From: an uncultured Crocinitomix sp. | GTDB lineage: Bacteria > Bacteroidota > Bacteroidia > Flavobacteriales_D > Crocinitomicaceae | Assembly: GCA_937136425.1 (NCBI GenBank) | Contig: CAKZON010000068.1 | Location: 235,511 to 299,510 of the forward strand | Length of the DNA: 64,000 nucleotides | Reading direction: 5' to 3' | Part shown: positions 1 through 64,000 of the stretch, one piece after another | How positions within the stretch are numbered: position 1 is the stretch's first letter | How the letters are laid out: every line of letters begins with the position of its first letter | Translations under genes and position numbers: made by a program | Notes under the pieces: model-generated | What the model saw: the letters and a program-made list of their open reading frames with translations, nothing else | The model's database searches: none | Told to the model about the DNA's origin: nothing

Positions 1-476
1 TGGCTAAAATTCCAGTTTGGGTTTCATTTAATCCAAATATTTTAGCTAAAAGTGTTGAACCAAATTCAGAAACGGTAGCTTTCATTCTCGTTCCTTTTCC
101 TTCTGAAATGGAAAAAAGCTCAACAAGAAGCTGATGGGCTTTGTATGGAATTCCCATTGCAGCAGCTCTTTTTTCAATGTGCTTATTCGTTTCTCCAGGT
201 TTTCCTAAACCACTTAAATCTCCTTTTAAATCCATCAATAAAGATGGTATTCCTTTTAAAGACATTTCCTCTGCCAAAACTTGTAGTGATTTCGTTTTAC
301 CCGTTCCAGTAGCCCCTGCAATTAATCCGTGACGATTTAATGTGCTTAAAGGAATTTTAACATTTGCATCTCCAATAGGTTCTCCATCAAGCATGGCTGA
401 TCCAAGAGTTATATATTCTCCCTCAAATGCATATCCTTCATTAATGTGGTCTCTAAAATCTTCTGTTTTACTCATT
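1..476 (-). CDS. HerA-like/DUF853 family ATPase (partial, runs off the left edge)
   Basis: Minus-strand reading from ATG at 476 gives SKTEDFRDHINEGYAFEGEYITLGSAMLDGEPIG...HGLIAGATGTGKTKSLQVLAEEMSLKGIPSLLMDLKGDLSGLGKPGE; Walker A GATGTGKT and DUF853-like context. Confidence 0.8.
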
Positions 477-599
477 CTTTCATTTTTTTATCATCCGAGG
501 AGGCATTTGTAACTAGTGAAAATACAGGATGATCTGAACAAAAATAACCAAAATTTTCGCTCATATTTGAATACTATTTAGATCAATTCTAAATAATGG

Positions 600-629
600 T
601 TGTAAATCAGAACAATCTCACTAAATTTG
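600..629 (+). promoter_or_regulatory. Bacteroidota-type promoter of the suf operon
   Basis: TTG (600-602) - 19 bp - TAAATTTG (622-629), 12 bp before ATG at 642; matches TTG-N17-23-TAnnTTTG. Confidence 0.6.
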
Positions 630-641
630 CAAAAAACGCAC

Positions 642-1859
642 ATGTCATTTGATGTAACTAATATTAGAAAGCAGTTTCCAATTCTTCAAACGAAAATTGG
701 GAAATATCCATTAATCTATTTTGATAATGGAGCAACATCACAGAAACCTCAAATTGTGATTGATTACATCAATACGTACTACGAAACGGAAAATGCAAAT
801 ATTCACCGTGGAGTGCATCATTTAAGCCAAGTTTCTACTGAAAACTATGAAGAAGCTAGAAAAACGATTCAGGCTTATATTAATGCTAAAAAAGATTACG
901 AGGTTATTTTTACGCAAGGAACAACTGATGGAATCAATTTAGTGGCAAGCAGTTTTGGTAAATTACTGAAAGCAGGAGACGAAATTTTAATTTCGCAAAT
1001 GGAGCACCACTCAAATATTGTTCCTTGGCAAATGCTTGCTGAAGAGCGTGAATTAGTTCTCAAGTACATTCCAATGAATGCTGCTGGTGAACTTGTCATG
1101 AGTGAACTTGATACTTTGCTTACTGAAAAAACCAAACTAGTTTCTGTTACACATATTTCAAATGCGCTAGGCACAATTAACCCTATTGCTGAAATTATTG
1201 AAGCAGCGCATAAAGTTGGAGCAAAGGTATTAATTGATGGCGCACAGTCTTTACAACACATGCAAATTGATGTGCAGGATTTAGATTGTGACTTCCTAGT
1301 TTTTTCTGGTCATAAGGTATTTGGTCCAACTGGTGTTGGAGTGCTATATGGAAAAGAAGAATTATTGAATGAAATGCCACCCTACCGTGGTGGTGGCGAC
1401 ATGATAAAAACGGTAACATTAGAAAAAACAACATATAACGGGTTGCCGCATAAGTTTGAAGCCGGAACACCAAACATTATTGGTGGAATTGCTTTTGGAA
1501 AAGCCATTGAATGGTTAGCAGGGCAAGATTTGGAAGCCATCAAACAACATGAAGATGAATTGTTGGCGTATGCTACCGAAAAACTGGATGAGATTGAAGG
1601 AATGCAATTTTATGGAACAGCTAAAGAAAAGGGAAGTACAATTTCATTTTTAATTGAAGGCACACATCCTTATGACGTAGGAACGCTATTGAATCAACAA
1701 GGAGTGGCAGTGCGAACAGGACACCATTGTACTCAACCAATTATGGATTTTTACAATATTCCTGGAACAATTCGCGCGTCTTTCAGTTTTTATAATACAA
1801 AAGAAGAGATTGACCAATTTATAATTGCTTTGAAAAAAGCAGTAACCATGCTAAGCTAA
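642..1859 (+). CDS. sufS: SufS-family cysteine desulfurase
   Basis: MSFDVTNIRKQFPIL...YFDNGATSQKPQ...SGHKVFGPTGVGVLYG...RTGHHCTQPIMD; the ORF-track start at 627 lies in the promoter, so ATG 642 is preferred. Confidence 0.95.
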   Translation: MSFDVTNIRKQFPILQTKIGKYPLIYFDNGATSQKPQIVIDYINTYYETENANIHRGVHHLSQVSTENYEEARKTIQAYINAKKDYEVIFTQGTTDGINLVASSFGKLLKAGDEILISQMEHHSNIVPWQMLAEERELVLKYIPMNAAGELVMSELDTLLTEKTKLVSVTHISNALGTINPIAEIIEAAHKVGAKVLIDGAQSLQHMQIDVQDLDCDFLVFSGHKVFGPTGVGVLYGKEELLNEMPPYRGGGDMIKTVTLEKTTYNGLPHKFEAGTPNIIGGIAFGKAIEWLAGQDLEAIKQHEDELLAYATEKLDEIEGMQFYGTAKEKGSTISFLIEGTHPYDVGTLLNQQGVAVRTGHHCTQPIMDFYNIPGTIRASFSFYNTKEEIDQFIIALKKAVTMLS

Positions 1860-1860
1860 T

Positions 1861-2277
1861 ATGAGCATAATAGATAAGGAAAATGAATTAGTAGAGAGCT
1901 TTGCCATTTATGATGATTGGATGGAGAAGTACGAATATATTATTGAATTGGGAAAAGACTTACCCATAATTGATTCAACCAATAAAACGGATGAAAACAT
2001 TATTAAAGGATGTCAATCAACAGTTTGGTTACATGCAGAAAAAAAAGACGATAAAGTTGTTTTTACTGCAGATGCAGATGCAATAATTGCGAAAGGAATT
2101 ATTGCCATTTTGGTAGATGTTTTATCTAACGAAACACCTGATACGATAATTGATGCAAAACTTGATTTTATTAAAGAGATTGGTTTGCAAGAACACCTAT
2201 CTCCAACGCGGAGTAATGGCCTAGTAGCCATGGTAAAACAAATGAAAATGTATGCTTTAGCATTAAAAATGAAGTAA
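1861..2277 (+). CDS. sufE: SufE family protein
   Basis: YEYIIELGKDLPIID...IIKGCQSTVWLHAE; directly downstream of sufS. Confidence 0.92.
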   Translation: MSIIDKENELVESFAIYDDWMEKYEYIIELGKDLPIIDSTNKTDENIIKGCQSTVWLHAEKKDDKVVFTADADAIIAKGIIAILVDVLSNETPDTIIDAKLDFIKEIGLQEHLSPTRSNGLVAMVKQMKMYALALKMK

Positions 2278-2621
2278 TGATAGTTTCAAAAGAAGGAAGT
2301 ATGGATAAGGCGGCAATTAAGAACATGGAAGAAAATATTATTGCGGCATTAAAGGAAATTTATGATCCTGAAATTCCAGTAGATATTTTTGAGTTAGGAT
2401 TAATTTACGAAGTCAAAATTAAAGCGGACGGTTTTGTTGATATTGACATGACATTAACCTCCCCTAACTGCCCCGTTGCAGAAAGTCTACCTGTAGATGT
2501 TAAGAATAAGGTTGAAACCGTTTTAGGCGTGTCTGAAGCGAAAGTAAATATTGTATTTGATCCGCCATGGGACAAAGACATGATGAGTGAAGAAGCTCAG
2601 CTTGAATTAGGATTTCTGTAG
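2277..2621 (+). CDS. DUF59/MIP18-family Fe-S assembly protein (SufT-like)
   Basis: EIYDPEIPVDIFELGLIYEVKI...MTLTSPNCPVAESLP; suf operon context. Confidence 0.9.
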   Translation: MIVSKEGSMDKAAIKNMEENIIAALKEIYDPEIPVDIFELGLIYEVKIKADGFVDIDMTLTSPNCPVAESLPVDVKNKVETVLGVSEAKVNIVFDPPWDKDMMSEEAQLELGFL

Positions 2622-2640
2622 GACAGAAAATTTAATTGAG

Positions 2641-3468
2641 TTAATCTCTCAAGATTAAAAGGGGGGTGTCACAATAAAAAGTCATGCTTTTTGTCAAACT
2701 ACGGTGAAATAGATTTTTCCAAAAACCTCTGTCTCGTTTAATCATTGCAATTAAATCAACCTGATTGCGCTCAGCAAACTGTGTTAATAAATCTTCTTTA
2801 TACTCGCCGTATAACGTGTGATAAGTGTGCGGCGTTTTCTTTAAATAATGATCAACCACAAATTGCTCTGCTGAATCTTCGCCCAACACCTCTTCTTCAC
2901 CAATAGGCACATTAACTACCATTACATTTCCTTGGTGTTGCTCTGCAATATCATTCAACAATTGAATTTCCTCCATACTATCTACTCCTTGACTGTCAAC
3001 CGCCAACATTAAACTTTTGGGGATACTCAACTTTGCTGAATTAGGCACGCAAATAACTGGTGATTTAACATGACTTATAACATGTGAGGTCATAGTTCCT
3101 AAAAACATTTCACCTAAACCACCTGCGCCTTTCGTGCCCATAATAACAACACAGTCTTTTCCACTTTCCTCTTCAATTTTGCTGATAGCATCAACCACTG
3201 ACGAAAACTTTGAAACTGTTTGGAAGCTAGAACCATCATTATGGTCTAATTCTTTAAACCTTTTAAGCACAGCGCCTAGTCCATTTTCAGAATCTTCTTT
3301 TAACGGTTCTATATTGGGCATGGCACCAGCCTCAGCATAACTATATGGCACAGAAAACGTGTTAAGCAAAGTAAATTTACACGGCACATTATGAAACAAC
3401 TGTGCAGCATAGCTCATTGCTCTCCATGCATTGTCAGAAAAATCAGTTGGCAAAATAACACTTTTCAT
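2641..3468 (-). CDS. Universal stress protein, tandem UspA domains
   Basis: MKSVILPTDFSDNAWRAMSYA...VVIMGTKGAGGLGEMFLGTMTSHVISHVKSPVICVP. Confidence 0.88.
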   Translation of the reverse strand: MKSVILPTDFSDNAWRAMSYAAQLFHNVPCKFTLLNTFSVPYSYAEAGAMPNIEPLKEDSENGLGAVLKRFKELDHNDGSSFQTVSKFSSVVDAISKIEEESGKDCVVIMGTKGAGGLGEMFLGTMTSHVISHVKSPVICVPNSAKLSIPKSLMLAVDSQGVDSMEEIQLLNDIAEQHQGNVMVVNVPIGEEEVLGEDSAEQFVVDHYLKKTPHTYHTLYGEYKEDLLTQFAERNQVDLIAMIKRDRGFWKNLFHRSLTKSMTFYCDTPLLILRD

Positions 3469-3671
3469 TACTCAAAAATTTTAGTTAAACGGAGACCATT
3501 CTCCAATACTAAATTTATTGAATAAAGCCACCAAATAAAACGACTAATGTCAAACTATAAAATGATATCAATCAGTCCGCAGCCAACCTGACAAAAATCA
3601 AGCATTACACTAAGATATGTCGCCTTTTAAGGGGGTTAAAACAGCTATTTTTAGTAGTATAAAACAAGGTT

Positions 3672-4133
3672 ATGGATAAGATTGCATTTAAAAAACAAAT
3701 TTTAGAAACGGCAAGGGCTCGACAACATGAAATTGTAACAGATTTTAAGGTTCGTATTGACGATATAAATGGAGTTGAATATACTACAGATGAAGATCAA
3801 CATGATTTGGATCAGTTGTCGGCAAATCAAAGCAACAAAGCTTTGATTGCAATGCTCACAAAAGAATGGGAGTTTGCTAAAAACGAATTGGACTTTTTGC
3901 AAAAAATGGTGGTGATCGATTCACCTTTAGACAGCGCGGTAATTGGGGCAGTTGTAGTAACTGATCAAAAGACATTTTACCCCTCTGTAAGTGTTGAAAA
4001 TTTTGAGGTAAACGGTGAGTCTGTATTCGGCATTTCTAAAAAGGCACCACTATTTAAAGAAATGGAGGGCAAGAAAGTAGGTGACACTTTTAGCTTTAAT
4101 AATTACGACTATAATATTAAAGATATTTATTAA
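3672..4133 (+). CDS. GreA/GreB-like transcription elongation factor family protein
   Basis: C-terminal VIGAVVVTDQKTFYPSVSVENFEVNGESVFGISKKAPLFKEMEGKKVGDTFSFN; N-terminal coiled-coil. Confidence 0.7.
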   Translation: MDKIAFKKQILETARARQHEIVTDFKVRIDDINGVEYTTDEDQHDLDQLSANQSNKALIAMLTKEWEFAKNELDFLQKMVVIDSPLDSAVIGAVVVTDQKTFYPSVSVENFEVNGESVFGISKKAPLFKEMEGKKVGDTFSFNNYDYNIKDIY

Positions 4134-4155
4134 AACTTCATTCTTACAAAATAAA

Positions 4156-4186
4156 AGAGGGGCCAAAATTTAGCTCCTCTCATTTT
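4156..4186 (+). terminator. Rho-independent terminator-like hairpin
   Basis: AGAGGGGC...GCTCCTCT stem (one G-U) followed by CATTTTC, 22 bp after the preceding stop codon. Confidence 0.55.
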
Positions 4187-4250
4187 CGATTTAGTTTTTT
4201 CGGTTACAGATAATTGGTGTCACAATTAATCAACGTAAAAAAGCACGCTC

Positions 4251-4775
4251 TTATAATTCATACCATTCTAGCACCTCAAGGTTTCGCCTTCTTCCCTCAT
4301 CTACTGGTGCATAATTTTTAGCCAAATAGGTTAAAATCACATCCTCTGTGGCACCTAAATCCCACAACCCTTGCGTTTCTTGCATCCAAACAATTATATC
4401 CTTCCATCCTTTTCGGTCTGCTTTATTTTGTGTTACCAAATCCAATGAGTGGCAAGCTCCGCAGGTTCTAATAACAAGATCAACTCCATCATCAACAATT
4501 AAACCTGTTGGAGTATGAATTCCATTTTCAATTTCATCTGGATTCAGATCCATAGTCATTAGCATTGGATCAATTACGCTTGTATCTAATACTGATATAT
4601 TTTCATCAGGTGTAGAAAAAAATCTTGGAAAATAAGTCAATTGCACAGTGAAAATTACAGCCGTAACAATTAATAACGAAGCAAATGTTATTGTTCGCCT
4701 AGCTTGTTTCAAAGCCTGCTCATATATCTTTTCTTCTTTTGTCATCAAGCCTGTTTTACTGCTATTCGGTGACAT
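4251..4775 (-). CDS. Sulfite dehydrogenase cytochrome c subunit (SorB-like)
   Basis: N-terminal TM segment, CGACH heme motif; alternative start at 4745 overlaps the sorA-like stop codon; directly downstream of the molybdoenzyme. Confidence 0.7.
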   Translation of the reverse strand: MSPNSSKTGLMTKEEKIYEQALKQARRTITFASLLIVTAVIFTVQLTYFPRFFSTPDENISVLDTSVIDPMLMTMDLNPDEIENGIHTPTGLIVDDGVDLVIRTCGACHSLDLVTQNKADRKGWKDIIVWMQETQGLWDLGATEDVILTYLAKNYAPVDEGRRRNLEVLEWYEL

Positions 4776-5983
4776 GCATTATTTAAATATCCTTTCGGAT
4801 TCCAACCTGGTAAAATCATGGGTTGTACTTTCCCGTTTTCATCCATTGCCCTTGCCCAAATCTCATAATAACCATAACCTGGTAAGGTTACCTCCGTTTT
4901 CCACCTTTGCCACGCCAACCTATTTTTTGGTGGATTCAATTCGCATTTTTGCCATGAAACTCCAAAATCAATAGACACCATTACCGATTTCACCATTAAA
5001 TCTCCTGCCCAAGCATGGCCCCGTACTTCAAATGATTTTCCTTTGCCAATAATTGCTCCCGTTTTTGGATAAGTTACAATTGATTTAACTGGCATAGATT
5101 CGATAATTTTCATATCCTCATCTGGCACTTTTGTTCCTGGTGGCACAGGATATTTAGGAACACGATAAGATTGACCTCCCATTTTTGGTCCGTCATGTTC
5201 TTTATCTCTAATTGCAATTTTAGTTAACCATTTGCCTGAAACTGATGCAGGCCACCCACCCATCACTAAACGCAACGGATAACCGTTCATTTTAGGAATT
5301 GCCTCACCATTCATTGCCCACGCAATTAAAGATTCATCCTCCATTGCTTTTTTAATTGGAACACCTCTAGAAATTACAGTTTTACTCATGTCACCAGAAA
5401 GATGCGTGTCTGCCCCGTAATAACCAATGTACACCGCCGAGTCTTTTACACCCACCGCGTTTAACACATCTTTTAAACGAACGCCTGTCCAACGAGTGCA
5501 GGCTACAGCACCAAGTCCCCATTGATTACCTTTAGCAGGTGGATTAAACTCGCTTCTTCCATTTCCACCACACTCTAATGTTAAATCATAAGTGTAATGG
5601 GTGAAATTATCATACAATTCTTTTAACGTAAATGTTTTTTGTTGTGCAGCAGCTTCTCCTTCAATTGTCAACGTCCAATTCTCTAAATCAAATTCAGTAG
5701 GTGGAATTCCGTTATTGCGCACAAACATTACATTAGCTGGCGTAATTTCAGGATCTAATAAATGCGGAGGTGTTTCGGCATTCCATGGTTTTCTATTTAA
5801 AATAGTTAACGCTTCACTTTTACCTGGTAATTTCTCAGGGTCAACAGTTTCATCTAAACCTATAGGTTCCAATTCTGCAGGAAAATTTTCACCATAAACA
5901 ATTTTAGTACCAACTACCGCGGTTAAAGCGGCCAGAGCCGATTTTGAAATAAATTTTCTTCTAGAATTTTTCTTGTTATTCAT
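4745..5983 (-). CDS. Sulfite oxidase/dehydrogenase molybdopterin subunit (SorA-like)
   Basis: Tat signal SRRKFISKSALAAL; LTLECGGNGRSEFNPPAKGNQWGLGAVACTRWTGVRLKDVL (Mo-ligand Cys region); C-terminal dimerisation domain. Confidence 0.87.
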   Translation of the reverse strand: MNNKKNSRRKFISKSALAALTAVVGTKIVYGENFPAELEPIGLDETVDPEKLPGKSEALTILNRKPWNAETPPHLLDPEITPANVMFVRNNGIPPTEFDLENWTLTIEGEAAAQQKTFTLKELYDNFTHYTYDLTLECGGNGRSEFNPPAKGNQWGLGAVACTRWTGVRLKDVLNAVGVKDSAVYIGYYGADTHLSGDMSKTVISRGVPIKKAMEDESLIAWAMNGEAIPKMNGYPLRLVMGGWPASVSGKWLTKIAIRDKEHDGPKMGGQSYRVPKYPVPPGTKVPDEDMKIIESMPVKSIVTYPKTGAIIGKGKSFEVRGHAWAGDLMVKSVMVSIDFGVSWQKCELNPPKNRLAWQRWKTEVTLPGYGYYEIWARAMDENGKVQPMILPGWNPKGYLNNACHRIAVKQA

Positions 5984-6029
5984 AAGCAAATGAGGTTGGA
6001 AAACCTATAATCGTCATAATTCAACCTAC

Positions 6030-6103
6030 CAAAATAATCAATTTCTTTTTTGTTTATTGGTAACAAAAGTTACATTCGTTAAAGAAAGGGCTGCTTACCT
6101 TTC
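6030..6103. promoter_or_regulatory. Divergent promoter region with a GTAACAAAAGTTAC operator (6060-6073)
   Basis: Dyad GTAAC-AAAA-GTTAC; 22 bp on one side is TTATTTTG (minus strand, 6030-6037), 22 bp on the other is TACCTTTC (plus, 6096-6103). Confidence 0.6.
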
Positions 6104-6123
6104 CGAATTGAATCAATTGTACT

Positions 6124-7932
6124 GTGATGAATAAATTTTATACTTTGTTTTTTGGGCTGCTATTACTAAGCATTAATGCGTTTACGCAATCGGCCAATTC
6201 TCCTTTTATTTCTGCTGATAAATTAGTCAACCAATTTTCAGATTATGTTGTATTGGATATTTCGAAAAAAGAAAAATTTCAAGAAGAGTCCATTATTGGT
6301 GCACTTAACATATCTCGAGACGATATTTCAAAAACAGATGCGGCTTATGGTGGATTAATAGCAAGCCGTGAAAAATTAGAAAGCTTGTTAAGCAACCTAA
6401 GCATTACTCCAACAGACAATATTGTTGTCTATGATCATAAAGGAGGAAGTGATGCAGCACGTTTATGGTGGGTACTTAAGTATTACGGACATGAAGATGT
6501 TCAATTATTAAACGGAGGATTAAATGCTTGGGGAAACAATAACACATCAATTGACAGCATTATCACACGAGTTGATTCTGTAGCCTATACTTTTCCGAGC
6601 CAATCAAGCAACACCATTGAGATGGCTAGCCTGAACGAAGTAAAAGCAGCTATTGACAACCCAAACGTTCTATTAATAGACACCCGAAATCAAGATGAGT
6701 TTGAAGGAGTGTATCAAAAAGATGGTGCTTTTAAAGCAGGAAGAATACCCGAAAGTGTCCATATAGATTGGGCTGCAAATATTGATTATCATGGCAATCA
6801 ATTATTATTAGAAAAAGATAGTTTATTGTCTCTCTATGCATCAAAAGGAATTACGAAGGACAAAGAAATAATTGTTTATTGTCATTCCGGCGTACGATCT
6901 TCTTTCACTGCGCTTGTTCTTTCTGAAGTATTGAATTATCCAAACGTTAGTAATTATGATGGATCATGGATTGAATGGAGTTACAATGATGAATTGCCCA
7001 TTGATACGGGTGCGGTTATCATTCCAGTTGAAGAACATATAGCTAGTTACAGTGAAGTGTTTTGGGCAGGATTTGGCAATTTTGCTTCTTATACTTGGAA
7101 TGAAATTACTTTTAATGTATCCCCCTGGTATGTCAATTACTTTTGGTTACTTGTAGTGCTTTCATTGGTTGTTTGGCTTTTAGAAATTGCTTTTCCTTGG
7201 CGAAAAAATCAACCTATAGTTCGTAAAGATTTTTGGATTGATGCTTTTTTCATGTTCTTCAATTTTTACATTTTCAAATTAATAATCTTCATGTCTTTTT
7301 CAGATGTTACGGCGAAGTTTTTTCATGACATAATTGGCGGAGATACCACCTCATATTCATTACTTGATTTAGCGAGCTTACCTTTATGGCTGCAGTTGGT
7401 TATCTTTTTTATTGCTACTGATTTTATTCAGTGGTTTACACATGTTTTATTACATAGATTTAACTTTTTATGGCGCTTCCATAAAGTTCACCACTCAATT
7501 GAGCAAATGGGTTTTGCTGGACATTTACGTTACCATTGGATGGAAAACGTTTTCTATACCCCAATGAAATATATTGCAGTAATGTTAATTGGAGGGTTTA
7601 CTCCTGAAATGGCATATATCGTATTTTATATTTCAATTGCAATTGGTCATTTAAACCATGCCAATATAGGATTGGATTACGGTCCGTTCAAATACATTTT
7701 AAACAACCCTAAAATGCACATATGGCACCATGCAAAAGAATTGCCAGAGAACAGACGCTACGGTGTTAATTTTGGGATTTCGTTAAGTATTTGGGATTAT
7801 ATATTCCGTAAAAATTACATCCCATCAAATGGACGAGATATTGAACTTGGATTTGACGGAATTGAACGTTATCCTCGTGGATTTTTTGGATTGATCTTTT
7901 CTGGATTTAGAAAAACGCCAGACGAAAAATAG
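6124..7932 (+). CDS. Fusion protein: signal peptide, two rhodanese domains, sterol desaturase/fatty acid hydroxylase domain
   Basis: Rhodanese 1 VVYDHKGGSDAARLWWVLKYYGHEDVQLLNGGL (no Cys); rhodanese 2 IIVYCHSGVRSS; His boxes HVLLHR, FHKVHHS, HLNHAN, HIWHH. Confidence 0.85.
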   Translation: MMNKFYTLFFGLLLLSINAFTQSANSPFISADKLVNQFSDYVVLDISKKEKFQEESIIGALNISRDDISKTDAAYGGLIASREKLESLLSNLSITPTDNIVVYDHKGGSDAARLWWVLKYYGHEDVQLLNGGLNAWGNNNTSIDSIITRVDSVAYTFPSQSSNTIEMASLNEVKAAIDNPNVLLIDTRNQDEFEGVYQKDGAFKAGRIPESVHIDWAANIDYHGNQLLLEKDSLLSLYASKGITKDKEIIVYCHSGVRSSFTALVLSEVLNYPNVSNYDGSWIEWSYNDELPIDTGAVIIPVEEHIASYSEVFWAGFGNFASYTWNEITFNVSPWYVNYFWLLVVLSLVVWLLEIAFPWRKNQPIVRKDFWIDAFFMFFNFYIFKLIIFMSFSDVTAKFFHDIIGGDTTSYSLLDLASLPLWLQLVIFFIATDFIQWFTHVLLHRFNFLWRFHKVHHSIEQMGFAGHLRYHWMENVFYTPMKYIAVMLIGGFTPEMAYIVFYISIAIGHLNHANIGLDYGPFKYILNNPKMHIWHHAKELPENRRYGVNFGISLSIWDYIFRKNYIPSNGRDIELGFDGIERYPRGFFGLIFSGFRKTPDEK

Positions 7933-7957
7933 TTGCTAGGTTTAAGAAGTAGCAATT

Positions 7958-8659
7958 TCAATTGCCTTTTCCATTAGCTCCTAAAGTGTGAATGCCTACA
8001 ATAATTGCATCTCCTATTTGAAGATCGTTTACTGCTGCGATTGAATCATCTCGAAAACTGGTAATAATAGGTTTATCATCCACTATTTTAACATTTGTAG
8101 GAATGAATTCGTTTCCGAAAATAATTAAAGATTTTCGGCGTAATGAATCCTCTGTGAGAATCATCAATTGAGGTTATGGTTGCAAGTATTGATAAATGAT
8201 TGTCAACCTCAGATTGAGCATTCAAAAATTGGGAAATCATTTCCAATAAAACCTCACCCCATTTTTTGTCCATTTGGTATTTATAAGGAAAAAAATACTC
8301 AATGATATTCCAGTCTCTTTTCAGAGACAATACCTATATTTCCTTATGACTTTTCATGAATTATTCCGGCATAGCCATACTTGTTATGCAAGTATGAAAT
8401 ATAGTACTTATCATCCTGCCTCCAATCTAAATTGAAGTTCTTATCAACAATGCGCATGGTTCTGCTCTTTTATTTTTGACCAATTGAACTTTGGTCAAAG
8501 CAGCAAAAAATTGCAGGTCCCAATCGAATTTTCCTGCTGCTACTTTAGGATGATAATATTTAAGAAATCCCAGATTTTTTTTGCTGTAGTATAACGTTTT
8601 TCAACCTTAGAAACCTCTTGCGAATAACTATTAAAATGGAGTAAAGCAATTACAACCAT
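7958..8659 (-). pseudogene. Degraded S41 (C-terminal processing) peptidase-like gene
   Basis: Fragments in shifting frames: signal-like MVVIALLHFNSYSQEVSKVEKRYTTAKKIW, then GFLKYYHPKVAAGKFDWDLQFF, then WNIIEYFFPYKYQMDKKWGEVLLEMISQFLNAQSEVDNHLSILATITSIDDSH, then FIPTNVKIVDDKPIITSF...LQIGDAIIVG. Confidence 0.7.
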
Positions 8660-8680
8660 TTTTATAAGGCGCGTTAAAGG

Positions 8681-8917
8681 TTATGCCGTTTTTGGTTTTC
8701 TATCCAACAAATTTAGAACCCCAGAGATAATTAGTAAGAACCAAGGTGCGCCGTGCATCAAAAAATCGAACCAATCAATAGGTTGCATTCCAACCGCTCC
8801 ACCACGTATCCATAGTAATTTGTCCCAAATATGAGGTGTTGGTGTAAATGGCGCCAAACCTAATGTTAAGGATGCAATTGCAAACAATTTCCAGTTTGTT
8901 TTTAAAGCTTCTTTCAT
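8681..8917 (-). CDS. Small integral membrane protein, unknown function
   Basis: 78 aa, two hydrophobic segments, ATG start; upstream gene in same direction. Confidence 0.6.
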   Translation of the reverse strand: MKEALKTNWKLFAIASLTLGLAPFTPTPHIWDKLLWIRGGAVGMQPIDWFDFLMHGAPWFLLIISGVLNLLDRKPKTA

Positions 8918-8928
8918 GCTAATAAAAA

Positions 8929-9333
8929 TTACCAGTTTAAATAACCACCTTCTAATTCTAGCACGTGAGTGAATCCATTTGCCTCAAACACTTTAAGCGC
9001 TTTTGCACTTCTATTACCACTTCTGCAGTAAATTAACACGGGTGCATTTTTATCTAAATTATTGATGTTAGCTTCAAAACTAGGATCATTATAATCAATA
9101 TTACTTGCACCATCAATTGCACCTGATTGAAACTCACCGGGAGTTCTTACATCAATTAATTGTACGTCTGTATTTTCAGCTAAAAACGCTTTAAACTCAG
9201 CTTTACTTACCCGTTTAACCTCCGTTGTAGATTCAACCGTAGTCGTCTCGCCTTGAGTACTTGTTGACTCAGACTGTGCACATGATGTAAATGTAAATAC
9301 ACTCGCTAGTATTCCAATAATTGCAATTCTCAT
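8929..9333 (-). CDS. Exported rhodanese-like lipoprotein
   Basis: Lipobox FTFTSCAQ; LIDVRTPGEFQSGAIDGASNIDY; active-site loop CRSGNRS. Confidence 0.88.
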   Translation of the reverse strand: MRIAIIGILASVFTFTSCAQSESTSTQGETTTVESTTEVKRVSKAEFKAFLAENTDVQLIDVRTPGEFQSGAIDGASNIDYNDPSFEANINNLDKNAPVLIYCRSGNRSAKALKVFEANGFTHVLELEGGYLNW

Positions 9334-9349
9334 ATTCTCTTTTTATAAA

Positions 9350-9388
9350 ATTAAAAAAATCCGCTCTGCCACATACAGCAGAACGGAT
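9350..9388 (-). terminator. Terminator after the cytoplasmic rhodanese gene
   Basis: ATCCGCTCTGC...GCAGAACGGAT hairpin (one mismatch) followed on the minus strand by a T tract. Confidence 0.65.
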
Positions 9389-9490
9389 AATTATGGTCAG
9401 TTGGTTGCCAAAATTATTCTAAACTAAAAACCGTCTCAACCAACTTCTCTCTCACGATTGATCGCTATCAATCTCTCCCTCGTTGCTAAA

Positions 9491-9787
9491 CTAAATATTT
9501 TGCCACGCACCTGCATTATGCGCTGTAATTCCATTATTTGAAAGCATGCGCTGTGCTTGCCCTGCTCTTGCGCCAGATCTGCAAACTAATACAACCGTTT
9601 TTCCTTTTAATTCTCCCACTTTACTCCCCAAGGTTTGTAACGGAAAGTTTTTACTTCCTTTTACATGTCCTGATCTAAATTCTTCTTTAGTGCGCACATC
9701 CACTACCACGGCGCCATCATTAATTAATGCAGCATAATCAACTTGCTCTCCCACTAACGCTCCTTTTAACTTATCAAAAAATCCCAT
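9491..9787 (-). CDS. Rhodanese-like domain protein
   Basis: VVDVRTKEEFRSGHVKGSKNFPL; CRSGARA. Confidence 0.9.
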   Translation of the reverse strand: MGFFDKLKGALVGEQVDYAALINDGAVVVDVRTKEEFRSGHVKGSKNFPLQTLGSKVGELKGKTVVLVCRSGARAGQAQRMLSNNGITAHNAGAWQNI

Positions 9788-9831
9788 TTTTATATTTTTG
9801 TTTTTATATCTACTGTTTTAACTTTCTTGGA

Positions 9832-9875
9832 CAAATTTAGGGAGCTTGAATGCTTTCGTCAGTAACAAAAGTTAC
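9832..9875 (-). promoter_or_regulatory. Promoter (TAAATTTG) plus GTAACAAAAGTTAC operator upstream of the rhodanese gene
   Basis: Minus -7 element at 9832-9839, exactly 22 bp to dyad 9862-9875. Confidence 0.65.
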
Positions 9876-10678
9876 AGGCTGAAAACTGTTTCTTTTAAAA
9901 CTATGTAAACGCCCATGATTAAAACAAACCAGCCAAATCCTTTTTTAAGTTTATGACCTGCAATAAATTTATTTAAGTAAAGTCCAACAAAAATCCCCAG
10001 TACTGACACACCCGTAAACACTAACAAGAATACCCAATCAATTGGCGTATTTTGCACATCTCCTAAAAAACCTATTAAAGACTTTACTGCAATTATTAGC
10101 AATGATGTTGCCACCGCTTTTTTCATAGGCAATTTTGCCAACAATACTAAGGCCGGTATAATTAAGAATCCTCCACCTGCACCCACAACACCTGTTAAAA
10201 TTCCTACTACCACTCCTTCAATAATAATGAGTGGATAATTAAATTGAACCTCTTCTTCTTCAATTTTCGCCTCTTTTCTTCCTTTAATCATTGAGTAAGA
10301 TGCAAGCAGCATAATAATGGCGAAAAACACCATAATTGAAATGTCTTTCGTTACTACAAAATCTCCTATAGTAAATAATTGATCTGGAATTGCAGGAACC
10401 AAATATTTTCGTGTTAGAAATACGGATAAGAATGCTGGAATTGCGAATACAATTCCAGTTTTAAAATCTACCATTCCTTTTCGAGCATTGACCACTGCTC
10501 CCACTAAAGAAGAGGTTCCAACAACGAAAAGTGAATATGCCGTAGCGACAACTGGGCTTACGTTTAATACATAAACAAGAATTGGTACCGTGAGTATTGA
10601 ACCACCTCCACCAATCAATCCTAAAACGATTCCGATAATTAATGCACCGCCGTAACCTAACAATTCAACCAATTCCAT
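9872..10678 (-). CDS. TauE/SafE family sulfite exporter-like permease
   Basis: GIVLGLIGGGGSILTVPILVYVL and repeat GILTGVVGAGGGFLIIPALVLL; multi-TM. Confidence 0.9.
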   Translation of the reverse strand: MELVELLGYGGALIIGIVLGLIGGGGSILTVPILVYVLNVSPVVATAYSLFVVGTSSLVGAVVNARKGMVDFKTGIVFAIPAFLSVFLTRKYLVPAIPDQLFTIGDFVVTKDISIMVFFAIIMLLASYSMIKGRKEAKIEEEEVQFNYPLIIIEGVVVGILTGVVGAGGGFLIIPALVLLAKLPMKKAVATSLLIIAVKSLIGFLGDVQNTPIDWVFLLVFTGVSVLGIFVGLYLNKFIAGHKLKKGFGWFVLIMGVYIVLKETVFSL

Positions 10679-10696
10679 CCAATAGTTAATTTATTG

Positions 10697-10740
10697 CAAA
10701 GGTGATAAAGTCCGATATTAAAATCAGCAACAAATGTTAC
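10697..10740 (-). promoter_or_regulatory. Promoter-like element (CACCTTTG) plus GCAACAAATGTTAC operator upstream of the TauE gene
   Basis: -7-like at 10697-10704, exactly 22 bp to dyad 10727-10740 (one arm mismatch). Confidence 0.5.
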
Positions 10741-10755
10741 ACAGCAATAAGAAAA

Positions 10756-11169
10756 TTAGTGGGGTAATTTACGCCGTAACAAACCATACAAGAATGTGCC
10801 TATAATAGCGCCAAATAATACAATTAGAATTGACCAAGCACCAGCACCAACTAAAACGTACATTGGACCAGGGCAAGCTCCTGCTAATGCCCAGCCTAAT
10901 CCAAAAATTCCGCCACCTAACAAATAACGCGTTATGGACTTGGCTTTTGGTGTAAATTGAATTTCTTCACCATAAATGTTTTTGATGTTTTTTCGTTTGA
11001 TAATTTGAACAAACGCAATTCCAAGCATTAATGCAGACCCTATTATGCCATACATGTGGAACGATTCAAAACGGAACATTTCATAAATTCGAAACCAAGA
11101 AACGGCTTGCGACTTATACATGATGATTCCAAAAATAAATCCGATTGCTATAAATTTTAAATATTTCAT
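10756..11169 (-). CDS. YeeE/YedE (DUF6691-like) half-size transporter component
   Basis: GGGIFGLGWALAGACPGPMYVLVGAGAWSILIVLFGAIIGT. Confidence 0.85.
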   Translation of the reverse strand: MKYLKFIAIGFIFGIIMYKSQAVSWFRIYEMFRFESFHMYGIIGSALMLGIAFVQIIKRKNIKNIYGEEIQFTPKAKSITRYLLGGGIFGLGWALAGACPGPMYVLVGAGAWSILIVLFGAIIGTFLYGLLRRKLPH

Positions 11170-11189
11170 TGTCTCTTTTTATAGCGTGA

Positions 11190-11750
11190 TTAAAGTAAAT
11201 ATGGAAGTATAAAAAACGTCATGACAATTCCGCCAATGAAGAAGCCAATTACGGCAATTAATGAGGGCAATTGTAAATTACTCAAGCCACTAATAGCATG
11301 ACCTGAAGTGCAACCACCAGCCCATCTGGTTCCAAAACCAATTAATAAACCTCCAATAATTAAAATTGCTAACCCTTTGAAGGATGTTATGGCGTCCCAG
11401 CCATATATTTCTTCCGGTACATATGCCTCTCCTGGATTTTCAAACCCGGCGGTTTCTAGTGCAACTATTGTTTTTTCATTTAAATCTATGGCGGTATCTT
11501 CTGACATAAACTGAGAGGCAAAAAAACCACCCAATATTGCTCCAGTCACAACCATTAAATTCCACATTTGGCTTTTCCAATCAAACTTGAAAAAATCAGC
11601 TACTTTTCCTGCACCACCAATACTGCACATAGTCCGCAAGTTTGCAGACATACCAAAGTTTTTACCTGTTAATAATAAAAACAGCATTACTAATGCTATT
11701 AATGGCCCAGAAACATACCACGGCCAAGGTTGAAGAATTGCATCAATCAT
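11190..11750 (-). CDS. YeeE/YedE family (sulfur transport-like) membrane protein
   Basis: GFGTRWAGGCTSGHAISGLSNLQLPSL; multi-TM. Confidence 0.88.
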   Translation of the reverse strand: MIDAILQPWPWYVSGPLIALVMLFLLLTGKNFGMSANLRTMCSIGGAGKVADFFKFDWKSQMWNLMVVTGAILGGFFASQFMSEDTAIDLNEKTIVALETAGFENPGEAYVPEEIYGWDAITSFKGLAILIIGGLLIGFGTRWAGGCTSGHAISGLSNLQLPSLIAVIGFFIGGIVMTFFILPYLL

Positions 11751-11754
11751 TTTA

Positions 11755-12573
11755 TTAGCAAATTAAAATTGGGGCATAAACATGATTCACAATACTCTCT
11801 TGATCGGCATGATTAAATAAACTTGAAAAGGCCGGTTTATGCGCTCTTGCCACTACAATTAAATCTATCATTTTATCCTTGTGCAACTCATCTACACCAC
11901 TTTCTTTATCCACACTTTTTATAATTTTTAACGAAGCATTTAATTCATTCACCTCAGCAAATTGGGTCATCACTCGTTTAATATCCTCTTCAGGTCTTTT
12001 ATCACTTGGGGTCTGTATTTTAATTAAAGTAATGTCACTTTCATGTCGGTTAGCAATTGCTTTAATCACGTCAAAATTTTCTTTACTTGGCTTTGTAAAA
12101 TCGCCTATTAACCCAATTCTTTGGGGAGAAAAATTATCCCGATTACATTTAATCGTTAAATAGGGCAGTGTTGTTTTAGTAATTATTCTTGAAGGATATG
12201 TTTTAACAAAAGCATCTTCCATGGCGGTTGTTTTATGCGCGCCACCTACAACAATATCAATTTTATTTTCCTGAATATAATCTAGCAAAATTCCAATTTT
12301 ATTACCGGCATATGAATGACGTTCCACTACCATATTATGCTCAATACTCTTTAAATAATTTAAATTAACTTCCGTTTGCTTAAGATAAGAGGTAAGATCA
12401 AACTCAGTGCAAAAATCCAACACTCTACCATTCATTTGCAGAGGAATTTCGCCATTGGTTGGTACAATATTTAACAAATGAATTTCTGTCTCGGTTCCGT
12501 TAAAAAGTGAGCTTGAAAAATTGACAATGGACTGATCTAGTTGATTATGTTTAATCAAAATAAGTACCCTCAT
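11755..12573 (-). CDS. Universal stress protein family
   Basis: MRVLILIKHNQLDQSIVNFSSSLF...IDIVVGGAHKTTAMEDAFVKTYPSRIITKTTLPYLTIK. Confidence 0.75.
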   Translation of the reverse strand: MRVLILIKHNQLDQSIVNFSSSLFNGTETEIHLLNIVPTNGEIPLQMNGRVLDFCTEFDLTSYLKQTEVNLNYLKSIEHNMVVERHSYAGNKIGILLDYIQENKIDIVVGGAHKTTAMEDAFVKTYPSRIITKTTLPYLTIKCNRDNFSPQRIGLIGDFTKPSKENFDVIKAIANRHESDITLIKIQTPSDKRPEEDIKRVMTQFAEVNELNASLKIIKSVDKESGVDELHKDKMIDLIVVARAHKPAFSSLFNHADQESIVNHVYAPILIC

Positions 12574-12582
12574 AGTGTAAAT

Positions 12583-13215
12583 TTAAAAATCTAGAAATTC
12601 AATTTTATTTCGGTGTAGTTTCAATTTCCCTTCTTTTTCTAAACTTTTTAAAAGTCTAGAAATTACTACCCTTGATGTATGCAAATCATATGCGACTGTT
12701 TGATGCGTAATAGACAACATAGTATCTTTAGTAACAATGACTTTGTGTTTTAAATACTTCAACAAACGTTCATGCATATTTAGAAAAGCCAAATTGTCAA
12801 TCGCCTCCAGCATTTCTTTTAACCTAGAATTATAACTTTCAAAAACAAAGGTTCGCCAAGAGTGAAAATCACGTAGCCAATCAGACATTTTTTGTACTGG
12901 GATTAAAACAATTTTTGTATCCATTTCTGCCATGGCTCTAATTTCGCTAACAGAATTACCCATACAACAAGTTAAAGTCATTGCGCAAACATCTCCCCTT
13001 TCAAGATAATAAAGCAATAGTTCATCTCCATCATCATCCAATCGAGACACTTTTATGGCGCCTTCTAACAATAAGGGCATATATCTAATTGTGTCACCAA
13101 TATTAATAATAACGTCCCCCGCGGCAAAATCTTTTACAATGCCAACATTGTCAATTTCATTCAGTAATGCAGGTTCAAAAAGGTACTCAAAATTATCTTG
13201 CAGAAGTGCTTTCAT
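12583..13215 (-). CDS. Crp/Fnr family transcriptional regulator
   Basis: cNMP-binding fold and HTH ITHQTVAYDLHTSRVVISRLLKSLEKEGKLKLHRNKIEFL. Confidence 0.9.
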   Translation of the reverse strand: MKALLQDNFEYLFEPALLNEIDNVGIVKDFAAGDVIINIGDTIRYMPLLLEGAIKVSRLDDDGDELLLYYLERGDVCAMTLTCCMGNSVSEIRAMAEMDTKIVLIPVQKMSDWLRDFHSWRTFVFESYNSRLKEMLEAIDNLAFLNMHERLLKYLKHKVIVTKDTMLSITHQTVAYDLHTSRVVISRLLKSLEKEGKLKLHRNKIEFLDF

Positions 13216-13579
13216 TCTTTGTGTTTGGTTTATAATGAAAAAAGAAATTTGCCCAAATTATTTTAGAAAGGTAGTAAGAAAAAGGTGTCATTAAAACAAT
13301 TGTAGACACTATTATTGTGGCTAAAACAGGAATACTCATGTCAGGGAATAAAACAGTACTCGCCACCCAAACTGTTACAAAAATAGCAACACCCAAAGCA
13401 TAGGTTACATAATATGAGCCTTGATAAAAACCAGGTTCTTTGCTAAATTTCTTATCACAAACATTACATTTTTCGGCTACAGTTCCTTTAAATCTTGATC
13501 CTTTAAAAAAATCACCTTCTTGACAATGCGGACATTTGGAGTTAAAAATGCTATACAGTTTTGTTCCTTTCTTAAACAT
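13193..13579 (-). CDS. DUF983 family protein
   Basis: SKCPHCQEGDFFKGSRFKG...CNVCDKKFSKEPGFYQGSYYVTYALGV. Confidence 0.88.
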   Translation of the reverse strand: MFKKGTKLYSIFNSKCPHCQEGDFFKGSRFKGTVAEKCNVCDKKFSKEPGFYQGSYYVTYALGVAIFVTVWVASTVLFPDMSIPVLATIIVSTIVLMTPFSYYLSKIIWANFFFHYKPNTKNESTSAR

Positions 13580-13595
13580 GACATTTACTTTTGCC

Positions 13596-13640
13596 CAAAA
13601 GTAAGATGAAGGGTTTTTAAATGATGTAACAATTGTTACA
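13596..13640 (-). promoter_or_regulatory. Promoter (TACTTTTG) plus TGTAACAATTGTTACA palindrome upstream of the DUF983-crp/fnr operon
   Basis: -7 element at 13596-13603; perfect 16-bp palindrome 13625-13640 with core at 13626-13639; 22 bp spacing. Confidence 0.7.
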
Positions 13641-13657
13641 GAACTCTAAAGAAACAA

Positions 13658-14398
13658 CTATCGCGTAAGTACAATATAATCTTGCAAAAGCGTTTTTAAA
13701 AAGGTTAATTTCTTTTTAGGTACTTCTTCTAAATTTAGAAGTTCGGCTGCTTTTGCAGCTAAATCTCTAACCAATTGTTTATGGGGTTCGTTTGGATATT
13801 TTTTTACGCGTGTTATGGCGTTTTTAATCAAAATCATATCCTCATCCGTAAACTTATGAGCGTTTAAATAAGTTGGCTCATGTTTACTTCGGTCTTTAAT
13901 ATTTAAAATATCACGAATAGAGTAAATTTGTTCTGGTTTATTACGTACCACAGCAGTTTGAGCAAGCACATCACCCAATCGTTGTCCTTTTTCAGTTGTT
14001 GATATAAATAGTGCACCTATTGCTCCAGCTGAAAACCACAAGTCAATAATTTTAAACGACCAACGTAAAGTATAGTCCCCTAATGAAGCATTTTCTCCAT
14101 TTAAATTAACCACTCTAATGCCCATAGCCATTTTACCTGGTGTTTGTCCTTTCAGCAAAAATTCAAAAATCACACTATAAAACATTATGGGTAAACCTAC
14201 TATAATATAACTGAGAATGACATATAATTCATAGCTCCTCCAACCAAGCCCCATAGTTTCTAATATGATGGAAGTAATAATCATATAAACAAACATGATG
14301 AGCAAGTCTAGGAATAAAGCTATCCCTCGATTCACAACAGAAGCAGCCTCGTAGTCAATTGAAATATTATGTGATGTAACAACATCTACGGTTTTCAT
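13658..14398 (-). CDS. RDD family membrane protein
   Basis: VVNRGIALFLDLLIMFVYMII...LLKGQTPGKMAMGIRVVN. Confidence 0.9.
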   Translation of the reverse strand: MKTVDVVTSHNISIDYEAASVVNRGIALFLDLLIMFVYMIITSIILETMGLGWRSYELYVILSYIIVGLPIMFYSVIFEFLLKGQTPGKMAMGIRVVNLNGENASLGDYTLRWSFKIIDLWFSAGAIGALFISTTEKGQRLGDVLAQTAVVRNKPEQIYSIRDILNIKDRSKHEPTYLNAHKFTDEDMILIKNAITRVKKYPNEPHKQLVRDLAAKAAELLNLEEVPKKKLTFLKTLLQDYIVLTR

Positions 14399-14536
14399 AG
14401 ACGTGAAAATACAAAATTTGCTAAGAATCTGCTGAAGAACCTGTCCAAATTCAATTATAAATTAGTTTTAACAATGGGTTAAAAAACGATAAAAACTGGG
14501 TTAAGAAAGAAATAAATGGATTGGTTTTGCTAATTA

Positions 14537-14569
14537 TTGCGCCTCTTTTAATAAGAATATTTATTTTTG
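14537..14569 (+). promoter_or_regulatory. Promoter candidate
   Basis: TTG (14537-14539) - 22 bp - TATTTTTG (14562-14569), 15 bp before ATG 14585. Confidence 0.45.
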
Positions 14570-14584
14570 GGCAAAATTAGAATA

Positions 14585-14944
14585 ATGGTACAAGAAGAAT
14601 CAAAGGCAAAAATAGACAAGCTAATTAAAGCCCTGGAAAAAGGTTTTGATGGTGAAATGATTGTAAAGTCATTAATGGACTTACGAGAGGATGCGCTTAA
14701 AGATGAGGATCCGCTATTGGCAAAAGTTCTTCGATTAGCATCAGAATATATTACAGAAGAAGAGTGTTTTGACCACACAGTTGAAAAAGAGGAAGATGAA
14801 GAAGGTGAAGAATTTTTAATTGAGCCTGGTACTGACGCCGAGAACTTAACTTATTTATTACACTTGATTAGAAGAGCTGATAATAAATTTAACCGTGAAG
14901 AGATTAAAGAAATGCGTACATTTTTAAAATTAAAATTGTACTAA
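14585..14944 (+). CDS. Conserved hypothetical, acidic
   Basis: ATG 14585 MVQEESKAKIDKLIKALEKGFDG; ORF-track start at 14567 is in the -7 element. Confidence 0.65.
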   Translation: MVQEESKAKIDKLIKALEKGFDGEMIVKSLMDLREDALKDEDPLLAKVLRLASEYITEEECFDHTVEKEEDEEGEEFLIEPGTDAENLTYLLHLIRRADNKFNREEIKEMRTFLKLKLY

Positions 14945-14962
14945 GAACAACTTTTATTTGGC

Positions 14963-15005
14963 AAAAAAATCCCCTCTGGTTTATAATAAACAGAGGGGAT
15001 TTTTT
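14963..15005. terminator. Bidirectional terminator between convergent genes
   Basis: AAAAATCCCCTCTG - 12 nt loop - CAGAGGGGATTTTT perfect stem. Confidence 0.88.
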
Positions 15006-15023
15006 ATGCTTTAGTATTTTGTT

Positions 15024-15596
15024 TTATGACTCAGTAACTGGCTTTGCAGATCGAATTGTCATTACCATATCTTCAATAATAGGTTTAAGTGCTCCTTCGT
15101 CTTCACTGCGCAATACATAGTTGTACCCGTCAATCATAACTTCACCGAAACAGTGATACGAAGCTTTACCACCTTGCCCTTCGTGCAATGTTCTTTTGTA
15201 CATAATTAGTGTAGGCTCGTCAACAGTATATTCAATATCAAAAATATTGGATAATTCACCCAGGCGCTTCTTTTCAGTATCTACCTTACCTGTCTCTTTT
15301 CCAAAATCTTCAATTATTAGTTCAAATCTTGGCCCAATAGTAATGTACCATAAATAATCACCTTCGTCATGAATGACTTTAGCGTCGATAGATGCTCCAG
15401 TTGACGAAGCAACTGAAGGTAGCATTAATTTCATATTTAATCCATGTGGTACAAGGGATATTTCGTTCATGTCCGAAAAATCCAAAACACTGGTGTTTAA
15501 AGAATCCGTTCCATCAGAATCTTCTGTAGTCTCTGACCCACCGCAACTTGTCATTAATAGTGGGAGAAACGCAAATAATAGAACTATTTTTTTCAT
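15024..15596 (-). CDS. Hypothetical lipoprotein
   Basis: MKKIVLLFAFLPLLMTSCGGSE lipobox. Confidence 0.75.
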   Translation of the reverse strand: MKKIVLLFAFLPLLMTSCGGSETTEDSDGTDSLNTSVLDFSDMNEISLVPHGLNMKLMLPSVASSTGASIDAKVIHDEGDYLWYITIGPRFELIIEDFGKETGKVDTEKKRLGELSNIFDIEYTVDEPTLIMYKRTLHEGQGGKASYHCFGEVMIDGYNYVLRSEDEGALKPIIEDMVMTIRSAKPVTES

Positions 15597-15920
15597 TAGT
15601 TACCTGTTTAAGTATAGTGGAAGTAAATGATTTTGAGGCTCATCCAATTCCCTACTAAATGCACAAAAATCAAAAAAATTGGTAGCAATTGTCGATTAAA
15701 CCTGTTTGTGCTCAGCGTTTTATCTTCAACAAAAACCTAACATCTGATATAAAAATATATTGATACTCGGTTTTCTAAAGGGGTTTAGCCTTTACGCAAA
15801 GTAAAGAAAAAATTCTGTTCTACTCAAACTTCAACAACCAAAAACAAAAATAAGCTGAGTGGGTTCTTATTGTTGGGTTGATTTTAGTAACTTTAACTCC
15901 AGAGATTTTATCGTTAAAAA

Positions 15921-16331
15921 ATGAAGATATCCGTTTGTAGAAAAGCCCATTTTAATGCCGCTCATAGATTATATAATCCTGACTGGGATATGGCAAAAAA
16001 TGATGCCGTTTTTGGCAAATGTAACAACCCTAATTTTCATGGTCATAATTATACTTTAGAGGTTTGGGTTAAAGGAGATATTAATCCTGAAACGGGTATG
16101 GTAATTGACCTCAAATTGCTCAAAAACTTGATTAAAGACGAAATTGAAGAGCGATTTGACCATAAAAACCTAAATCTTGACACTGAAGAGTTTAAAACAC
16201 TAAACCCTACTGCTGAAAATATTTGCTTAACAATTTGGGAAATATTGCGTTCAAAAATTGATACGGCTTTGGAACTGCGCGTGCGACTTTATGAAACCGA
16301 GCGCAACGTAGTAGAATGCGACGGCAAGTAA
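15921..16331 (+). CDS. 6-pyruvoyl tetrahydropterin synthase / QueD family
   Basis: FNAAHRLYNPDWD...NNPNFHGHNYTLEVWVKGDINPETGMVIDL...ERFDHKNLN. Confidence 0.93.
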   Translation: MKISVCRKAHFNAAHRLYNPDWDMAKNDAVFGKCNNPNFHGHNYTLEVWVKGDINPETGMVIDLKLLKNLIKDEIEERFDHKNLNLDTEEFKTLNPTAENICLTIWEILRSKIDTALELRVRLYETERNVVECDGK

Positions 16332-16333
16332 TA

Positions 16334-17224
16334 TTACTCGAAAAATATGTAATCTGATAATTTCAAAATGGTCACTAAATTAGTTTCCACATCTCTTGAT
16401 ATTATCGCCTCAATCAACAAATTGTCCTGCGAATAAACAATTTGATTTTCGGACATATAAACATCTCTTTTATAATAGTGTTGGGCTAAAACATTAGAAT
16501 GATCGTCATATTCATACACCCATTTTGAAGTATACAAGTTCATGACACGTTTTTCAATTATCTTTTCTTTCACTCTTCCTAAATCATCATAAACAAAGGT
16601 TGTATTTGTAAAACTGGAGCCCATTTTCATTCTTGCTTCTTGCCGTATTAAATATCCGTTCTCCTCATAATAGAAAAACTCTTCTTGATAAATTCGACCA
16701 GCATTGTTATAGTAGATTTTTTTATAATTCAACCCTTCCATTTCTACATACTCAAACTTTTCTATTGAAATGCTAAAGCTTTTATCCAATTGAAAATTAG
16801 CAGCATCTCCAACTTTATTAAAATCTCGTCTATACTCTTGTTCTAAAATTCGCCCTCTTTCATCATAGGTGTAGTGGTAAGAATGAAAGCCGTCGTTGTC
16901 GGACTTACGCAAAACACTTAACTGCCCTGCCTCATTATAACCATACATACTAATCAATGTATCGCTGTATTGCGTGCGATAATCTTTTATTAATTGTCCC
17001 TTTTCATTAAATTCATAGAAGTAAACATCCTTTGATTTTCGGATAATGTCTAGCGTTGCTTTTGTGGAATAATACCCTTTAATGGTCTTGATTTTATTTC
17101 TCTTTACAAAAGCCTCGTTAAAATAGGGAACCTCTCCAAATGTCTTCCCTTCAATATTATCCAACATCTGCCCATAGACCGAAAGGAATGAGAAACAACA
17201 AAAGAAATATAACGCCTTTAACAT
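16334..17224 (-). CDS. Exported protein with RHS/YD-like repeats
   Basis: Signal peptide; repeated YNEAGQLSVLRK / YDERGRILEQEY / YDDLGRVKEKI motifs. Confidence 0.65.
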   Translation of the reverse strand: MLKALYFFCCFSFLSVYGQMLDNIEGKTFGEVPYFNEAFVKRNKIKTIKGYYSTKATLDIIRKSKDVYFYEFNEKGQLIKDYRTQYSDTLISMYGYNEAGQLSVLRKSDNDGFHSYHYTYDERGRILEQEYRRDFNKVGDAANFQLDKSFSISIEKFEYVEMEGLNYKKIYYNNAGRIYQEEFFYYEENGYLIRQEARMKMGSSFTNTTFVYDDLGRVKEKIIEKRVMNLYTSKWVYEYDDHSNVLAQHYYKRDVYMSENQIVYSQDNLLIEAIISRDVETNLVTILKLSDYIFFE

Positions 17225-17357
17225 GAATACAAAAAAACCTGATTTTTATAAAAAAATTGCACTTAAATTAAATTTTAGTCCACAATTAATTGATGAAAAC
17301 GTAGCAATATCCGAACCAAGTCGCTAATTTGGAACCAAATTTGATATTTTTGTTGCT

Positions 17358-18305
17358 ATGAATGTAAAGAGATTGTTACTCATTTTGGTTTGCTTAACGT
17401 ATGTTTCTGACATATACGCAGGAACACCAGAAGCCAAGCATTACAAGACAGAAAATGTAATTGTTTTAGTAATGGACGGACCACGATATAGCGAAACATG
17501 GGGAGATCCAACACACCAATATATTCCGAGAATGGCTAATGACATGGCCCAACACGGAGTTATATATACCGGTTTTAGAAATAATGGCCCAACTTATACG
17601 GCGGCAGGACATACAGCAATTTGCACGGGAAAATATCAACGACTTGATAATACTGGGCGTCAATACCCAAAAAACCCATCAATGTTTCAATACTGGCTAA
17701 AGGCAACAGGAAAAAAGAGAACTGCTGCTTATGTTATTTCTAGTAAAGATAAATTGGCACTTTTAACGAATTGCAAAAACAAAAAATGGCGCGATAAATA
17801 TCGTCCATATTCGGATTGTGGAGTCAATGGATTTCAAACTGGATACAGATCTGATTTAGAAACTTACGATAAGAGTATTGAAATTCTTAAGAAAGATAAG
17901 CCTAATTTGGTTCTCATCAACTTTAGGCAACCGGATTCATGGGGCCATGCTGGAAATTGGAAAAGATATTTAGATGGTATTAAAAAATCAGATGAATTTA
18001 TTTACAATATTTTTAGATACATTCAACTAGATGAGCAATACAAAGACAAAACAACAATTTTTGTAACGAATGACCACGGGAGACATTTAGATGGAAGAAA
18101 AGACGGATTTATTTCGCACGGAGACAACTGTGAGGGATGTAGAATGATTAATTGTTTTGCATATGGTCCAGATTTTAAACGTGGAGTTATTACGGATGTA
18201 TCAAGAGAGTTAATTGATATTCCTGCAACGATTGGAGAACTACTAGGTTTTGAAATTGAAAAATCTGACGGAGAAGTTATGAAAGAGCTTTTTATTAAAT
18301 GCTAA
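17358..18305 (+). CDS. Exported alkaline phosphatase/sulfatase-superfamily hydrolase
   Basis: VIVLVMDGPRYSETWGDP...GHTAICTGKYQ...NFRQPDSWGHAGNW...IFVTNDHGRHLDG. Confidence 0.8.
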   Translation: MNVKRLLLILVCLTYVSDIYAGTPEAKHYKTENVIVLVMDGPRYSETWGDPTHQYIPRMANDMAQHGVIYTGFRNNGPTYTAAGHTAICTGKYQRLDNTGRQYPKNPSMFQYWLKATGKKRTAAYVISSKDKLALLTNCKNKKWRDKYRPYSDCGVNGFQTGYRSDLETYDKSIEILKKDKPNLVLINFRQPDSWGHAGNWKRYLDGIKKSDEFIYNIFRYIQLDEQYKDKTTIFVTNDHGRHLDGRKDGFISHGDNCEGCRMINCFAYGPDFKRGVITDVSRELIDIPATIGELLGFEIEKSDGEVMKELFIKC

Positions 18306-18315
18306 AATTTATCTG

Positions 18316-18765
18316 ATGCTCTCAACCCCACTTAAAATTATTGGTTTATTCATTTGTACAGTGTTTTTGACCAATTGTAAAAAAGAGGGGTGCACAGATG
18401 AAACAGCATTAAACTATAATCCAAAGGCCAACGTAAATGATTTTTCCTGCACTTATGCAGGGGAACCCTATATAGGAACTTATGGAGTGACCGACACTTT
18501 GCAAATTACTATGCTCACAGAAATTTCAAAAATTTATCAAAAGGTGAGTATTGTTGGCACCAATTCGGACACGCTTTATCTTATGGATTATCGCAATACG
18601 GATGATGATTTAATTATTTTGATGGAAGGCAGTGGATTTAATGTTCCTGAGCAAGAAATTTGGGGTGGACAAATAATCTATGGTCATGGTTTATTTCGGA
18701 ATGATTCTCTATTTTATGAGATTATTGGTCCAGGTTATGACAATAGAGGGCGCGGTAGTAAGTAA
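18316..18765 (+). CDS. Hypothetical lipoprotein
   Basis: Lipobox FLTNCKKEG; CTDETALNYNPKANVNDFSCTY motif. Confidence 0.7.
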   Translation: MLSTPLKIIGLFICTVFLTNCKKEGCTDETALNYNPKANVNDFSCTYAGEPYIGTYGVTDTLQITMLTEISKIYQKVSIVGTNSDTLYLMDYRNTDDDLIILMEGSGFNVPEQEIWGGQIIYGHGLFRNDSLFYEIIGPGYDNRGRGSK

Positions 18766-18780
18766 CTATAATAAATCTTA

Positions 18781-21186
18781 TTACTCTTCTAAATAAACAC
18801 GCTGAACACGAGCGGATATTCCACTTATCACTTCATAAGGAATTGTTTCTAAAATAGCACTCATTTGAAAAACACTATTTTCAGAACCAAATAGCTCTAC
18901 TTCATCACCAACCTGAACAGCGTCATTACCCAAATCAATCATACACATATCCATACATATATTGCTGATAATGCTGTATTTTTTATCACCTATTTGAACC
19001 GCCCATTTCCCATTTCCAAGCCCTCTTCTTAAACCGTCACTATAACCAACAGGTACAACTCCAATAGTGGTGTCTTTATCTGCAATAAAACTACGTCCGT
19101 ATCCAACGCTCTCACCCGCTTTAATTTTTCTAATTTGTGAAATTTGTGAATGTAAAACGAGTACGTTTTCAAAACCTAGCTGCTGATCATCCTTTAACAA
19201 TCCAAACAAACCTATCCCCAAACGAACCATATCAAAATGCGCCGAGGGGTAATTAAACGCTCCAGCTGAATTCGCTAAATGTTGAATAAAAGGATATCCC
19301 AATTCATGCTGCATTAATTGAGCAGTTTTACTAAACACCTCTATTTGCTCTGTTGTATAATCTTGTTCGTCATCAACATCTGCCACTGCTAAATGAGAAA
19401 AAACGGACGTTACATAAACCTCTGGTTGTGTATTTAACGTTGCCAATAAATCATTGATTTCTTCTCCACGAAAACCAAGTCGGTTCATGCCAGTGTCCAA
19501 CTTAATGTGGACGGGGAAATTAGCACGGCGCTTTAAAATGAGTTGATGAATAAATGCATTAAGTAAATCTAACGAATAAATACTTGGCTCCAACTCAAAA
19601 TCAATCATGTCCTCAAAGGCAGCAGGTTCAGGATTCATAACTAAAATTGGGCGTGTAATTCCTCCTTTTCGCAATGTCACTCCTTCATCAGCATAAGCAA
19701 CACCAAAATAGGCTACATTTTCTTTCTCTAAAAATTTAGCCACCTCTAAAATACCACCTCCATATGATTGAGCCTTTACCATGGCCAATATTTTCGTTTT
19801 TGAGTTTAATTTTTCTCTAAAACGATTCAAATTATTACGCATGGCGGCCAAATTCACTAACAAACGCGTAATATGTTTCTTTTCTGTATAATAATTTACA
19901 ACCGTCTCTAAATGGCAACTACGTGCGCCTGTAAACAAAACGGCATTATTTTCTATTTCAAGTGGATGCGCAAAAAAGTTTGGAACAATTTCATACTGTT
20001 TATCAATAAAATTAAATTGACTAGCAATTGTTGATGGTCCAAAATAAATAACTGTGTCTATTTTTATTTGTGTAGTTATTTTTTGCAAGGCATGTAGCAA
20101 GGTGGTTTGCTCATTAATTTGCGTTGAATTTTCTGCTAAAAAAACAGTACGTTTTTTACCTTCAGCATTTGCATTTAAAAACTGCACTCCAATTTCCAAT
20201 GATTTTTCATCTAGATTATAAGCATCATTAATCAACAAATTATTTGCTTTGCCATTAATCTTTTCCAGACGCATTGAAATAACTGGCAAGCTCAAAAGCA
20301 TGCTTCTAATGTGTTTAATATTCACTCCAAATTCCAAAGCTGCCAAACTTGCTATTACGGCATTTGAAATAGCTCCTTTACCTTGAAATGGTATTTTTAA
20401 CGCTTCTTGATGATTCTCCCCAATGATTTTAAATTCATTTTCATTGGATTCAACTTCAAATTTTTTAATTCCTGATTCTTTCTGAATTTGAAAACAATCT
20501 ACTTGTTTTTCAATTACATGCTTGGTATTTTGAAAAAGTAAATACTTTTCCTTTTGCTTTATAATTTCAGGGTTATCCCCTTTAAATCCGCTATTATGTG
20601 CATCTCCAATTCCTGTAAATATACCTGTCGTAGGTTGAATCATTTTTTCAAGCGCTGCCATTTCACCTTCCTGAGAAATTCCAGCTTCAAAAATGGCTAG
20701 TTCATCCGTTTCATCCATTTCTAAAACAGACAATGCGACTCCTATTTGGCTATTATAACTTTTTGGGCTGCGAACAATCTTATAATTATCTTTTAATAGA
20801 TGATACAACCATTCTTTAACGGTCGTTTTACCATTACTACCTGTAATTCCAATAACCGGAAAACTAAATTTTGATCGGTGATAGGCCGCAATTTTTTGCA
20901 AGGCGGTTAAAGCATCTTTTACAAGAATCTGATTTACTCCTGAAGAATCAAGCGGAGTTTCTGTTAATATGGTTCGCCCTCCTTTTTGAATAAAATCATT
21001 AAGATACGCGGCGCCACTTGTTTTGTTTCCTTTCAGAATTACAAACAAAGTATGACTCGTAATTGACGGAGATCTACTGTCAATTACAACATTTTGAATT
21101 TTAATAGTTTGAAATCCTTCGCTCGATTCAATAAAATCCGCATTAATAATAGAACGGATAGTTTTTATTGAAAGATCTAAATTCAC
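18781..21186 (-). CDS. Bifunctional UDP-MurNAc-tripeptide:D-Ala-D-Ala ligase / alanine racemase
   Basis: MurF part GITGSNGKTTVKEWLYHLL; Alr part MVKAQSYGGGILEVAKFLEK...HIKLDTGMNRLGFRGEE. Confidence 0.93.
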   Translation of the reverse strand: MNLDLSIKTIRSIINADFIESSEGFQTIKIQNVVIDSRSPSITSHTLFVILKGNKTSGAAYLNDFIQKGGRTILTETPLDSSGVNQILVKDALTALQKIAAYHRSKFSFPVIGITGSNGKTTVKEWLYHLLKDNYKIVRSPKSYNSQIGVALSVLEMDETDELAIFEAGISQEGEMAALEKMIQPTTGIFTGIGDAHNSGFKGDNPEIIKQKEKYLLFQNTKHVIEKQVDCFQIQKESGIKKFEVESNENEFKIIGENHQEALKIPFQGKGAISNAVIASLAALEFGVNIKHIRSMLLSLPVISMRLEKINGKANNLLINDAYNLDEKSLEIGVQFLNANAEGKKRTVFLAENSTQINEQTTLLHALQKITTQIKIDTVIYFGPSTIASQFNFIDKQYEIVPNFFAHPLEIENNAVLFTGARSCHLETVVNYYTEKKHITRLLVNLAAMRNNLNRFREKLNSKTKILAMVKAQSYGGGILEVAKFLEKENVAYFGVAYADEGVTLRKGGITRPILVMNPEPAAFEDMIDFELEPSIYSLDLLNAFIHQLILKRRANFPVHIKLDTGMNRLGFRGEEINDLLATLNTQPEVYVTSVFSHLAVADVDDEQDYTTEQIEVFSKTAQLMQHELGYPFIQHLANSAGAFNYPSAHFDMVRLGIGLFGLLKDDQQLGFENVLVLHSQISQIRKIKAGESVGYGRSFIADKDTTIGVVPVGYSDGLRRGLGNGKWAVQIGDKKYSIISNICMDMCMIDLGNDAVQVGDEVELFGSENSVFQMSAILETIPYEVISGISARVQRVYLEE

Positions 21187-21791
21187 CCTTCCTTTAGTTC
21201 ATTATAACAACTACGGCAAAGTGGTACATATTTATCTTTTTCTCCCAATACTACAACCCCACTATCTTTAGAAACTCGGTGCGAATGACGTGCCTTTCCA
21301 GAACAAAAAGTACAAACAGAATTTAGTTTTACAACCTCATCTGCCATTATCAACAACTCAGGCATAGATCCAAATGGAATCCCTCTATAATCCATATCTA
21401 AACCAGCTACTACTACTGATTTACCTTGACCAGCGATTACATTACACACACCAACAATTGATGGATCAAAAAACTGAACTTCGTCTATTGCAACCACATC
21501 CGCATTATGAAATAAGTCTAAAATCTCTGCAGATTTCCCCACATTTATAGCCTCATTTTCATCCTTATCATGCGAAACGATTGCTTCTTCAGCATAACGG
21601 TCATCAAGCTTTGGTTTAAACACCACCACCTTTTTACCATCTGCCTGATAAGCAGCAATTGTTTTTATTAGCGTCTTTGTTTTCCCAGAAAACATTGGAC
21701 CGCAGATAACTTTAATTTTAGCGTTAGACACTCTCGGACTGAAGGAAAATTGTCCAGAGATGTTAACATCATGTTTTTGAGAAATTTTCAA
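21183..21791 (-). CDS. tdk: Thymidine kinase
   Basis: KVICGPMFSGKTKTLIKTI...VVAIDEVQFFD...CTFCSGKARHSHR; Zn-binding Cys. Confidence 0.94.
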   Translation of the reverse strand: MKISQKHDVNISGQFSFSPRVSNAKIKVICGPMFSGKTKTLIKTIAAYQADGKKVVVFKPKLDDRYAEEAIVSHDKDENEAINVGKSAEILDLFHNADVVAIDEVQFFDPSIVGVCNVIAGQGKSVVVAGLDMDYRGIPFGSMPELLIMADEVVKLNSVCTFCSGKARHSHRVSKDSGVVVLGEKDKYVPLCRSCYNELKEG

Positions 21792-21864
21792 TTTGATAAC
21801 GTTTTGCTATCAAATATAACTTTAATTTTATCCGAATGTTGAAATTGTGAATAAGTTATAGAAA

Positions 21865-22638
21865 ATGGGTAAAACATCTTATAAAAACACCGAAGAATTA
21901 ATTAAGGAAATATCAGAAAAAGTTACTTCACTTCAAAAAGGCGAACTTGGTCTGGAAGAACTTAACGAATTGGTAGACAATGGAAAAGACTTGTTTGAAC
22001 AACTTGTTATTTTGCGTTACAAAGCCTTTGACAAATACGGAACACCTGAAAATAAGGTTTCTGAAGAAATTGTTGAAAAGGAAACTATTGTTGAAAAAGT
22101 TGAAGAAATTATAGAAGAGAAAGAAGAGGTGACAGAAACCCCATTTGACTTTACTGGATTCTCAGACAAAAAAGAAGAAGAACAACCAAGTTTTGACTTT
22201 ACTTTAGATGAAGTGGAAACTGAAAAACCAGAACCTGTTAAAGAATTGGTTCAAGAGGTTGAAGAAGAACAAAACCATTTTGAGGAAAAAATCGCAGAAA
22301 GTGCACAAGCTGATGAAGATTATGATGATGGTGCAAGCAGCAATTCTTTAAATGAAAAGTTAAAGCAAGAAGAACTATCTCTCAGAAAAAAATTACAGAA
22401 TTCACCTGTTTCTGACATCAAATCGCACATTAGCATAGCCAAAAAATTCGAATATATCTCTATTATGTTTAATGGTGATACTGACGCATATGATGAGGCC
22501 ATTGACTTTTTAAACACCTGTGCTACAGGGAATGATGCACGATTAAAACTAAATGAATTAACTACTAACAATTCTTGGGACTTAGAGAATAAATCTATCG
22601 TTAATTTCATTGAATTAGTAGAAAGACGTTATCTTTAG
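21865..22638 (+). CDS. Hypothetical acidic coiled-coil protein
   Basis: 257 aa, Glu-rich centre, ATG start. Confidence 0.7.
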   Translation: MGKTSYKNTEELIKEISEKVTSLQKGELGLEELNELVDNGKDLFEQLVILRYKAFDKYGTPENKVSEEIVEKETIVEKVEEIIEEKEEVTETPFDFTGFSDKKEEEQPSFDFTLDEVETEKPEPVKELVQEVEEEQNHFEEKIAESAQADEDYDDGASSNSLNEKLKQEELSLRKKLQNSPVSDIKSHISIAKKFEYISIMFNGDTDAYDEAIDFLNTCATGNDARLKLNELTTNNSWDLENKSIVNFIELVERRYL

Positions 22639-22653
22639 AGAAAGAGATAACGA

Positions 22654-23916
22654 ATGAAATTACCCTTATTATTTATAACGCTAATTGCGTTATTTACAAA
22701 TAATTCTTTTGCGCAACAATCTTATGCAAAAGTGATAATTGACTCATTGTGCAGCGAACATTATGATGGACGCGGATATGTAAATGAGGGAGACAATAGA
22801 GCGGCTGATTTTATTATACGAGAATTGGAAGCAATTGGAGTGACTCCTTTCAAAAAAAAACCTTTTGCACAGCCGTACCGCTTAAATGTTAATACATTTC
22901 CTTATCCCATTGAGGTAGTTTTAGGGGACGATACTTTAGTACCAGGTGTAGACTATTTAGTTAACTCTTCTTCTGGCAGTGCGCAAGGTGAATTTGAATT
23001 AGTAGAAATAAACAGTGAAAATTTACAAACGAAATTTAATGGTGTTGCCGACTTAAGTTTACAGTCCACGGCGCAAAAAATATTTGCTTTCAATTTTACT
23101 GACATTGTAGATGCTAAAAAGCGAAATGAAATTATGTCTTTCGCTTATAAAGCCATGAAATATTTCCCTGTCATTTGGGTTGAAAAAAACAAACAAATGT
23201 ACAGCGTGGGAAGAAGGCAAATGAATTATCCCCTCATATCAATTGATTCTGCTAGTTACTTTGCTACATCAACTGTCAATTTGAAAATAAACAATGCTTA
23301 CAAACCGCAATATTTAACTAAAAATGTAATTGGTTTTATCCCAGGTAAGAAAAAAAGAAAATATATCGTTCTATCTGCTCATTACGACCATTTAGGGCGT
23401 ATGGGAACTGATGCAATGTTTCCTGGCGCAAATGACAATGCTAGCGGAGTAGCAATGCTTCTCTCAATGGCAAAACATTTTATGGTAAACAAACCTGAAT
23501 ATTCAATTGTACTTTGCTTTTTTAGTGGTGAAGAAGCAGGATTAGAAGGCTCAAAGTATTTTGTGCAACACCCCTACATTAAACTCAAACGAATTCAATT
23601 TGTACTTAATATTGACATTATGGGGGGGGCCGAGGAAGGAATTACCGTTGTGAACGGAACCAAACACGAAGAAGCATTTAATAACCTAGTTGCAATTAAT
23701 TCGGAAAAAAATTACTTAAAACGTGTGAAAAAAAGAGGCCCAACAGCCAACTCAGATCATTATTTCTTTTCACAATCAGGAATTCCAGCATTCTTCATTT
23801 ACTCAATGGGTAATGTTAAAAACTATCATGACATTTATGATACAGCTGAAAACACACCGTTGAATAAATTTGATGACGTCCAGTCCTTATTAATAGACTT
23901 TATTAAGGCTCAATAA
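22654..23916 (+). CDS. M28 family metallopeptidase, exported
   Basis: VLSAHYDHLGRMG...GANDNASGVAMLLSMAKHF...FFSGEEAGLEGSKYF. Confidence 0.93.
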   Translation: MKLPLLFITLIALFTNNSFAQQSYAKVIIDSLCSEHYDGRGYVNEGDNRAADFIIRELEAIGVTPFKKKPFAQPYRLNVNTFPYPIEVVLGDDTLVPGVDYLVNSSSGSAQGEFELVEINSENLQTKFNGVADLSLQSTAQKIFAFNFTDIVDAKKRNEIMSFAYKAMKYFPVIWVEKNKQMYSVGRRQMNYPLISIDSASYFATSTVNLKINNAYKPQYLTKNVIGFIPGKKKRKYIVLSAHYDHLGRMGTDAMFPGANDNASGVAMLLSMAKHFMVNKPEYSIVLCFFSGEEAGLEGSKYFVQHPYIKLKRIQFVLNIDIMGGAEEGITVVNGTKHEEAFNNLVAINSEKNYLKRVKKRGPTANSDHYFFSQSGIPAFFIYSMGNVKNYHDIYDTAENTPLNKFDDVQSLLIDFIKAQ

Positions 23917-24214
23917 TTTTAACATTCGCCGTGTTTATTGTTAAAAAATAATATCCGTATAATCACCTAGTTTTCAAGAAAGAATGGCAGATGAGGTAAT
24001 CCCCTCTCAAATTCACTTTGCTATACTCGCATCCGATTGAGGCTGAAACCAATATTATCACTGAATTTCACGTAGGTGACTGACTATCATTTCTTGGGCA
24101 TCTAAATCGATTAATTGAAAATACCGTTTTAGTCAAAAATCAATGCCATCCTTATAGCAATGGGAAATTCCATTTTTTTTCGTACTTTCATAAAAATTTT
24201 TTTCGAATAAAGTT

Positions 24215-26626
24215 ATGAAACAATACTACAATTTACGAAGAAGTATTTTCGCCTCACTTGCCCTTTTTGGGTTAAGTTTGATTGGAAATACTACTTATGC
24301 TCAGCTGTATTCATTCAGCTCGCATACGTTTACCAATGCAGGTGCAGAGGGTAGAACAGGGCCTCTTTTAGGTGATTGTGTTGCCGAATACACTGGCGGA
24401 GGTGCTACATGGGCAAGTGACCCAGCATTTTTCAATATGACAACTCAGGGAATTCAGCTTTGGACTGTTCCATTAACTGCGGATTATGAATTCGAAGTTG
24501 CAGGAGCTCAAGGTGGATACCATGCTTATACGGTTGACCCTGAAGATGGTGGATTAGGAGCTGTTATGATTGGTACTTTCGCATTAACAGAAGGGCAAAT
24601 AATTGCTATTGTTATTGGTCAAGAAGGTGATCCCTCTCAGACTGGTGGCGGAGGAGCTGAAGATAACGCTGCACCAGGTGGTGGTGGTGGATCTTTCGTT
24701 TGGGATACAGGCGACGCAACGCTTCCTTTAGTAGCTGCCGGTGGTGGTGGAGCAGGAGCAAGTCCAGGAGCTTATGGACCAAAAGATGCAACTACTGCTG
24801 AAGGCGGAAATAATACACAAGGGCTTTCTAACGGAGGACTTGATGGAAACGGTGGAAGAGCTAATACAGGAGGTTGTAGCTGGTGGGCTGGAGCTGGAAC
24901 TGGTTGGAATACGAATGGAACTGGAGGAAACAAAGGTACATTATATGATTACACACCTGGTAGTAATGGTGCAGAAGGTGGTCGTAGACCATTAGAAGGA
25001 GCTTTAGGAGGAATTCGTTGGAATGACGGATCTGATGAAGGTGGTGACGGTGGATTCGGCGGCGGCGGCGGCGGCGGTTCTGATAACATGAATGGCGGCG
25101 GCGGCGGCGGATATTCTGGCGGCGGCGGTGGTCGTGGATGCGAAATTAGCCCTGGTGGCGGTGGATCATACAATGCTGGAACTGACCAAACGAATGATGT
25201 TGCTAATACAGGACACGGATATGTAACTATTACACTATTATGTAACCCACTTGTACTGGATATTCCAGTAACAGGAGTTTGTGATGGTGATGAATTATAT
25301 CTTTCTGCTACATCTGCTACAGGTGGAACAGTAACTTGGTCTGACGGTGTTATGGATGGTGCTGATTTTACTCCACCTCCAGGAACAACTACTACTTATG
25401 TTGCAACAAGTACTTCTGGTGAAGATTGTCCTTTCTCAATTGATATTCACTCTTCTCCAGTTCCGGTAATTACTGCAATGTCTAGTCTTCCTTCTGCTTG
25501 TGAAGGTGCTTTAGTAACTGTATGGGGTGAAGGCGGTTTAGCTGAAGGTCCAGATGACGAAGTTTATACTTGGACAGGAAGTGGTGGATTTGATCCAACT
25601 GATAGTCTTGCTTTCATTGCTGAAGATGGAACAAATACTTATACTGTAATTGGAACATACTTAGGGTGTGAAGGTCCTGCTGCAGAAGTTACTTTAGTTG
25701 GTTCTGCTCAACCAGATGTTTCTGGTGTTGCTGAGCCTGATCAACTTTGTTTAGGTGAAGAGTATACATTAACTGGTGAAAGTGATTTTGCTACTTCATA
25801 TAGCTGGGGTGGTGGTATTGCTGATGGTGGAACTGTAACACCTGGTGCTGCTGGAACATACATTCACTTTGTTGTAGGTACTTCTGATGACGGATGTACT
25901 GATACTGCATTTGTAACTGTTGAAGTAAACGAAATTCCAATTGTTGATGGTGGAGCTGATATCACTCTTTGTGAAGGTGACGAAGCTATTTTAACTGGTT
26001 CTGGAGCTATGGATTATGATTGGTCACCATCTATTACTGATGGAGAAGCATTTGTTCCAGAAGCTGGAGTTACTACTTATACTGTAACAGGTACTGATAT
26101 GAACGGATGTTCTGATGATGATGATGTATTGGTAACTGTGATTGAATTACCTTACATTTCTAGTTCTGACGTTGTAGATGAGTATTATGGATATGACGGT
26201 TCAATTGACATTACTGTTGCTGGTGGTTCTGGTGACTATACTTTCTCTTGGTCTCATGGTCCAACTACAGAAGATGTAACTGGATTAACTTCAGGAATTA
26301 TTTACACTGTTACTATTGATGATATTACTATCGATCCAGGAATGTGTTCAGTAACTGAAGATTTCACTTTAACTCGATTCATTGGAATAGATGGAGAATC
26401 AATTGCAAAATTGACTGCTTACCCTAACCCAACTAGCGATCAGTTAACTGTAACTTATAACGGTAAATTCAACTATGAAGTAACTACTTTATTAGGAGAA
26501 GTTGTTGCTGTTGGAAATGCAGTTGATCAAGAACAATTATCTATGAAAGATTTAGCTGACGGTACTTATATCGTAAAAGTAACAGCTGGAAATGAAATTA
26601 GCTTTGTTCAAGTTGTGAAACAATAA
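24215..26626 (+). CDS. Glycine-rich T9SS-sorted surface protein
   Basis: Signal peptide, Gly-rich domain, PKD-like segments, C-terminal TAYPNPTSDQLTV...YIVKV sorting domain. Confidence 0.88.
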   Translation: MKQYYNLRRSIFASLALFGLSLIGNTTYAQLYSFSSHTFTNAGAEGRTGPLLGDCVAEYTGGGATWASDPAFFNMTTQGIQLWTVPLTADYEFEVAGAQGGYHAYTVDPEDGGLGAVMIGTFALTEGQIIAIVIGQEGDPSQTGGGGAEDNAAPGGGGGSFVWDTGDATLPLVAAGGGGAGASPGAYGPKDATTAEGGNNTQGLSNGGLDGNGGRANTGGCSWWAGAGTGWNTNGTGGNKGTLYDYTPGSNGAEGGRRPLEGALGGIRWNDGSDEGGDGGFGGGGGGGSDNMNGGGGGGYSGGGGGRGCEISPGGGGSYNAGTDQTNDVANTGHGYVTITLLCNPLVLDIPVTGVCDGDELYLSATSATGGTVTWSDGVMDGADFTPPPGTTTTYVATSTSGEDCPFSIDIHSSPVPVITAMSSLPSACEGALVTVWGEGGLAEGPDDEVYTWTGSGGFDPTDSLAFIAEDGTNTYTVIGTYLGCEGPAAEVTLVGSAQPDVSGVAEPDQLCLGEEYTLTGESDFATSYSWGGGIADGGTVTPGAAGTYIHFVVGTSDDGCTDTAFVTVEVNEIPIVDGGADITLCEGDEAILTGSGAMDYDWSPSITDGEAFVPEAGVTTYTVTGTDMNGCSDDDDVLVTVIELPYISSSDVVDEYYGYDGSIDITVAGGSGDYTFSWSHGPTTEDVTGLTSGIIYTVTIDDITIDPGMCSVTEDFTLTRFIGIDGESIAKLTAYPNPTSDQLTVTYNGKFNYEVTTLLGEVVAVGNAVDQEQLSMKDLADGTYIVKVTAGNEISFVQVVKQ
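25058..25129 (+). repeat. (GGC)n trinucleotide tracts in the Gly-rich coding region
   Basis: (GGC)6GGT at 25058-25078, (GGC)5GGA at 25094-25111, (GGC)3GGT at 25118-25129. Confidence 0.9.
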
Positions 26627-26660
26627 TTGACTACTCCTTAACTGGAGTTCAAAATACTGA

Positions 26661-26692
26661 AGGGTCGTCTTAAATTTAGACGGCCCTTTTTT
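26661..26692 (+). terminator. Rho-independent terminator
   Basis: AGGGTCGTCT-TAAATTT-AGACGGCCCT then T-run. Confidence 0.88.
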
Positions 26693-26832
26693 CTTGCATA
26701 AAACACTGCATTACAACTTAAAACAAACCTTTATTTTCATTTATAATATTCTTTTAATTATTCCCTTTTATCCGTCGATAATTGTCCATTTGAATCATTA
26801 TCTTTGCTTCACTCATTACAAAGAATAATGCT

Positions 26833-28023
26833 ATGATTGGAAAACTAGAAAAACAACTTCAAGACGAACTCGCTGGAATTCGTGATGCTGGATTATATAA
26901 AGAAGAAAGAATAATTATCTCTCCTCAAGGAGCAGAGGTAAAGGTTGACTCAGGTGATGATGTAATCATTATGTGTGCGAACAATTATTTAGGTTTATCG
27001 TCTCACCCGGCGGTTATTGAAGGTGCCAAAAAAGCATTAGACTCTCATGGGTTTGGAATGTCGTCTGTTCGATTTATTTGCGGAACACAAGATATTCACA
27101 AAACGCTTGAACAAAAAATATCCGACTTTTTAGGAATGGAGGATACAATTTTATACGCGGCTGCATTTGATGCAAATGGAGGTGTATTTGAACCTCTATT
27201 CTCTAAAGAAGATGCTATTATTTCAGACGAATTAAACCATGCCTCAATTATTGATGGTGTGCGTTTATGTAAAGCTGCCAGATATCGCTACAAAAACTCT
27301 GACATGGCAGACTTGGAAGAGCAATTAAAAGCCGCACAACAACACCGAAATAGAATCATTGTAACAGACGGTGTATTTTCAATGGATGGCTATGTTGCTA
27401 AATTGGATCAAATCTGTGATTTAGCAGAGAAATATGATGCCATGGTTATGGTAGATGATTGTCACGCAACAGGTTTTATTGGTAAAACTGGCCGTGGAAC
27501 TCATGAACACAATGGTGTAATGGGACGTGTAGATATCATTACAGGAACTTTAGGTAAAGCTCTCGGTGGAGCAATGGGAGGTTTTACTACTGGTAAAAAA
27601 GAGGTGATTGATATGTTAAGACAACGTTCTCGCCCTTATTTATTCTCTAACTCTTTAGCACCAAGTATCGTTGGAGCGTCCATTGCTGTTTTTGATTTAT
27701 TAAGCTCAACTACTGAATTGCGCGACAAACTAGAAGATAATGCCGCTTACTTTAAAGCTGGTGTTATTAAAGCTGGATTAGACGTACGTGAAGGTGATTC
27801 ACCAATTGTACCTGTAATGTTATATGATGCTAAAATTGCACAAGAATTTGCAAGCAGATTATTAGATGAAGGTATTTATGCTATTGGATTCTTTTATCCT
27901 GTTGTACCTAAAGATTTGGCTCGTATTCGTGTTCAACTTTCAGCCGCACACACTAAAGAACAATTAGACAAAGCAATTGCCGCTTTTGAAAAAGTAGGTA
28001 AAGAATTGGGTGTAATCAAATAA
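26833..28023 (+). CDS. kbl: Glycine C-acetyltransferase (2-amino-3-ketobutyrate CoA ligase)
   Basis: [47 protein letters not shown]...[17 protein letters not shown]. Confidence 0.93.
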
Positions 28024-28030
28024 CCAAATC

Positions 28031-29059
28031 ATGCGCTTTGCACTAATTGCTATTTGCTTTCTATTTATCGGTTGCCAGAATGACGCCGAAGTCAATGATG
28101 AGGTTACTGGAAACTTAATGGAAATAGAACCAAGTCAAGCTGAGTTGGATGAAATTGCCTTAGTTGAACAACCGCAGACTGTTCAAGATTTTTTTGCCGT
28201 TGACAATGACATTATCGGAGACGATTTCTGTTATGACTACAACTCTATTAGCCAATTAATTTTGTACGGAAATGATAGCAACGAGGAATGGAAACAGTTT
28301 GAAGTAAGCGACAATTACCTAACAGCTTATCATAGCGAATGTAATGTGTTATTAGAGTTTATGACATTTGAATTAGATGGCGAAAAAAGAGCTTTTTTAA
28401 GTCAAATGAATAAGGATAATCAACAGTTTAATTACCTTAACTGGAATTCTAGAACAAAACGCTGGAACAAATTAAACCGGTACCCGCTACCTGTTTTAAG
28501 CGAATATTTTGATGGATTAGATTTAGAGGAAACTCAACTCGTTAATGAATATGGTTCAGATAATATCTATATAAATCCTAAAACAGAAAGTGCCACCTAT
28601 ATTTTTTCAGAACGGTCTATGTTAATGAACATGGGTGAAAAGCAAGAATTGGAATTTGAAAAAAAACCGTCTTATCACTATGAGTTATCAACAGCTGAAG
28701 ATCGATTAACTTTAACTCAAATTTCAATTTTTTCTGCAACAGAGACGAATGAATCATTTGTAGTTGGCTATGTCAACTTAGACCAACCAAGTGGTACTTT
28801 TAATGCAAATTATGAAGCTCTTTTAACCGCATTGAAAGATGAAAATGTGAACGATCAAACTCTACCCTATGGCGCTAATGATTTCGAAGCTTATTTTCCA
28901 TCAGACACTTTCGACCTGCGTGCCATGCAACAAATTGGCCAGGCAGATAGTTATTGGTTTTATGAAAAAGGGAAAACACCTCTAGCGCTAAGTGCAAACG
29001 AAGATATTGCAATTATTATACAACGTGCCAAGGCTTACTTTGAAGCTGAAGCCGAATAA
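28031..29059 (+). CDS. Hypothetical lipoprotein
   Basis: MRFALIAICFLFIGCQNDAE lipobox. Confidence 0.7.
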   Translation: MRFALIAICFLFIGCQNDAEVNDEVTGNLMEIEPSQAELDEIALVEQPQTVQDFFAVDNDIIGDDFCYDYNSISQLILYGNDSNEEWKQFEVSDNYLTAYHSECNVLLEFMTFELDGEKRAFLSQMNKDNQQFNYLNWNSRTKRWNKLNRYPLPVLSEYFDGLDLEETQLVNEYGSDNIYINPKTESATYIFSERSMLMNMGEKQELEFEKKPSYHYELSTAEDRLTLTQISIFSATETNESFVVGYVNLDQPSGTFNANYEALLTALKDENVNDQTLPYGANDFEAYFPSDTFDLRAMQQIGQADSYWFYEKGKTPLALSANEDIAIIIQRAKAYFEAEAE

Positions 29060-29118
29060 CATTTGAACAAATCACAGATTTTAATTGTTGTTAAGAAAAA
29101 ACGCAATAAATTAGTAAT

Positions 29119-29553
29119 ATGATCATTTTCATTTTCATAGTTCTAGCATTCATATTCATGGAATTTATGGCTTGGTTTACGCATAAATATGTCATGCACG
29201 GCTTTTTGTGGAACTTACATGAAGATCATCATCAACCTACGGGTAAAACTTTTCAGAAAAATGATTTGTTTTTTTTAATATTCGCCATTCCTTCATGGCT
29301 TAATATTATGTTCGGTTTCATCAATAAAAACGACATAATGATTGGAATAGGCTTTGGAATTGCAGCTTATGGTTTGGCTTATTTTTTAATACATGAAATT
29401 TTAATTCACCGCCGTAAAAAATGGTTTGACAATACCGATAATCGTTATTTTCGTGCCGTAAGGAAAGCACATAAAGTTCACCACAAAAATCAATATAAAG
29501 AGGATGGCACTTGTTTCGGGATGCTACTTTTTCCTTTTAAATATTATAAATAA
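29119..29553 (+). CDS. crtZ: Beta-carotene hydroxylase-like (CrtZ family)
   Basis: FTHKYVMHGFLWNLHEDHH...HEILIHRR...RKAHKVHHKN. Confidence 0.88.
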   Translation: MIIFIFIVLAFIFMEFMAWFTHKYVMHGFLWNLHEDHHQPTGKTFQKNDLFFLIFAIPSWLNIMFGFINKNDIMIGIGFGIAAYGLAYFLIHEILIHRRKKWFDNTDNRYFRAVRKAHKVHHKNQYKEDGTCFGMLLFPFKYYK

Positions 29554-29554
29554 A

Positions 29555-30262
29555 CTAACGTTGCGCGAATCCTATTTTTAATCCTGCAATTGGGGTTGGA
29601 TAAAATAAACTCATATCATCATGCAATGACCAAATGTCTCCATTATCTGGAAAATCAACCCCATCTGGCATTTCAGAATTATTTATAACATTCAATGATC
29701 GAAGACTCAGACCTACATAAAAATCGAAAACATAACCTTTAGGTTTTATCCTTTGAAAACCGTACTTCAAATCTAAATTTATGTTTATCCGATTGGCACG
29801 AACGGGCACTCTTTGAAAATAAACAAAATTTGTTCCTCCCCATTCATTAGCGAAGGGCTCCATCCCTATTGCAAACTCATCTTTTACAACAAGGTGTCTA
29901 AACAACGCCCCTACAGCTAAATATCGATTCGTTTTTACGGGCATGTAACGACGTAACTCTCCTCTCAATTTATAACCATTCATGCTATTGTATCCAACAA
30001 AAATGCGATTCGTCATAAATTGAGAAAAATTTGGAATTACACCAATACCTGCCTGAACTGCATACGTTTTATTTACTCTTACTTCCACATCTGTTCCAAA
30101 CGTAGATAATATTGAAATGAAATCGAACGGGCTAAACTTCCAATATATAGGCGCTTCCTTAAATGACCACTCGTCATTATGGTTTACAGTAACGGTATCA
30201 ACTGACTGTCCTTGTGCAACAAAAAAGCAAAAAACAATAAGTGTACTGAGTAAATATCGCAT
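29555..30262 (-). CDS. Outer-membrane-type hypothetical protein (cassette copy A)
   Basis: Signal peptide; paralogous along its length to 32096..32830. Confidence 0.75.
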   Translation of the reverse strand: MRYLLSTLIVFCFFVAQGQSVDTVTVNHNDEWSFKEAPIYWKFSPFDFISILSTFGTDVEVRVNKTYAVQAGIGVIPNFSQFMTNRIFVGYNSMNGYKLRGELRRYMPVKTNRYLAVGALFRHLVVKDEFAIGMEPFANEWGGTNFVYFQRVPVRANRININLDLKYGFQRIKPKGYVFDFYVGLSLRSLNVINNSEMPDGVDFPDNGDIWSLHDDMSLFYPTPIAGLKIGFAQR

Positions 30263-30280
30263 GGTTAAGGTTTATGGGTT

Positions 30281-30319
30281 AATTCAAGAGGAGATACGAT
30301 TCGCACCTCCTCTTGAATT
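30281..30319. other. Intergenic hairpin, copy A
   Basis: AATTCAAGAGGAG-13 nt-CTCCTCTTGAATT, perfect 13-bp stem. Confidence 0.75.
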
Positions 30320-31585
30320 TTATTATTGTACGCTAATGAATGATTTTTGAACCAATTCAAGCGGGTTAGATGAATCATATTGATACACTCCTTGACGCGT
30401 TAGAACCACTAATAAGTTCTCTGCTGCCGGAATAACATCAATCGCTTCTATATCTTCTTTATGCATAACCATTTCAACATTTTCTAAATCTGAAATGTCA
30501 TACACTTTTAATCCTGCATATCCATCACATATATAAACCAAGTTTTCGTTTTCGGCAACAAAACCAACACCATATGGGTTAATCAAATCTTCTGAAAGCA
30601 TTAACATTGGATGATCTAAGTCTGAAATATCTATAATGTCCAATCGATTCAAACTACCGTTACATGGTGTACCGCCTCTTAATGTAGCAACCGCATAATG
30701 ATCATTTGCCACAACAGGATCACAACTTGTTACGTGATCAATTTCTGAAACAGCCTCTGGACTTCTTGGATTCGTTACATCATAAATTCGAACACCATTT
30801 TGTGTTCCAATAAATAAATGATCGTTTTGTGGGTAAATTGTCTCAATTCCCACTCCAAGGTTAATATTCTCCAATAATTCAGGATTTGTAGGATCTGAAA
30901 TATGGAATACTTTTAGTGATTTATAATCTACCGTATAAAGGTAGTTATCAATTATAGTGAATTGTGCCATTGATCCGCCTAGTCCGTTTGTAACCTGATT
31001 CTTTGTCTCAACGTTTTTGTCTGGACTGTCGTTCTTTTCGCAACTCATAACCGCAGCACTGCAAAGCGCCGCAAACATATATATTTTTAAATTTTTCATT
31101 TGTCTAATTTTTTATTTTCAACTGTGTTTAAAATTTGATTGATTTTAATTACAGTATTATTTGAAACATTTAGGATCAGTCAATTGTGTTTTTTCCCATC
31201 CTACAACCAAACCTTTAGATGGATCTACGCATTCAAACGCTCCAAACTCATCTGGAAATTGTTGTACCGGAAATACACTTTGAATTCTATTTTTATATAC
31301 TGGAGCCGCTGGGTCCGAAATATCTATAATGATCATATCCGTAACATTGTCTGCATAAAGCATATTATTACTTACAGAAAAATCCATATTGCCAGGAATA
31401 GCAATAAAAGAAACTTCAACTGGGCTACTTGCATTGCTATTATCGTAAATGTGAATTCCTTTGGCTTGATCATTTACCAAGAGGTAATTTTCGTATAAAT
31501 ATATTCGCCCTGGGTTTTCCAACGCTTCGCTAGATTTTACATCAATACTCTCCAAATCTTGCGTAGTCGCATAAATTGGTTTGTA
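30306..31585 (-). repeat. Near-identical direct repeat, copy A (partner 32886..34165, offset 2580 bp)
   Basis: Alignment by eye shows one noticed mismatch (30368 A vs 32948 G); identity stops at 31586. Confidence 0.93.
30323..31099 (-). CDS. LVIVD-repeat lipoprotein, copy A
   Basis: MKNLKIYMFAALCSAAVMSCEKND; repeated VKVFHISDPTNPELLENI / VRIYDVTNPRSPEAVSEI / LDIIDISDLDHPMLM; identical to 32903..33679. Confidence 0.85.
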   Translation of the reverse strand: MKNLKIYMFAALCSAAVMSCEKNDSPDKNVETKNQVTNGLGGSMAQFTIIDNYLYTVDYKSLKVFHISDPTNPELLENINLGVGIETIYPQNDHLFIGTQNGVRIYDVTNPRSPEAVSEIDHVTSCDPVVANDHYAVATLRGGTPCNGSLNRLDIIDISDLDHPMLMLSEDLINPYGVGFVAENENLVYICDGYAGLKVYDISDLENVEMVMHKEDIEAIDVIPAAENLLVVLTRQGVYQYDSSNPLELVQKSFISVQ

Positions 31586-31678
31586 TCCATCTACCACTTC
31601 TCCTGCCTTATTTTTTCCGCAAGAAACTGCAAGCAATACGGAAAAAGCCAAAGCAGTAGTTTTAATTACTGTCTTCAT
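31157..31678 (-). CDS. LVIVD-repeat-related lipoprotein, copy A
   Basis: AVSCGKNK lipobox; IHIYDNSNASSPVEVSF, MIIIDISDPAAPVYKN. Confidence 0.82.
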   Translation of the reverse strand: MKTVIKTTALAFSVLLAVSCGKNKAGEVVDGYKPIYATTQDLESIDVKSSEALENPGRIYLYENYLLVNDQAKGIHIYDNSNASSPVEVSFIAIPGNMDFSVSNNMLYADNVTDMIIIDISDPAAPVYKNRIQSVFPVQQFPDEFGAFECVDPSKGLVVGWEKTQLTDPKCFK

Positions 31679-32095
31679 AATCTTATAATTTATAGGTTAA
31701 AAAATATCACGTGATCTCGTTACTATACAACGGGGAATTATTTATTTAAGTATCTAAATATCAATTAATTTTAAAAAAATAAATTCATGTTTAAACACAT
31801 TAATGCTATCAACATCATTGGTCGCACTAATTAAGACCAATAATGCTCAATAAACTATATTTATTGAGGTAGGCTTAGAAATAGCAACCAATAAAACAAC
31901 TGTTTTTTAGCCAATGAAATCATGATTTCATCAGGAGAAAAGCAGCTTAATAATTCGTGATTTTTTTATGTTGAACAAGCAAAAAAAGACATTAAATCTA
32001 CTACAAAAAGTAGTTTGAATAGATTCAATTCTGTTTTGGGGTACGTTTATTCTCACTCATCAAAATAACATCTATCTAAATGAAATGAGGTCACG

Positions 32096-32830
32096 TTATT
32101 TTTTCTTTTGAGCAAAACCTATTTTGAATCCAACAATTGGAGTTGGGTAGGTTAAATTATAGTTTTGAGTTAAAGTCCAAACTCCTCGTTGATTTGGAAA
32201 ATCTCCACCTGCAGGAATTTCAGAATTACTTCGAACTTGCACCGCTCTTATACTTAATCCAGTATAAAAGTCTAAAACTAAGCCACCCTTTTTAATCTTC
32301 TGAAATCCAAATTTTAAATCCAAATTTGTATTAATTCGATTAAAGAGCATTGGTGTATCTTGAAAATAAGCAAAGTCTGTACCTCCCCATTGGTTAGTAA
32401 ATGGTTCCATACCAATTGCTACTTCATCTTTAATAATAATATGTCTTACAGACATGCCCACAGCCAAATATCGATTCGTTTTTACGGGCATATAAATACG
32501 TCCTTCTCCTCTAATTTTGTAACCTCCCATTCTATCATAGCCACCTAATTCTTCGTTGGCCATAAATTGAAAGAAAGTTGGTATTGCACCTACGCCTACT
32601 TGAAAAGCAAACCTTTCATTTACATTTACTTCTACATCTGTTCCAAAAGTGGGTACAGCAGAAAAAATATCCAATGGGCTAAATTTCCAATATTTTTGAG
32701 CAGATTTTAAAGTCCATGGAACTGGAACTTCTTCAACCTTTGCCGTTGAATCTGTTACGACTGCATCAGTCGTTTGCGCATTTACTGCACAAAGGCAAAA
32801 AACAAAAAGTGTACTGAGTAAATATCGCAT
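32096..32830 (-). CDS. Outer-membrane-type hypothetical protein (cassette copy B)
   Basis: Diverged paralogue of 29555..30262 (e.g. YMPVKTNRYLAVG, AIGMEPF.N.WGGT.F.YFQ shared). Confidence 0.75.
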   Translation of the reverse strand: MRYLLSTLFVFCLCAVNAQTTDAVVTDSTAKVEEVPVPWTLKSAQKYWKFSPLDIFSAVPTFGTDVEVNVNERFAFQVGVGAIPTFFQFMANEELGGYDRMGGYKIRGEGRIYMPVKTNRYLAVGMSVRHIIIKDEVAIGMEPFTNQWGGTDFAYFQDTPMLFNRINTNLDLKFGFQKIKKGGLVLDFYTGLSIRAVQVRSNSEIPAGGDFPNQRGVWTLTQNYNLTYPTPIVGFKIGFAQKKK

Positions 32831-32855
32831 GGCTAAGGTTTTATAAGGTTAAACA

Positions 32856-32894
32856 AAGAGGAGACACACATTATTGTGGTCTGCGCCTCCTCTT
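32856..32894. other. Intergenic hairpin, copy B
   Basis: AAGAGGAG...CTCCTCTT at the same relative position as copy A. Confidence 0.6.
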
Positions 32895-34165
32895 GAATTT
32901 TATTATTGTACGCTAATGAATGATTTTTGAACCAATTCAAGCGGGTTGGATGAATCATATTGATACACTCCTTGACGCGTTAGAACCACTAATAAGTTCT
33001 CTGCTGCCGGAATAACATCAATCGCTTCTATATCTTCTTTATGCATAACCATTTCAACATTTTCTAAATCTGAAATGTCATACACTTTTAATCCTGCATA
33101 TCCATCACATATATAAACCAAGTTTTCGTTTTCGGCAACAAAACCAACACCATATGGGTTAATCAAATCTTCTGAAAGCATTAACATTGGATGATCTAAG
33201 TCTGAAATATCTATAATGTCCAATCGATTCAAACTACCGTTACATGGTGTACCGCCTCTTAATGTAGCAACCGCATAATGATCATTTGCCACAACAGGAT
33301 CACAACTTGTTACGTGATCAATTTCTGAAACAGCCTCTGGACTTCTTGGATTCGTTACATCATAAATTCGAACACCATTTTGTGTTCCAATAAATAAATG
33401 ATCGTTTTGTGGGTAAATTGTCTCAATTCCCACTCCAAGGTTAATATTCTCCAATAATTCAGGATTTGTAGGATCTGAAATATGGAATACTTTTAGTGAT
33501 TTATAATCTACCGTATAAAGGTAGTTATCAATTATAGTGAATTGTGCCATTGATCCGCCTAGTCCGTTTGTAACCTGATTCTTTGTCTCAACGTTTTTGT
33601 CTGGACTGTCGTTCTTTTCGCAACTCATAACCGCAGCACTGCAAAGCGCCGCAAACATATATATTTTTAAATTTTTCATTTGTCTAATTTTTTATTTTCA
33701 ACTGTGTTTAAAATTTGATTGATTTTAATTACAGTATTATTTGAAACATTTAGGATCAGTCAATTGTGTTTTTTCCCATCCTACAACCAAACCTTTAGAT
33801 GGATCTACGCATTCAAACGCTCCAAACTCATCTGGAAATTGTTGTACCGGAAATACACTTTGAATTCTATTTTTATATACTGGAGCCGCTGGGTCCGAAA
33901 TATCTATAATGATCATATCCGTAACATTGTCTGCATAAAGCATATTATTACTTACAGAAAAATCCATATTGCCAGGAATAGCAATAAAAGAAACTTCAAC
34001 TGGGCTACTTGCATTGCTATTATCGTAAATGTGAATTCCTTTGGCTTGATCATTTACCAAGAGGTAATTTTCGTATAAATATATTCGCCCTGGGTTTTCC
34101 AACGCTTCGCTAGATTTTACATCAATACTCTCCAAATCTTGCGTAGTCGCATAAATTGGTTTGTA
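32886..34165 (-). repeat. Near-identical direct repeat, copy B (partner 30306..31585)
   Basis: See copy A. Confidence 0.93.
32903..33679 (-). CDS. LVIVD-repeat lipoprotein, copy B
   Basis: Protein identical to 30323..31099. Confidence 0.85.
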   Translation of the reverse strand: MKNLKIYMFAALCSAAVMSCEKNDSPDKNVETKNQVTNGLGGSMAQFTIIDNYLYTVDYKSLKVFHISDPTNPELLENINLGVGIETIYPQNDHLFIGTQNGVRIYDVTNPRSPEAVSEIDHVTSCDPVVANDHYAVATLRGGTPCNGSLNRLDIIDISDLDHPMLMLSEDLINPYGVGFVAENENLVYICDGYAGLKVYDISDLENVEMVMHKEDIEAIDVIPAAENLLVVLTRQGVYQYDSSNPLELVQKSFISVQ

Positions 34166-34258
34166 CCCATCAACGACTTCAGCTTCCTTGTTTTTTCCAC
34201 AAGAAACTGCAAGCAAAACGGAAAAAGCCAACGCTGTAGTTTTAATTGCTGTTTTCAT
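33737..34258 (-). CDS. LVIVD-repeat-related lipoprotein, copy B
   Basis: Identical to 31157..31678 except in the signal/lipobox region. Confidence 0.82.
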   Translation of the reverse strand: MKTAIKTTALAFSVLLAVSCGKNKEAEVVDGYKPIYATTQDLESIDVKSSEALENPGRIYLYENYLLVNDQAKGIHIYDNSNASSPVEVSFIAIPGNMDFSVSNNMLYADNVTDMIIIDISDPAAPVYKNRIQSVFPVQQFPDEFGAFECVDPSKGLVVGWEKTQLTDPKCFK

Positions 34259-34574
34259 AATTTTATAGATTAGATTAATAATATCACGTGTCTTATATCA
34301 TACAACGTGAAATTTCTTCTTTAATTATCTCAACTTGAAACATTAAGAATTGAAATTCATCCATATGTCGTATTTCACAACCATCCCCCCTACTCCTAAA
34401 AATAAAATTAAGATATTTATTGGAATAATCTACCCAAACTTCATCATAAAAAATTGGCAAACAGTGAATTACAGTGTTCATTACGCGACAAATGTAAGGC
34501 AACAAATTTTGATTCGAAGTGTTAATAAATGCCTAAATTTCAATAAATTCATTAGTTTTGACTACCCGTAGTTA

Positions 34575-35111
34575 ATGACAAAAGAAGCTTATAATAAATT
34601 ATTTGAAGAATCGTACAGTTCACTGTGCAATTACGCCTATGCAATAATTAAAGATTATGATGAGGCGGAAGATATTGTGCAAGGCGTATTTGTCAATTTT
34701 TGGAATAACGAAAAGAAAGCCGAGATAGAAGAAAAAGCCAAACAATATTTGGTGCGATCGGTAAAATTTAAGTGCATTGACTATCAGCGTAAGGAAATTG
34801 TTAAGCGTAAGTATGAAAAAGAAACGCTGCACGTGCAAGACGCAATTGTGCAAGAACCTTTTGAAGAAAAAGCCGAGACAGGAATGAAAGATGCCTTAAT
34901 GATGGCCATTTCAGAATTACCAGAAAAAACGCGTGATGTATTTATGCTAAGCAAATTGGATGGCTTGAGCTATAAAGAAATTGCAGAACATTTTGAAATT
35001 TCTCCTAAAACAGTAGAAAACCAGATGGGAAGAGCTTTTAGACATCTACGGGAAAAACTGCACGTATATAAAGGTTTACTCCTATTTTTATTTTTTTTAT
35101 TAATTGAGTAG
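34575..35111 (+). CDS. ECF RNA polymerase sigma-70 factor (FecI-like)
   Basis: YAYAIIKDYDEAEDIVQGVFVNFW...LPEKTRDVFMLSKLDGLSYKEIAEHFEISPKTVENQMGRAFRHLR. Confidence 0.93.
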   Translation: MTKEAYNKLFEESYSSLCNYAYAIIKDYDEAEDIVQGVFVNFWNNEKKAEIEEKAKQYLVRSVKFKCIDYQRKEIVKRKYEKETLHVQDAIVQEPFEEKAETGMKDALMMAISELPEKTRDVFMLSKLDGLSYKEIAEHFEISPKTVENQMGRAFRHLREKLHVYKGLLLFLFFLLIE

Positions 35112-35144
35112 GGGGATACGGACAACCGCGCGACTATAAGACAA

Positions 35145-36092
35145 ATGAACGATATAAACGACATATTAGCGAAGCACTTTTCAGGTGAGGCGACTGTAGA
35201 GGAAAAGCAGATGGTAGAGGAGTGGAAGTTGCAGCATGCGGAAGAATATGCCGTAATGTCTGAAGCTTGGAAAACTGCGGATAAAAACTTATTAGAAGGG
35301 CTTGAATTTAAAACTTTTGATCATAAAGCAGCTTGGGACAAAGTTGATGAACAATTGGTAGACGAGAAGGAGATAAAGGTTATTAAAATGACTTTTTACA
35401 AACGTGTTGCTGCGGCATGCGCAATTTTATTGGTAGGTTTTGCTGGCTTTTGGCTATTAAACCAAGGACCATCTTATAATACCTTTGCCAATACAGATAA
35501 TGCTCCTAAAGAAATCACATTACCTGATGGGTCAAATGTATGGTTGGCGGCTAATTCAACATTAGATTACCAAGAAGATTTTGAAAATGAGCGAAACCTT
35601 AAATTAAAAGGTGAAGCATTTTTTGAAGTTGCACGTGACGAAGCACATCCTTTTATTATTACAACAGAGTATGGTGAAATTGAGGTTTTAGGAACTGCTT
35701 TTAATGTTAATGTAACTGAAAACAGTACTGAAGTTGGTGTTGATCATGGACGTGTTGCAGTAAGAAATGAAAATGGCGAAGAAGATTTAACGATTGGAGA
35801 ATTTGCAGTAGCAAATGCTGACGGAGTTAAAGAAATTAATAATCCAGATGTGAACTATAATTCATGGAAAACGGGAATTTTTAATTTTAATCAAACTCCA
35901 CTTAATGAGGCGATTGATTTACTAAACAAGCATTATGCAACCAAAATTGAATTACTTTCATCAGAAAAAGGTAAAGTTGAATCATTGAATGGAACATTTG
36001 CTGACGAACCAATCGAAACGATTATTGAATCAATTGTTTTAACTTGTCGTGTTGAAGCCGAGTATGGCGACAACCTGATTCGATTAAAATAA
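35145..36092 (+). CDS. FecR-family anti-sigma factor
   Basis: KEITLPDGSNVWLAANSTLDYQEDFENERNLKLKGEAFFEVARDEAHPFIITTEYGEIEVLGTAFNV. Confidence 0.93.
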   Translation: MNDINDILAKHFSGEATVEEKQMVEEWKLQHAEEYAVMSEAWKTADKNLLEGLEFKTFDHKAAWDKVDEQLVDEKEIKVIKMTFYKRVAAACAILLVGFAGFWLLNQGPSYNTFANTDNAPKEITLPDGSNVWLAANSTLDYQEDFENERNLKLKGEAFFEVARDEAHPFIITTEYGEIEVLGTAFNVNVTENSTEVGVDHGRVAVRNENGEEDLTIGEFAVANADGVKEINNPDVNYNSWKTGIFNFNQTPLNEAIDLLNKHYATKIELLSSEKGKVESLNGTFADEPIETIIESIVLTCRVEAEYGDNLIRLK

Positions 36093-36098
36093 ACTTCT

Positions 36099-38654
36099 AT
36101 GCGTATACTTCTTCTAGGTTTATGTATTCTCATATCGCCTTTAATCTACAGTCAAGCACTGCTAGATAAAGAAGTAACCGTACAATTTAAAAAATCAAAT
36201 TTAGAGAAATGCCTGAATCAACTTGAAAAAGCTTCAGGCATTTCCTTTTCCTATAACTCTCGTCAAATTCATGCTGTTGAGAAAAAAATAACGCAATCAT
36301 TCGAAAAAAAACCGTTAGCTCAAGTATTAGATAAACTCTTAGCGGAAACCAAATTACAATACAAAGAAATTGGCTCACAAATAACAATTTACGCGCTAAG
36401 CAGTACAAGTGAAGTGGTTGTTATTAGTGGACATATTCAAGACAAAATTTCAGGAGAAGAGCTAATTGGAGCACGCATTGTTTTTCCAGAACATGGCATT
36501 GGTTGCATTTCAAATTCATATGGATATTATGCTTTGGAGGTTCCAAAAGGTGCAACCACTATGAAAGTTAGTTCTGTTGGTATGCTTCCGTTAATAGATG
36601 AAATTGAGGTAGAAAATGAAATTGTATTAAACATTGGTTTAGATGTTGACACCTTATTACTTAATGTAGTTGAGGTGGTTTCAAACAAAGTGAATGGAAC
36701 GAGCGAACTTGTGGATTTACCAAGCTTGTCGCACACTACAATTACCCCTATGGCTATTTCAAAAGTTCCTGCAGCCAGTGGAGAACGGGATTTGTTAAGG
36801 CATCTGCAGCAACTACCTGGGGTGCAACCTGCAAATGGTGGAGCAAATTTTATTGTACGTGGATCAGGCACAGGTGGAAATCTTATTTTAATGGATGAAA
36901 TTCCAATTTATCACCCCACACATTTATTAGGAATTTATTCAATTGTCAATACAGATGCTTTAAAATCTGCAACGCTTTACAAAGACTATATTCCATTGCA
37001 ATATGGCGACAGAAGTGCTTCTGTTTTGCAAATTCATTCGAAAGAGGGGGATTTAAATAAGCATCATGTTTCAGGAGGTTTAAGCGGTTTTATGGCGCGG
37101 TTAAATGTAGAAGGGCCAATTGTAAAGAAAAAGGCATCATTTTATACCTCTGGACGCGTTTCTACCTTCCCCGGCGCCCTCTTGTCTATTCTAGGTAATA
37201 GGAGTTTAGGTAACCCTACTTTTTATGATCTTAACGGAAAAGTAAATGTTAAACTGAATTCAAATAACAGAATTTATTTAACCGGTTATTTGGGTAGAGA
37301 TGGCTTAACAGACTCGACTTCTTTTTACCAATGGGGAAATGTTGCTGGCGCATTTCGTTGGAACCATGTCATTAATACCAAAACATTCAGTAATTTGAGT
37401 ATTACTCACAGCGAATTTTCATACGGTTTTTCAAGATTTGAAGATTATGGGCCATTGAGTTTTGGACAAAAAGTTATCACAAATAAAATCAATTATGACT
37501 TTACTTACTTCCTTAATAATACGACTAAAATTAAGTACGGACTGTCCTCTGCTTTTTTGCGTACACGCCAAGGAAGCTTTAGCAAAGAGGATGCAAATCT
37601 ATTCCTACAACGGCAATCTCTCGAAAATGGCATTTATGCTTCTATTGAAAAGAAATTTAGTCCAAAATTCAATATAAAAGCAGGTGTACGCTTGCCTTAT
37701 TCATTTCATATTGGAACAGGAGACACCACTTTATACCTCAATTCCGATTTAACTGAAACACAAGTAATTTATCAGAAAAATAAATTTTACGATTTTACCT
37801 TTTTTACTGATCCAAGAATTGTAGGAACCTATAACCTTGATGAATTTAATGAACTGCAATTTGCAGCCATGGTTACCAGCCAAAACACACACATTATTAA
37901 TTACATTAATTATTTTCTTCCTATTGAAATTTGGACGCCATCTACCAGTTATTTAAAACCCGAACGAAATTTTCAAGCCTCAATTGGTTGGACAAATCGT
38001 TGGAAAGATTTACATACCTCAGTAATTGCATATCATAAATATGTTGTTAATGTTTTAGATTATGCCTCTCCAATTTTTACCTCATCTACAGATATTGAGA
38101 GTAATTTATTAGCTGGCACATTACAGGTTAACGGTTTAGAATTTATGATGAATTATAAGTTTACAACTTGGTATTCAGCATCTGTAGCATATGCTTATAC
38201 ACGAACACAACAAAAAATTAAGGGGATCAATAATGATTTACCATACGTTGCCCCTGGTGATCGTCCTCATTATTTTTCTTTTAGTCAATATTTTAATTTG
38301 ACAAAAAAGTGGCAAATAACTACCAATTTTACAGCACATACAGGTACTGCTATTACACTACCCAATGGTCAATTTGTTATTGATGGAACTGCTTTCCCGC
38401 TTTATTCATCTAATAGAAATACGGAACGATTACCTACATTTAGAAGAGTGGACCTTGCATTTAAACGAAATTTAGGTGTAAAGAAAAAAAGAGATCATTG
38501 GGATTTAACCTTCACGATAACGAACTTTTTCAATCGGCATAACCCTTCCGTGGCTTATGTTGAACAAGCTGAAAATGTACCCGGACAATTAAGAATAAGA
38601 ACGGTAGACTATTCTCCTATAATGATTTCATTAAATCTTAACTTTAGATATTAA
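36099..38654 (+). CDS. TonB-dependent receptor with STN domain and carboxypeptidase-like domain
   Basis: N-terminal STN VTVQFKKSNLEKCLNQLEKASGISFSYNS; plug LLRHLQQLPGVQPANGGANFIVRGSGTGGNLILMDEIPIYHPTHLLG. Confidence 0.92.
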   Translation: MRILLLGLCILISPLIYSQALLDKEVTVQFKKSNLEKCLNQLEKASGISFSYNSRQIHAVEKKITQSFEKKPLAQVLDKLLAETKLQYKEIGSQITIYALSSTSEVVVISGHIQDKISGEELIGARIVFPEHGIGCISNSYGYYALEVPKGATTMKVSSVGMLPLIDEIEVENEIVLNIGLDVDTLLLNVVEVVSNKVNGTSELVDLPSLSHTTITPMAISKVPAASGERDLLRHLQQLPGVQPANGGANFIVRGSGTGGNLILMDEIPIYHPTHLLGIYSIVNTDALKSATLYKDYIPLQYGDRSASVLQIHSKEGDLNKHHVSGGLSGFMARLNVEGPIVKKKASFYTSGRVSTFPGALLSILGNRSLGNPTFYDLNGKVNVKLNSNNRIYLTGYLGRDGLTDSTSFYQWGNVAGAFRWNHVINTKTFSNLSITHSEFSYGFSRFEDYGPLSFGQKVITNKINYDFTYFLNNTTKIKYGLSSAFLRTRQGSFSKEDANLFLQRQSLENGIYASIEKKFSPKFNIKAGVRLPYSFHIGTGDTTLYLNSDLTETQVIYQKNKFYDFTFFTDPRIVGTYNLDEFNELQFAAMVTSQNTHIINYINYFLPIEIWTPSTSYLKPERNFQASIGWTNRWKDLHTSVIAYHKYVVNVLDYASPIFTSSTDIESNLLAGTLQVNGLEFMMNYKFTTWYSASVAYAYTRTQQKIKGINNDLPYVAPGDRPHYFSFSQYFNLTKKWQITTNFTAHTGTAITLPNGQFVIDGTAFPLYSSNRNTERLPTFRRVDLAFKRNLGVKKKRDHWDLTFTITNFFNRHNPSVAYVEQAENVPGQLRIRTVDYSPIMISLNLNFRY

Positions 38655-38655
38655 A

Positions 38656-39477
38656 ATGCGTCTTAATTTCTATATCGTTTTTATACTGATGCTAGTATTT
38701 GCCTGCAAAAAAGCAAATACTAATATTAACTTAACATCACATACTGAGCAAAAAATTGTAGGAGAAGGGTTTTTTACTGATTCGTTAATGAAACATCAAT
38801 TCTTGTTTACCTTAAGCAATAATTTAGGATCAAACCATCTCAGTTATGCCAATGAAGTAAGCCTTTTAATGAAAACCCCCGAAGGTATAGAGACATTTTC
38901 TTTAATTGGAGAGGGTTTATTTGAATCTGACGAAGAGTTTAAGGGGGAATACGGGGAGAATTATACGATTCAATTTTCTTACAAAGGTGAAGTGCATGAA
39001 GTTGAAACCGTGATGCCTAGTCCTATTGTAATTAACGAAGTTTATTATCAAGTATTTGATTCTATAAATGGTTATGGCGGACAAGGTGAAATAAGCATGA
39101 ATATTAGTTCGCCTAAAGAACAATACTTACAATTTAATCTATTGGAAGGTTTTTATGACCCTATTGAAGACGACACCTTGTGGAACCAATTGCGTTTACC
39201 TGTTTATAGAATTGCCAAAATAAATGCTGGCGATAGTCTTATTACTCAGTTGCCTATTGAGATTTCTGATTATTTCTTCCTGACAAGTGAGAGTTTATTG
39301 AAAATTAAACTTTCTGTCATTTCGAAAGATGTAGGTGAATATTTATTGCGCTTAAGAAATTATGTGCAAAGTGAATTAGTTAATAATCAATCCTACAATC
39401 CTCCATTTTATTATACTAACGAGGCATACGGATTGGGTTATGGAACTATTATCGACAGTTTAATCCATCAGTATTAA
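38656..39477 (+). CDS. DUF4249-like lipoprotein partner of the TonB receptor
   Basis: Lipobox LVFACKKAN; position directly after the receptor. Confidence 0.6.
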   Translation: MRLNFYIVFILMLVFACKKANTNINLTSHTEQKIVGEGFFTDSLMKHQFLFTLSNNLGSNHLSYANEVSLLMKTPEGIETFSLIGEGLFESDEEFKGEYGENYTIQFSYKGEVHEVETVMPSPIVINEVYYQVFDSINGYGGQGEISMNISSPKEQYLQFNLLEGFYDPIEDDTLWNQLRLPVYRIAKINAGDSLITQLPIEISDYFFLTSESLLKIKLSVISKDVGEYLLRLRNYVQSELVNNQSYNPPFYYTNEAYGLGYGTIIDSLIHQY

Positions 39478-39490
39478 TTACCTAGGAAAT

Positions 39491-40207
39491 TTATTCTGAT
39501 TTCTTCTCAGAATTTATTGCATAACGCAAACCTGCCCCTAAATAAGTGCTCCAATTAAAGGTTGATGCTGGTACCCCAATATATTCCGTTAACGGATCAA
39601 TAATATTTGTTGCCCCCATATAGATTGGTACACCAAAATTACTTGCAATTGAGAAATTAAGAATAAATCCTTTTCCTAAAGGAGCATCCATATTTAGGCT
39701 TAATCGAGCCGTTGGTGTAAAAAAATGTCTGGTTATTTGAGCGCTTAAAATTTCTTCATTTCCCTGAAAAAATGGAGAAACCCCATTTTCTTCCCATACT
39801 CCATTTTCATTCAATGCCCAATTTCTATTGGCCCGCTCAGATTGGAAGTTTTGATATCCTAAATTCAAATCAAAACCAATTGAAAAAATAGAAATTCCAA
39901 GGTTTCTTTCTAATCCAATGCGCAAATTAGTGGTAGAAATTTGGTTGGAAAAGTGGCGCGTACTAAAAGTTGAATCTGAAAATTCATACAATTCATAGCT
40001 AGGTGACAAAACAACACCAGAGCTGCCTTGAGTTACTCCTATTTTATATCGCAAGTGCTCATTAATTGGTTTGCGAAACTCAATACCATACCGAAAATCT
40101 TCGTTAGATGTAAATACAATTCCTAAATCTCCATCTTCTTGAGCAAATGAAAAACAATTGACTCCAACAAACATTAGCAATAAAGCAAGTTTTTTTAATT
40201 CTGGCAT
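39491..40207 (-). CDS. Outer-membrane-type protein, paralogue 1 of 3
   Basis: DLGIVFTSNEDFRYGIEFRKPINEHLRYKIGVTQG...VPIYMGATNI. Confidence 0.75.
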   Translation of the reverse strand: MPELKKLALLLMFVGVNCFSFAQEDGDLGIVFTSNEDFRYGIEFRKPINEHLRYKIGVTQGSSGVVLSPSYELYEFSDSTFSTRHFSNQISTTNLRIGLERNLGISIFSIGFDLNLGYQNFQSERANRNWALNENGVWEENGVSPFFQGNEEILSAQITRHFFTPTARLSLNMDAPLGKGFILNFSIASNFGVPIYMGATNIIDPLTEYIGVPASTFNWSTYLGAGLRYAINSEKKSE

Positions 40208-40266
40208 ATCTTATCTTCTTATCGTATTACAAGGATACGTTAAGAAATTAGGATAGGTTGCGCTAA

Positions 40267-41031
40267 TTAATTTGAAGGAGCTTTCACCTTGTTTTTAAAG
40301 GTTCCTATGATATACCTCAATCCAACTGCAGCTGTTGTACCTATATCAAAGTTTAAAGGCGGCGAACCAACAGTAATTCTATTGTGATTTGTTACTTCTG
40401 TTGCGCCCATATAAATTGGAACTCCAAAACGTGTAAGTATGGAACAATTAAAATAAAACGCATCTGAAATAGGCACATTCAAATTAAAGGTAATACGCAT
40501 ACTTGGCACAAAAAAATGCTGTTTTATATTGGCATAATCGGGATCACCAACTGCTAAAGTATTATTAGGTGCATTAGGCGGAATTTGCGAAGCATCAGCA
40601 ACAAAATAACCGCTGTTCCAATTCCCGTTTTCATCCAATATTAACGGTGTATTAAATTGTCTTTTTTCATGTCGTAAATATCCTAAATTCAAATCTGCAC
40701 CAAGAGAAAACATGGACTCTCCTAATTTTCTTTCTCCACCAATTCTTAATTCCCATTGATTATTACTGCGAAAAACGGTTTGCTGTACCACTACTGTATC
40801 TGATGCTGAAATAATGCCAGAAGAAATCCAACTGTTTTGAAATGTACCATGTGTAATACCAAATTTATATGTTAGCTGGTCATTTTTAGGATGGCGATAT
40901 TCTAACCCATATCTCGATTCATCATTCAGTGAAAGAATGAATCCCAAATCAGCTTTTTCCTGCCCAAGCAGTTCACCAAAAGGTGAAATGAGCAATATGA
41001 TTAAGGTGGTAAATCTTATTGGCTGGATCAT
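40267..41031 (-). CDS. Outer-membrane-type protein, paralogue 2 of 3
   Basis: DLGFILSLNDESRYGLEYRHPKNDQLTYKFGITHG...VPIYMGATEV; start set at MIQPIRF. Confidence 0.75.
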   Translation of the reverse strand: MIQPIRFTTLIILLISPFGELLGQEKADLGFILSLNDESRYGLEYRHPKNDQLTYKFGITHGTFQNSWISSGIISASDTVVVQQTVFRSNNQWELRIGGERKLGESMFSLGADLNLGYLRHEKRQFNTPLILDENGNWNSGYFVADASQIPPNAPNNTLAVGDPDYANIKQHFFVPSMRITFNLNVPISDAFYFNCSILTRFGVPIYMGATEVTNHNRITVGSPPLNFDIGTTAAVGLRYIIGTFKNKVKAPSN

Positions 41032-41041
41032 GGTTATTAGA

Positions 41042-41755
41042 TTAGTTACGGCTTCCGAAAATATAGCGTATGCCAATTCCAACATTTGTGTCAAGATTAA
41101 TCCAAGACGGAGGCGTACCTCCAAAATGACCCGTTGGATCGTGAACTTGACTTGCTCCCATATAAACTGGTAAATTGAGAGTTCCTGCTGCTGCTAAATT
41201 CAATAAAAAGGATTTTCCAACTGGAATGTTCATGTTAAAACTTAATCTGGCTCCTGGCACTAAAAAGTGACGGGTAATTCTGGCGTCTGAAGGATCAGAA
41301 AATGCTGGAAAAATAGTGGTGATTGGTCCATTTTCCCACACTCCGTTTTCTTGCAAATAAAGCGTGTTATTTTGGAAGGATGAACTCGTCTGTTTATAAT
41401 CAACACTTATGTCTGCTGCAACAGAAAACATTGAATTCCCAAATTGTCGTTCGGCACCAAGGCGCAAACCTGTTTGAAATCCATCATAATAAAAAAATCG
41501 TTCTGTAATTGATGAATCTGTCACGGTAATAATTTCACCTCTGCGATTGCCCCAAAATAGATTTCCGTGTTCACCATATGAAGCTCCAATTCTAAGCTTG
41601 TATTTTTCTGCAATTGGTTTTCTGTATTCTATTCCTATTCTTGATTGGTGTGAAGTTGTGATTAAAATTCCTAAATCTCCTTTGTCTTGCGCGTTAACTG
41701 GAGCAAGAAATAAGAAACCAATAAAGGTTATGGTAAATTTTTTTAAAGCGATCAT
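41042..41755 (-). CDS. Outer-membrane-type protein, paralogue 3 of 3
   Basis: DLGILITTSHQSRIGIEYRKPIAEKYKLRIGASYG...LPVYMGASQV. Confidence 0.75.
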   Translation of the reverse strand: MIALKKFTITFIGFLFLAPVNAQDKGDLGILITTSHQSRIGIEYRKPIAEKYKLRIGASYGEHGNLFWGNRRGEIITVTDSSITERFFYYDGFQTGLRLGAERQFGNSMFSVAADISVDYKQTSSSFQNNTLYLQENGVWENGPITTIFPAFSDPSDARITRHFLVPGARLSFNMNIPVGKSFLLNLAAAGTLNLPVYMGASQVHDPTGHFGGTPPSWINLDTNVGIGIRYIFGSRN

Positions 41756-41950
41756 TGAGTTTGAGTTTTGTTTGCTTACAAAACGAATAGAATCAGACTT
41801 TAGTATATCCGCCCCTTACTTAACGCAATTTCAGCGCAACACAATTCCATCTTTTCAAACTTGAAAACCAGAAGCTTACAAAAGGAAGTTAGTTAGCATA
41901 CCACAACACTACAACGTTCTTCACTGCTAACTCAACTTCCTTAAATTGAT

Positions 41951-43846
41951 TTATTGATAAATAGTTTTCGCTGCATCAACCAATCTTAAAAACTCGGCAC
42001 GGTAACCATTTTTATCGTCTCCTTTTCCTTCTTTTGCCAATTTTAAAATCGCATCAAAGTTTAAGGTTCCTTTATACTCAGACTCTCTTAATAACATTCC
42101 GAAACCTGCTACTGCTGCAGAAAATTTATAATTATCAGACAGCTTGCTCCAATCCGTAACTTTGTTTTTAAGATTACGCTCAATCAACTTACTTACATCA
42201 CCATCTGGCGCTTTATATCTGAATTTCACAGTTAGCAATTCATTGCCATATTTACGACTTTCTGTAGGATTGTTTTCTTGATAACGCAGTGGATCAACAG
42301 AAGGGCTTGTACCATCTCCTTCTCCTTTCATCACCACTTCATACAAAGCCGTAACAGAATGACCGGCGCCAATTTCTCCTGCATCTTTTTTGTCATCATT
42401 AAAATCCTCTTCATTTAACAATCGGTTTTCATAACCTACTAATCGATATGACTCAACTAAAGTTGGGTTAAATTCAACCTGAATTTTAACGTCTTTAGCC
42501 AAGGTAATAAGCGTTGCACCAATTTCAGTAACCAATACTTTTTTTGCTTCTAAAAGGTTGTCGATATACGCATAGTTCCCATTACCTTTATCCGCCAATG
42601 TTTCCATTTTTGAATCTTTAATATTACCCGTTCCAAATCCTAAACAAGTTAAAAACACACCTGTTTTACGCTTCTCTTCAATCAAATCTTTCATTGATGC
42701 GTCTGAACTCATCCCAATATTAAAGTCACCATCTGTTGCTAGAATTACTCGATTGTTTCCTCCTTTAATAAAGTTGTCAGTTGCAACTTGATAAGCCAAT
42801 TTAATTCCTGCACCACCAGCCGTTGAACCACCAGCATTTAATTTTTCTAATGCACTTAAAATCTCCGTACTATTGTCTGCAGTTGTTGAATTTAAAACTA
42901 CCCCTGCAGCACCTGCGTAAACAACAATTGCAATGCGGTCACGATCTCCCAATTCATTTACTAATAATTTGAATGATTTTTTTAAAAGTGGCAACTTGTT
43001 AGGTTGATCCATTGACCCCGAAACATCCAATAAAAAAACCAAATTGCTCGCAGGTAAATTTTCTTTCTCAATACGCTCACCTTGCAAACCAATGTGCACT
43101 AACTTATTATTACTCCATGGGCAATCGCCAATTTCTGTTGTAATTGAAAACGGATTTCCATCTGTTGGATCAGGATAGTCATAATGGAAATAATTAATCA
43201 ATTCTTCTACACGAACAGCTCCTTTATCTGGCTTTTGACCATTCAATAAAAAACGGCGCACGTTAGAGTACGAAGCGGCATCAACATCAACCGAAAATGT
43301 AGAAAGAGGATTTACATTTGTTAATTTAAAGCCATTTTCCTCAATCGAATTATACGATTCTGTATTATGATAAACGGGCTCAGAATAATAACCAGCTCCT
43401 ATTCCACTCATCATAGAACGAGCCGACTTATTGTAAAGTCTATTTTCATAGGCAGGAGCAATTTCTTCTTCATTATCCAACTCAATAATCTCTACCTCAG
43501 GAATTGTATTCACGAGCGTAGGGTTTATTGTTTTGGTTTGTCCAATAGTTAATTTCACACCACTTTTTCTATACTTTTTATAGTTTACTTTGTCCACCTT
43601 AAAATAATAAGAACCCGTTGGAATATCTTTAAATTCATAATAGCCTTTTGAGTTGGTTTTAGTAGAACGATTAACATTTGTTTTCTCGTCTTTAATCGTT
43701 ACTTGGGCATCTGCTATCACAGTTCCAAAATCATCCTTTACAATTCCTTTTAAGCTAATGCTAGTTGTTTGAGAAAACCCCGTTGCGGCAAAAATTAGCA
43801 AGGCGAATATAAGGTTGAGTTTTATAGAAAAATTTGTGCGAATCAT
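41951..43846 (-). CDS. von Willebrand factor A domain protein (YfbK-like, DUF3520) with carboxypeptidase-like N-terminal domain
   Basis: LVFLLDVSGSMDQPNKLPLLKKSFKLLVNEL (MIDAS DxSGS); N-terminal GIVKDDFGTVIADAQVTIKDE. Confidence 0.9.
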   Translation of the reverse strand: MIRTNFSIKLNLIFALLIFAATGFSQTTSISLKGIVKDDFGTVIADAQVTIKDEKTNVNRSTKTNSKGYYEFKDIPTGSYYFKVDKVNYKKYRKSGVKLTIGQTKTINPTLVNTIPEVEIIELDNEEEIAPAYENRLYNKSARSMMSGIGAGYYSEPVYHNTESYNSIEENGFKLTNVNPLSTFSVDVDAASYSNVRRFLLNGQKPDKGAVRVEELINYFHYDYPDPTDGNPFSITTEIGDCPWSNNKLVHIGLQGERIEKENLPASNLVFLLDVSGSMDQPNKLPLLKKSFKLLVNELGDRDRIAIVVYAGAAGVVLNSTTADNSTEILSALEKLNAGGSTAGGAGIKLAYQVATDNFIKGGNNRVILATDGDFNIGMSSDASMKDLIEEKRKTGVFLTCLGFGTGNIKDSKMETLADKGNGNYAYIDNLLEAKKVLVTEIGATLITLAKDVKIQVEFNPTLVESYRLVGYENRLLNEEDFNDDKKDAGEIGAGHSVTALYEVVMKGEGDGTSPSVDPLRYQENNPTESRKYGNELLTVKFRYKAPDGDVSKLIERNLKNKVTDWSKLSDNYKFSAAVAGFGMLLRESEYKGTLNFDAILKLAKEGKGDDKNGYRAEFLRLVDAAKTIYQ

Positions 43847-44022
43847 AATTGTATGTTTTGCACTCTGTAAAACTTAATACAAGAAAGGTTCATTTTAAAT
43901 TATTCAGCGCCCCAGCATTTAGACATTTTGAGAACCTCAATGCGCTCAATGCGCGAAGTGCTTACCGCTTTGCATTGTATGAGCTTTCAATTAACGGATA
44001 TTAGTAAAACTCTTTTGAACCA

Positions 44023-46974
44023 TTATTCTTGACTAACTTTAATAGGAAGCGTAACTTGGATATTAAAAACCTGTCCCCCAACTTCACCTGGAGTCCAATT
44101 TGGCATTAATGATACTACCCTAAGAACTTCCTGATCCATTCGCTTACTAACACCTCTTCTAATCTCAGGATTCCTAACATTACCATTAATATCTACAATA
44201 AACTTTACATAAACTGTCCCTTCCAATTCCTCGTTTGTTAGTTCATCTGGAAAACGAATTTGAGAATTAATAAATCTATACATTTCAGCTGTTCCTCCAA
44301 CAAAATTTGGCTGTAAATCGGCTTCTAGTGAATAAAATCTTATATCAGCCTCCTCATCTATCACCTCAATTTCTTCAACAGTTCCTGAGCACTTACAAGG
44401 AAAGACATATGGCCGTGCTTTATTTCGCAAGTTGCGTTTTGCACTAGTTGTATTTCTTCGATCCTGATCCTTTTTTGCGTATTCTATAAAATCAATTTCA
44501 TCAGCCATGTTATTAATATGACCTAAACTTTCCTTAATTTTGGTTTTCCACTCAACCTCATTAACTGGCAATAATTCTAAAAGCGTTTCACCAGGTTTAC
44601 CTGCTATCTGTGAGTAGAACATTCCCTTGTCATTCCAAGCAATTGCAATAACTGAATAAGCTAGTTTATCATTCAACTGATAATCGAAATTATTTTGCTT
44701 GGATTTTAACTTCACATAAGAATTAAAACGCGTTGGCACAACATATACATTTAAGCGATTAAAGCTCGTCGCATCATTCACTTTAATTGACATTTTTGAA
44801 TAATTAATACTTGCATTTTTACCATTATAGCCCCTAATTTTTGCGTCCTCTCTTTGAGTACTTACAGACATTAAACAATCTACATTTTTCCAACCTGTAC
44901 TATTAATGTTTGCGCGTAAAAAAGAGCGGTTTGGACGAATAGGTGTTGTTGGTATTTCAATACTTGGTGCATCAATAGTCTGAATAAAACTACTCTTAAA
45001 AGTAACAGGACGCGTGCTACGTGGAACAGGTTTTTGCAATCCCAACTGCGCATAAACATCATTCGTATTAAATTCAAGCTCTTTTTTATCTAACGCGCGT
45101 TTACTCTTCTTATCCCGATTAACCGTTCTTTGTTCTTCTCTTGTATATTCTTCGTCCAAACGATTTTGTTCTTCCCAATAATTAGAATTTGTTTTGGCTA
45201 TTGCAGTTTGCAAGGCTTGCTTTTTAAGTGCGTAATAGTCGTTTAATTTTTGTTGGGCAACGGTACTTATTTCCACCTGACCATGACCTTTTGCAGCAAA
45301 GTTGGCAAAAACTCGGCGATTACTGCCTCCAAGCATTCTCATTGCCATTGAATCAACAGTACAAAGGTTTTTATCTAAATTATTGATGTATAATTCTAAA
45401 ATGGCATTGTTACACGTTTTATGGATGTGCGGCATGCGCTCTTCAAATTCTTTAGTTGCCAAATTGGTATTGTTGAATTTGCTATTCCAAATGGTTTTAA
45501 CTGATGCTGGATTAACACCGCATTCGGTGCAAGGGTCATCTAATAAATCATCTGAAGCAGCCAAACTATCAACAGCTTCAATTCCATTAAGCATAAAATC
45601 GGTATCCTGGGGTAGCGGCATAAACATGTGAAAAGTGCTCACGGTAGAAACTTGCGCATCTACATTTTTCAATGTTGTTTGGTTAGCGTTTACGTTTACT
45701 TGCGGGTCATTAACAGATTCAATATAAGTGTAAATCCAATCTATTTCACGATTTGTTAGATTACTACTCGGCATTCCTAAATTATTCCAGTCTTTGAATA
45801 ATTTATTTGCATAAGTATCACCACTAGCGATTACCGCACCACTATTCTTGATAAAGGCATAAAAGTTCTCTTCACTTGAGTTTTTTATCCAGCGTTCTTT
45901 TGAACCTTTCAATGCAGGCCCTGTCATATCTCTATTTACAAAATGACAAGAGGCACAAGTCATATTAAAAATTCTTTCTCCAATCCCTATTTCATCATCA
46001 GAATGCCACTCATTATCGTTAATAGCTTGTTCAGACGAATTATTTCCTTCACATTCATCAGCAAAAGAATAATATAAACTGTCTTTAAATTGTTTATTCA
46101 AATAGCCCCACTCTTCCATTTTAGGTTCATATCCTCTTGGATAAAAATCCAATTCTGTAATTTCTACAGGAATTAACGGTTTTGTAATTGGCTTTGGGTT
46201 AGTCCATAACAGTTCACCATTTTTATTTTCAACTCCATCATATAATTGCATTCCTGTTTTATCCATATTTGCAGGAATATCAACCGTTAACTCTTTTTTG
46301 AGTGGAATACGCTCCCCATTTTCAAAAGCATCAAAATAAAACATACCACCCGTTTCCAATTCTTCGCCTTCTGCTGTCATTGTATTCAAGCCTGCATATA
46401 AAATATCTGCTGGTGTTAAAGCCTCCTGAATTAAAAAATCAACTTGACTATTTTCTGTTTCAAAGGCATTTGCTGGTATATAAACAACAATTCCTTCTTC
46501 AGACTCAATCACTGTATCACGATCTGTGTTTATTTGAAAAAGTTCTTGATCTAAAAACGCATTAGCGTCTGAACTTAATGTATCGTTTTCATCAATTAAG
46601 ATGGGTTGAAAGTCTTCAATAATTACTTCTCCTCTAGTTTCACCTGAACTATTATTATTTCCAAAAAAATTAAAGCCTCCTTCAGTATTTGCAGCATAAT
46701 AATAAAATGCACCTGCCAATAAACCAATAACTGCAATTATAATTCCGGTTGTTTTTAAAAAACGTTGTGTGCGGTATTTTTTTCGCGAATTTACGGCATC
46801 TTTCTTCAACCCTAATCGCTGAATTCCTTCTACTAAATTTTGCTGAAATTCTACTTCCAATTTTAACCCTTGATCTGCAGTGATTTTTGCTTCAAATGCC
46901 GCTTTATCTGTTCCACTCAATTTATTCATGAGGTAGTTTTCAATTTGTTCTATTAATTCCAATTCTTTTCTCAT
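44023..46974 (-). CDS. Membrane protein: anti-sigma-like N-terminus, TM helix, c-type heme domain, TonB C-terminal domain
   Basis: N-term LIEQIENYLMNKLSGTDKAAFEAKITADQGLKLEVEFQ; TM TTGIIIAVIGLLAGAFYYYAA; CASCH at 45943-45957 with downstream NNLGMPSSNLT; C-term FPDELTNEELEGTVYVKFIVDINGNVRNPEIRRG. Confidence 0.8.
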   Translation of the reverse strand: MRKELELIEQIENYLMNKLSGTDKAAFEAKITADQGLKLEVEFQQNLVEGIQRLGLKKDAVNSRKKYRTQRFLKTTGIIIAVIGLLAGAFYYYAANTEGGFNFFGNNNSSGETRGEVIIEDFQPILIDENDTLSSDANAFLDQELFQINTDRDTVIESEEGIVVYIPANAFETENSQVDFLIQEALTPADILYAGLNTMTAEGEELETGGMFYFDAFENGERIPLKKELTVDIPANMDKTGMQLYDGVENKNGELLWTNPKPITKPLIPVEITELDFYPRGYEPKMEEWGYLNKQFKDSLYYSFADECEGNNSSEQAINDNEWHSDDEIGIGERIFNMTCASCHFVNRDMTGPALKGSKERWIKNSSEENFYAFIKNSGAVIASGDTYANKLFKDWNNLGMPSSNLTNREIDWIYTYIESVNDPQVNVNANQTTLKNVDAQVSTVSTFHMFMPLPQDTDFMLNGIEAVDSLAASDDLLDDPCTECGVNPASVKTIWNSKFNNTNLATKEFEERMPHIHKTCNNAILELYINNLDKNLCTVDSMAMRMLGGSNRRVFANFAAKGHGQVEISTVAQQKLNDYYALKKQALQTAIAKTNSNYWEEQNRLDEEYTREEQRTVNRDKKSKRALDKKELEFNTNDVYAQLGLQKPVPRSTRPVTFKSSFIQTIDAPSIEIPTTPIRPNRSFLRANINSTGWKNVDCLMSVSTQREDAKIRGYNGKNASINYSKMSIKVNDATSFNRLNVYVVPTRFNSYVKLKSKQNNFDYQLNDKLAYSVIAIAWNDKGMFYSQIAGKPGETLLELLPVNEVEWKTKIKESLGHINNMADEIDFIEYAKKDQDRRNTTSAKRNLRNKARPYVFPCKCSGTVEEIEVIDEEADIRFYSLEADLQPNFVGGTAEMYRFINSQIRFPDELTNEELEGTVYVKFIVDINGNVRNPEIRRGVSKRMDQEVLRVVSLMPNWTPGEVGGQVFNIQVTLPIKVSQE

Positions 46975-46976
46975 GG

Positions 46977-47552
46977 CTAGTTGTTTTTAAGGTTAGATTC
47001 TTTTGCAAGTGCCCGTGCATGTTCCATGCATTTATACTTTTTAGTCTTGGCAGATTGCACTGTTTTGTATCCAAACTTTTTGGCTATTTTATCCATGGAA
47101 AAGTTCTTGTAATAGAACGCCTCCAGCATGTTTTTACATTTTTGTCCGAGTTTAGTTAATACTTGATCTATCGTTTTAAATTTTGCTTCTTTTTCAATCA
47201 ATAACTCAATTTCATCCTGATGTTCTTCTGTAAATTGAGTAGATGCTACTTCAGTCAATTCATCCTCACCTGAATTTTTTCTTACTTTCTTTTTACGCAG
47301 TTCATTACTCCATAAAAGTTTGCAGGTATTAATTAAAAAACCATCTACCTTAACAGGAGAATCAACCGGCAAATCTTGCACTTTTTTATAAAGAATAATA
47401 AGACCATCCTGAAAAATATCAAGTGCCTCCTCTTTTGATCCAGAGTTGATCAAAATATGTTTTTCTACCTTGGGAAAGTATTTATACAAACGTGTAAAGG
47501 CACGCTCTTGATCGCCGCCTTGCAATTGTATAATGATTTTTGTGTTATTCAT
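46977..47552 (-). CDS. ECF-type RNA polymerase sigma factor
   Basis: EALDIFQDGLIILYKKVQ...KTIDQVLTKLGQKCKNMLEAFYYKNFSMDKIAKKFGYKTVQSAKTKKYKCMEHAR. Confidence 0.88.
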   Translation of the reverse strand: MNNTKIIIQLQGGDQERAFTRLYKYFPKVEKHILINSGSKEEALDIFQDGLIILYKKVQDLPVDSPVKVDGFLINTCKLLWSNELRKKKVRKNSGEDELTEVASTQFTEEHQDEIELLIEKEAKFKTIDQVLTKLGQKCKNMLEAFYYKNFSMDKIAKKFGYKTVQSAKTKKYKCMEHARALAKESNLKNN

Positions 47553-47684
47553 TTTCGTTTCTTTCCCTAAGATGTAGCAAAGTTGAAAAGGTAACTTATT
47601 TTGGTTAAAAATATGTTTTATTCTCTGTTCTCATCTTCTATTTAAATAAAACCCACTAATTTAGAGAGCAACCAAAACACCTGT

Positions 47685-49493
47685 ATGAAAACATATTACA
47701 CAGTTATTAGCTTATTCTTACTCTCTTTAAATGCAACTTGTCAAACACATGAAGTTTTATGGCAAAAAACAATTGGAGGTGAAAACCATGATGACATCAA
47801 TGCGATTATTTCAACCGAAGACAATGGTTATCTCTTAGGAGGAACTTCTCTTTCAAACATTTCAGGTGACAAAACGGAGGATAGTTATGGAGGTTCAGAC
47901 TATTGGGTGATTAAACTAGATTCATTAGGTGAAATTGAATGGGATAAGACCATTGGTGGAGCAGACAATGATTTTCTTTCTGACATCCATATTGCCACTG
48001 ATGGAGGTTATATTTTAACAGGATCTTCAAAATCAGACATTTCTGGCTATAAAAGTGAAGACAGTCGCGGTGATGATGATTTCTGGATTGTAAAATTAGA
48101 TATAGACGGTGAATTTTTATGGGATATAACGATAGGTGGTGATAGCAGTGATGCTTGCAGATCGAGCTCACCAACTGTTGATGGCGGCTATATAATTGCA
48201 GGTTATTCTGACTCTAATATTTCAGGAGAAAAAACTGAAAATAGTTACGGACTTCAGGATTACTGGATTGTTAAAATAGATGTAGCTGGAACGATTGAAT
48301 GGCAAAAAACCATTGGGGGTGATAATGTTGATCGCCTAACAGATTTGGAAACAACTATTGATGGAGGATATATAATTAATGGAAGAACAGAATCTGGCAT
48401 ATCTGGAAACAAAACAACAGAACATAGAGGCATTTTTGATTTTTGGGTAGTGAAAATGGACAATTTAGGTGAAATTGAATGGCAAAAGACACTTGGTGGA
48501 GCAGGGGCAGATCAACCCTTAGACATAGAAGTAGTTTCTGACGGTAGTTTCATTGTATCAGGAGTTTCAGATTCTGAAATCGGAATTGACAAATCAGAAG
48601 ACCCATTTGGAGGCTTTGATATTTGGGTTGTAAAATTAGATGCCACCGGCGAAATTGAATGGGAAAATACAATTGGAGGAACAGCAGATGATGTAGTTTA
48701 TATGATAAAAGAAACTTCAGGTGGATTTATACTTGGGGGTTATTCTGATTCAGACCCGAGTGCTGACAAAAGTGAAACAGCAATAGGAAATACTGATTAT
48801 TGGATTTTAAAATTAAACGAGAGCGGCGAAATTGAATGGGAAAATAGTGTTGGATCAAGTAGTACAGATAATTGCTCTGAAATCATTGAAACAGCCGACA
48901 ATAACTTTATTGCAGCTGGTAAAAGTTATGGATCTATATCTGGTGATAAAAATGAGACAAATCTGGGCGGAACTGATATTTGGTTGGTTAAATTAGGCGA
49001 ATGCGATTTACCTTATATTGATAATACAGTTTTAACCGGGCCCGACCATTTATTAGAAGCGGCTGACGACGGAGAAGGGCTTTTTTATCAATGGTATAAA
49101 TGTGAAGATGATACCAGAATTTTAGTTGAAGGTGCTACGGAGCGCATTTTTGATTGGGATTATGAATCTGGATACTTCGCAGTTGAAATAACAGATAGCG
49201 TGTGTTGGACGGTTTTATCAGATTGTTTTTATAAGTCAGTTAATGTTGGCGCAATTGATGCGGATGAAAATAAAGCACAAATTTCATTTTATCCTAACCC
49301 CAGCTCAACAGATTTTCACATTGACTATGATGCACCATTATTTGTTGAAATAATATCTCCAACTGGTGCAGTTTTAGCGCAACATTATACCAATGATATT
49401 TCTATAGCTAATCTCTCAAATGGGCTTTATTTGATTCGTATTTATGATCAAAACAAAGAGCTTATTCAACAAACAACATTTATTAAAGAATAG
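47685..49493 (+). CDS. T9SS-sorted protein with seven ~56-aa repeats
   Basis: Repeats anchored by IEWQKTIGG / DGGYIINGRTESGISGNKT / FWVVKMD; C-terminal ISFYPNPSSTDFHI sorting domain. Confidence 0.88.
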   Translation: MKTYYTVISLFLLSLNATCQTHEVLWQKTIGGENHDDINAIISTEDNGYLLGGTSLSNISGDKTEDSYGGSDYWVIKLDSLGEIEWDKTIGGADNDFLSDIHIATDGGYILTGSSKSDISGYKSEDSRGDDDFWIVKLDIDGEFLWDITIGGDSSDACRSSSPTVDGGYIIAGYSDSNISGEKTENSYGLQDYWIVKIDVAGTIEWQKTIGGDNVDRLTDLETTIDGGYIINGRTESGISGNKTTEHRGIFDFWVVKMDNLGEIEWQKTLGGAGADQPLDIEVVSDGSFIVSGVSDSEIGIDKSEDPFGGFDIWVVKLDATGEIEWENTIGGTADDVVYMIKETSGGFILGGYSDSDPSADKSETAIGNTDYWILKLNESGEIEWENSVGSSSTDNCSEIIETADNNFIAAGKSYGSISGDKNETNLGGTDIWLVKLGECDLPYIDNTVLTGPDHLLEAADDGEGLFYQWYKCEDDTRILVEGATERIFDWDYESGYFAVEITDSVCWTVLSDCFYKSVNVGAIDADENKAQISFYPNPSSTDFHIDYDAPLFVEIISPTGAVLAQHYTNDISIANLSNGLYLIRIYDQNKELIQQTTFIKE

Positions 49494-52241
49494 TTATTTT
49501 GCACCCAATTTTTGAAAAGAAAACTTAAGCCCCACCATAAAATAACGTGCTAATGTGGCTGTACGTTGCTGCTCATAATAATTCAAGAAATAAGACTGGT
49601 TGATTCCTGTGTTTTGGTTTAATAAATCATAAACCGCCACGTATGCTTGCAACTTTTTCGATTTTAAGAAATTTCTTGCAATAGATGCATTCACAATTAC
49701 CTGCTCGTTATTCGTTTCAAAAGATGGATAAAAATAATGTTTAGCATCTGCCTTAAACACCCACTTATCTTTTATTTTTAGTGTCAAATCACCTGAATAA
49801 TTCCAGCTAAAAAAATCACTGTTTAACGCCGCGTTTTCAGGATAAGCGCTTTTAGAATAAGTCATTTCAACACCTGCTTTTATATTTACTACTTTCTTTT
49901 TGGTGTTTTCAATAATAAGCCTAGAATTATTATAGAGCGACGTATAGGAATTGGGCGCCCCATTCAACCTTAATTGCCCTTTAGAAACTGTTGCATTATT
50001 AGTAATACTAAACTTAGTTTTAATTGGGCTCAAATTTGTTCCAAAAGAAGTGTATGCATTTAATTGGTCTTCTTTCCCATTGTTTTCTGGTGTAAAGAGG
50101 CGATTAAAATTCTCATCAATTTCTTGAGAATAGTTGATTTTATTTTCTACTCTAGTAGCACCAACACGCACCATTAAATTGGTAAAATTGAATTCATTAA
50201 ACAGGTTGTATTCAAGAAATAAATCGTGCTTGTATTCTGGAACCAAGCTTAAGTTCCCAACCACAATTTCTGCCGGGTTAGTATTGTCAGGAATTGATTG
50301 CAACTGTGTAATTTGTGGGGCTTGCACATTGGTTCTATAATCCAATCTAAATTCAGATGATTTATTGACTTCCCATTGCAATCTAAAATATGGCAACGCG
50401 TAGTTATAAGAACGATTTTCATCAAATAAATCTGCACTCAATAAGTTTAAATTAGAATACCTTAAACCAGTAGTTGTCTTGAATTTTTTTGAAAGATATT
50501 TATGTCGCAATTCTCCATTATTTTCAATGTTTGCATAATTTGCTTCTCCGGAAAATAGTGGATTAAAAATCAATTCATCTGGCGTTATTTCATCACTCAC
50601 ATTTTTATCTCTGAAGAAATTTTTTCTGTTATGCTGCACCTCTGCCTGCAATAAATGTTTTTTAGCAATAGGTTCTGAATACATCCAATTGGTAGAAATG
50701 TTTGCATTATTTTGAAAGTTATCCTGGTTTTGAATTGCTTGAGAAATAACAGGACCTGGCAAATAAAGAATATTTTGATATGTCAAATCAGTTACCCCTG
50801 TTCTATTGCTTACTCCGTATGCTGCGCCCCCACCAGTATATCGTCCTTTTTTTGCAAATTTTTTCCGATAATCAACAGCTAAATTTAAATTATAGTCAAA
50901 TCTATTTTGATCTAAATTGGTGGTATAGGTATTCTTCAAAATTTGCTTACTATCAAAACTCATCAAGTTATTTATGTTATTATACTTGGCATTGGTCCAA
51001 TTTCCGCTTAAATCAACATTTAAAAAATGCGTCGAGTCAAATTCTTGTTTATAATGGATTGTTCCGCGGTTATTTAATGTAGCACTGTTTTGTATTATTG
51101 ACTCTTGCGAAAACACACTTGAATCCTGAAAAAACGTAGTTCTATCAAGTGATCGATCAAATGACTTATCGAAAGTGTTAAAGAAAAAACTAGAAGAAAC
51201 AGTTGCCTTTTTAGAGGGTTTATAGTTTAAATTAAGTCCTGTTGCGTTGGTACTTAAAAAACCTGTGTTTTGCCCATTGCTAATTGGCAGTCCACCATCT
51301 CCTCCAATATTAATAGTTCCAGATCCGTCCATTAAATTTTGGATTCCTCCCATAAAAGAAATGTAATCGCTAATAGAAAAACCTGTTTCATTCACATTAT
51401 TAGAAAGCCCAATTCCCGAAATCTGCCATTTTCCTTTGAAATAGTGCACATTCCCTTTCAATTTATAACGGTTTTGGTCAGAAATGCCTTCTGCATCAGG
51501 ATTTAAACCAGCGCCATATGCCGCTTCCAAGTTTCCAAAATATCCTCTCTTTCTATCTTCTTTGAGTTTCAAATTTATCGTCGTTGATTCATTTCCATCA
51601 TCCACACCTGTAAATTCAGCCATGTCTGAGGCTTTGTCAAACACCTGCACGCGATCAACCGCATCTGCCGGTAAATTTTTAGTTGCAATGGTAGGATCAC
51701 TGCCAAAAAACTCCTCCCCATCTACCAGTATTTTTTCAACGGTTTTCCCTTGCACTTTGATACTTCCATCAGGTTGCACCTCTACTCCAGGCAATTGTTC
51801 TAATAAGTTTTCAACCACATCATGCTCTCCAGTTTCAAATGCCCGCGAATCGTATTCAATGGTATCTCCTTTGATCCTAATTGGAATGTAATCGCTAGAA
51901 ACGGTTACTACATCCAACATAATTGGGCGAAGTTCAACTACTCCTATAACTGTGTCTGATGAGGCTGCATTGGTCGTAAATTCCAATTCATAAGGTTGAT
52001 TTCCGTATGAATTAGCTTTAAACAAATATGCATTTGGCTTTACATTCTTCAAAACAAAGTTTCCTTCATTATCAGAAACTGCAAAGGTTTTAAGAATAGA
52101 ATCTTGCTGACCAATAAGCATAACAGTTGCCCCTGGAATTGGGCTATCTGTTGAATCGGTTACTTTACCAAAAACCTTTATTGATTGTGCATTAACACCC
52201 CAACCTAACAGGAATAGCATTATGAATAGTATAAATCTCAT
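49494..52241 (-). CDS. TonB-dependent-receptor-like outer membrane protein with carboxypeptidase-like domain
   Basis: KVFGKVTDSTDSPIPGATVMLIG; plug VVENLLEQLPGVEVQPDGSIKVQGKTVEKILVDGEEFFG; beta-barrel C-terminus. Confidence 0.9.
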   Translation of the reverse strand: MRFILFIMLFLLGWGVNAQSIKVFGKVTDSTDSPIPGATVMLIGQQDSILKTFAVSDNEGNFVLKNVKPNAYLFKANSYGNQPYELEFTTNAASSDTVIGVVELRPIMLDVVTVSSDYIPIRIKGDTIEYDSRAFETGEHDVVENLLEQLPGVEVQPDGSIKVQGKTVEKILVDGEEFFGSDPTIATKNLPADAVDRVQVFDKASDMAEFTGVDDGNESTTINLKLKEDRKRGYFGNLEAAYGAGLNPDAEGISDQNRYKLKGNVHYFKGKWQISGIGLSNNVNETGFSISDYISFMGGIQNLMDGSGTINIGGDGGLPISNGQNTGFLSTNATGLNLNYKPSKKATVSSSFFFNTFDKSFDRSLDRTTFFQDSSVFSQESIIQNSATLNNRGTIHYKQEFDSTHFLNVDLSGNWTNAKYNNINNLMSFDSKQILKNTYTTNLDQNRFDYNLNLAVDYRKKFAKKGRYTGGGAAYGVSNRTGVTDLTYQNILYLPGPVISQAIQNQDNFQNNANISTNWMYSEPIAKKHLLQAEVQHNRKNFFRDKNVSDEITPDELIFNPLFSGEANYANIENNGELRHKYLSKKFKTTTGLRYSNLNLLSADLFDENRSYNYALPYFRLQWEVNKSSEFRLDYRTNVQAPQITQLQSIPDNTNPAEIVVGNLSLVPEYKHDLFLEYNLFNEFNFTNLMVRVGATRVENKINYSQEIDENFNRLFTPENNGKEDQLNAYTSFGTNLSPIKTKFSITNNATVSKGQLRLNGAPNSYTSLYNNSRLIIENTKKKVVNIKAGVEMTYSKSAYPENAALNSDFFSWNYSGDLTLKIKDKWVFKADAKHYFYPSFETNNEQVIVNASIARNFLKSKKLQAYVAVYDLLNQNTGINQSYFLNYYEQQRTATLARYFMVGLKFSFQKLGAK

Positions 52242-52286
52242 TGAAGAATTTTAGGCTATGAATATTTAAAGAAAATGAATGAGTAA

Positions 52287-53033
52287 CTAGTTTGTAATCA
52301 TAATTACACCACCTTCACCGCCATATTGTTCTTGCAATTCTTGCATTTTTTTACGCTCTAATTCTTCAAACTCCTCTGCTGTAATTTGTTTTCCTTTTGT
52401 TGGTGCTTTAATCTCTTTTTTACCAATTTCTCTTTTATCAATATTTGTAGCTGTAATTTGAAAATTACCACCATTCATGCTGACATGAACAATTAAACCC
52501 GGCAAGCCTGCAAAACCTGCTGGACCAGTAGAAACGGGAATTTCAGAGGTAAACCATGCAATAATTGTATCTCGTTCAGTTATTAACTCGGCTTTTTGAC
52601 AAACTAAACCTGAATGAATTTGTTGTACGTCTGTTACACGCCAATCTGTTGCTTTTAAGGTGTCTTTAATTAAAAAAGCCTTCCCCATTAAATCTCTTTG
52701 TTCTATAATAATTCCATTGGCAATGTCTGTATAGATTTTCTCTTCTGGGGAGTCCATTTCAATCTTAATTTGCATATTTCCATCTTCTTCCTCAATCACT
52801 TCTTCTGCATCATCATTTGAATCATTACTATAAAAAGATTCCGCGTCAGTATACAACAAAACATTTTTCATTTCTTGAAATTCAGGAATCATTTGCTTGA
52901 TCATTTCTGAATTTTCATCATCTGGCAATTCAGCATGCATGTTAATTTTTGTCGTGTATTTAACTTCGCCATGGTTTTGTGCAAAAGCCAAACCTGTAAC
53001 TAATAAACTGGTAATTATAATTCCTAATTTCAT
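52287..53033 (-). CDS. GLPGLI family protein
   Basis: Contains AGFAGLPGLIVHVSMNGGNFQITAT; start set at MKLGII; directly downstream of the TonB-like receptor. Confidence 0.93.
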   Translation of the reverse strand: MKLGIIITSLLVTGLAFAQNHGEVKYTTKINMHAELPDDENSEMIKQMIPEFQEMKNVLLYTDAESFYSNDSNDDAEEVIEEEDGNMQIKIEMDSPEEKIYTDIANGIIIEQRDLMGKAFLIKDTLKATDWRVTDVQQIHSGLVCQKAELITERDTIIAWFTSEIPVSTGPAGFAGLPGLIVHVSMNGGNFQITATNIDKREIGKKEIKAPTKGKQITAEEFEELERKKMQELQEQYGGEGGVIMITN

Positions 53034-53247
53034 CTGTTTTCTTTTTTGGATCAAATGTCCGCAAATAAACAGGAGCACTAAGTTAAAGGAGGGTTAATGG
53101 GCGGTTAAAAAAGGTTAACGAATCTGTTCAAAAAAAATGAAACCGTTTTAATGGACTCAATTAATCATCTCACTGACAATTGTTTAAATCCGTACTATTA
53201 CTTAAAAATAAATTATGTTTGCTTGATGACTTGTAATCAATTACAAG

Positions 53248-53814
53248 CTATTTGCTCAATTCAAGAATACACGCTTCACGAATATCCCACAAATCATTAG
53301 GGCTTCTTCCATTTTCAAATGAAAAAGCAATCATCTGTGACTTATGCCAATTCTCTTTATAATCACCAATTTGATCTGGCTTAATTTCAACTTCAATTTC
53401 CACCAACTCTTCAAAAGAAACGCTACCAGTTTGCAAGCCCGTTACGTCTCTAACTTCATCATCAATTTTTAAATAAGTATGAACCTCTGGAATGGCATTG
53501 AGCTCGTTTTTATTTAAGATGTTTTCGAGTTGCGGATGCGTTTTTTCAGACATCATGAAAACACCTAGATACAACTTTACATTGTCCCAACCGTTTTCGG
53601 TTGCCACGGCCTTAACTAATGCATTTTTAGTGCTGCAAGCCCCTTTTTCTTCATCAAAAACAAGTCTATATTCGCTTCGGTCAGAATTGCGCCCATAGGG
53701 CAATTGCTCAACCCACTCGATAAAACTGAGGAAAGAGATTATTCCACGATCAACACATTCGGATGATAGTGGGCCTTTTTCGGCCTCTATGATTAAATGT
53801 GCTAAAGCAGTCAT
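53248..53814 (-). CDS. Transglutaminase-like (Cys-His-Asp) hypothetical protein
   Basis: Possible triad GACSTKNALVKAVA / IPEVHTYLKI / EVRDVTG; start MTALAH. Confidence 0.5.
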   Translation of the reverse strand: MTALAHLIIEAEKGPLSSECVDRGIISFLSFIEWVEQLPYGRNSDRSEYRLVFDEEKGACSTKNALVKAVATENGWDNVKLYLGVFMMSEKTHPQLENILNKNELNAIPEVHTYLKIDDEVRDVTGLQTGSVSFEELVEIEVEIKPDQIGDYKENWHKSQMIAFSFENGRSPNDLWDIREACILELSK

Positions 53815-53826
53815 TTTGAATGTCAA

Positions 53827-55368
53827 TTATAATGGAATGTTTCCGTGTTTCTTTTTCGGTAATTCAGCCACTTTATTTTTGAGCATATCGAAGGCCCTCA
53901 TTAACTTTTTACGCGTTAATGAAGGTTCAATCACCTCGTCAATAAATCCATGAGCTGCGGCATTATATGGATTTGCAAAAAGCTCAGCATATTCTGCTTC
54001 TTTTTCAGCTAGTTTGGCTTCTGGATCAGCTGCTTCTTTAATTTCTTTACGGAAAATAATTTCTGCAGCACCTTTCGCCCCCATCACTGCAATCTCGGCT
54101 GTTGGCCAAGCAAAATTCATATCTGCACCAATATGTTTAGAATTCATCACATCATAAGCACCTCCATAGGCCTTACGCGTAATAACCGTCACTCTTGGCA
54201 CTGTTGCTTCACAAAACGCATATAGTAACTTGGCGCCATTGTTAATAATACCGTTCCACTCTTGCTCTGTTCCAGGTAAAAACCCTGGTACATCTTCTAA
54301 CACCAATAATGGAATATTAAACGAATCGCAAAAACGAACAAAACGCCCTGCTTTATTTGAAGAATTACTATCTAAAACTCCTGCCAAAAACGCTGGTTGA
54401 TTTGCAACAATTCCAATACTTTTACCGCCAAGAAATGCAAAACCAATTACAATATTCTCAGCATAGCTTTCTTGCACTTCATAAAATGATCCTTTGTCAA
54501 CCAACTCATTAATTACTTCTTTAATATCGTATGGTTGGTTTGGATTATCTGGAATGATTGAGTTTAAATCAATTCTAGTCTCATCAGTTTTTTCGTATGG
54601 GTAACGTGGTGATTCCTCTTCACAGTTTTGCGGCAAATAAGACATCAATTTTTTAATATCGTTAATGCATTTTAAATCATTTTCAACAGAAAAATGCGCA
54701 ACACCTGATTTTTGTGAATGTGTAGATGCTCCTCCTAATTCTTCAGAAGTTACCTCCTCATGTGTCACCGTTTTTACAACATTGGGTCCAGTAACAAACA
54801 TAAATGATGAATCTTGCACCATGTAAATAAAGTCTGTTAAGGCAGGCGAATAAACTGCACCTCCGGCACATGGCCCCATAATAGCAGAAATCTGAGGCAC
54901 TACTCCAGAAGCAAGTGTATTGCGATAAAAAATATCTGCATAACCTCCTAACGAGACAACTCCTTCCTGAATTCTTGCTCCACCAGAATCATTCAATCCA
55001 ATTAACGGAATTCCATTTTGAATGGAAAGGTCCATTATTCGAACAATTTTTTTTGCATGAATTTCAGCTAAAGAACCTCCAAATACAGTAAAATCTTGCG
55101 AAAAAACATAAATGGGTCTTCCATGAACTGTTCCATATCCTGTTACAACTCCATCACCCAAAAACTTTTGTTTTTCTAAACCAAAGTTCGTTGATCGGTG
55201 TGTAGTTAACATTCCAATTTCTTCAAAACTATCTTCATCTAGCAGTAATTGAACTCGCTCACGAGCTGTTAATTTTCCTTTACCGTGCTGAGATTCAATA
55301 CGTTTTTCTCCACCGCCTTTTACAGCTTCTTCTTTCTTTGAATTTAAAATATCTAGTTTTGATGCCAT
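53827..55368 (-). CDS. Acyl-CoA carboxylase (propionyl-CoA/methylmalonyl type) carboxyltransferase beta subunit
   Basis: RIESQHGKGKLTARERVQLLLDEDSFEEIG...GGARIQEGVVSLGGYADIF...PGFLPGTEQE...ITRKAYGGAYDVMNSKHIGAD. Confidence 0.95.
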   Translation of the reverse strand: MASKLDILNSKKEEAVKGGGEKRIESQHGKGKLTARERVQLLLDEDSFEEIGMLTTHRSTNFGLEKQKFLGDGVVTGYGTVHGRPIYVFSQDFTVFGGSLAEIHAKKIVRIMDLSIQNGIPLIGLNDSGGARIQEGVVSLGGYADIFYRNTLASGVVPQISAIMGPCAGGAVYSPALTDFIYMVQDSSFMFVTGPNVVKTVTHEEVTSEELGGASTHSQKSGVAHFSVENDLKCINDIKKLMSYLPQNCEEESPRYPYEKTDETRIDLNSIIPDNPNQPYDIKEVINELVDKGSFYEVQESYAENIVIGFAFLGGKSIGIVANQPAFLAGVLDSNSSNKAGRFVRFCDSFNIPLLVLEDVPGFLPGTEQEWNGIINNGAKLLYAFCEATVPRVTVITRKAYGGAYDVMNSKHIGADMNFAWPTAEIAVMGAKGAAEIIFRKEIKEAADPEAKLAEKEAEYAELFANPYNAAAHGFIDEVIEPSLTRKKLMRAFDMLKNKVAELPKKKHGNIPL

Positions 55369-55447
55369 TCGCCAAATTTTTATGGGAATCTAAGTTAGTG
55401 TTATTTTTTTGAAGCAGGTTTTTTGGAGGCTAAAAAGCGAACTCAGA

Positions 55448-56377
55448 TTAGTAAAAAGGCATATTGTTTAAACCAAAATTGAAATAGAATTTTGCTGGAC
55501 GAATGGTTTGCGGGCTTTCTTCGTCATGTAAATATTGTTCATCATCAATTGTAAACATTGGAATATGCGAAGGTTTACGTTTCACTAATTTTTCTGGGAA
55601 AAATGGTTGGTCATGAATAAACTCATTTTGCATAGCATTTCGCACCTTTTCACTATTCAAGCCCATACTTAAACTGGCTGTTTGATTGTAGGGCAACCAT
55701 TGTTTTACGTCAACACTCAAAATACCTAAAGAGCTGTTTCTTGTAGAAGTCACCTCATCTTTATAATAACCAAAACGTGCCCATTTTTTAGTTTTTTCAC
55801 TTACCATTATAGCACAATGGGAATAATCATGTGTCCATAAAATTGCATTTAACCCTACCTTCGTATCCAAATGTCTCAGCTCAACACGAAATGCACCCGT
55901 TCTATATCGGTCTTGCTGATTAATAATATTTCCAAAAAGATCGTTTTCGGTGATTATATTCATTTTCCAAAAATTGAAATTGATAATCCCTGTTGACTGA
56001 CTTGTCCCCAAACGATCCCAATAACGCAAAAAGGAATACCCAAACGAATAATTGCGCAACGTGTTATTTTCAGTTATCCCTATAAAGTTATTAGAGTCAG
56101 TAACTGTATTTCCAAACCCTAATTGAAAACCATTCCCCCATTGAAATTCAACGGCCTTTTTCTTTAATCCAAGCGATTTGAAATTATAGTAAATGTTGAA
56201 TGCGCTATTAACTTGGGCAAAATCATAATTGAGAAATGCAGCCGTGCGTAAACCTAATCTATTTGTTTCTGATCCAAATGAAAATGACAGTCCAACCGTA
56301 TAACCATACCGCAACTCTTGCCCGTTAGATAAGCTGCTCGATAATATTAATAGGATGAATAGTATCTTTTTATACAT
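55448..56377 (-). CDS. Polymorphic toxin type 23 (Ntox23)-like exported protein
   Basis: Signal peptide; RLGLRTAAFLNYDFAQVNSAFNIYYNF...RDRLGTSQSTG...ENDLFGN..QDRYRTGAFRVELRH...LPYNQTASLSMGLNSEKVRNAMQNEFIHDQPFFPEK pattern recalled for this family. Confidence 0.6.
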   Translation of the reverse strand: MYKKILFILLILSSSLSNGQELRYGYTVGLSFSFGSETNRLGLRTAAFLNYDFAQVNSAFNIYYNFKSLGLKKKAVEFQWGNGFQLGFGNTVTDSNNFIGITENNTLRNYSFGYSFLRYWDRLGTSQSTGIINFNFWKMNIITENDLFGNIINQQDRYRTGAFRVELRHLDTKVGLNAILWTHDYSHCAIMVSEKTKKWARFGYYKDEVTSTRNSSLGILSVDVKQWLPYNQTASLSMGLNSEKVRNAMQNEFIHDQPFFPEKLVKRKPSHIPMFTIDDEQYLHDEESPQTIRPAKFYFNFGLNNMPFY

Positions 56378-56488
56378 TTTTCCGTTTCAATAATAATAAA
56401 CCATCAGGAATTAAAACAGCAGAAATCTACGAATTAAAGTTGGTATAGTTTCTGTAACCTTTGGTATAATTAGAACTATATTTGACAC

Positions 56489-57934
56489 ATGCGCATTGTA
56501 TTTAGCCTACTTCTTTTAATAATCGCCTTTACGGTGAATGGGCAAATTGTAGCCGAGAAAAAAGTACACAACTTTGGTGACTTATATCCTAATGCGCAAA
56601 CTTATGTGGACATCAAGTTCACCAATAAAACAGACAAAAAACATTTTTTACTGACTTTAGACAAACCTAGAGATGTTTATTATATTTTTTCAGGGAAAAC
56701 CTTACTACCAGACAGTTCCATCACCATTCGATTAAAAATAAACGACGGTAAAAAAGGGAAATTCAATCATGATGTTGATATTTATTTCAGTGATTCTGAC
56801 GATCCTATTACAGTGCGTTTAACAGGGAATGTAAAAGAAGTAGCAGGAAACCCTTTAACTTCATGTCCTGATTTCAATAATAACCCTCCAGCAAATAATA
56901 GAACAGAGTTTGCAATTACCATTAAAGTAATTGATTCTTTAACACGCGAACCTATTCGCCGTTCAAAAGTTTATATCGTAAGAAATAATTCACTTATTGG
57001 TGAATACTACACCAATAAAGACGGAATTATTCACCGCGAAATACCCCTTGGTTATTATCTTTTAGCTGCGGAAAAAGCAACCTATAAAACCAATTATAAC
57101 GAAGGGTATTTAAATTTTCAGCGCAACTATGTTGAAATTGAACTACAGCAACCTGTAGTAGAAGAAGAACCACCTGAAATTGTTGCTGAAGTTCCTGATG
57201 AAACTGAAGAACCTGAAATTATTATTGACCTTAATGAAGATCCTCCAGAAGAAGAACCTGTTGTAGAGGTAGTAGTTGTAGACACTATTCCGGAGGTTGA
57301 AATTGTAGAGGAGCCAGAAATAATTGATAATAGAACCTTGGCAGAATTACCGGACTCATTATTTGATAAAGCACATTTTAAAGCCAACAACATCACCTTT
57401 ATTTTAGATGTTTCTAGCTCAATGAATTCATCAGGTAAATTAGAATTGTTAAAGGAATCTATGACAGAGTTGGTGACTATTTTAAGGGCTGAAGATTTAA
57501 TTTCTGTAATCAAATATTCTTCCAATGTCTCTGTTGTGGTTAATGGTTTAAGCGGAGACGAAAAAGAAAAAATTAACGAACGTGTTGCAGCATTACGCAC
57601 AAGTAGCTCAACAGCAGGTGGAGATGCTATTCAAGTAGCATATAGAATGAACCGCAAAATCTATTCACCTGATCGCAACAATATTGTAATAATGATTACA
57701 GATGGTGCCTTTAATAGAGGAAGTAAAACCTATTTAGAAACCATTGAAAAGAACTACAATGAACGCGGAATTATCTTTTCAGTAGTAGGGATTAAAACCT
57801 CTGAATATGTTACTACTCATATGGACAATATTGTTAGCAAAGGTGGTGGTAGTTTTATCCAAGTTAGAACCCATGAAGATGCTAAAACGAAAATCATTCA
57901 GGAGATCAAGCGTACATCTTTTAGAGGGCGCTGA
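56489..57934 (+). CDS. Exported multidomain VWA protein (DUF1573-like N-term, acidic linker, VWA)
   Basis: HNFGDLYPNAQTYVDIKFTNKTDK; EEEPPEIVAEVPDETEEPEIIIDLNEDPPEEEPVVEV linker; ITFILDVSSSMNSSGKLELLKESM. Confidence 0.85.
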   Translation: MRIVFSLLLLIIAFTVNGQIVAEKKVHNFGDLYPNAQTYVDIKFTNKTDKKHFLLTLDKPRDVYYIFSGKTLLPDSSITIRLKINDGKKGKFNHDVDIYFSDSDDPITVRLTGNVKEVAGNPLTSCPDFNNNPPANNRTEFAITIKVIDSLTREPIRRSKVYIVRNNSLIGEYYTNKDGIIHREIPLGYYLLAAEKATYKTNYNEGYLNFQRNYVEIELQQPVVEEEPPEIVAEVPDETEEPEIIIDLNEDPPEEEPVVEVVVVDTIPEVEIVEEPEIIDNRTLAELPDSLFDKAHFKANNITFILDVSSSMNSSGKLELLKESMTELVTILRAEDLISVIKYSSNVSVVVNGLSGDEKEKINERVAALRTSSSTAGGDAIQVAYRMNRKIYSPDRNNIVIMITDGAFNRGSKTYLETIEKNYNERGIIFSVVGIKTSEYVTTHMDNIVSKGGGSFIQVRTHEDAKTKIIQEIKRTSFRGR

Positions 57935-57993
57935 AGGTAAAAATTCGCCCTTTATGAAATACATCTGACCGAAAACTGAATTCTTTCTTTATT

Positions 57994-58548
57994 ATGACAA
58001 CTATGAACAAACGCCTAAGCAAGCATCAGAAAAAACAAAACTTTGTTAAAATCTATTTAGCAGATGACAAGGGTAATGCGCTTGACCATTTTAGTGGTAT
58101 AGTTTTAGAACATAATGATGATTTTGTAATGATGATTGATTTATTGGATTTTAATTATGATGGATATGTCATATTTAGAAAGTCTGATATTTGCGAAATT
58201 AAACACTCAAAAAATGAGGAGTTTTTTCAAAAGATATTACGTAAAGAAAATTTATTCCGCCCTATTATTAACTGTTGCCAACCTATTAAATTAGGTGAAA
58301 TGAAAGACATGTTCAAACAATTGAAAAAACGTAACCTACCGATTATCATAGAACGATTATATGACTCTGAGGACATTTTTCAAATTGGACCTATCCATTC
58401 AGTAAGTAAAAAAAGAGTCCGCATAAATTATTTCAACGCACGTGGTGAGTTTGAATTAAAACCGGTAGTTTCTAAATATAAGTCCATAACATTTTTTAGA
58501 GTGGACAGTACTTATGCCAATTTGTTTAATAAATACACCAAAAAATAA
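57994..58548 (+). CDS. Hypothetical protein, possible Sm/Hfq-like N-terminal fold
   Basis: QNFVKIYLADDKGNALDHFSGIVLEHNDDFVMMIDLLDFNYDGYVIFRKSDICEIKHS. Confidence 0.55.
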   Translation: MTTMNKRLSKHQKKQNFVKIYLADDKGNALDHFSGIVLEHNDDFVMMIDLLDFNYDGYVIFRKSDICEIKHSKNEEFFQKILRKENLFRPIINCCQPIKLGEMKDMFKQLKKRNLPIIIERLYDSEDIFQIGPIHSVSKKRVRINYFNARGEFELKPVVSKYKSITFFRVDSTYANLFNKYTKK

Positions 58549-58566
58549 AAGTAAGCGTCTGGAATA

Positions 58567-59085
58567 ATGAAATCAATAATTGAAACTGATCGTCTTATTT
58601 TGAGGGAATTTATTCCATCCGATTATGAGGCTGTCTATGAATTCAATTCCAATCAAGAGGTTATTCAATATACTGGTGATGACAAGGTCAATTCATTTGA
58701 TGAAGCAAAAGATCTTATTAAAAATGTTTGGTTGTCAGATTATCAAAAATATGGATACGGAAGATACGCCGCCATCTATAAACCCGAAAATAAAATTATT
58801 GGTTTTGCTGGTTTAAAGTACATACCAAGTATTGATTTAACAGATCTTGGTTTTCGGTTTTTACCCCAATACTGGAACCAAGGATTAGCTACTGAAATTG
58901 CACGAGCTATTTTAAATTATGGCTTTGAATCGCTTCAATTGCATCAAATCATTGCCTTTGCAGAGCAAGAGAATGTTGGATCTTGCAGAGTTCTTGAAAA
59001 AACGGGAATGAAACAATATAAAATTGGCGATTTCGAAGGGGATGGAGTTCCATATGTTTGGTATAAAGCAGAAAACAATTCGTAA
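58567..59085 (+). CDS. GNAT acetyltransferase (RimJ/RimL type)
   Basis: IETDRLILREFIPSDYEAVYEFNSN...YWNQGLATEIARAILNYGFESLQLHQIIAFAEQENVGSCRVLEKTGM. Confidence 0.93.
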   Translation: MKSIIETDRLILREFIPSDYEAVYEFNSNQEVIQYTGDDKVNSFDEAKDLIKNVWLSDYQKYGYGRYAAIYKPENKIIGFAGLKYIPSIDLTDLGFRFLPQYWNQGLATEIARAILNYGFESLQLHQIIAFAEQENVGSCRVLEKTGMKQYKIGDFEGDGVPYVWYKAENNS

Positions 59086-59095
59086 ATTAAAGACC

Positions 59096-59668
59096 ATGAA
59101 ACATTTCACTTTTCTTTTCTTGATTTTGTGCATTTACTCTGTTAACATTGCTTTTGGGCAAAATGATGCAGATATTATCATTTGGGGAGAAAAAACTTTA
59201 GAATGGGAAGATTTTTCTGGTCAAGTTGACCAAGGCTCAGAACATGAAGCCTCAACGCGTGGGCAATTAAGGGCGCCCAATTCATGGAATTCCGATTCGT
59301 TAACAGTTGTTATTACTGCAGAATTTATCAAAAGCAAATCATGGGTAAAAGGAACACCGTCCGGCCATTTATTAAAACATGAGCAAGTCCATTTTGACAT
59401 TACGGAGTATCATGCACGGCTGTTTAGGAAAGACATTACTAACTACCGCTTTCAATCTTTTGCAACAGTTGCAAATGAAGTTACGGCTTTGTTTAACAAA
59501 CGGTTTAAACAATATGACGCCATGCAAAATTTATACGACAAGGAAACGAATCATTCTAAAAATCGTGAAGCACAGGCGCAATGGAATGAAAAAGTAGCTG
59601 ATCTTTTAAATAACACCGCGGCTTTCCAAACTCATTTATGGAGTATATATATTGGCTATTTACAATAG
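59096..59668 (+). CDS. DUF922-like exported zinc protease
   Basis: Signal peptide; LEWEDFSGQV...GHLLKHEQVHFDITEYHARLFRK (HExxH); start set at MKHFTF. Confidence 0.75.
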   Translation: MKHFTFLFLILCIYSVNIAFGQNDADIIIWGEKTLEWEDFSGQVDQGSEHEASTRGQLRAPNSWNSDSLTVVITAEFIKSKSWVKGTPSGHLLKHEQVHFDITEYHARLFRKDITNYRFQSFATVANEVTALFNKRFKQYDAMQNLYDKETNHSKNREAQAQWNEKVADLLNNTAAFQTHLWSIYIGYLQ

Positions 59669-59677
59669 GCGAACACT

Positions 59678-60175
59678 ATGCCCATGAAAGAAATTGTGAC
59701 TTTACGCCCCGCTACCATAGACGACCTCTCTTTATTAAGATATTGGGATACGCAACAACATGTAATTGATTGCGACCCTGATGATGAATGGGATTGGGAA
59801 AAAGAATTGCCTGCGATTCATTCCTGGCGAGAAATGTTAGTAGCCGAACTCAATGAGAACCCAATTGGGTTTATTCAAATCATTGATCCTTTTGAGGAGG
59901 AAACACATTATTGGGGTAAAGTAGAAAAAAACATCCGCGCTATAGACATTTGGATTGGTGAATCAGAAAATTTAGGGAAAGGGTACGGAACAAAAATGAT
60001 GCAGCTTGCCATTGATAAATGCTTCACCAACCCTAGAGTGACTAAAATATTGATTGATCCACTTCAATCGAATGTAAAAGCACAACGTTTTTATGAAAAA
60101 ATTGGATTTACATTTTTAGAAGAGCGCGTGTTTGATGATGTGACTTGTTGCGTTTATGAGTTGAAAAGAAATTAA
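59678..60175 (+). CDS. GNAT acetyltransferase
   Basis: VTLRPATIDDLSLLRYWD...IDIWIGESENLGKGYGTKMMQLAIDKCF...KAQRFYEKIGFTFLEER. Confidence 0.9.
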   Translation: MPMKEIVTLRPATIDDLSLLRYWDTQQHVIDCDPDDEWDWEKELPAIHSWREMLVAELNENPIGFIQIIDPFEEETHYWGKVEKNIRAIDIWIGESENLGKGYGTKMMQLAIDKCFTNPRVTKILIDPLQSNVKAQRFYEKIGFTFLEERVFDDVTCCVYELKRN

Positions 60176-60245
60176 ATCTAAACCCAATTACAACTTTTCA
60201 GGCTGGTTATGTTTATTTAAAAATATAACCTATAATGATACACTT

Positions 60246-61109
60246 TTGAATAAACAATATTTAGCATTTTTTTTTCTTGCAATCATTAGTTGTGAAGAAA
60301 AAATTGAAACTGATTTTGAAGTAACTTCAAATCAAATTGAGGTTGTTACTAACCCACCGAAAACATATTCATTAAACTATAGGAATGACACTGCCTATAC
60401 TGATTTTATTAATGGTTTAGAACTGATTTTAGATTCGGTTTATTTAGAAGAAAACCTTTACAATAAAAACGCATATCAATGCAATGTAAATTTTGACACT
60501 TACTTTACTGTTTTTGATCAATTAAGTATTGATTCTAATTGGGCATTAGAATCACGTTACCAACATTTTGGAGATGCAGGCCGAATTTTACTACTAGGCT
60601 TTGAAAAAGGAAATAAAGCAAGTGAACGCATCCGAAATAAATTATATGGAACATTTGAAATAAACGATAATTATGCATTATCAAAAGAATTAATCGACTA
60701 TGAATTTGCTATAAATGCAATGGATGGGATTCACATTAATCCTACTAAAATGGGCTATTTTCAATTCATTGCTTTTAATTTAATTGGAACCAATTATTGC
60801 AATTATTGGCATTCAAATTATGGGGAACAATCACTGATTACATCTCCAAAACAATTAAAGGAACTTACTGAATTAGAAGACAATTTTTACTACAATTTTT
60901 CTGCAGATCAAAAAACAAAAATACTTAACATTGACCCCGAACCAAAAGTTGAAATTTATGACAATAGTGCTTTTGTCAGCGTAGTTTTATTTGGTCCATG
61001 GAGCGGGTTTACAAGATACAGCTACAGTATTTCTCACGAATGGCCACATCAACAAAACATTATTGCTATGGATACGCTGTTAAGCTACAATTGCGGTCTT
61101 ATATTTTAA
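60246..61109 (+). CDS. Hypothetical lipoprotein-like exported protein
   Basis: TTG/ATG-type start near NKQYLAFFFLAIISCEEK lipobox. Confidence 0.6.
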   Translation: MNKQYLAFFFLAIISCEEKIETDFEVTSNQIEVVTNPPKTYSLNYRNDTAYTDFINGLELILDSVYLEENLYNKNAYQCNVNFDTYFTVFDQLSIDSNWALESRYQHFGDAGRILLLGFEKGNKASERIRNKLYGTFEINDNYALSKELIDYEFAINAMDGIHINPTKMGYFQFIAFNLIGTNYCNYWHSNYGEQSLITSPKQLKELTELEDNFYYNFSADQKTKILNIDPEPKVEIYDNSAFVSVVLFGPWSGFTRYSYSISHEWPHQQNIIAMDTLLSYNCGLIF

Positions 61110-61170
61110 ATCTCTTTGTTTTTAAGCAATTAGATCAGCGAATTTAATTTATCTTTAGTACGCTTATTAA

Positions 61171-61677
61171 ATGTATTGCCGTGACAAAAAAACAACTGAA
61201 ACCACAATTCATACCCGCCAAATTACTGAAGCCGAAAAAACCAAAATGCGTCATGCTCATTGGATGCTGCTTCCTGCAATCTTAATTCCTGCCTTAATAA
61301 TTTGGGTAATTACTTTATCAGATGAAATGCCCAATGCAGCAAAATATGCCGCTTACACTATTGGCATTGGAGCCTTTATTGTTATTGCAGCTAAACAATA
61401 TAAACTTGAACAGGATTTAAAAAATGGAGAAGCAGAGGTTATTCGCGGAATTTTGCAGGATAAATATAAATTTGGTGGTAATTCCTCAAAAGGAGCATCT
61501 GGAATAGGTCCGTCACATACATCAAAATCCCGAAGTCAAGCCACGTATATTCTTGTTTTTGACAGTAAAAAATATTGGGTTCAGTCTAAAATTTACAAAC
61601 AAGCAACAAAAGGCGCCAATAGCGAAATGGTTTGGTTGCCCTCTTCGCAATATGTAATTTCAATTCAAACAATTTAA
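61171..61677 (+). CDS. Hypothetical membrane protein
   Basis: Two TM segments LPAILIPALIIWVITL and AAYTIGIGAFIVIAA. Confidence 0.65.
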   Translation: MYCRDKKTTETTIHTRQITEAEKTKMRHAHWMLLPAILIPALIIWVITLSDEMPNAAKYAAYTIGIGAFIVIAAKQYKLEQDLKNGEAEVIRGILQDKYKFGGNSSKGASGIGPSHTSKSRSQATYILVFDSKKYWVQSKIYKQATKGANSEMVWLPSSQYVISIQTI

Positions 61678-62334
61678 ATGAAATTCCTATTTGTTATATT
61701 TCTTTTTGTTGTCAATTTCTCTTGGGGACAAAATCAATTCTTAATTGCAAAATTAGATTCAACAGTAGGCAAATATGGTTATGTCGATACGAGTGGGCAA
61801 TATGTTATTGCTCCAAAATACGAATTGGCTTTCAATTTTATTAGTGAATATGCCTCTGTTAAAGCAGACTCTTTATGGGGTGTAATTGATGAAGAAGGGG
61901 AATTCATTATTAAACCGCAATATAAACTTCAAATATCTACTGTTTACAGGAACCATTTTATCAGATATGAATCTGAAAACATGATTTTTCAGTCAATTGA
62001 TGGCATAATTAAATATGAATATTTATTTATACCTGGGCCGTTTAAAGAAATTGCGGCAGCAAAAGATACTGTTGATTTATCTAAAATGGAAGATGCTGCA
62101 TTGATTATGCGCGTTTTAGAAATGAGTTCACGGTTTTGCCATTTATATAAATTAAACCGAATTTATAATTCCTTTGCTATAGGAAACGAGGATCTCACAC
62201 GCATGTCAATTGATTACGTATTGGGCAATCCAGAAGAAGTATTACAAGCTATTGCCAGCGATATTGAATACGAAAAGGCCTATGCAAATGGAGACATTGG
62301 TTGCTGCGGTCAAGGTCCTTTTCGTTGGAAATAA
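61678..62334 (+). CDS. WG-repeat-containing exported protein
   Basis: KYGYVDTSGQYVIAPKYELAFNF / LWGVIDEEGEFIIKPQYKL. Confidence 0.82.
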   Translation: MKFLFVIFLFVVNFSWGQNQFLIAKLDSTVGKYGYVDTSGQYVIAPKYELAFNFISEYASVKADSLWGVIDEEGEFIIKPQYKLQISTVYRNHFIRYESENMIFQSIDGIIKYEYLFIPGPFKEIAAAKDTVDLSKMEDAALIMRVLEMSSRFCHLYKLNRIYNSFAIGNEDLTRMSIDYVLGNPEEVLQAIASDIEYEKAYANGDIGCCGQGPFRWK

Positions 62335-62366
62335 GACGATACAATTTACTTAATATCCTCACAAAA

Positions 62367-62732
62367 ATGAAAGACCCTGATCACTTTTACCTAAACCAGT
62401 CAGAACCTAATAAAAGTTGTTTGCTTGCACTGCGTGATATCATTTTAGCACGGGATGAGAATATGGTTGCAACGGTCAAATATGGCATGCCATGCTTTTG
62501 CTATAAAAACAAAATGTGCTGTTATTTATGGACAGATAAAAAGACGCAAGAACCTTATGTACTATTTGTTGAAGGTAAACATTTAAATCATCCTAAACTT
62601 GAATCTGGCGACAGAGCGAGAATGAAAATTTTTCGTGTAAATGCCAATGAAGATATTCCAATTAATACGCTTGAGGAAATTTTAAATTCTGCTTTGGAAT
62701 TATACCGAAGCGGCATTATAAAAACGAAATAA
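62367..62732 (+). CDS. DUF1801 domain protein
   Basis: LALRDIILARDENMVATVKYGMPCFCYKNKMCCYLWTDKKT; start set at MKDPDHFY. Confidence 0.75.
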   Translation: MKDPDHFYLNQSEPNKSCLLALRDIILARDENMVATVKYGMPCFCYKNKMCCYLWTDKKTQEPYVLFVEGKHLNHPKLESGDRARMKIFRVNANEDIPINTLEEILNSALELYRSGIIKTK

Positions 62733-62754
62733 TAGCTTTAATACCAATTTTATT

Positions 62755-63327
62755 ATGATCAATGATCTCATTCAATACTTTGAGCAATATATTTCACTAG
62801 GTCAAGAAGAACGCGATTTCTTGATTGAGCATGTACCTGTTAAAAAGGTTTCTAAAAACACATTATTGCTTAAAGAAGGGGATGTTTCAAGCGAATTTTA
62901 CTTTATACTCTCAGGCAGCACTCGATTATTTTACAATAGTAAGGTTGGTGAAAAAACAGCATTTTTTTATTTTGAAAACAGCTTCGTTAGTTCCTACGAA
63001 AGCTTTACCAAACAAATTCCGGCCAAGCATAATTTACAAGTAATTGAAGACTCTACCATTGCAATAATAACAGCAGAAGTGGCCTACAACCTTGTTCAAT
63101 TATACCCAAGTTTTGACTTTTTAGCTAGAACAATGATGGAAGAGGAACTAATCATGTGTCAAGAGATTATTTCAAACTTTATTACACTTAATGCAGAAGA
63201 ACGCTATCTCAAATTAATTGAATCAAATGATCAAATTTTGCAGCGTATACCTCAACATCAATTGGCAACGTATTTAGGCATTACTGCAGAAACATTGAGC
63301 AGAATTCGCAAAAGAATAGTTTCCTAG
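62755..63327 (+). CDS. Crp/Fnr family transcriptional regulator
   Basis: LKEGDVSSEFYFILSGSTRLFYNSK...RIPQHQLATYLGITAETLSRIRKRI. Confidence 0.93.
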   Translation: MINDLIQYFEQYISLGQEERDFLIEHVPVKKVSKNTLLLKEGDVSSEFYFILSGSTRLFYNSKVGEKTAFFYFENSFVSSYESFTKQIPAKHNLQVIEDSTIAIITAEVAYNLVQLYPSFDFLARTMMEEELIMCQEIISNFITLNAEERYLKLIESNDQILQRIPQHQLATYLGITAETLSRIRKRIVS

Positions 63328-63335
63328 TTTATTTC

Positions 63336-63380
63336 TTGACGATCGTCAATTGACTGCTAATCATTTTCATTGTTACTTTG
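63336..63380 (+). promoter_or_regulatory. FNR-type operator TTGACGATCGTCAA with downstream -7-like TTACTTTG
   Basis: Perfect 14-bp palindrome 63336-63349 = TTGAC-N4-GTCAA; 23 bp to TTACTTTG (63373-63380). Confidence 0.6.
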
Positions 63381-63400
63381 CTTTACAAAAGCAGCGAACT

Positions 63401-63571
63401 ATGAAAAAAACGTATTTAATACTTGCAATTATTGGCACAATACTCCCCAATATTTTTGTTATTCGAGAGTCTATTGAATCAGGAAATTACTTACTCTATA
63501 CACACCCAATTGATACTTTTAATGCCATGTTTATTAACAATATTTCGGCTGCATTTATTACTGATTTATGA
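63401..63571 (+). pseudogene. Truncated DUF2834-like membrane protein gene
   Basis: MKKTYLILAIIGTILPNIFVIRESIESGNYLLYTHPIDTFNAMFINNISAAFITDL* resembles the N-terminal half of DUF2834 proteins and then stops. Confidence 0.5.
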
Positions 63572-63634
63572 TGATCACAACATAGAGGCGGTTTTTAACG
63601 AAAAGTGTCACTACGACACAAAAAGGAATGAACA

Positions 63635-63967
63635 GTGAAAAAAAATACATCTTTACTTTTAGGTTCAGTATTGTTACTAACTGGCAATGTAGAAGCCTCA
63701 AAAATACCAATTCAGACGCAAAAAGTTACTGAAATTGTTGCCTATTTGGATCATCATATTAATACTGGTGACTTTAACTTATTGTATGATTATAACCCAA
63801 TTGCAAATATTAGCGTCTATGGAATTCACACCACGTCTCTGAATTGGGATGTGAGTTATTTATATGCAAATTGCGATAGTTTTTATGAGACCAAAAATCA
63901 TCTGACTGTAAGAGATAGCGGAGGAAAATTGCTCACAGTACTTAACTACACTTGCTCTGAAAGATAA
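63635..63967 (+). CDS. Hypothetical exported protein
   Basis: Signal peptide MKKNTSLLLGSVLLLTGNVEA; 110 aa. Confidence 0.55.
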   Translation: MKKNTSLLLGSVLLLTGNVEASKIPIQTQKVTEIVAYLDHHINTGDFNLLYDYNPIANISVYGIHTTSLNWDVSYLYANCDSFYETKNHLTVRDSGGKLLTVLNYTCSER

Positions 63968-64000
63968 GATAACTGTCTTGCAATGTTTAAATACACTGGA

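Follow-up and report, generated by a model that had tools for sequence, protein, structure and literature searches.

The window, by which we mean the whole stretch of 64,000 nucleotides of a marine Bacteroidota genome that was analysed, encodes at 6127..7932 (+) a fusion protein of 601 aa in which a signal peptide is followed by a tandem rhodanese and by an FA_hydroxylase (FAH) domain, as indicated by the open reading frame, by Pfam and by the relatives of the protein. No stop codon interrupts the frame from 6124 to 7932 (+), and GTG 6124, one codon before ATG 6127, offers an alternative start; the first-pass annotation of this locus had given the product as 602 aa, and while the frame is indeed intact throughout, 601 aa is the likelier length because relatives begin at the position matching ATG 6127. 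The N-terminal signal peptide (6127..6192, +) is recognised as a hydrophobic segment with low pLDDT right behind it, and an export signal is also present in relatives of the fusion, both fused and split. Above its gathering score, Pfam matches Rhodanese (PF00581) in two stretches (E 1.8e-36), where Pfam and the family alignment place a non-catalytic domain 1 with the motif YDHKGGSDAAR (6193..6543, +), and where domain 2 bears the catalytic loop CHSGVRS with its Cys codon at 6880-6882 (6631..6993, +). Behind these lie an acidic linker and an amphipathic segment ahead of the first membrane helix (6994..7131, +), three membrane helices at about residues 339-357, 369-403 and 420-442 (7138..7449, +), and the FA_hydroxylase domain itself (PF04116; 7399..7809, +; residues 426-562), detected by Pfam at E 4.7e-25 and 89 bits against a gathering cut-off of 31. 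Its His motifs, each conserved in relatives, are box 1 HVLLH (H440, H444; 7441..7455, +), box 2 HKVHH (H453, H456, H457; 7480..7494, +), the pair HLNH (H509, H512; 7648..7659, +) and box 3 HIWHH (H532, H535, H536; 7717..7731, +). AlphaFold2 predicted the whole fusion with a mean pLDDT of 86 and the FAH part with one of 89.5. The parts that had been read from the letters were thus all recovered, namely the signal peptide, the Cys-less first rhodanese domain and the second one with CHSGVRS (by open reading frame, Pfam and family alignment), and also the membrane helices with FAH His boxes, through the Pfam match and the conservation of the motif His across 133 relatives (131/133 at one position).

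Divergently from the fusion gene, at a distance of about 135 bp, lies the gene for a SorA-like molybdopterin sulfite dehydrogenase with the twin-arginine signal SRRKFIS (4745..5989, -), accompanied by that for a SorB-like c-type cytochrome with an N-terminal membrane anchor and the haem motif CGACH (4251..4775, -). A neighbouring sulfur module comprises an exported single-domain rhodanese with a lipoprotein-type signal (8929..9333, -), a second small rhodanese-like ORF (cluster c51; 9491..9787, -) in which CRSGARA was read directly, a TauE/SafE sulfite-exporter family protein (9872..10678, -) and two Sulf_transp (YeeE/YedE) half-proteins (10756..11750, -), both assigned by Pfam, and a Crp/Fnr-family regulator (12583..13215, -). 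The earlier description of the region as a sulfite-oxidation island fits this arrangement, with SorA/SorB-like genes at 4251-5989 and sulfur genes (TauE, YeeE halves, rhodaneses, Crp-like) at 8.9-13.2 kb. The segment at 7940-8594 (-) holds the decayed remnant of a gene of about 545 aa, with pieces in three frames (33-79% identical), the counterpart of which is an intact gene at the same place in L001 and L002.

As in the SorA-SorB sulfite dehydrogenase, the molybdopterin and c-haem subunits are encoded in order by adjacent genes. On the other hand, the proteins seen here belong to a divergent subgroup that differs from known SorA-SorB in an altered active-site Tyr, in the membrane anchoring of SorB and in the addition of rhodanese and FAH genes, and they score below the NCBIfam equivalog cut-offs (SorA-like 229/600 bits, SorB-like 23/93 bits). 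The SorA-like proteins have the molybdopterin and dimerisation domains and keep the Mo-ligand Cys and two Arg; the active-site Tyr of sulfite oxidase is replaced by Trp or Phe in 39/41 of them, and the family (the window protein and 40 relatives) usually has Lys at one substrate Arg. Because the SorA-like protein stays below the cut-off and has altered active-site residues, sulfite is to be taken as its putative substrate. An Asn substitutes for a His in this Bacteroidota family.

In the rhodanese half of the fusion, domain 1 is devoid of the catalytic Cys and only domain 2 has one. Among the tandem rhodaneses of the family in which the region is present (n=35), C-[HQ]-[ST]-G-x-R-S is retained in domain 2 and none has a canonical domain 1, although in most of them domain 1 bears a shifted Cys (GGC) where the window protein has Ser. 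Two-domain sulfurtransferases as a rule have a first domain that is non-catalytic; the earlier characterisation of this domain as inactive therefore stands, while there is nothing odd about it. The nearest relatives by sequence are of the thiosulfate-sulfurtransferase type (1uar, E 8e-32; CysA3), and by fold, across both domains, they are CysA2/CysA3 (TMt 0.84-0.86). With TST, SseA and CysA2/CysA3 the protein shares the tandem rhodanese fold, the inert N-terminal domain and the location of the catalytic Cys in the C-terminal one; unlike them, it is exported and joined to a membrane enzyme, and its loop CHSGVRS departs from the canonical CRKGVT or CGSGVT of two-domain thiosulfate sulfurtransferases. 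All tandem rhodanese genes with enough flank adjoin SorA-SorB, one genome excepted in which the genes lie apart, and because a tandem rhodanese gene rarely occurs outside such loci, the best-supported reading of these sequences is that it would serve as a periplasmic sulfurtransferase partnering SorA-SorB.

The FAH half carries the metal-ligand motifs HX3H, HX2HH and HX2HH within a membrane protein, with none of the ligand His missing. The segment between the rhodanese and the first membrane helix has 0 Lys/Arg versus 10 acidic residues, which makes it periplasmic by the positive-inside rule, and hydropathy and charge analysis locates positive charge in the loop after the first helix and in the His-bearing loops. 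Based on the signal peptide and on this charge pattern, the rhodanese is predicted to be periplasmic and the FAH di-metal site to lie on the cytoplasmic face; in the FA_hydroxylase superfamily the His are known to face inside. Stand-alone Crocinitomicaceae FAH proteins whose genes adjoin glycine C-acetyltransferase (KBL) have an N-terminal signal peptide (L015, L019, L021, L033), which supports an outside N-terminus. Neither a profile search nor a fold search returned a PDB match for the FAH part, so that there is no template for its substrate pocket.

The closest characterised relative of FAH is the ornithine-lipid hydroxylase OlsE, with which it shares the Pfam family and the His motifs; to our knowledge, OlsE has no rhodanese part. 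OlsE, a lipid head-group hydroxylase (PMC3972451), also scores best among the NCBIfam models for the membrane domain, at 89 of the 475 bits required and hence below the cut-off. Given its protein family, a lipid is the default substrate for FAH, and a lipid or membrane substrate is our best guess. A function as ornithine-lipid hydroxylase was considered and is not supported, as the OlsE cut-off is missed and no dependence on ornithine lipid was seen: the OlsF-type synthase (PF13444) has only weak matches in the source genome (G000), and strong matches occur in FAH-negative genomes.

Tandem fusions recur at L001, L002, L003, L004, L005 and L007 (genome-contig search), in the genomes G173, G234, G325, G336, G100 and G167 (order-wide search) and, outside Flavobacteriales, in G1102 (class-wide search), where some carriers in the L and G collections may be the same organism found twice. 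An assembly artefact or a missed stop between the domains, raised as a possibility when the gene was first noticed, is ruled out by this recurrence in many independent assemblies, including G100, a single contig of 4.37 Mb. In other genomes the two halves are separate genes in the order SorA-SorB-tandem rhodanese-FAH (L006, L038, L040, G014, G122, G005, G044, G034, G020, G009, G199, G215, G023, G030, G046, G499), and where measured, the split rhodanese and FAH genes are 1-25 bp apart from stop to start or overlap by 4 bp (three cases). Carriers of the split operon that can be cultured include Flavivirga jejuensis and F. rizhaonensis. This being the usual split order, separate homologues do not sit in unrelated contexts, and the first-pass view of an unusual architecture linked to sulfite oxidation is borne out by both the recurrent fusions and the conserved order.

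In a sample of 399 Flavobacteriales genomes, 28 have a SorA-like protein, and with two loci cut by contig ends (G007, G232), 26 are resolvable; FAH adjoins SorA at 19 of these, being fused in 7 and split in 12. The remaining 7/26 are without adjacent FAH and have either SorA-SorB-rhodanese (G049, G065, G077) or neither rhodanese nor FAH beside SorA (G001, G013, G333, G347). FAH is present in 26/28 SorA genomes versus at most 119/371 others (Fisher p 1.4e-10), in a test that is conservative because the FAH count takes in some rhodanese-only or distant matches, and that ignores genome relatedness, although the pattern nonetheless spans many families. Elsewhere in the class, 22 SorA loci were read, and 20 are usable once those cut by contig ends (G1105, G822) are set aside. 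FAH lies within about 2 kb of SorA at 11 of the 20: it is fused in G1102, found with a tandem rhodanese in G499, G864 and G800 (with one intervening gene in G800), and found without one in G530, G1061, G1044, G792, G953, G554 and G460, the last two having FAH upstream of SorA. Two other usable loci have a rhodanese but no FAH near SorA (G923, G1062), and SorA-SorB-FAH also occurs in G578 and G701, which were left out of the count as they had been sampled via FAH.

In a likelihood tree of FAH domains, tandem fusions fall into two well-supported separate clades, one of Crocinitomix and its kin and the other a YceI-locus clade that mixes unfused L016, L026, L030 and L031 with fused L004, L005 and L007; a tree uniting the FAH parts of all tandem fusions in one clade was rejected (p-AU 1.8e-12). 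A third architecture, with one rhodanese and FAH (L041/L125, L126; 455-462 aa), forms a separate well-supported clade. The rhodanese and SorA trees are compatible with a transferred fused gene that could have recombined into resident FAH genes, and because recombination could mimic independent fusion, the count is one of FAH lineages gaining a rhodanese and not of certain joining events. At two syntenic loci, species differ in whether they have a SorA-SorB-rhodanese cassette directly upstream of FAH, which is itself retained (L004/L005/L007 vs L016/L026/L030/L031; L038/L040 vs L039), as would be expected if the linkage were mere genomic hitchhiking in which recombination places the cassette in front of FAH and fusion follows as a by-product. 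We consider this improbable, however, in view of FAH-SorA adjacency in many families and in several layouts (FAH downstream of SorA, upstream of it or divergent from it, and a rhodanese present or missing), of a negligible role for chance according to the Fisher test and of the fact that FAH tracks rhodanese in other sulfur clusters too. That FAH has repeatedly been joined to an exported rhodanese argues strongly, on genomic grounds, for a single process in which both take part. In the single-rhodanese fusions (L041:7860-9245, L126:5110-6477), the exported rhodanese has the loop CSIGYRS, and one of these genes lies beside TauE.

The explanation that we prefer, at a probability of roughly 45%, is that the fusion corresponds, in joined form, to the rhodanese and FAH genes at the downstream end of SorA-SorB-rhodanese-FAH, an operon conserved in Bacteroidota, and unites a periplasmic sulfurtransferase with a lipid oxygenase. 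The Cys of the rhodanese would accept the sulfane sulfur of thiosulfate, and sulfite would be released next to SorA-SorB, which would oxidise it to sulfate and thereby draw the rhodanese reaction forward, while the membrane anchor of SorB and the helices of FAH would keep these components assembled at the inner membrane. A thiosulfate reaction that frees sulfite beside a sulfite dehydrogenase would be the simplest coupling; it leaves the fate of the rhodanese-bound sulfur unexplained. FAH, with its site facing the cytoplasm, would be an oxygenase of a lipid, probably of its head group, with a substrate linked to reduced-sulfur handling, and would get no persulfide directly from the rhodanese.

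FAH is also found without SorA, together with a sulfur module (L008, L013, L014, L020, L022, L010, L029, L032) whose varying members are TauE, an MBL-rhodanese, a CDO-like protein, thioredoxin, a type III SQR-like protein, an exported rhodanese and Crp, the MBL-rhodanese being persulfide-dioxygenase-like and below the Blh cut-off. Flavobacteriales-like genes of this module were seen as well on L024 (NEED01000077.1), which is labelled as the unicellular cyanobacterium SU2 and is probably a case of contamination or mislabelling. In Flavobacteriaceae, a FAH relative is a regular member of an arsenosugar cluster (L046-L080, e.g. L073:7911-8813), where it is surrounded by ArsS, ArsM, TIGR04282/TIGR04283 glycosyltransferases, PNP, a rhodanese and DUF547. 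Since FAH occurs without SorA in this way, its role may not be sulfite-specific. The common thread of its contexts is the combination of an exported rhodanese with FAH: same-strand rhodanese genes are enriched upstream (40 upstream versus 6 downstream), a rhodanese lies directly upstream in 11/78, and at 7 loci the FAH ORF is itself a rhodanese match.

This upstream enrichment, the joining of at least three FAH lineages to an exported rhodanese and the recurrence of FAH with PDO-like, SQR-like and CDO-like genes might indicate that FAH makes sulfite for SorA-SorB from rhodanese-carried sulfur, as a membrane oxygenase of persulfides or polysulfides and an unrelated counterpart of the persulfide dioxygenase-rhodanese fusions of the Blh, PRF and CstB type. 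The window fusion resembles the latter in that a rhodanese is combined, close to sulfite-handling functions, with an oxygen-using enzyme of the non-haem-metal type, and MBL-rhodanese genes related to this type occur in the same genomes as the fusion; however, these proteins have a soluble metallo-beta-lactamase fold, whereas the partner in the window is a membrane protein of the FA_hydroxylase family, and Pfam found no metallo-beta-lactamase-fold domain in the fusion protein. Such an activity appears unlikely, as the rhodanese and the metal site are predicted to lie on opposite sides of the membrane (outside and inside, respectively), PDO-like proteins coexist in 45/46 SorA genomes and we know of no FA_hydroxylase member that oxidises inorganic sulfur. 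The same predicted topology and the same PDO-like proteins speak against the direct coupling of persulfide to the oxygenase suggested in the first-pass annotation, and the latter also lead us to reject FAH as a substitute for the persulfide dioxygenase step. SQR, with its presence in 20/46 SorA genomes only, was ruled out as a universal partner.

A link between FAH and sulfite without direct sulfur transfer would be provided if FAH were a monooxygenase of sulfonolipid (capnine-type) head groups, in which case hydroxylation next to the sulfonate would free cytoplasmic sulfite to be exported by TauE and oxidised by SorA-SorB. An orthologue of cysteate-C-fatty acyltransferase is present in the source genome (PDB 28eh, E 1.7e-168) and in 71/75 sampled genomes, TauE lies nearby in the window, and the head-group specificity of OlsE points in the same direction. 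This acyltransferase is, however, near-universal in both FAH-positive and FAH-negative genomes and hence not discriminating, its location near the operon in one family (f9 genomes) represents housekeeping synteny, and the rhodanese is left unaccounted for; a sulfonolipid substrate is therefore allowed and not favoured, and we regard this scheme as unlikely. A broader formulation, in which FAH would be a novel kind of sulfur-linked membrane oxygenase (for example one that releases sulfite from sulfonolipids or oxidises rhodanese-delivered sulfur) and would form with SorA-SorB a so far undescribed complex for sulfur oxidation, widespread in Bacteroidota, is held as a tentative possibility.

While the individual domains are already known, neither the rhodanese-FAH architecture nor the FAH-SorA-rhodanese operon was found in the literature searched, which took in few subscription journals, and the architecture is apparently undescribed in those papers; such architectures may already be catalogued, without discussion, in public annotation. 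In Bacteroidota, sulfite dehydrogenases seem to be accompanied by a conserved membrane partner of which the papers found make no mention. The fusion provides an experimental handle on thiosulfate and sulfite oxidation by abundant marine heterotrophs, and if the product of FAH is a lipid, membrane lipid chemistry would be tied to sulfur oxidation.

Within the YceI-locus clade, the genes at L004:2751-5179 encode a cupredoxin with a T9SS tail, a small lipoprotein, a YceI protein and a DUF5777 barrel upstream of SorA-SorB-fusion. YceI proteins bind isoprenoids, and the order cupredoxin-small lipoprotein-YceI-DUF5777-SorA-SorB-fusion in this lineage could be understood if FAH modified a quinone or another isoprenoid of the sulfur-oxidising electron chain. 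We give this little credence, as no quinone-synthesis genes are linked and YceI neighbours are limited to that lineage and to the SorA locus L255, where another DUF5777-YceI pair lies near SorA without an adjacent FAH.

Follow-up and report, generated by a model that had tools for sequence, protein, structure and literature searches.

The product of ORF983, a reading frame of 983 amino acids (44023-46974, minus strand) in the 64,000-nucleotide stretch of DNA analysed here (the window), which comes from a Crocinitomix-like bacterium, was identified as a class I (ASDI) anti-sigma factor from its fold, from family matches and from its linkage to a sigma gene. It carries a cytochrome c domain in a periplasmic hinge which, as judged from homologous sequences, is a plug-in site, the cytochrome being one of several interchangeable modules and not a fixed part of the protein. 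Sequence comparison identified the cytochrome modules of the family as copies of ActA's mobile heme domain, captured several times and often from the ActA of the same genome. We consider it fairly probable (about 0.6) that the module of ORF983 stands proxy for the cell's own electron-carrier domain, and that a change in the periplasmic part frees the sigma factor. The architecture, the anti-sigma identity, the predicted topology, the repeated capture of ActA and DsbD domains and the swapping of modules were all derived from sequence and structure comparisons.

The sigma/anti-sigma pair and the layout of ORF983

A first-pass annotation had placed an ECF sigma gene directly upstream of ORF983, and these coordinates proved correct. 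Both genes are on the minus strand, and the gap between the sigma stop codon and the ATG of ORF983 is 2 bp. The features of the region are the following (all on the minus strand, the basis of the assignment in parentheses):

47572..47595 (-), element GTTACC-N13-TACAT resembling a promoter, 5' of the sigma gene (aligned upstream regions)
46977..47552 (-), ECF sigma-70 family sigma factor, 191 aa (TIGR02937 above cut-off)
46753..46974 (-), anti-sigma domain of class I lacking zinc ligands, residues 1-74 (AF2, Foldseek, NF052375, gene linkage)
46693..46752 (-), the one predicted transmembrane helix, N-in/C-out, at residues about 75-94 (charge bias and hydropathy across the family)
46060..46560 (-), conserved periplasmic 'Y' domain, residues 139-305 (family HMM built here)
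45706..45999 (-), monoheme cytochrome c module of ActA type in the hinge, residues 326-423 (PF00034; ActA identity)
45943..45957 (-), CASCH heme attachment motif, residues 340-344 (sequence)
45763..45780 (-), LGMPSS, residues 399-404, with the probable axial ligand Met401 (alignment to the Met of ActA)
44395..45516 (-), conserved periplasmic core 'H', residues 487-860 (two alignments, family HMM, AF2 secondary structure)
44026..44322 (-), TonB C-terminal domain (CTD), residues 885-983 (PF03544; Foldseek)
41951..43846 (-), YfbK-like VWA protein with a CarboxypepD_reg domain, downstream of the pair (Pfam)

In an HMM search the sigma ORF scored 55.3 bits with TIGR02937 (sigma70-ECF, cut-off 42.9); its Pfam Sigma70_r2 score was slightly below the cut-off. 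When the regions upstream of the sigma genes were aligned, an exact copy of GTTACC-N13-TACAT was found in all eight genomes (8/8). In the 6.1 Mb genome of the source the element has a single exact match, the sigma promoter itself, and the regulon thus gave no clue to a respiratory role. Judging from these sequences the element is a probable autoregulated ECF promoter. Sites with one mismatch occurred in the same genome at about the control level. One of them, 5' of a TPR protein/ApbE operon, is kept in three species; it may be the site of a paralogous sigma factor, and it provided no respiratory link.

The anti-sigma-like character that had been ascribed to the N-terminus was supported by its fold, by family matches of homologues and by linkage to sigma genes. 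The AF2 model of residues 1-95 had a pLDDT of 82.6, and when the N-domain was compared by Foldseek with 350,542 PDB chains, the top seven matches, all with E values of 1.3 or higher, were RskA/SigK or RslA/SigL complexes; RsiW and ChrR were likewise among the matches. HMM searches had been proposed for three parts of the protein. The cytochrome and TonB_C domains passed, whereas the N-terminus by itself gave no anti-sigma match in Pfam or NCBIfam and homologues were required: the NCBIfam model NF052375 ('anti-sigma factor') matched seven of nine homologous N-termini (best value 5.9e-7). A sigma gene is located immediately upstream in 54 of the 56 homologues that have the N-domain, and in none of five lipoprotein-type homologues that lack it. 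All nine matches to the N-domain in three genomes, paralogues included, are likewise preceded by a sigma gene, six of them being proteins with unrelated C-terminal parts. Residues 1-74 contain neither Cys nor His, which places the protein outside the ZAS subgroup with its zinc site. On the evidence of sequence and structure analysis these residues most likely hold back the co-encoded sigma factor inside the cell. Hydropathy and charge bias agreed with the single transmembrane helix suggested earlier; the eight K/R before and none after it predict a positive-inside orientation.

Beyond the helix, the Y domain (dN/dS 0.06) matched no Pfam family. The core H consists of a helical part, a long coiled coil and a beta domain, and ends with the invariant Cys860. 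The full-length AF2 model was weak (mean pLDDT 60.7) and its Foldseek comparison with the PDB gave clear matches for the TonB CTD only, none for the Y and H folds. Two further Cys motifs mentioned in the first-pass annotation, CTECG (residues 482-486) and CKCSG (residues 860-864), are present but, according to the family alignments, are not cytochrome motifs. C482 and C485 lie within a variable linker, whereas C860 is a single Cys of the core; the motifs were therefore rejected as additional redox motifs and no CxxC function is claimed for them.

The TonB-like C-terminus turned out to be a true TonB CTD. Pfam TonB_C (PF03544) matched residues 905-978 with 40.5 bits (cut-off 24.6), and the top Foldseek matches of the C-terminus included the TonB-CTD structures 5lw8, 6i97, 2gsk and 2grx. 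A TonB-type His was not found in the transmembrane helix of any TonB_C-bearing member. For this reason ORF983 is not classified as a TonB energy transducer, and its CTD is probably not energised. TonB_C is present in other members besides ORF983 but missing from most, and it is replaced between two close species; a paralogue in the same genome (L053) has a TonB CTD after its anti-sigma domain. From these comparisons TonB_C appears as an optional, swappable domain of the family.

The cytochrome module and turnover of the hinge

Pfam Cytochrom_C (PF00034) matched residues 332-421 with 32.1 bits (cut-off 21.3), and the closest solved structure to the heme domain was that of ActA from alternative complex III (6btm_A, E 8e-8). 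The earlier assignment of CASCH as heme attachment motif was supported by this match, and that of a Met ligand in LGMPSS by the alignment of Met401 with the ActA Met. Together they make up the class I cytochrome c signature (CxxCH and a distal Met), and the sequence leads us to expect covalently bound heme on CASCH. Conservation of the heme motif, against which the proposal was to be judged, held within the modules, CxxCH being unbroken in 17 of 17 full cytochrome modules examined, but not across the orthologues, many of which (C. catalasitica included) lack the module altogether. The axial Met is kept in 11 of the 17 modules (ORF983 and ten others) and is replaced by His, Lys or Gln, or unclear, in six, which makes a common redox potential unlikely. 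The dN/dS of 0.30 for the cytochrome region, calculated against the closest orthologue, indicated purifying selection.

Homologues were searched for in genome contigs with a six-row alignment. Over 61 homologues the hinge was found either empty or occupied by a cytochrome c, by a DsbD N-terminal disulfide domain, by these two together, by TonB_C or by inserts of other kinds, and its state changed at least 22 times on the core tree. Members without any hinge module still have the sigma pair, indicating that the basic switch can do without a redox module. In the tree the cytochrome modules nest within the diversity of ActA domains, and four of them (G455, G036, G027 and G509) pair with the ActA of their own genome. 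A single ancient gain followed by vertical descent was rejected (one-clade AU test, p 8.6e-53), and the DsbD_N modules behaved in the same way (p 9e-63). Both Cys are kept in seven of eight recognised DsbD_N modules and both are lost in one (L102); in another member (L121) a DsbD-like insert has no Cys.

The source protein was recognised as ActA by its multiheme part and by the adjoining ActB/ActC-sized genes. The N-terminal heme domain of ActA has been described as a mobile electron shuttle (PMC8552683). The module of ORF983 is 60% identical to the cytochrome domain of the ActA encoded in the same genome, and other ActAs are as close (60 vs 61%). With a protein identity of only 60%, recent gene conversion from ActA in the source genome was not supported.

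Proposed mechanism and alternative explanations

In the mechanism that we infer, cytoplasmic residues 1-74 would bind and retain the sigma factor, and the latter probably directs transcription from its own promoter. The transmembrane helix joins these residues to a periplasmic part of about 890 residues, in which the Y and H core is combined with the hinge module and, optionally, with a docking domain at the C-terminus. The hinge module is a captured copy of the heme-c arm of ActA, the carrier of electrons from alternative complex III toward cytochrome aa3. The redox state of the module heme, docking to the partners of ActA or failed maturation may be the trigger, altering how the periplasmic part is folded or how sensitive it is to proteases, with release of the sigma factor as the outcome. 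The TonB CTD may tether the distal end to a partner in the outer membrane or envelope. ORF983 would sense respiratory redox state or cytochrome maturation. In relatives the outer part was repeatedly exchanged for other redox domains, and this suggests that envelope electron flow is monitored by a sensor of plug-in type. It is also conceivable, as a more tentative proposal, that the hinge is an 'integrated bait', flavobacterial anti-sigma factors repeatedly capturing copies of the ActA cytochrome or the DsbD N-terminal domain and using them as proxies. If so, over-reduction, failed heme attachment, loss of a partner or attack on the carriers would be passed on to the sigma factor, the logic of the sensor being mimicry of resident machines with an exchangeable input.

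The very frequent turnover and the members without a module would also be expected if the hinge tolerated any folded periplasmic domain, and modules were kept for spacing or stability without sensing anything. The losses of Cys in L102 and L121 fit this explanation, which we regard as unlikely but worth some weight: it does not account for the unbroken CxxCH, for the Cys pairs of the other DsbD_N modules or for purifying selection on the cytochrome, and the domains repeatedly chosen were those of ActA and DsbD, not random periplasmic proteins. That the heme-c binds NO, CO or O2, and that the ligand rather than electron flow frees the sigma factor, appears improbable. Loss of the axial Met in six modules would suit such a gas sensor, and cytochrome-derived heme-c Cache domains on signalling modules act as NO sensors (PMC12889525), but the Met kept in ORF983 and ten other modules is what one expects of a six-coordinate electron-transfer heme, and the DsbD_N domain occupying the same site binds no gas.

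Signalling from the cell surface as in FecR-type systems, with the TonB CTD and an outer-membrane receptor providing the signal and the cytochrome reporting heme or iron supply, would make use of the genuine TonB CTD fold of ORF983, other members and L053; TonB-dependent transducers act on anti-sigma factors (PMC11637429). We give this explanation little credence, as the neighbourhood of the pair yielded no receptor with a signalling domain (a nearby OMP_b-brl_3 protein, 49494-52241, had no signalling-domain match in Pfam), most members lack TonB_C, even close species differ by a swap of it, and the transmembrane helix has no His. The close likeness to the mobile domain of ActA could mean that the cytochrome is a second ActA arm, a respiratory carrier whose synthesis the sigma pair merely co-regulates. 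This is very improbable for a cytochrome flanked on each side by a conserved non-redox domain within a regulator, missing in close orthologues and often deprived of its Met ligand. Finally, the lack of a single-sequence HMM match might mean that the N-domain has been wrongly assigned as anti-sigma and that the sigma gene adjoins it by chance; this is strongly disfavoured by the fold matches, the family matches of homologues and the adjacency in 54/56 and 9/9 cases.

If the modules do sense, as in the proxy mechanism that we prefer, they would provide a new link from respiratory electron flow, or from cytochrome and disulfide maturation, to transcription, and would form a natural series of comparable modular sensors. 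The mechanism predicts that the cytochrome module meets the same partners as ActA.

Relation to known systems

The class I ECF anti-sigma factors RskA, RslA, RsiW, ChrR and RseA likewise combine an N-terminal helical cytoplasmic domain, a single transmembrane helix and a co-encoded ECF sigma factor, but ORF983 has no zinc site, and its periplasmic part is very large, with swappable redox modules. In the ASDI survey class I anti-sigma factors are reportedly few for Bacteroidota ECFs (6% of ECFs), and fused sensor parts are said to be conserved within groups. In the ORF983 family the sigma-binding end was kept, whereas the sensing end was exchanged many times, and what replaced it was often copied from redox domains of the cell itself. 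FecR/FpvR-type anti-sigma factors share with ORF983 a possible contact with a TonB/receptor system. FecR-type systems rely on the signalling domain of the outer-membrane receptor, whereas in ORF983 the TonB CTD is built into the anti-sigma factor itself; no FecR domain was matched in it by Pfam.

The Dma (dual membrane-spanning anti-sigma) proteins are Bacteroidota-specific anti-sigma factors encoded beside ECF21 sigma factors, with domains extending from the cytosol to the outer membrane (PMC13088901). They enter the outer membrane themselves, whereas ORF983 ends in a soluble TonB CTD with the heme domain upstream; Pfam, AF2 and Foldseek found no barrel domain in it, and its C-terminal 99 residues are the CTD. 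The N-terminal mobile domain of ActA belongs to the same domain family as the ORF983 module, but ActA continues into a multiheme electron wire, whereas in ORF983 the domain lies within a sigma-linked regulator. Covalent heme c in periplasmic signalling proteins is described for Geobacter GSU0582 and GSU0935 (PMC3460858), and heme Cache domains, also with covalent heme c, represent cytochrome-derived recruitment in signalling proteins (PMC12889525). In such sensors a heme motif is set in a PAS or Cache fold and the output is that of a chemoreceptor or of another kind, whereas ORF983 has a whole class I cytochrome domain on an anti-sigma factor, and no described anti-sigma factor of its kind was found in the literature.

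The gene of the YfbK-like VWA protein adjoins the sigma/anti-sigma pair in four Crocinitomix genomes (the relatives being L034, L035 and L037), and from this arrangement its product is a possible accessory of the pair.

Layout of the locus of the sigma gene and its probable anti-sigma factor

The family to which the 983-residue protein (ORF983) belongs has named records in Crocinitomix sp. and C. catalasitica ATCC 23190 (Flavobacteriales); the genome carrying the window is 6.09 Mb in size. The features of the locus are as follows.

46977-47552, minus strand: ECF sigma gene, directly upstream of ORF983
44023-46974, minus strand: ORF983, starting 2 bp beyond the stop of the sigma gene
ORF983 residues about 75-94: single TM helix (K/R: 8 before, 0 after)
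ORF983 residues 139-305: Y domain, periplasmic
ORF983 residues 332-421: Cytochrom_C domain (Pfam, 32.1 bits, cut-off 21.3)
45943-45957: CASCH heme attachment motif of ORF983
45763-45780: proposed Met ligand of the cytochrome domain
ORF983 residues 487-860: H core
ORF983 residues 905-978: TonB_C domain (Pfam, 40.5 bits, cut-off 24.6)

The first-pass annotation had proposed a redox-sensing anti-sigma factor with heme c and a TonB C-terminal domain. The arrangement that it described, a sigma gene plus ORF983 with both domains, was confirmed, and it had placed the CASCH motif at exactly the right position. Its interpretation was supported in part, anti-sigma identity being very likely from fold, family match and gene linkage, and was then widened. 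The K/R bias around the TM helix predicts a cytoplasmic N-terminus, with the remainder of the protein in the periplasm. The closest solved structure to the heme domain was ActA, the multiheme subunit of alternative complex III (6btm_A, E 8e-8).

The N-terminus as a probable anti-sigma domain

Residues 1-95 were modelled with AF2 using nine natural homologues. In the model (pLDDT 82.6) the helices run into the TM helix. When it was compared with 350,542 PDB chains by Foldseek, RskA (4nqw) and RslA (3hug) made up the first seven matches, at weak E-values (1.3 and worse), and RsiW and ChrR were also found, again with weak E-values, among the 27 matches. The NCBIfam model NF052375 ('anti-sigma factor') fitted seven of the nine homologous N-termini (best 5.9e-7); it gave no match with the N-terminus of ORF983 itself.

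The strongest test of anti-sigma identity is gene linkage. A sigma gene lies immediately upstream on the same strand in 54 of 56 distinct homologues bearing the N-domain, and one of the two others begins 153 bp from a contig end. None of the five lipoprotein-type homologues lacking the N-domain has a sigma gene upstream. A search of three genomes with the N-domain only gave nine matches, all directly preceded by a sigma gene; six were paralogues whose C-terminal parts are unrelated (TonB_C, TPR-like, trypsin-like protease domain, others). The N-terminus of ORF983 is thus very likely an anti-sigma domain, with inhibition of the sigma factor as a prediction.

The sequence GTTACCTTTTC..TACAT, with the spacing GTTACC-N13-TACAT, is conserved upstream of the sigma gene within diverged flanks. 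An exact match was found close upstream of the pair in each of eight genomes, and in the window's genome this site is the sole exact match. It looks like a candidate ECF promoter recognised by the pair's own sigma factor, which would amount to autoregulation. A promoter-like site was also conserved in three species (G000:C114:43658-43681, G005:C36:5285, G001:C137:11003) upstream of a gene for a TPR protein of 1742 aa, with ApbE next in line; these genes are possible regulon members of the pair's sigma factor or a paralogous one. The same promoter type occurs at G001:C31:48259, G002:C241:1163 and G027:C5:221472, with a lipoprotein containing a Y-domain-like region and a WG-repeat protein downstream.

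Exchange of modules in the family

Domains were mapped in about 70 loci with HMMs made from orthologues. The common parts are the N-domain, TM, Y domain and H core, while the hinge between Y and H contains cytochrome c, the DsbD N-terminal domain, the two in tandem (L102), TonB_C or some other insert, or is empty. Pfam PF11412 matched six of eight isolated DsbD N-terminal modules (best 2.2e-6). In one locus (L043) the cytochrome is placed within H instead of the hinge. A Y/H tree made by a quick method (61 rows) showed a minimum of 22 changes in hinge state and of 9 in the presence of the cytochrome. Of 344 genomes of the order, 51 contained the family; in a sample of 396 from the phylum as a whole only 4 did, among them that of the window. 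The lipoprotein-type members (L048, L096, L098, L136, L139) consist of Y and H without anti-sigma domain or upstream sigma gene; two (L096, L136) have a C-terminal cytochrome c domain.

The closest relatives of the cytochrome modules outside the family were N-terminal domains of multiheme proteins of ~450-470 aa, followed by ActB/ActC-sized genes, which identifies the source protein as ActA. Its N-terminal heme domain has been described as globular and mobile, carrying electrons toward cytochrome aa3 (PMC8552683). In the cytochrome-domain tree the anti-sigma modules did not form one clade (AU p 3e-86 in one test, 8.6e-53 in another). Pairing of a module with the ActA of the same genome was well supported in four genomes (G455, G036, G027, G509) and weaker in G482, and the own-genome ActA ranked top by identity in 7 of 13 cases. 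The DsbD modules showed the same tendency (AU p 9e-63), with 74% identity to the own-genome DsbD against 58% for the next in G739, and 53% against 34% in G016. For the window's cytochrome module the donor was indistinguishable among related ActAs (60 vs 61%). These sequence comparisons thus support a family history of repeated module capture, plus vertical descent within some genera.

Every one of the 17 full cytochrome modules retained CxxCH; 11 also kept the axial Met, and the other 6 have a replacement (His, Lys, Gln or unclear). Both cysteines were kept in seven of eight DsbD modules; both redox cysteines are lost in the eighth, from the tandem member that also carries a cytochrome (L102:6692-9472, G509). 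Against its closest orthologue the window's cytochrome module had a dN/dS of 0.30 (dS 0.26), a ratio indicating purifying selection.

The C-terminal domain of ORF983 has a genuine TonB CTD fold. The G005 orthologue is 83% identical to ORF983 overall but only 44% across TonB_C, where dS rises from about 0.3 to 1.28. The segment has thus probably been replaced, not merely diverged. In G001 a T9SS type B/CHU_C-like domain occupies this position. A His in the TM is a feature of energy transducers such as E. coli TonB. No TonB_C-bearing member has one, which argues against energy-transducer use and for a putative docking role. Five members (L114, L119, L120, L123, L124) have TonB_C in the hinge instead of at the C-terminus.

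Possible mechanism, known systems and neighbouring loci

Until its periplasmic part switches state, the anti-sigma factor would retain the sigma factor, and the hinge module would determine the signal. A cytochrome module might sense electron flow at ActA-type cytochromes, or their maturation, and a DsbD module the disulfide-reducing pathway. This pathway also serves cytochrome maturation.

ORF983 is assigned to the class I anti-sigma factors (ASDI). A survey of >10,000 ECF/ASDI pairs found fused domains strikingly conserved within groups and a partner of this class for no more than 6% of the ECFs in Bacteroidetes; neither cytochrome nor TonB is mentioned there (PMC7406223). The recurrent module capture in the family of ORF983 is an unusual pattern. 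The closest envelope-spanning anti-sigma factors are the Dma proteins (PMC13088901). Heme-c sensors are known from chemoreceptors (PMC3460858) and from Cache domains (PMC12889525); none within an anti-sigma factor was found in the open-access literature searched, an absence that is not proof.

The window's genome contains a second sigma/anti-sigma pair (L053:9200-10827, contig C68, and L261) whose 355-aa anti-sigma factor consists of N-domain, TM and TonB_C only; G007 has a similar pair (L263). At L266 (own genome, C44) a sigma gene directly precedes a fusion of the N-domain with an apparent trypsin/HtrA-like serine protease domain. At L264 (own genome, C24) and L265 (G007) a sigma gene is followed by an N-domain protein whose C-terminal part is TPR-like, adjoined by a CHAT-like protein. 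Within the window, a three-gene block is tandemly duplicated at 29555-34258 (2.55-2.58 kb from start to start, with 99% identity over one stretch of 300 nt), and three similar genes of one secreted-protein family (237-285 aa) lie in a row at 39491-41755, just downstream of a VWA gene.
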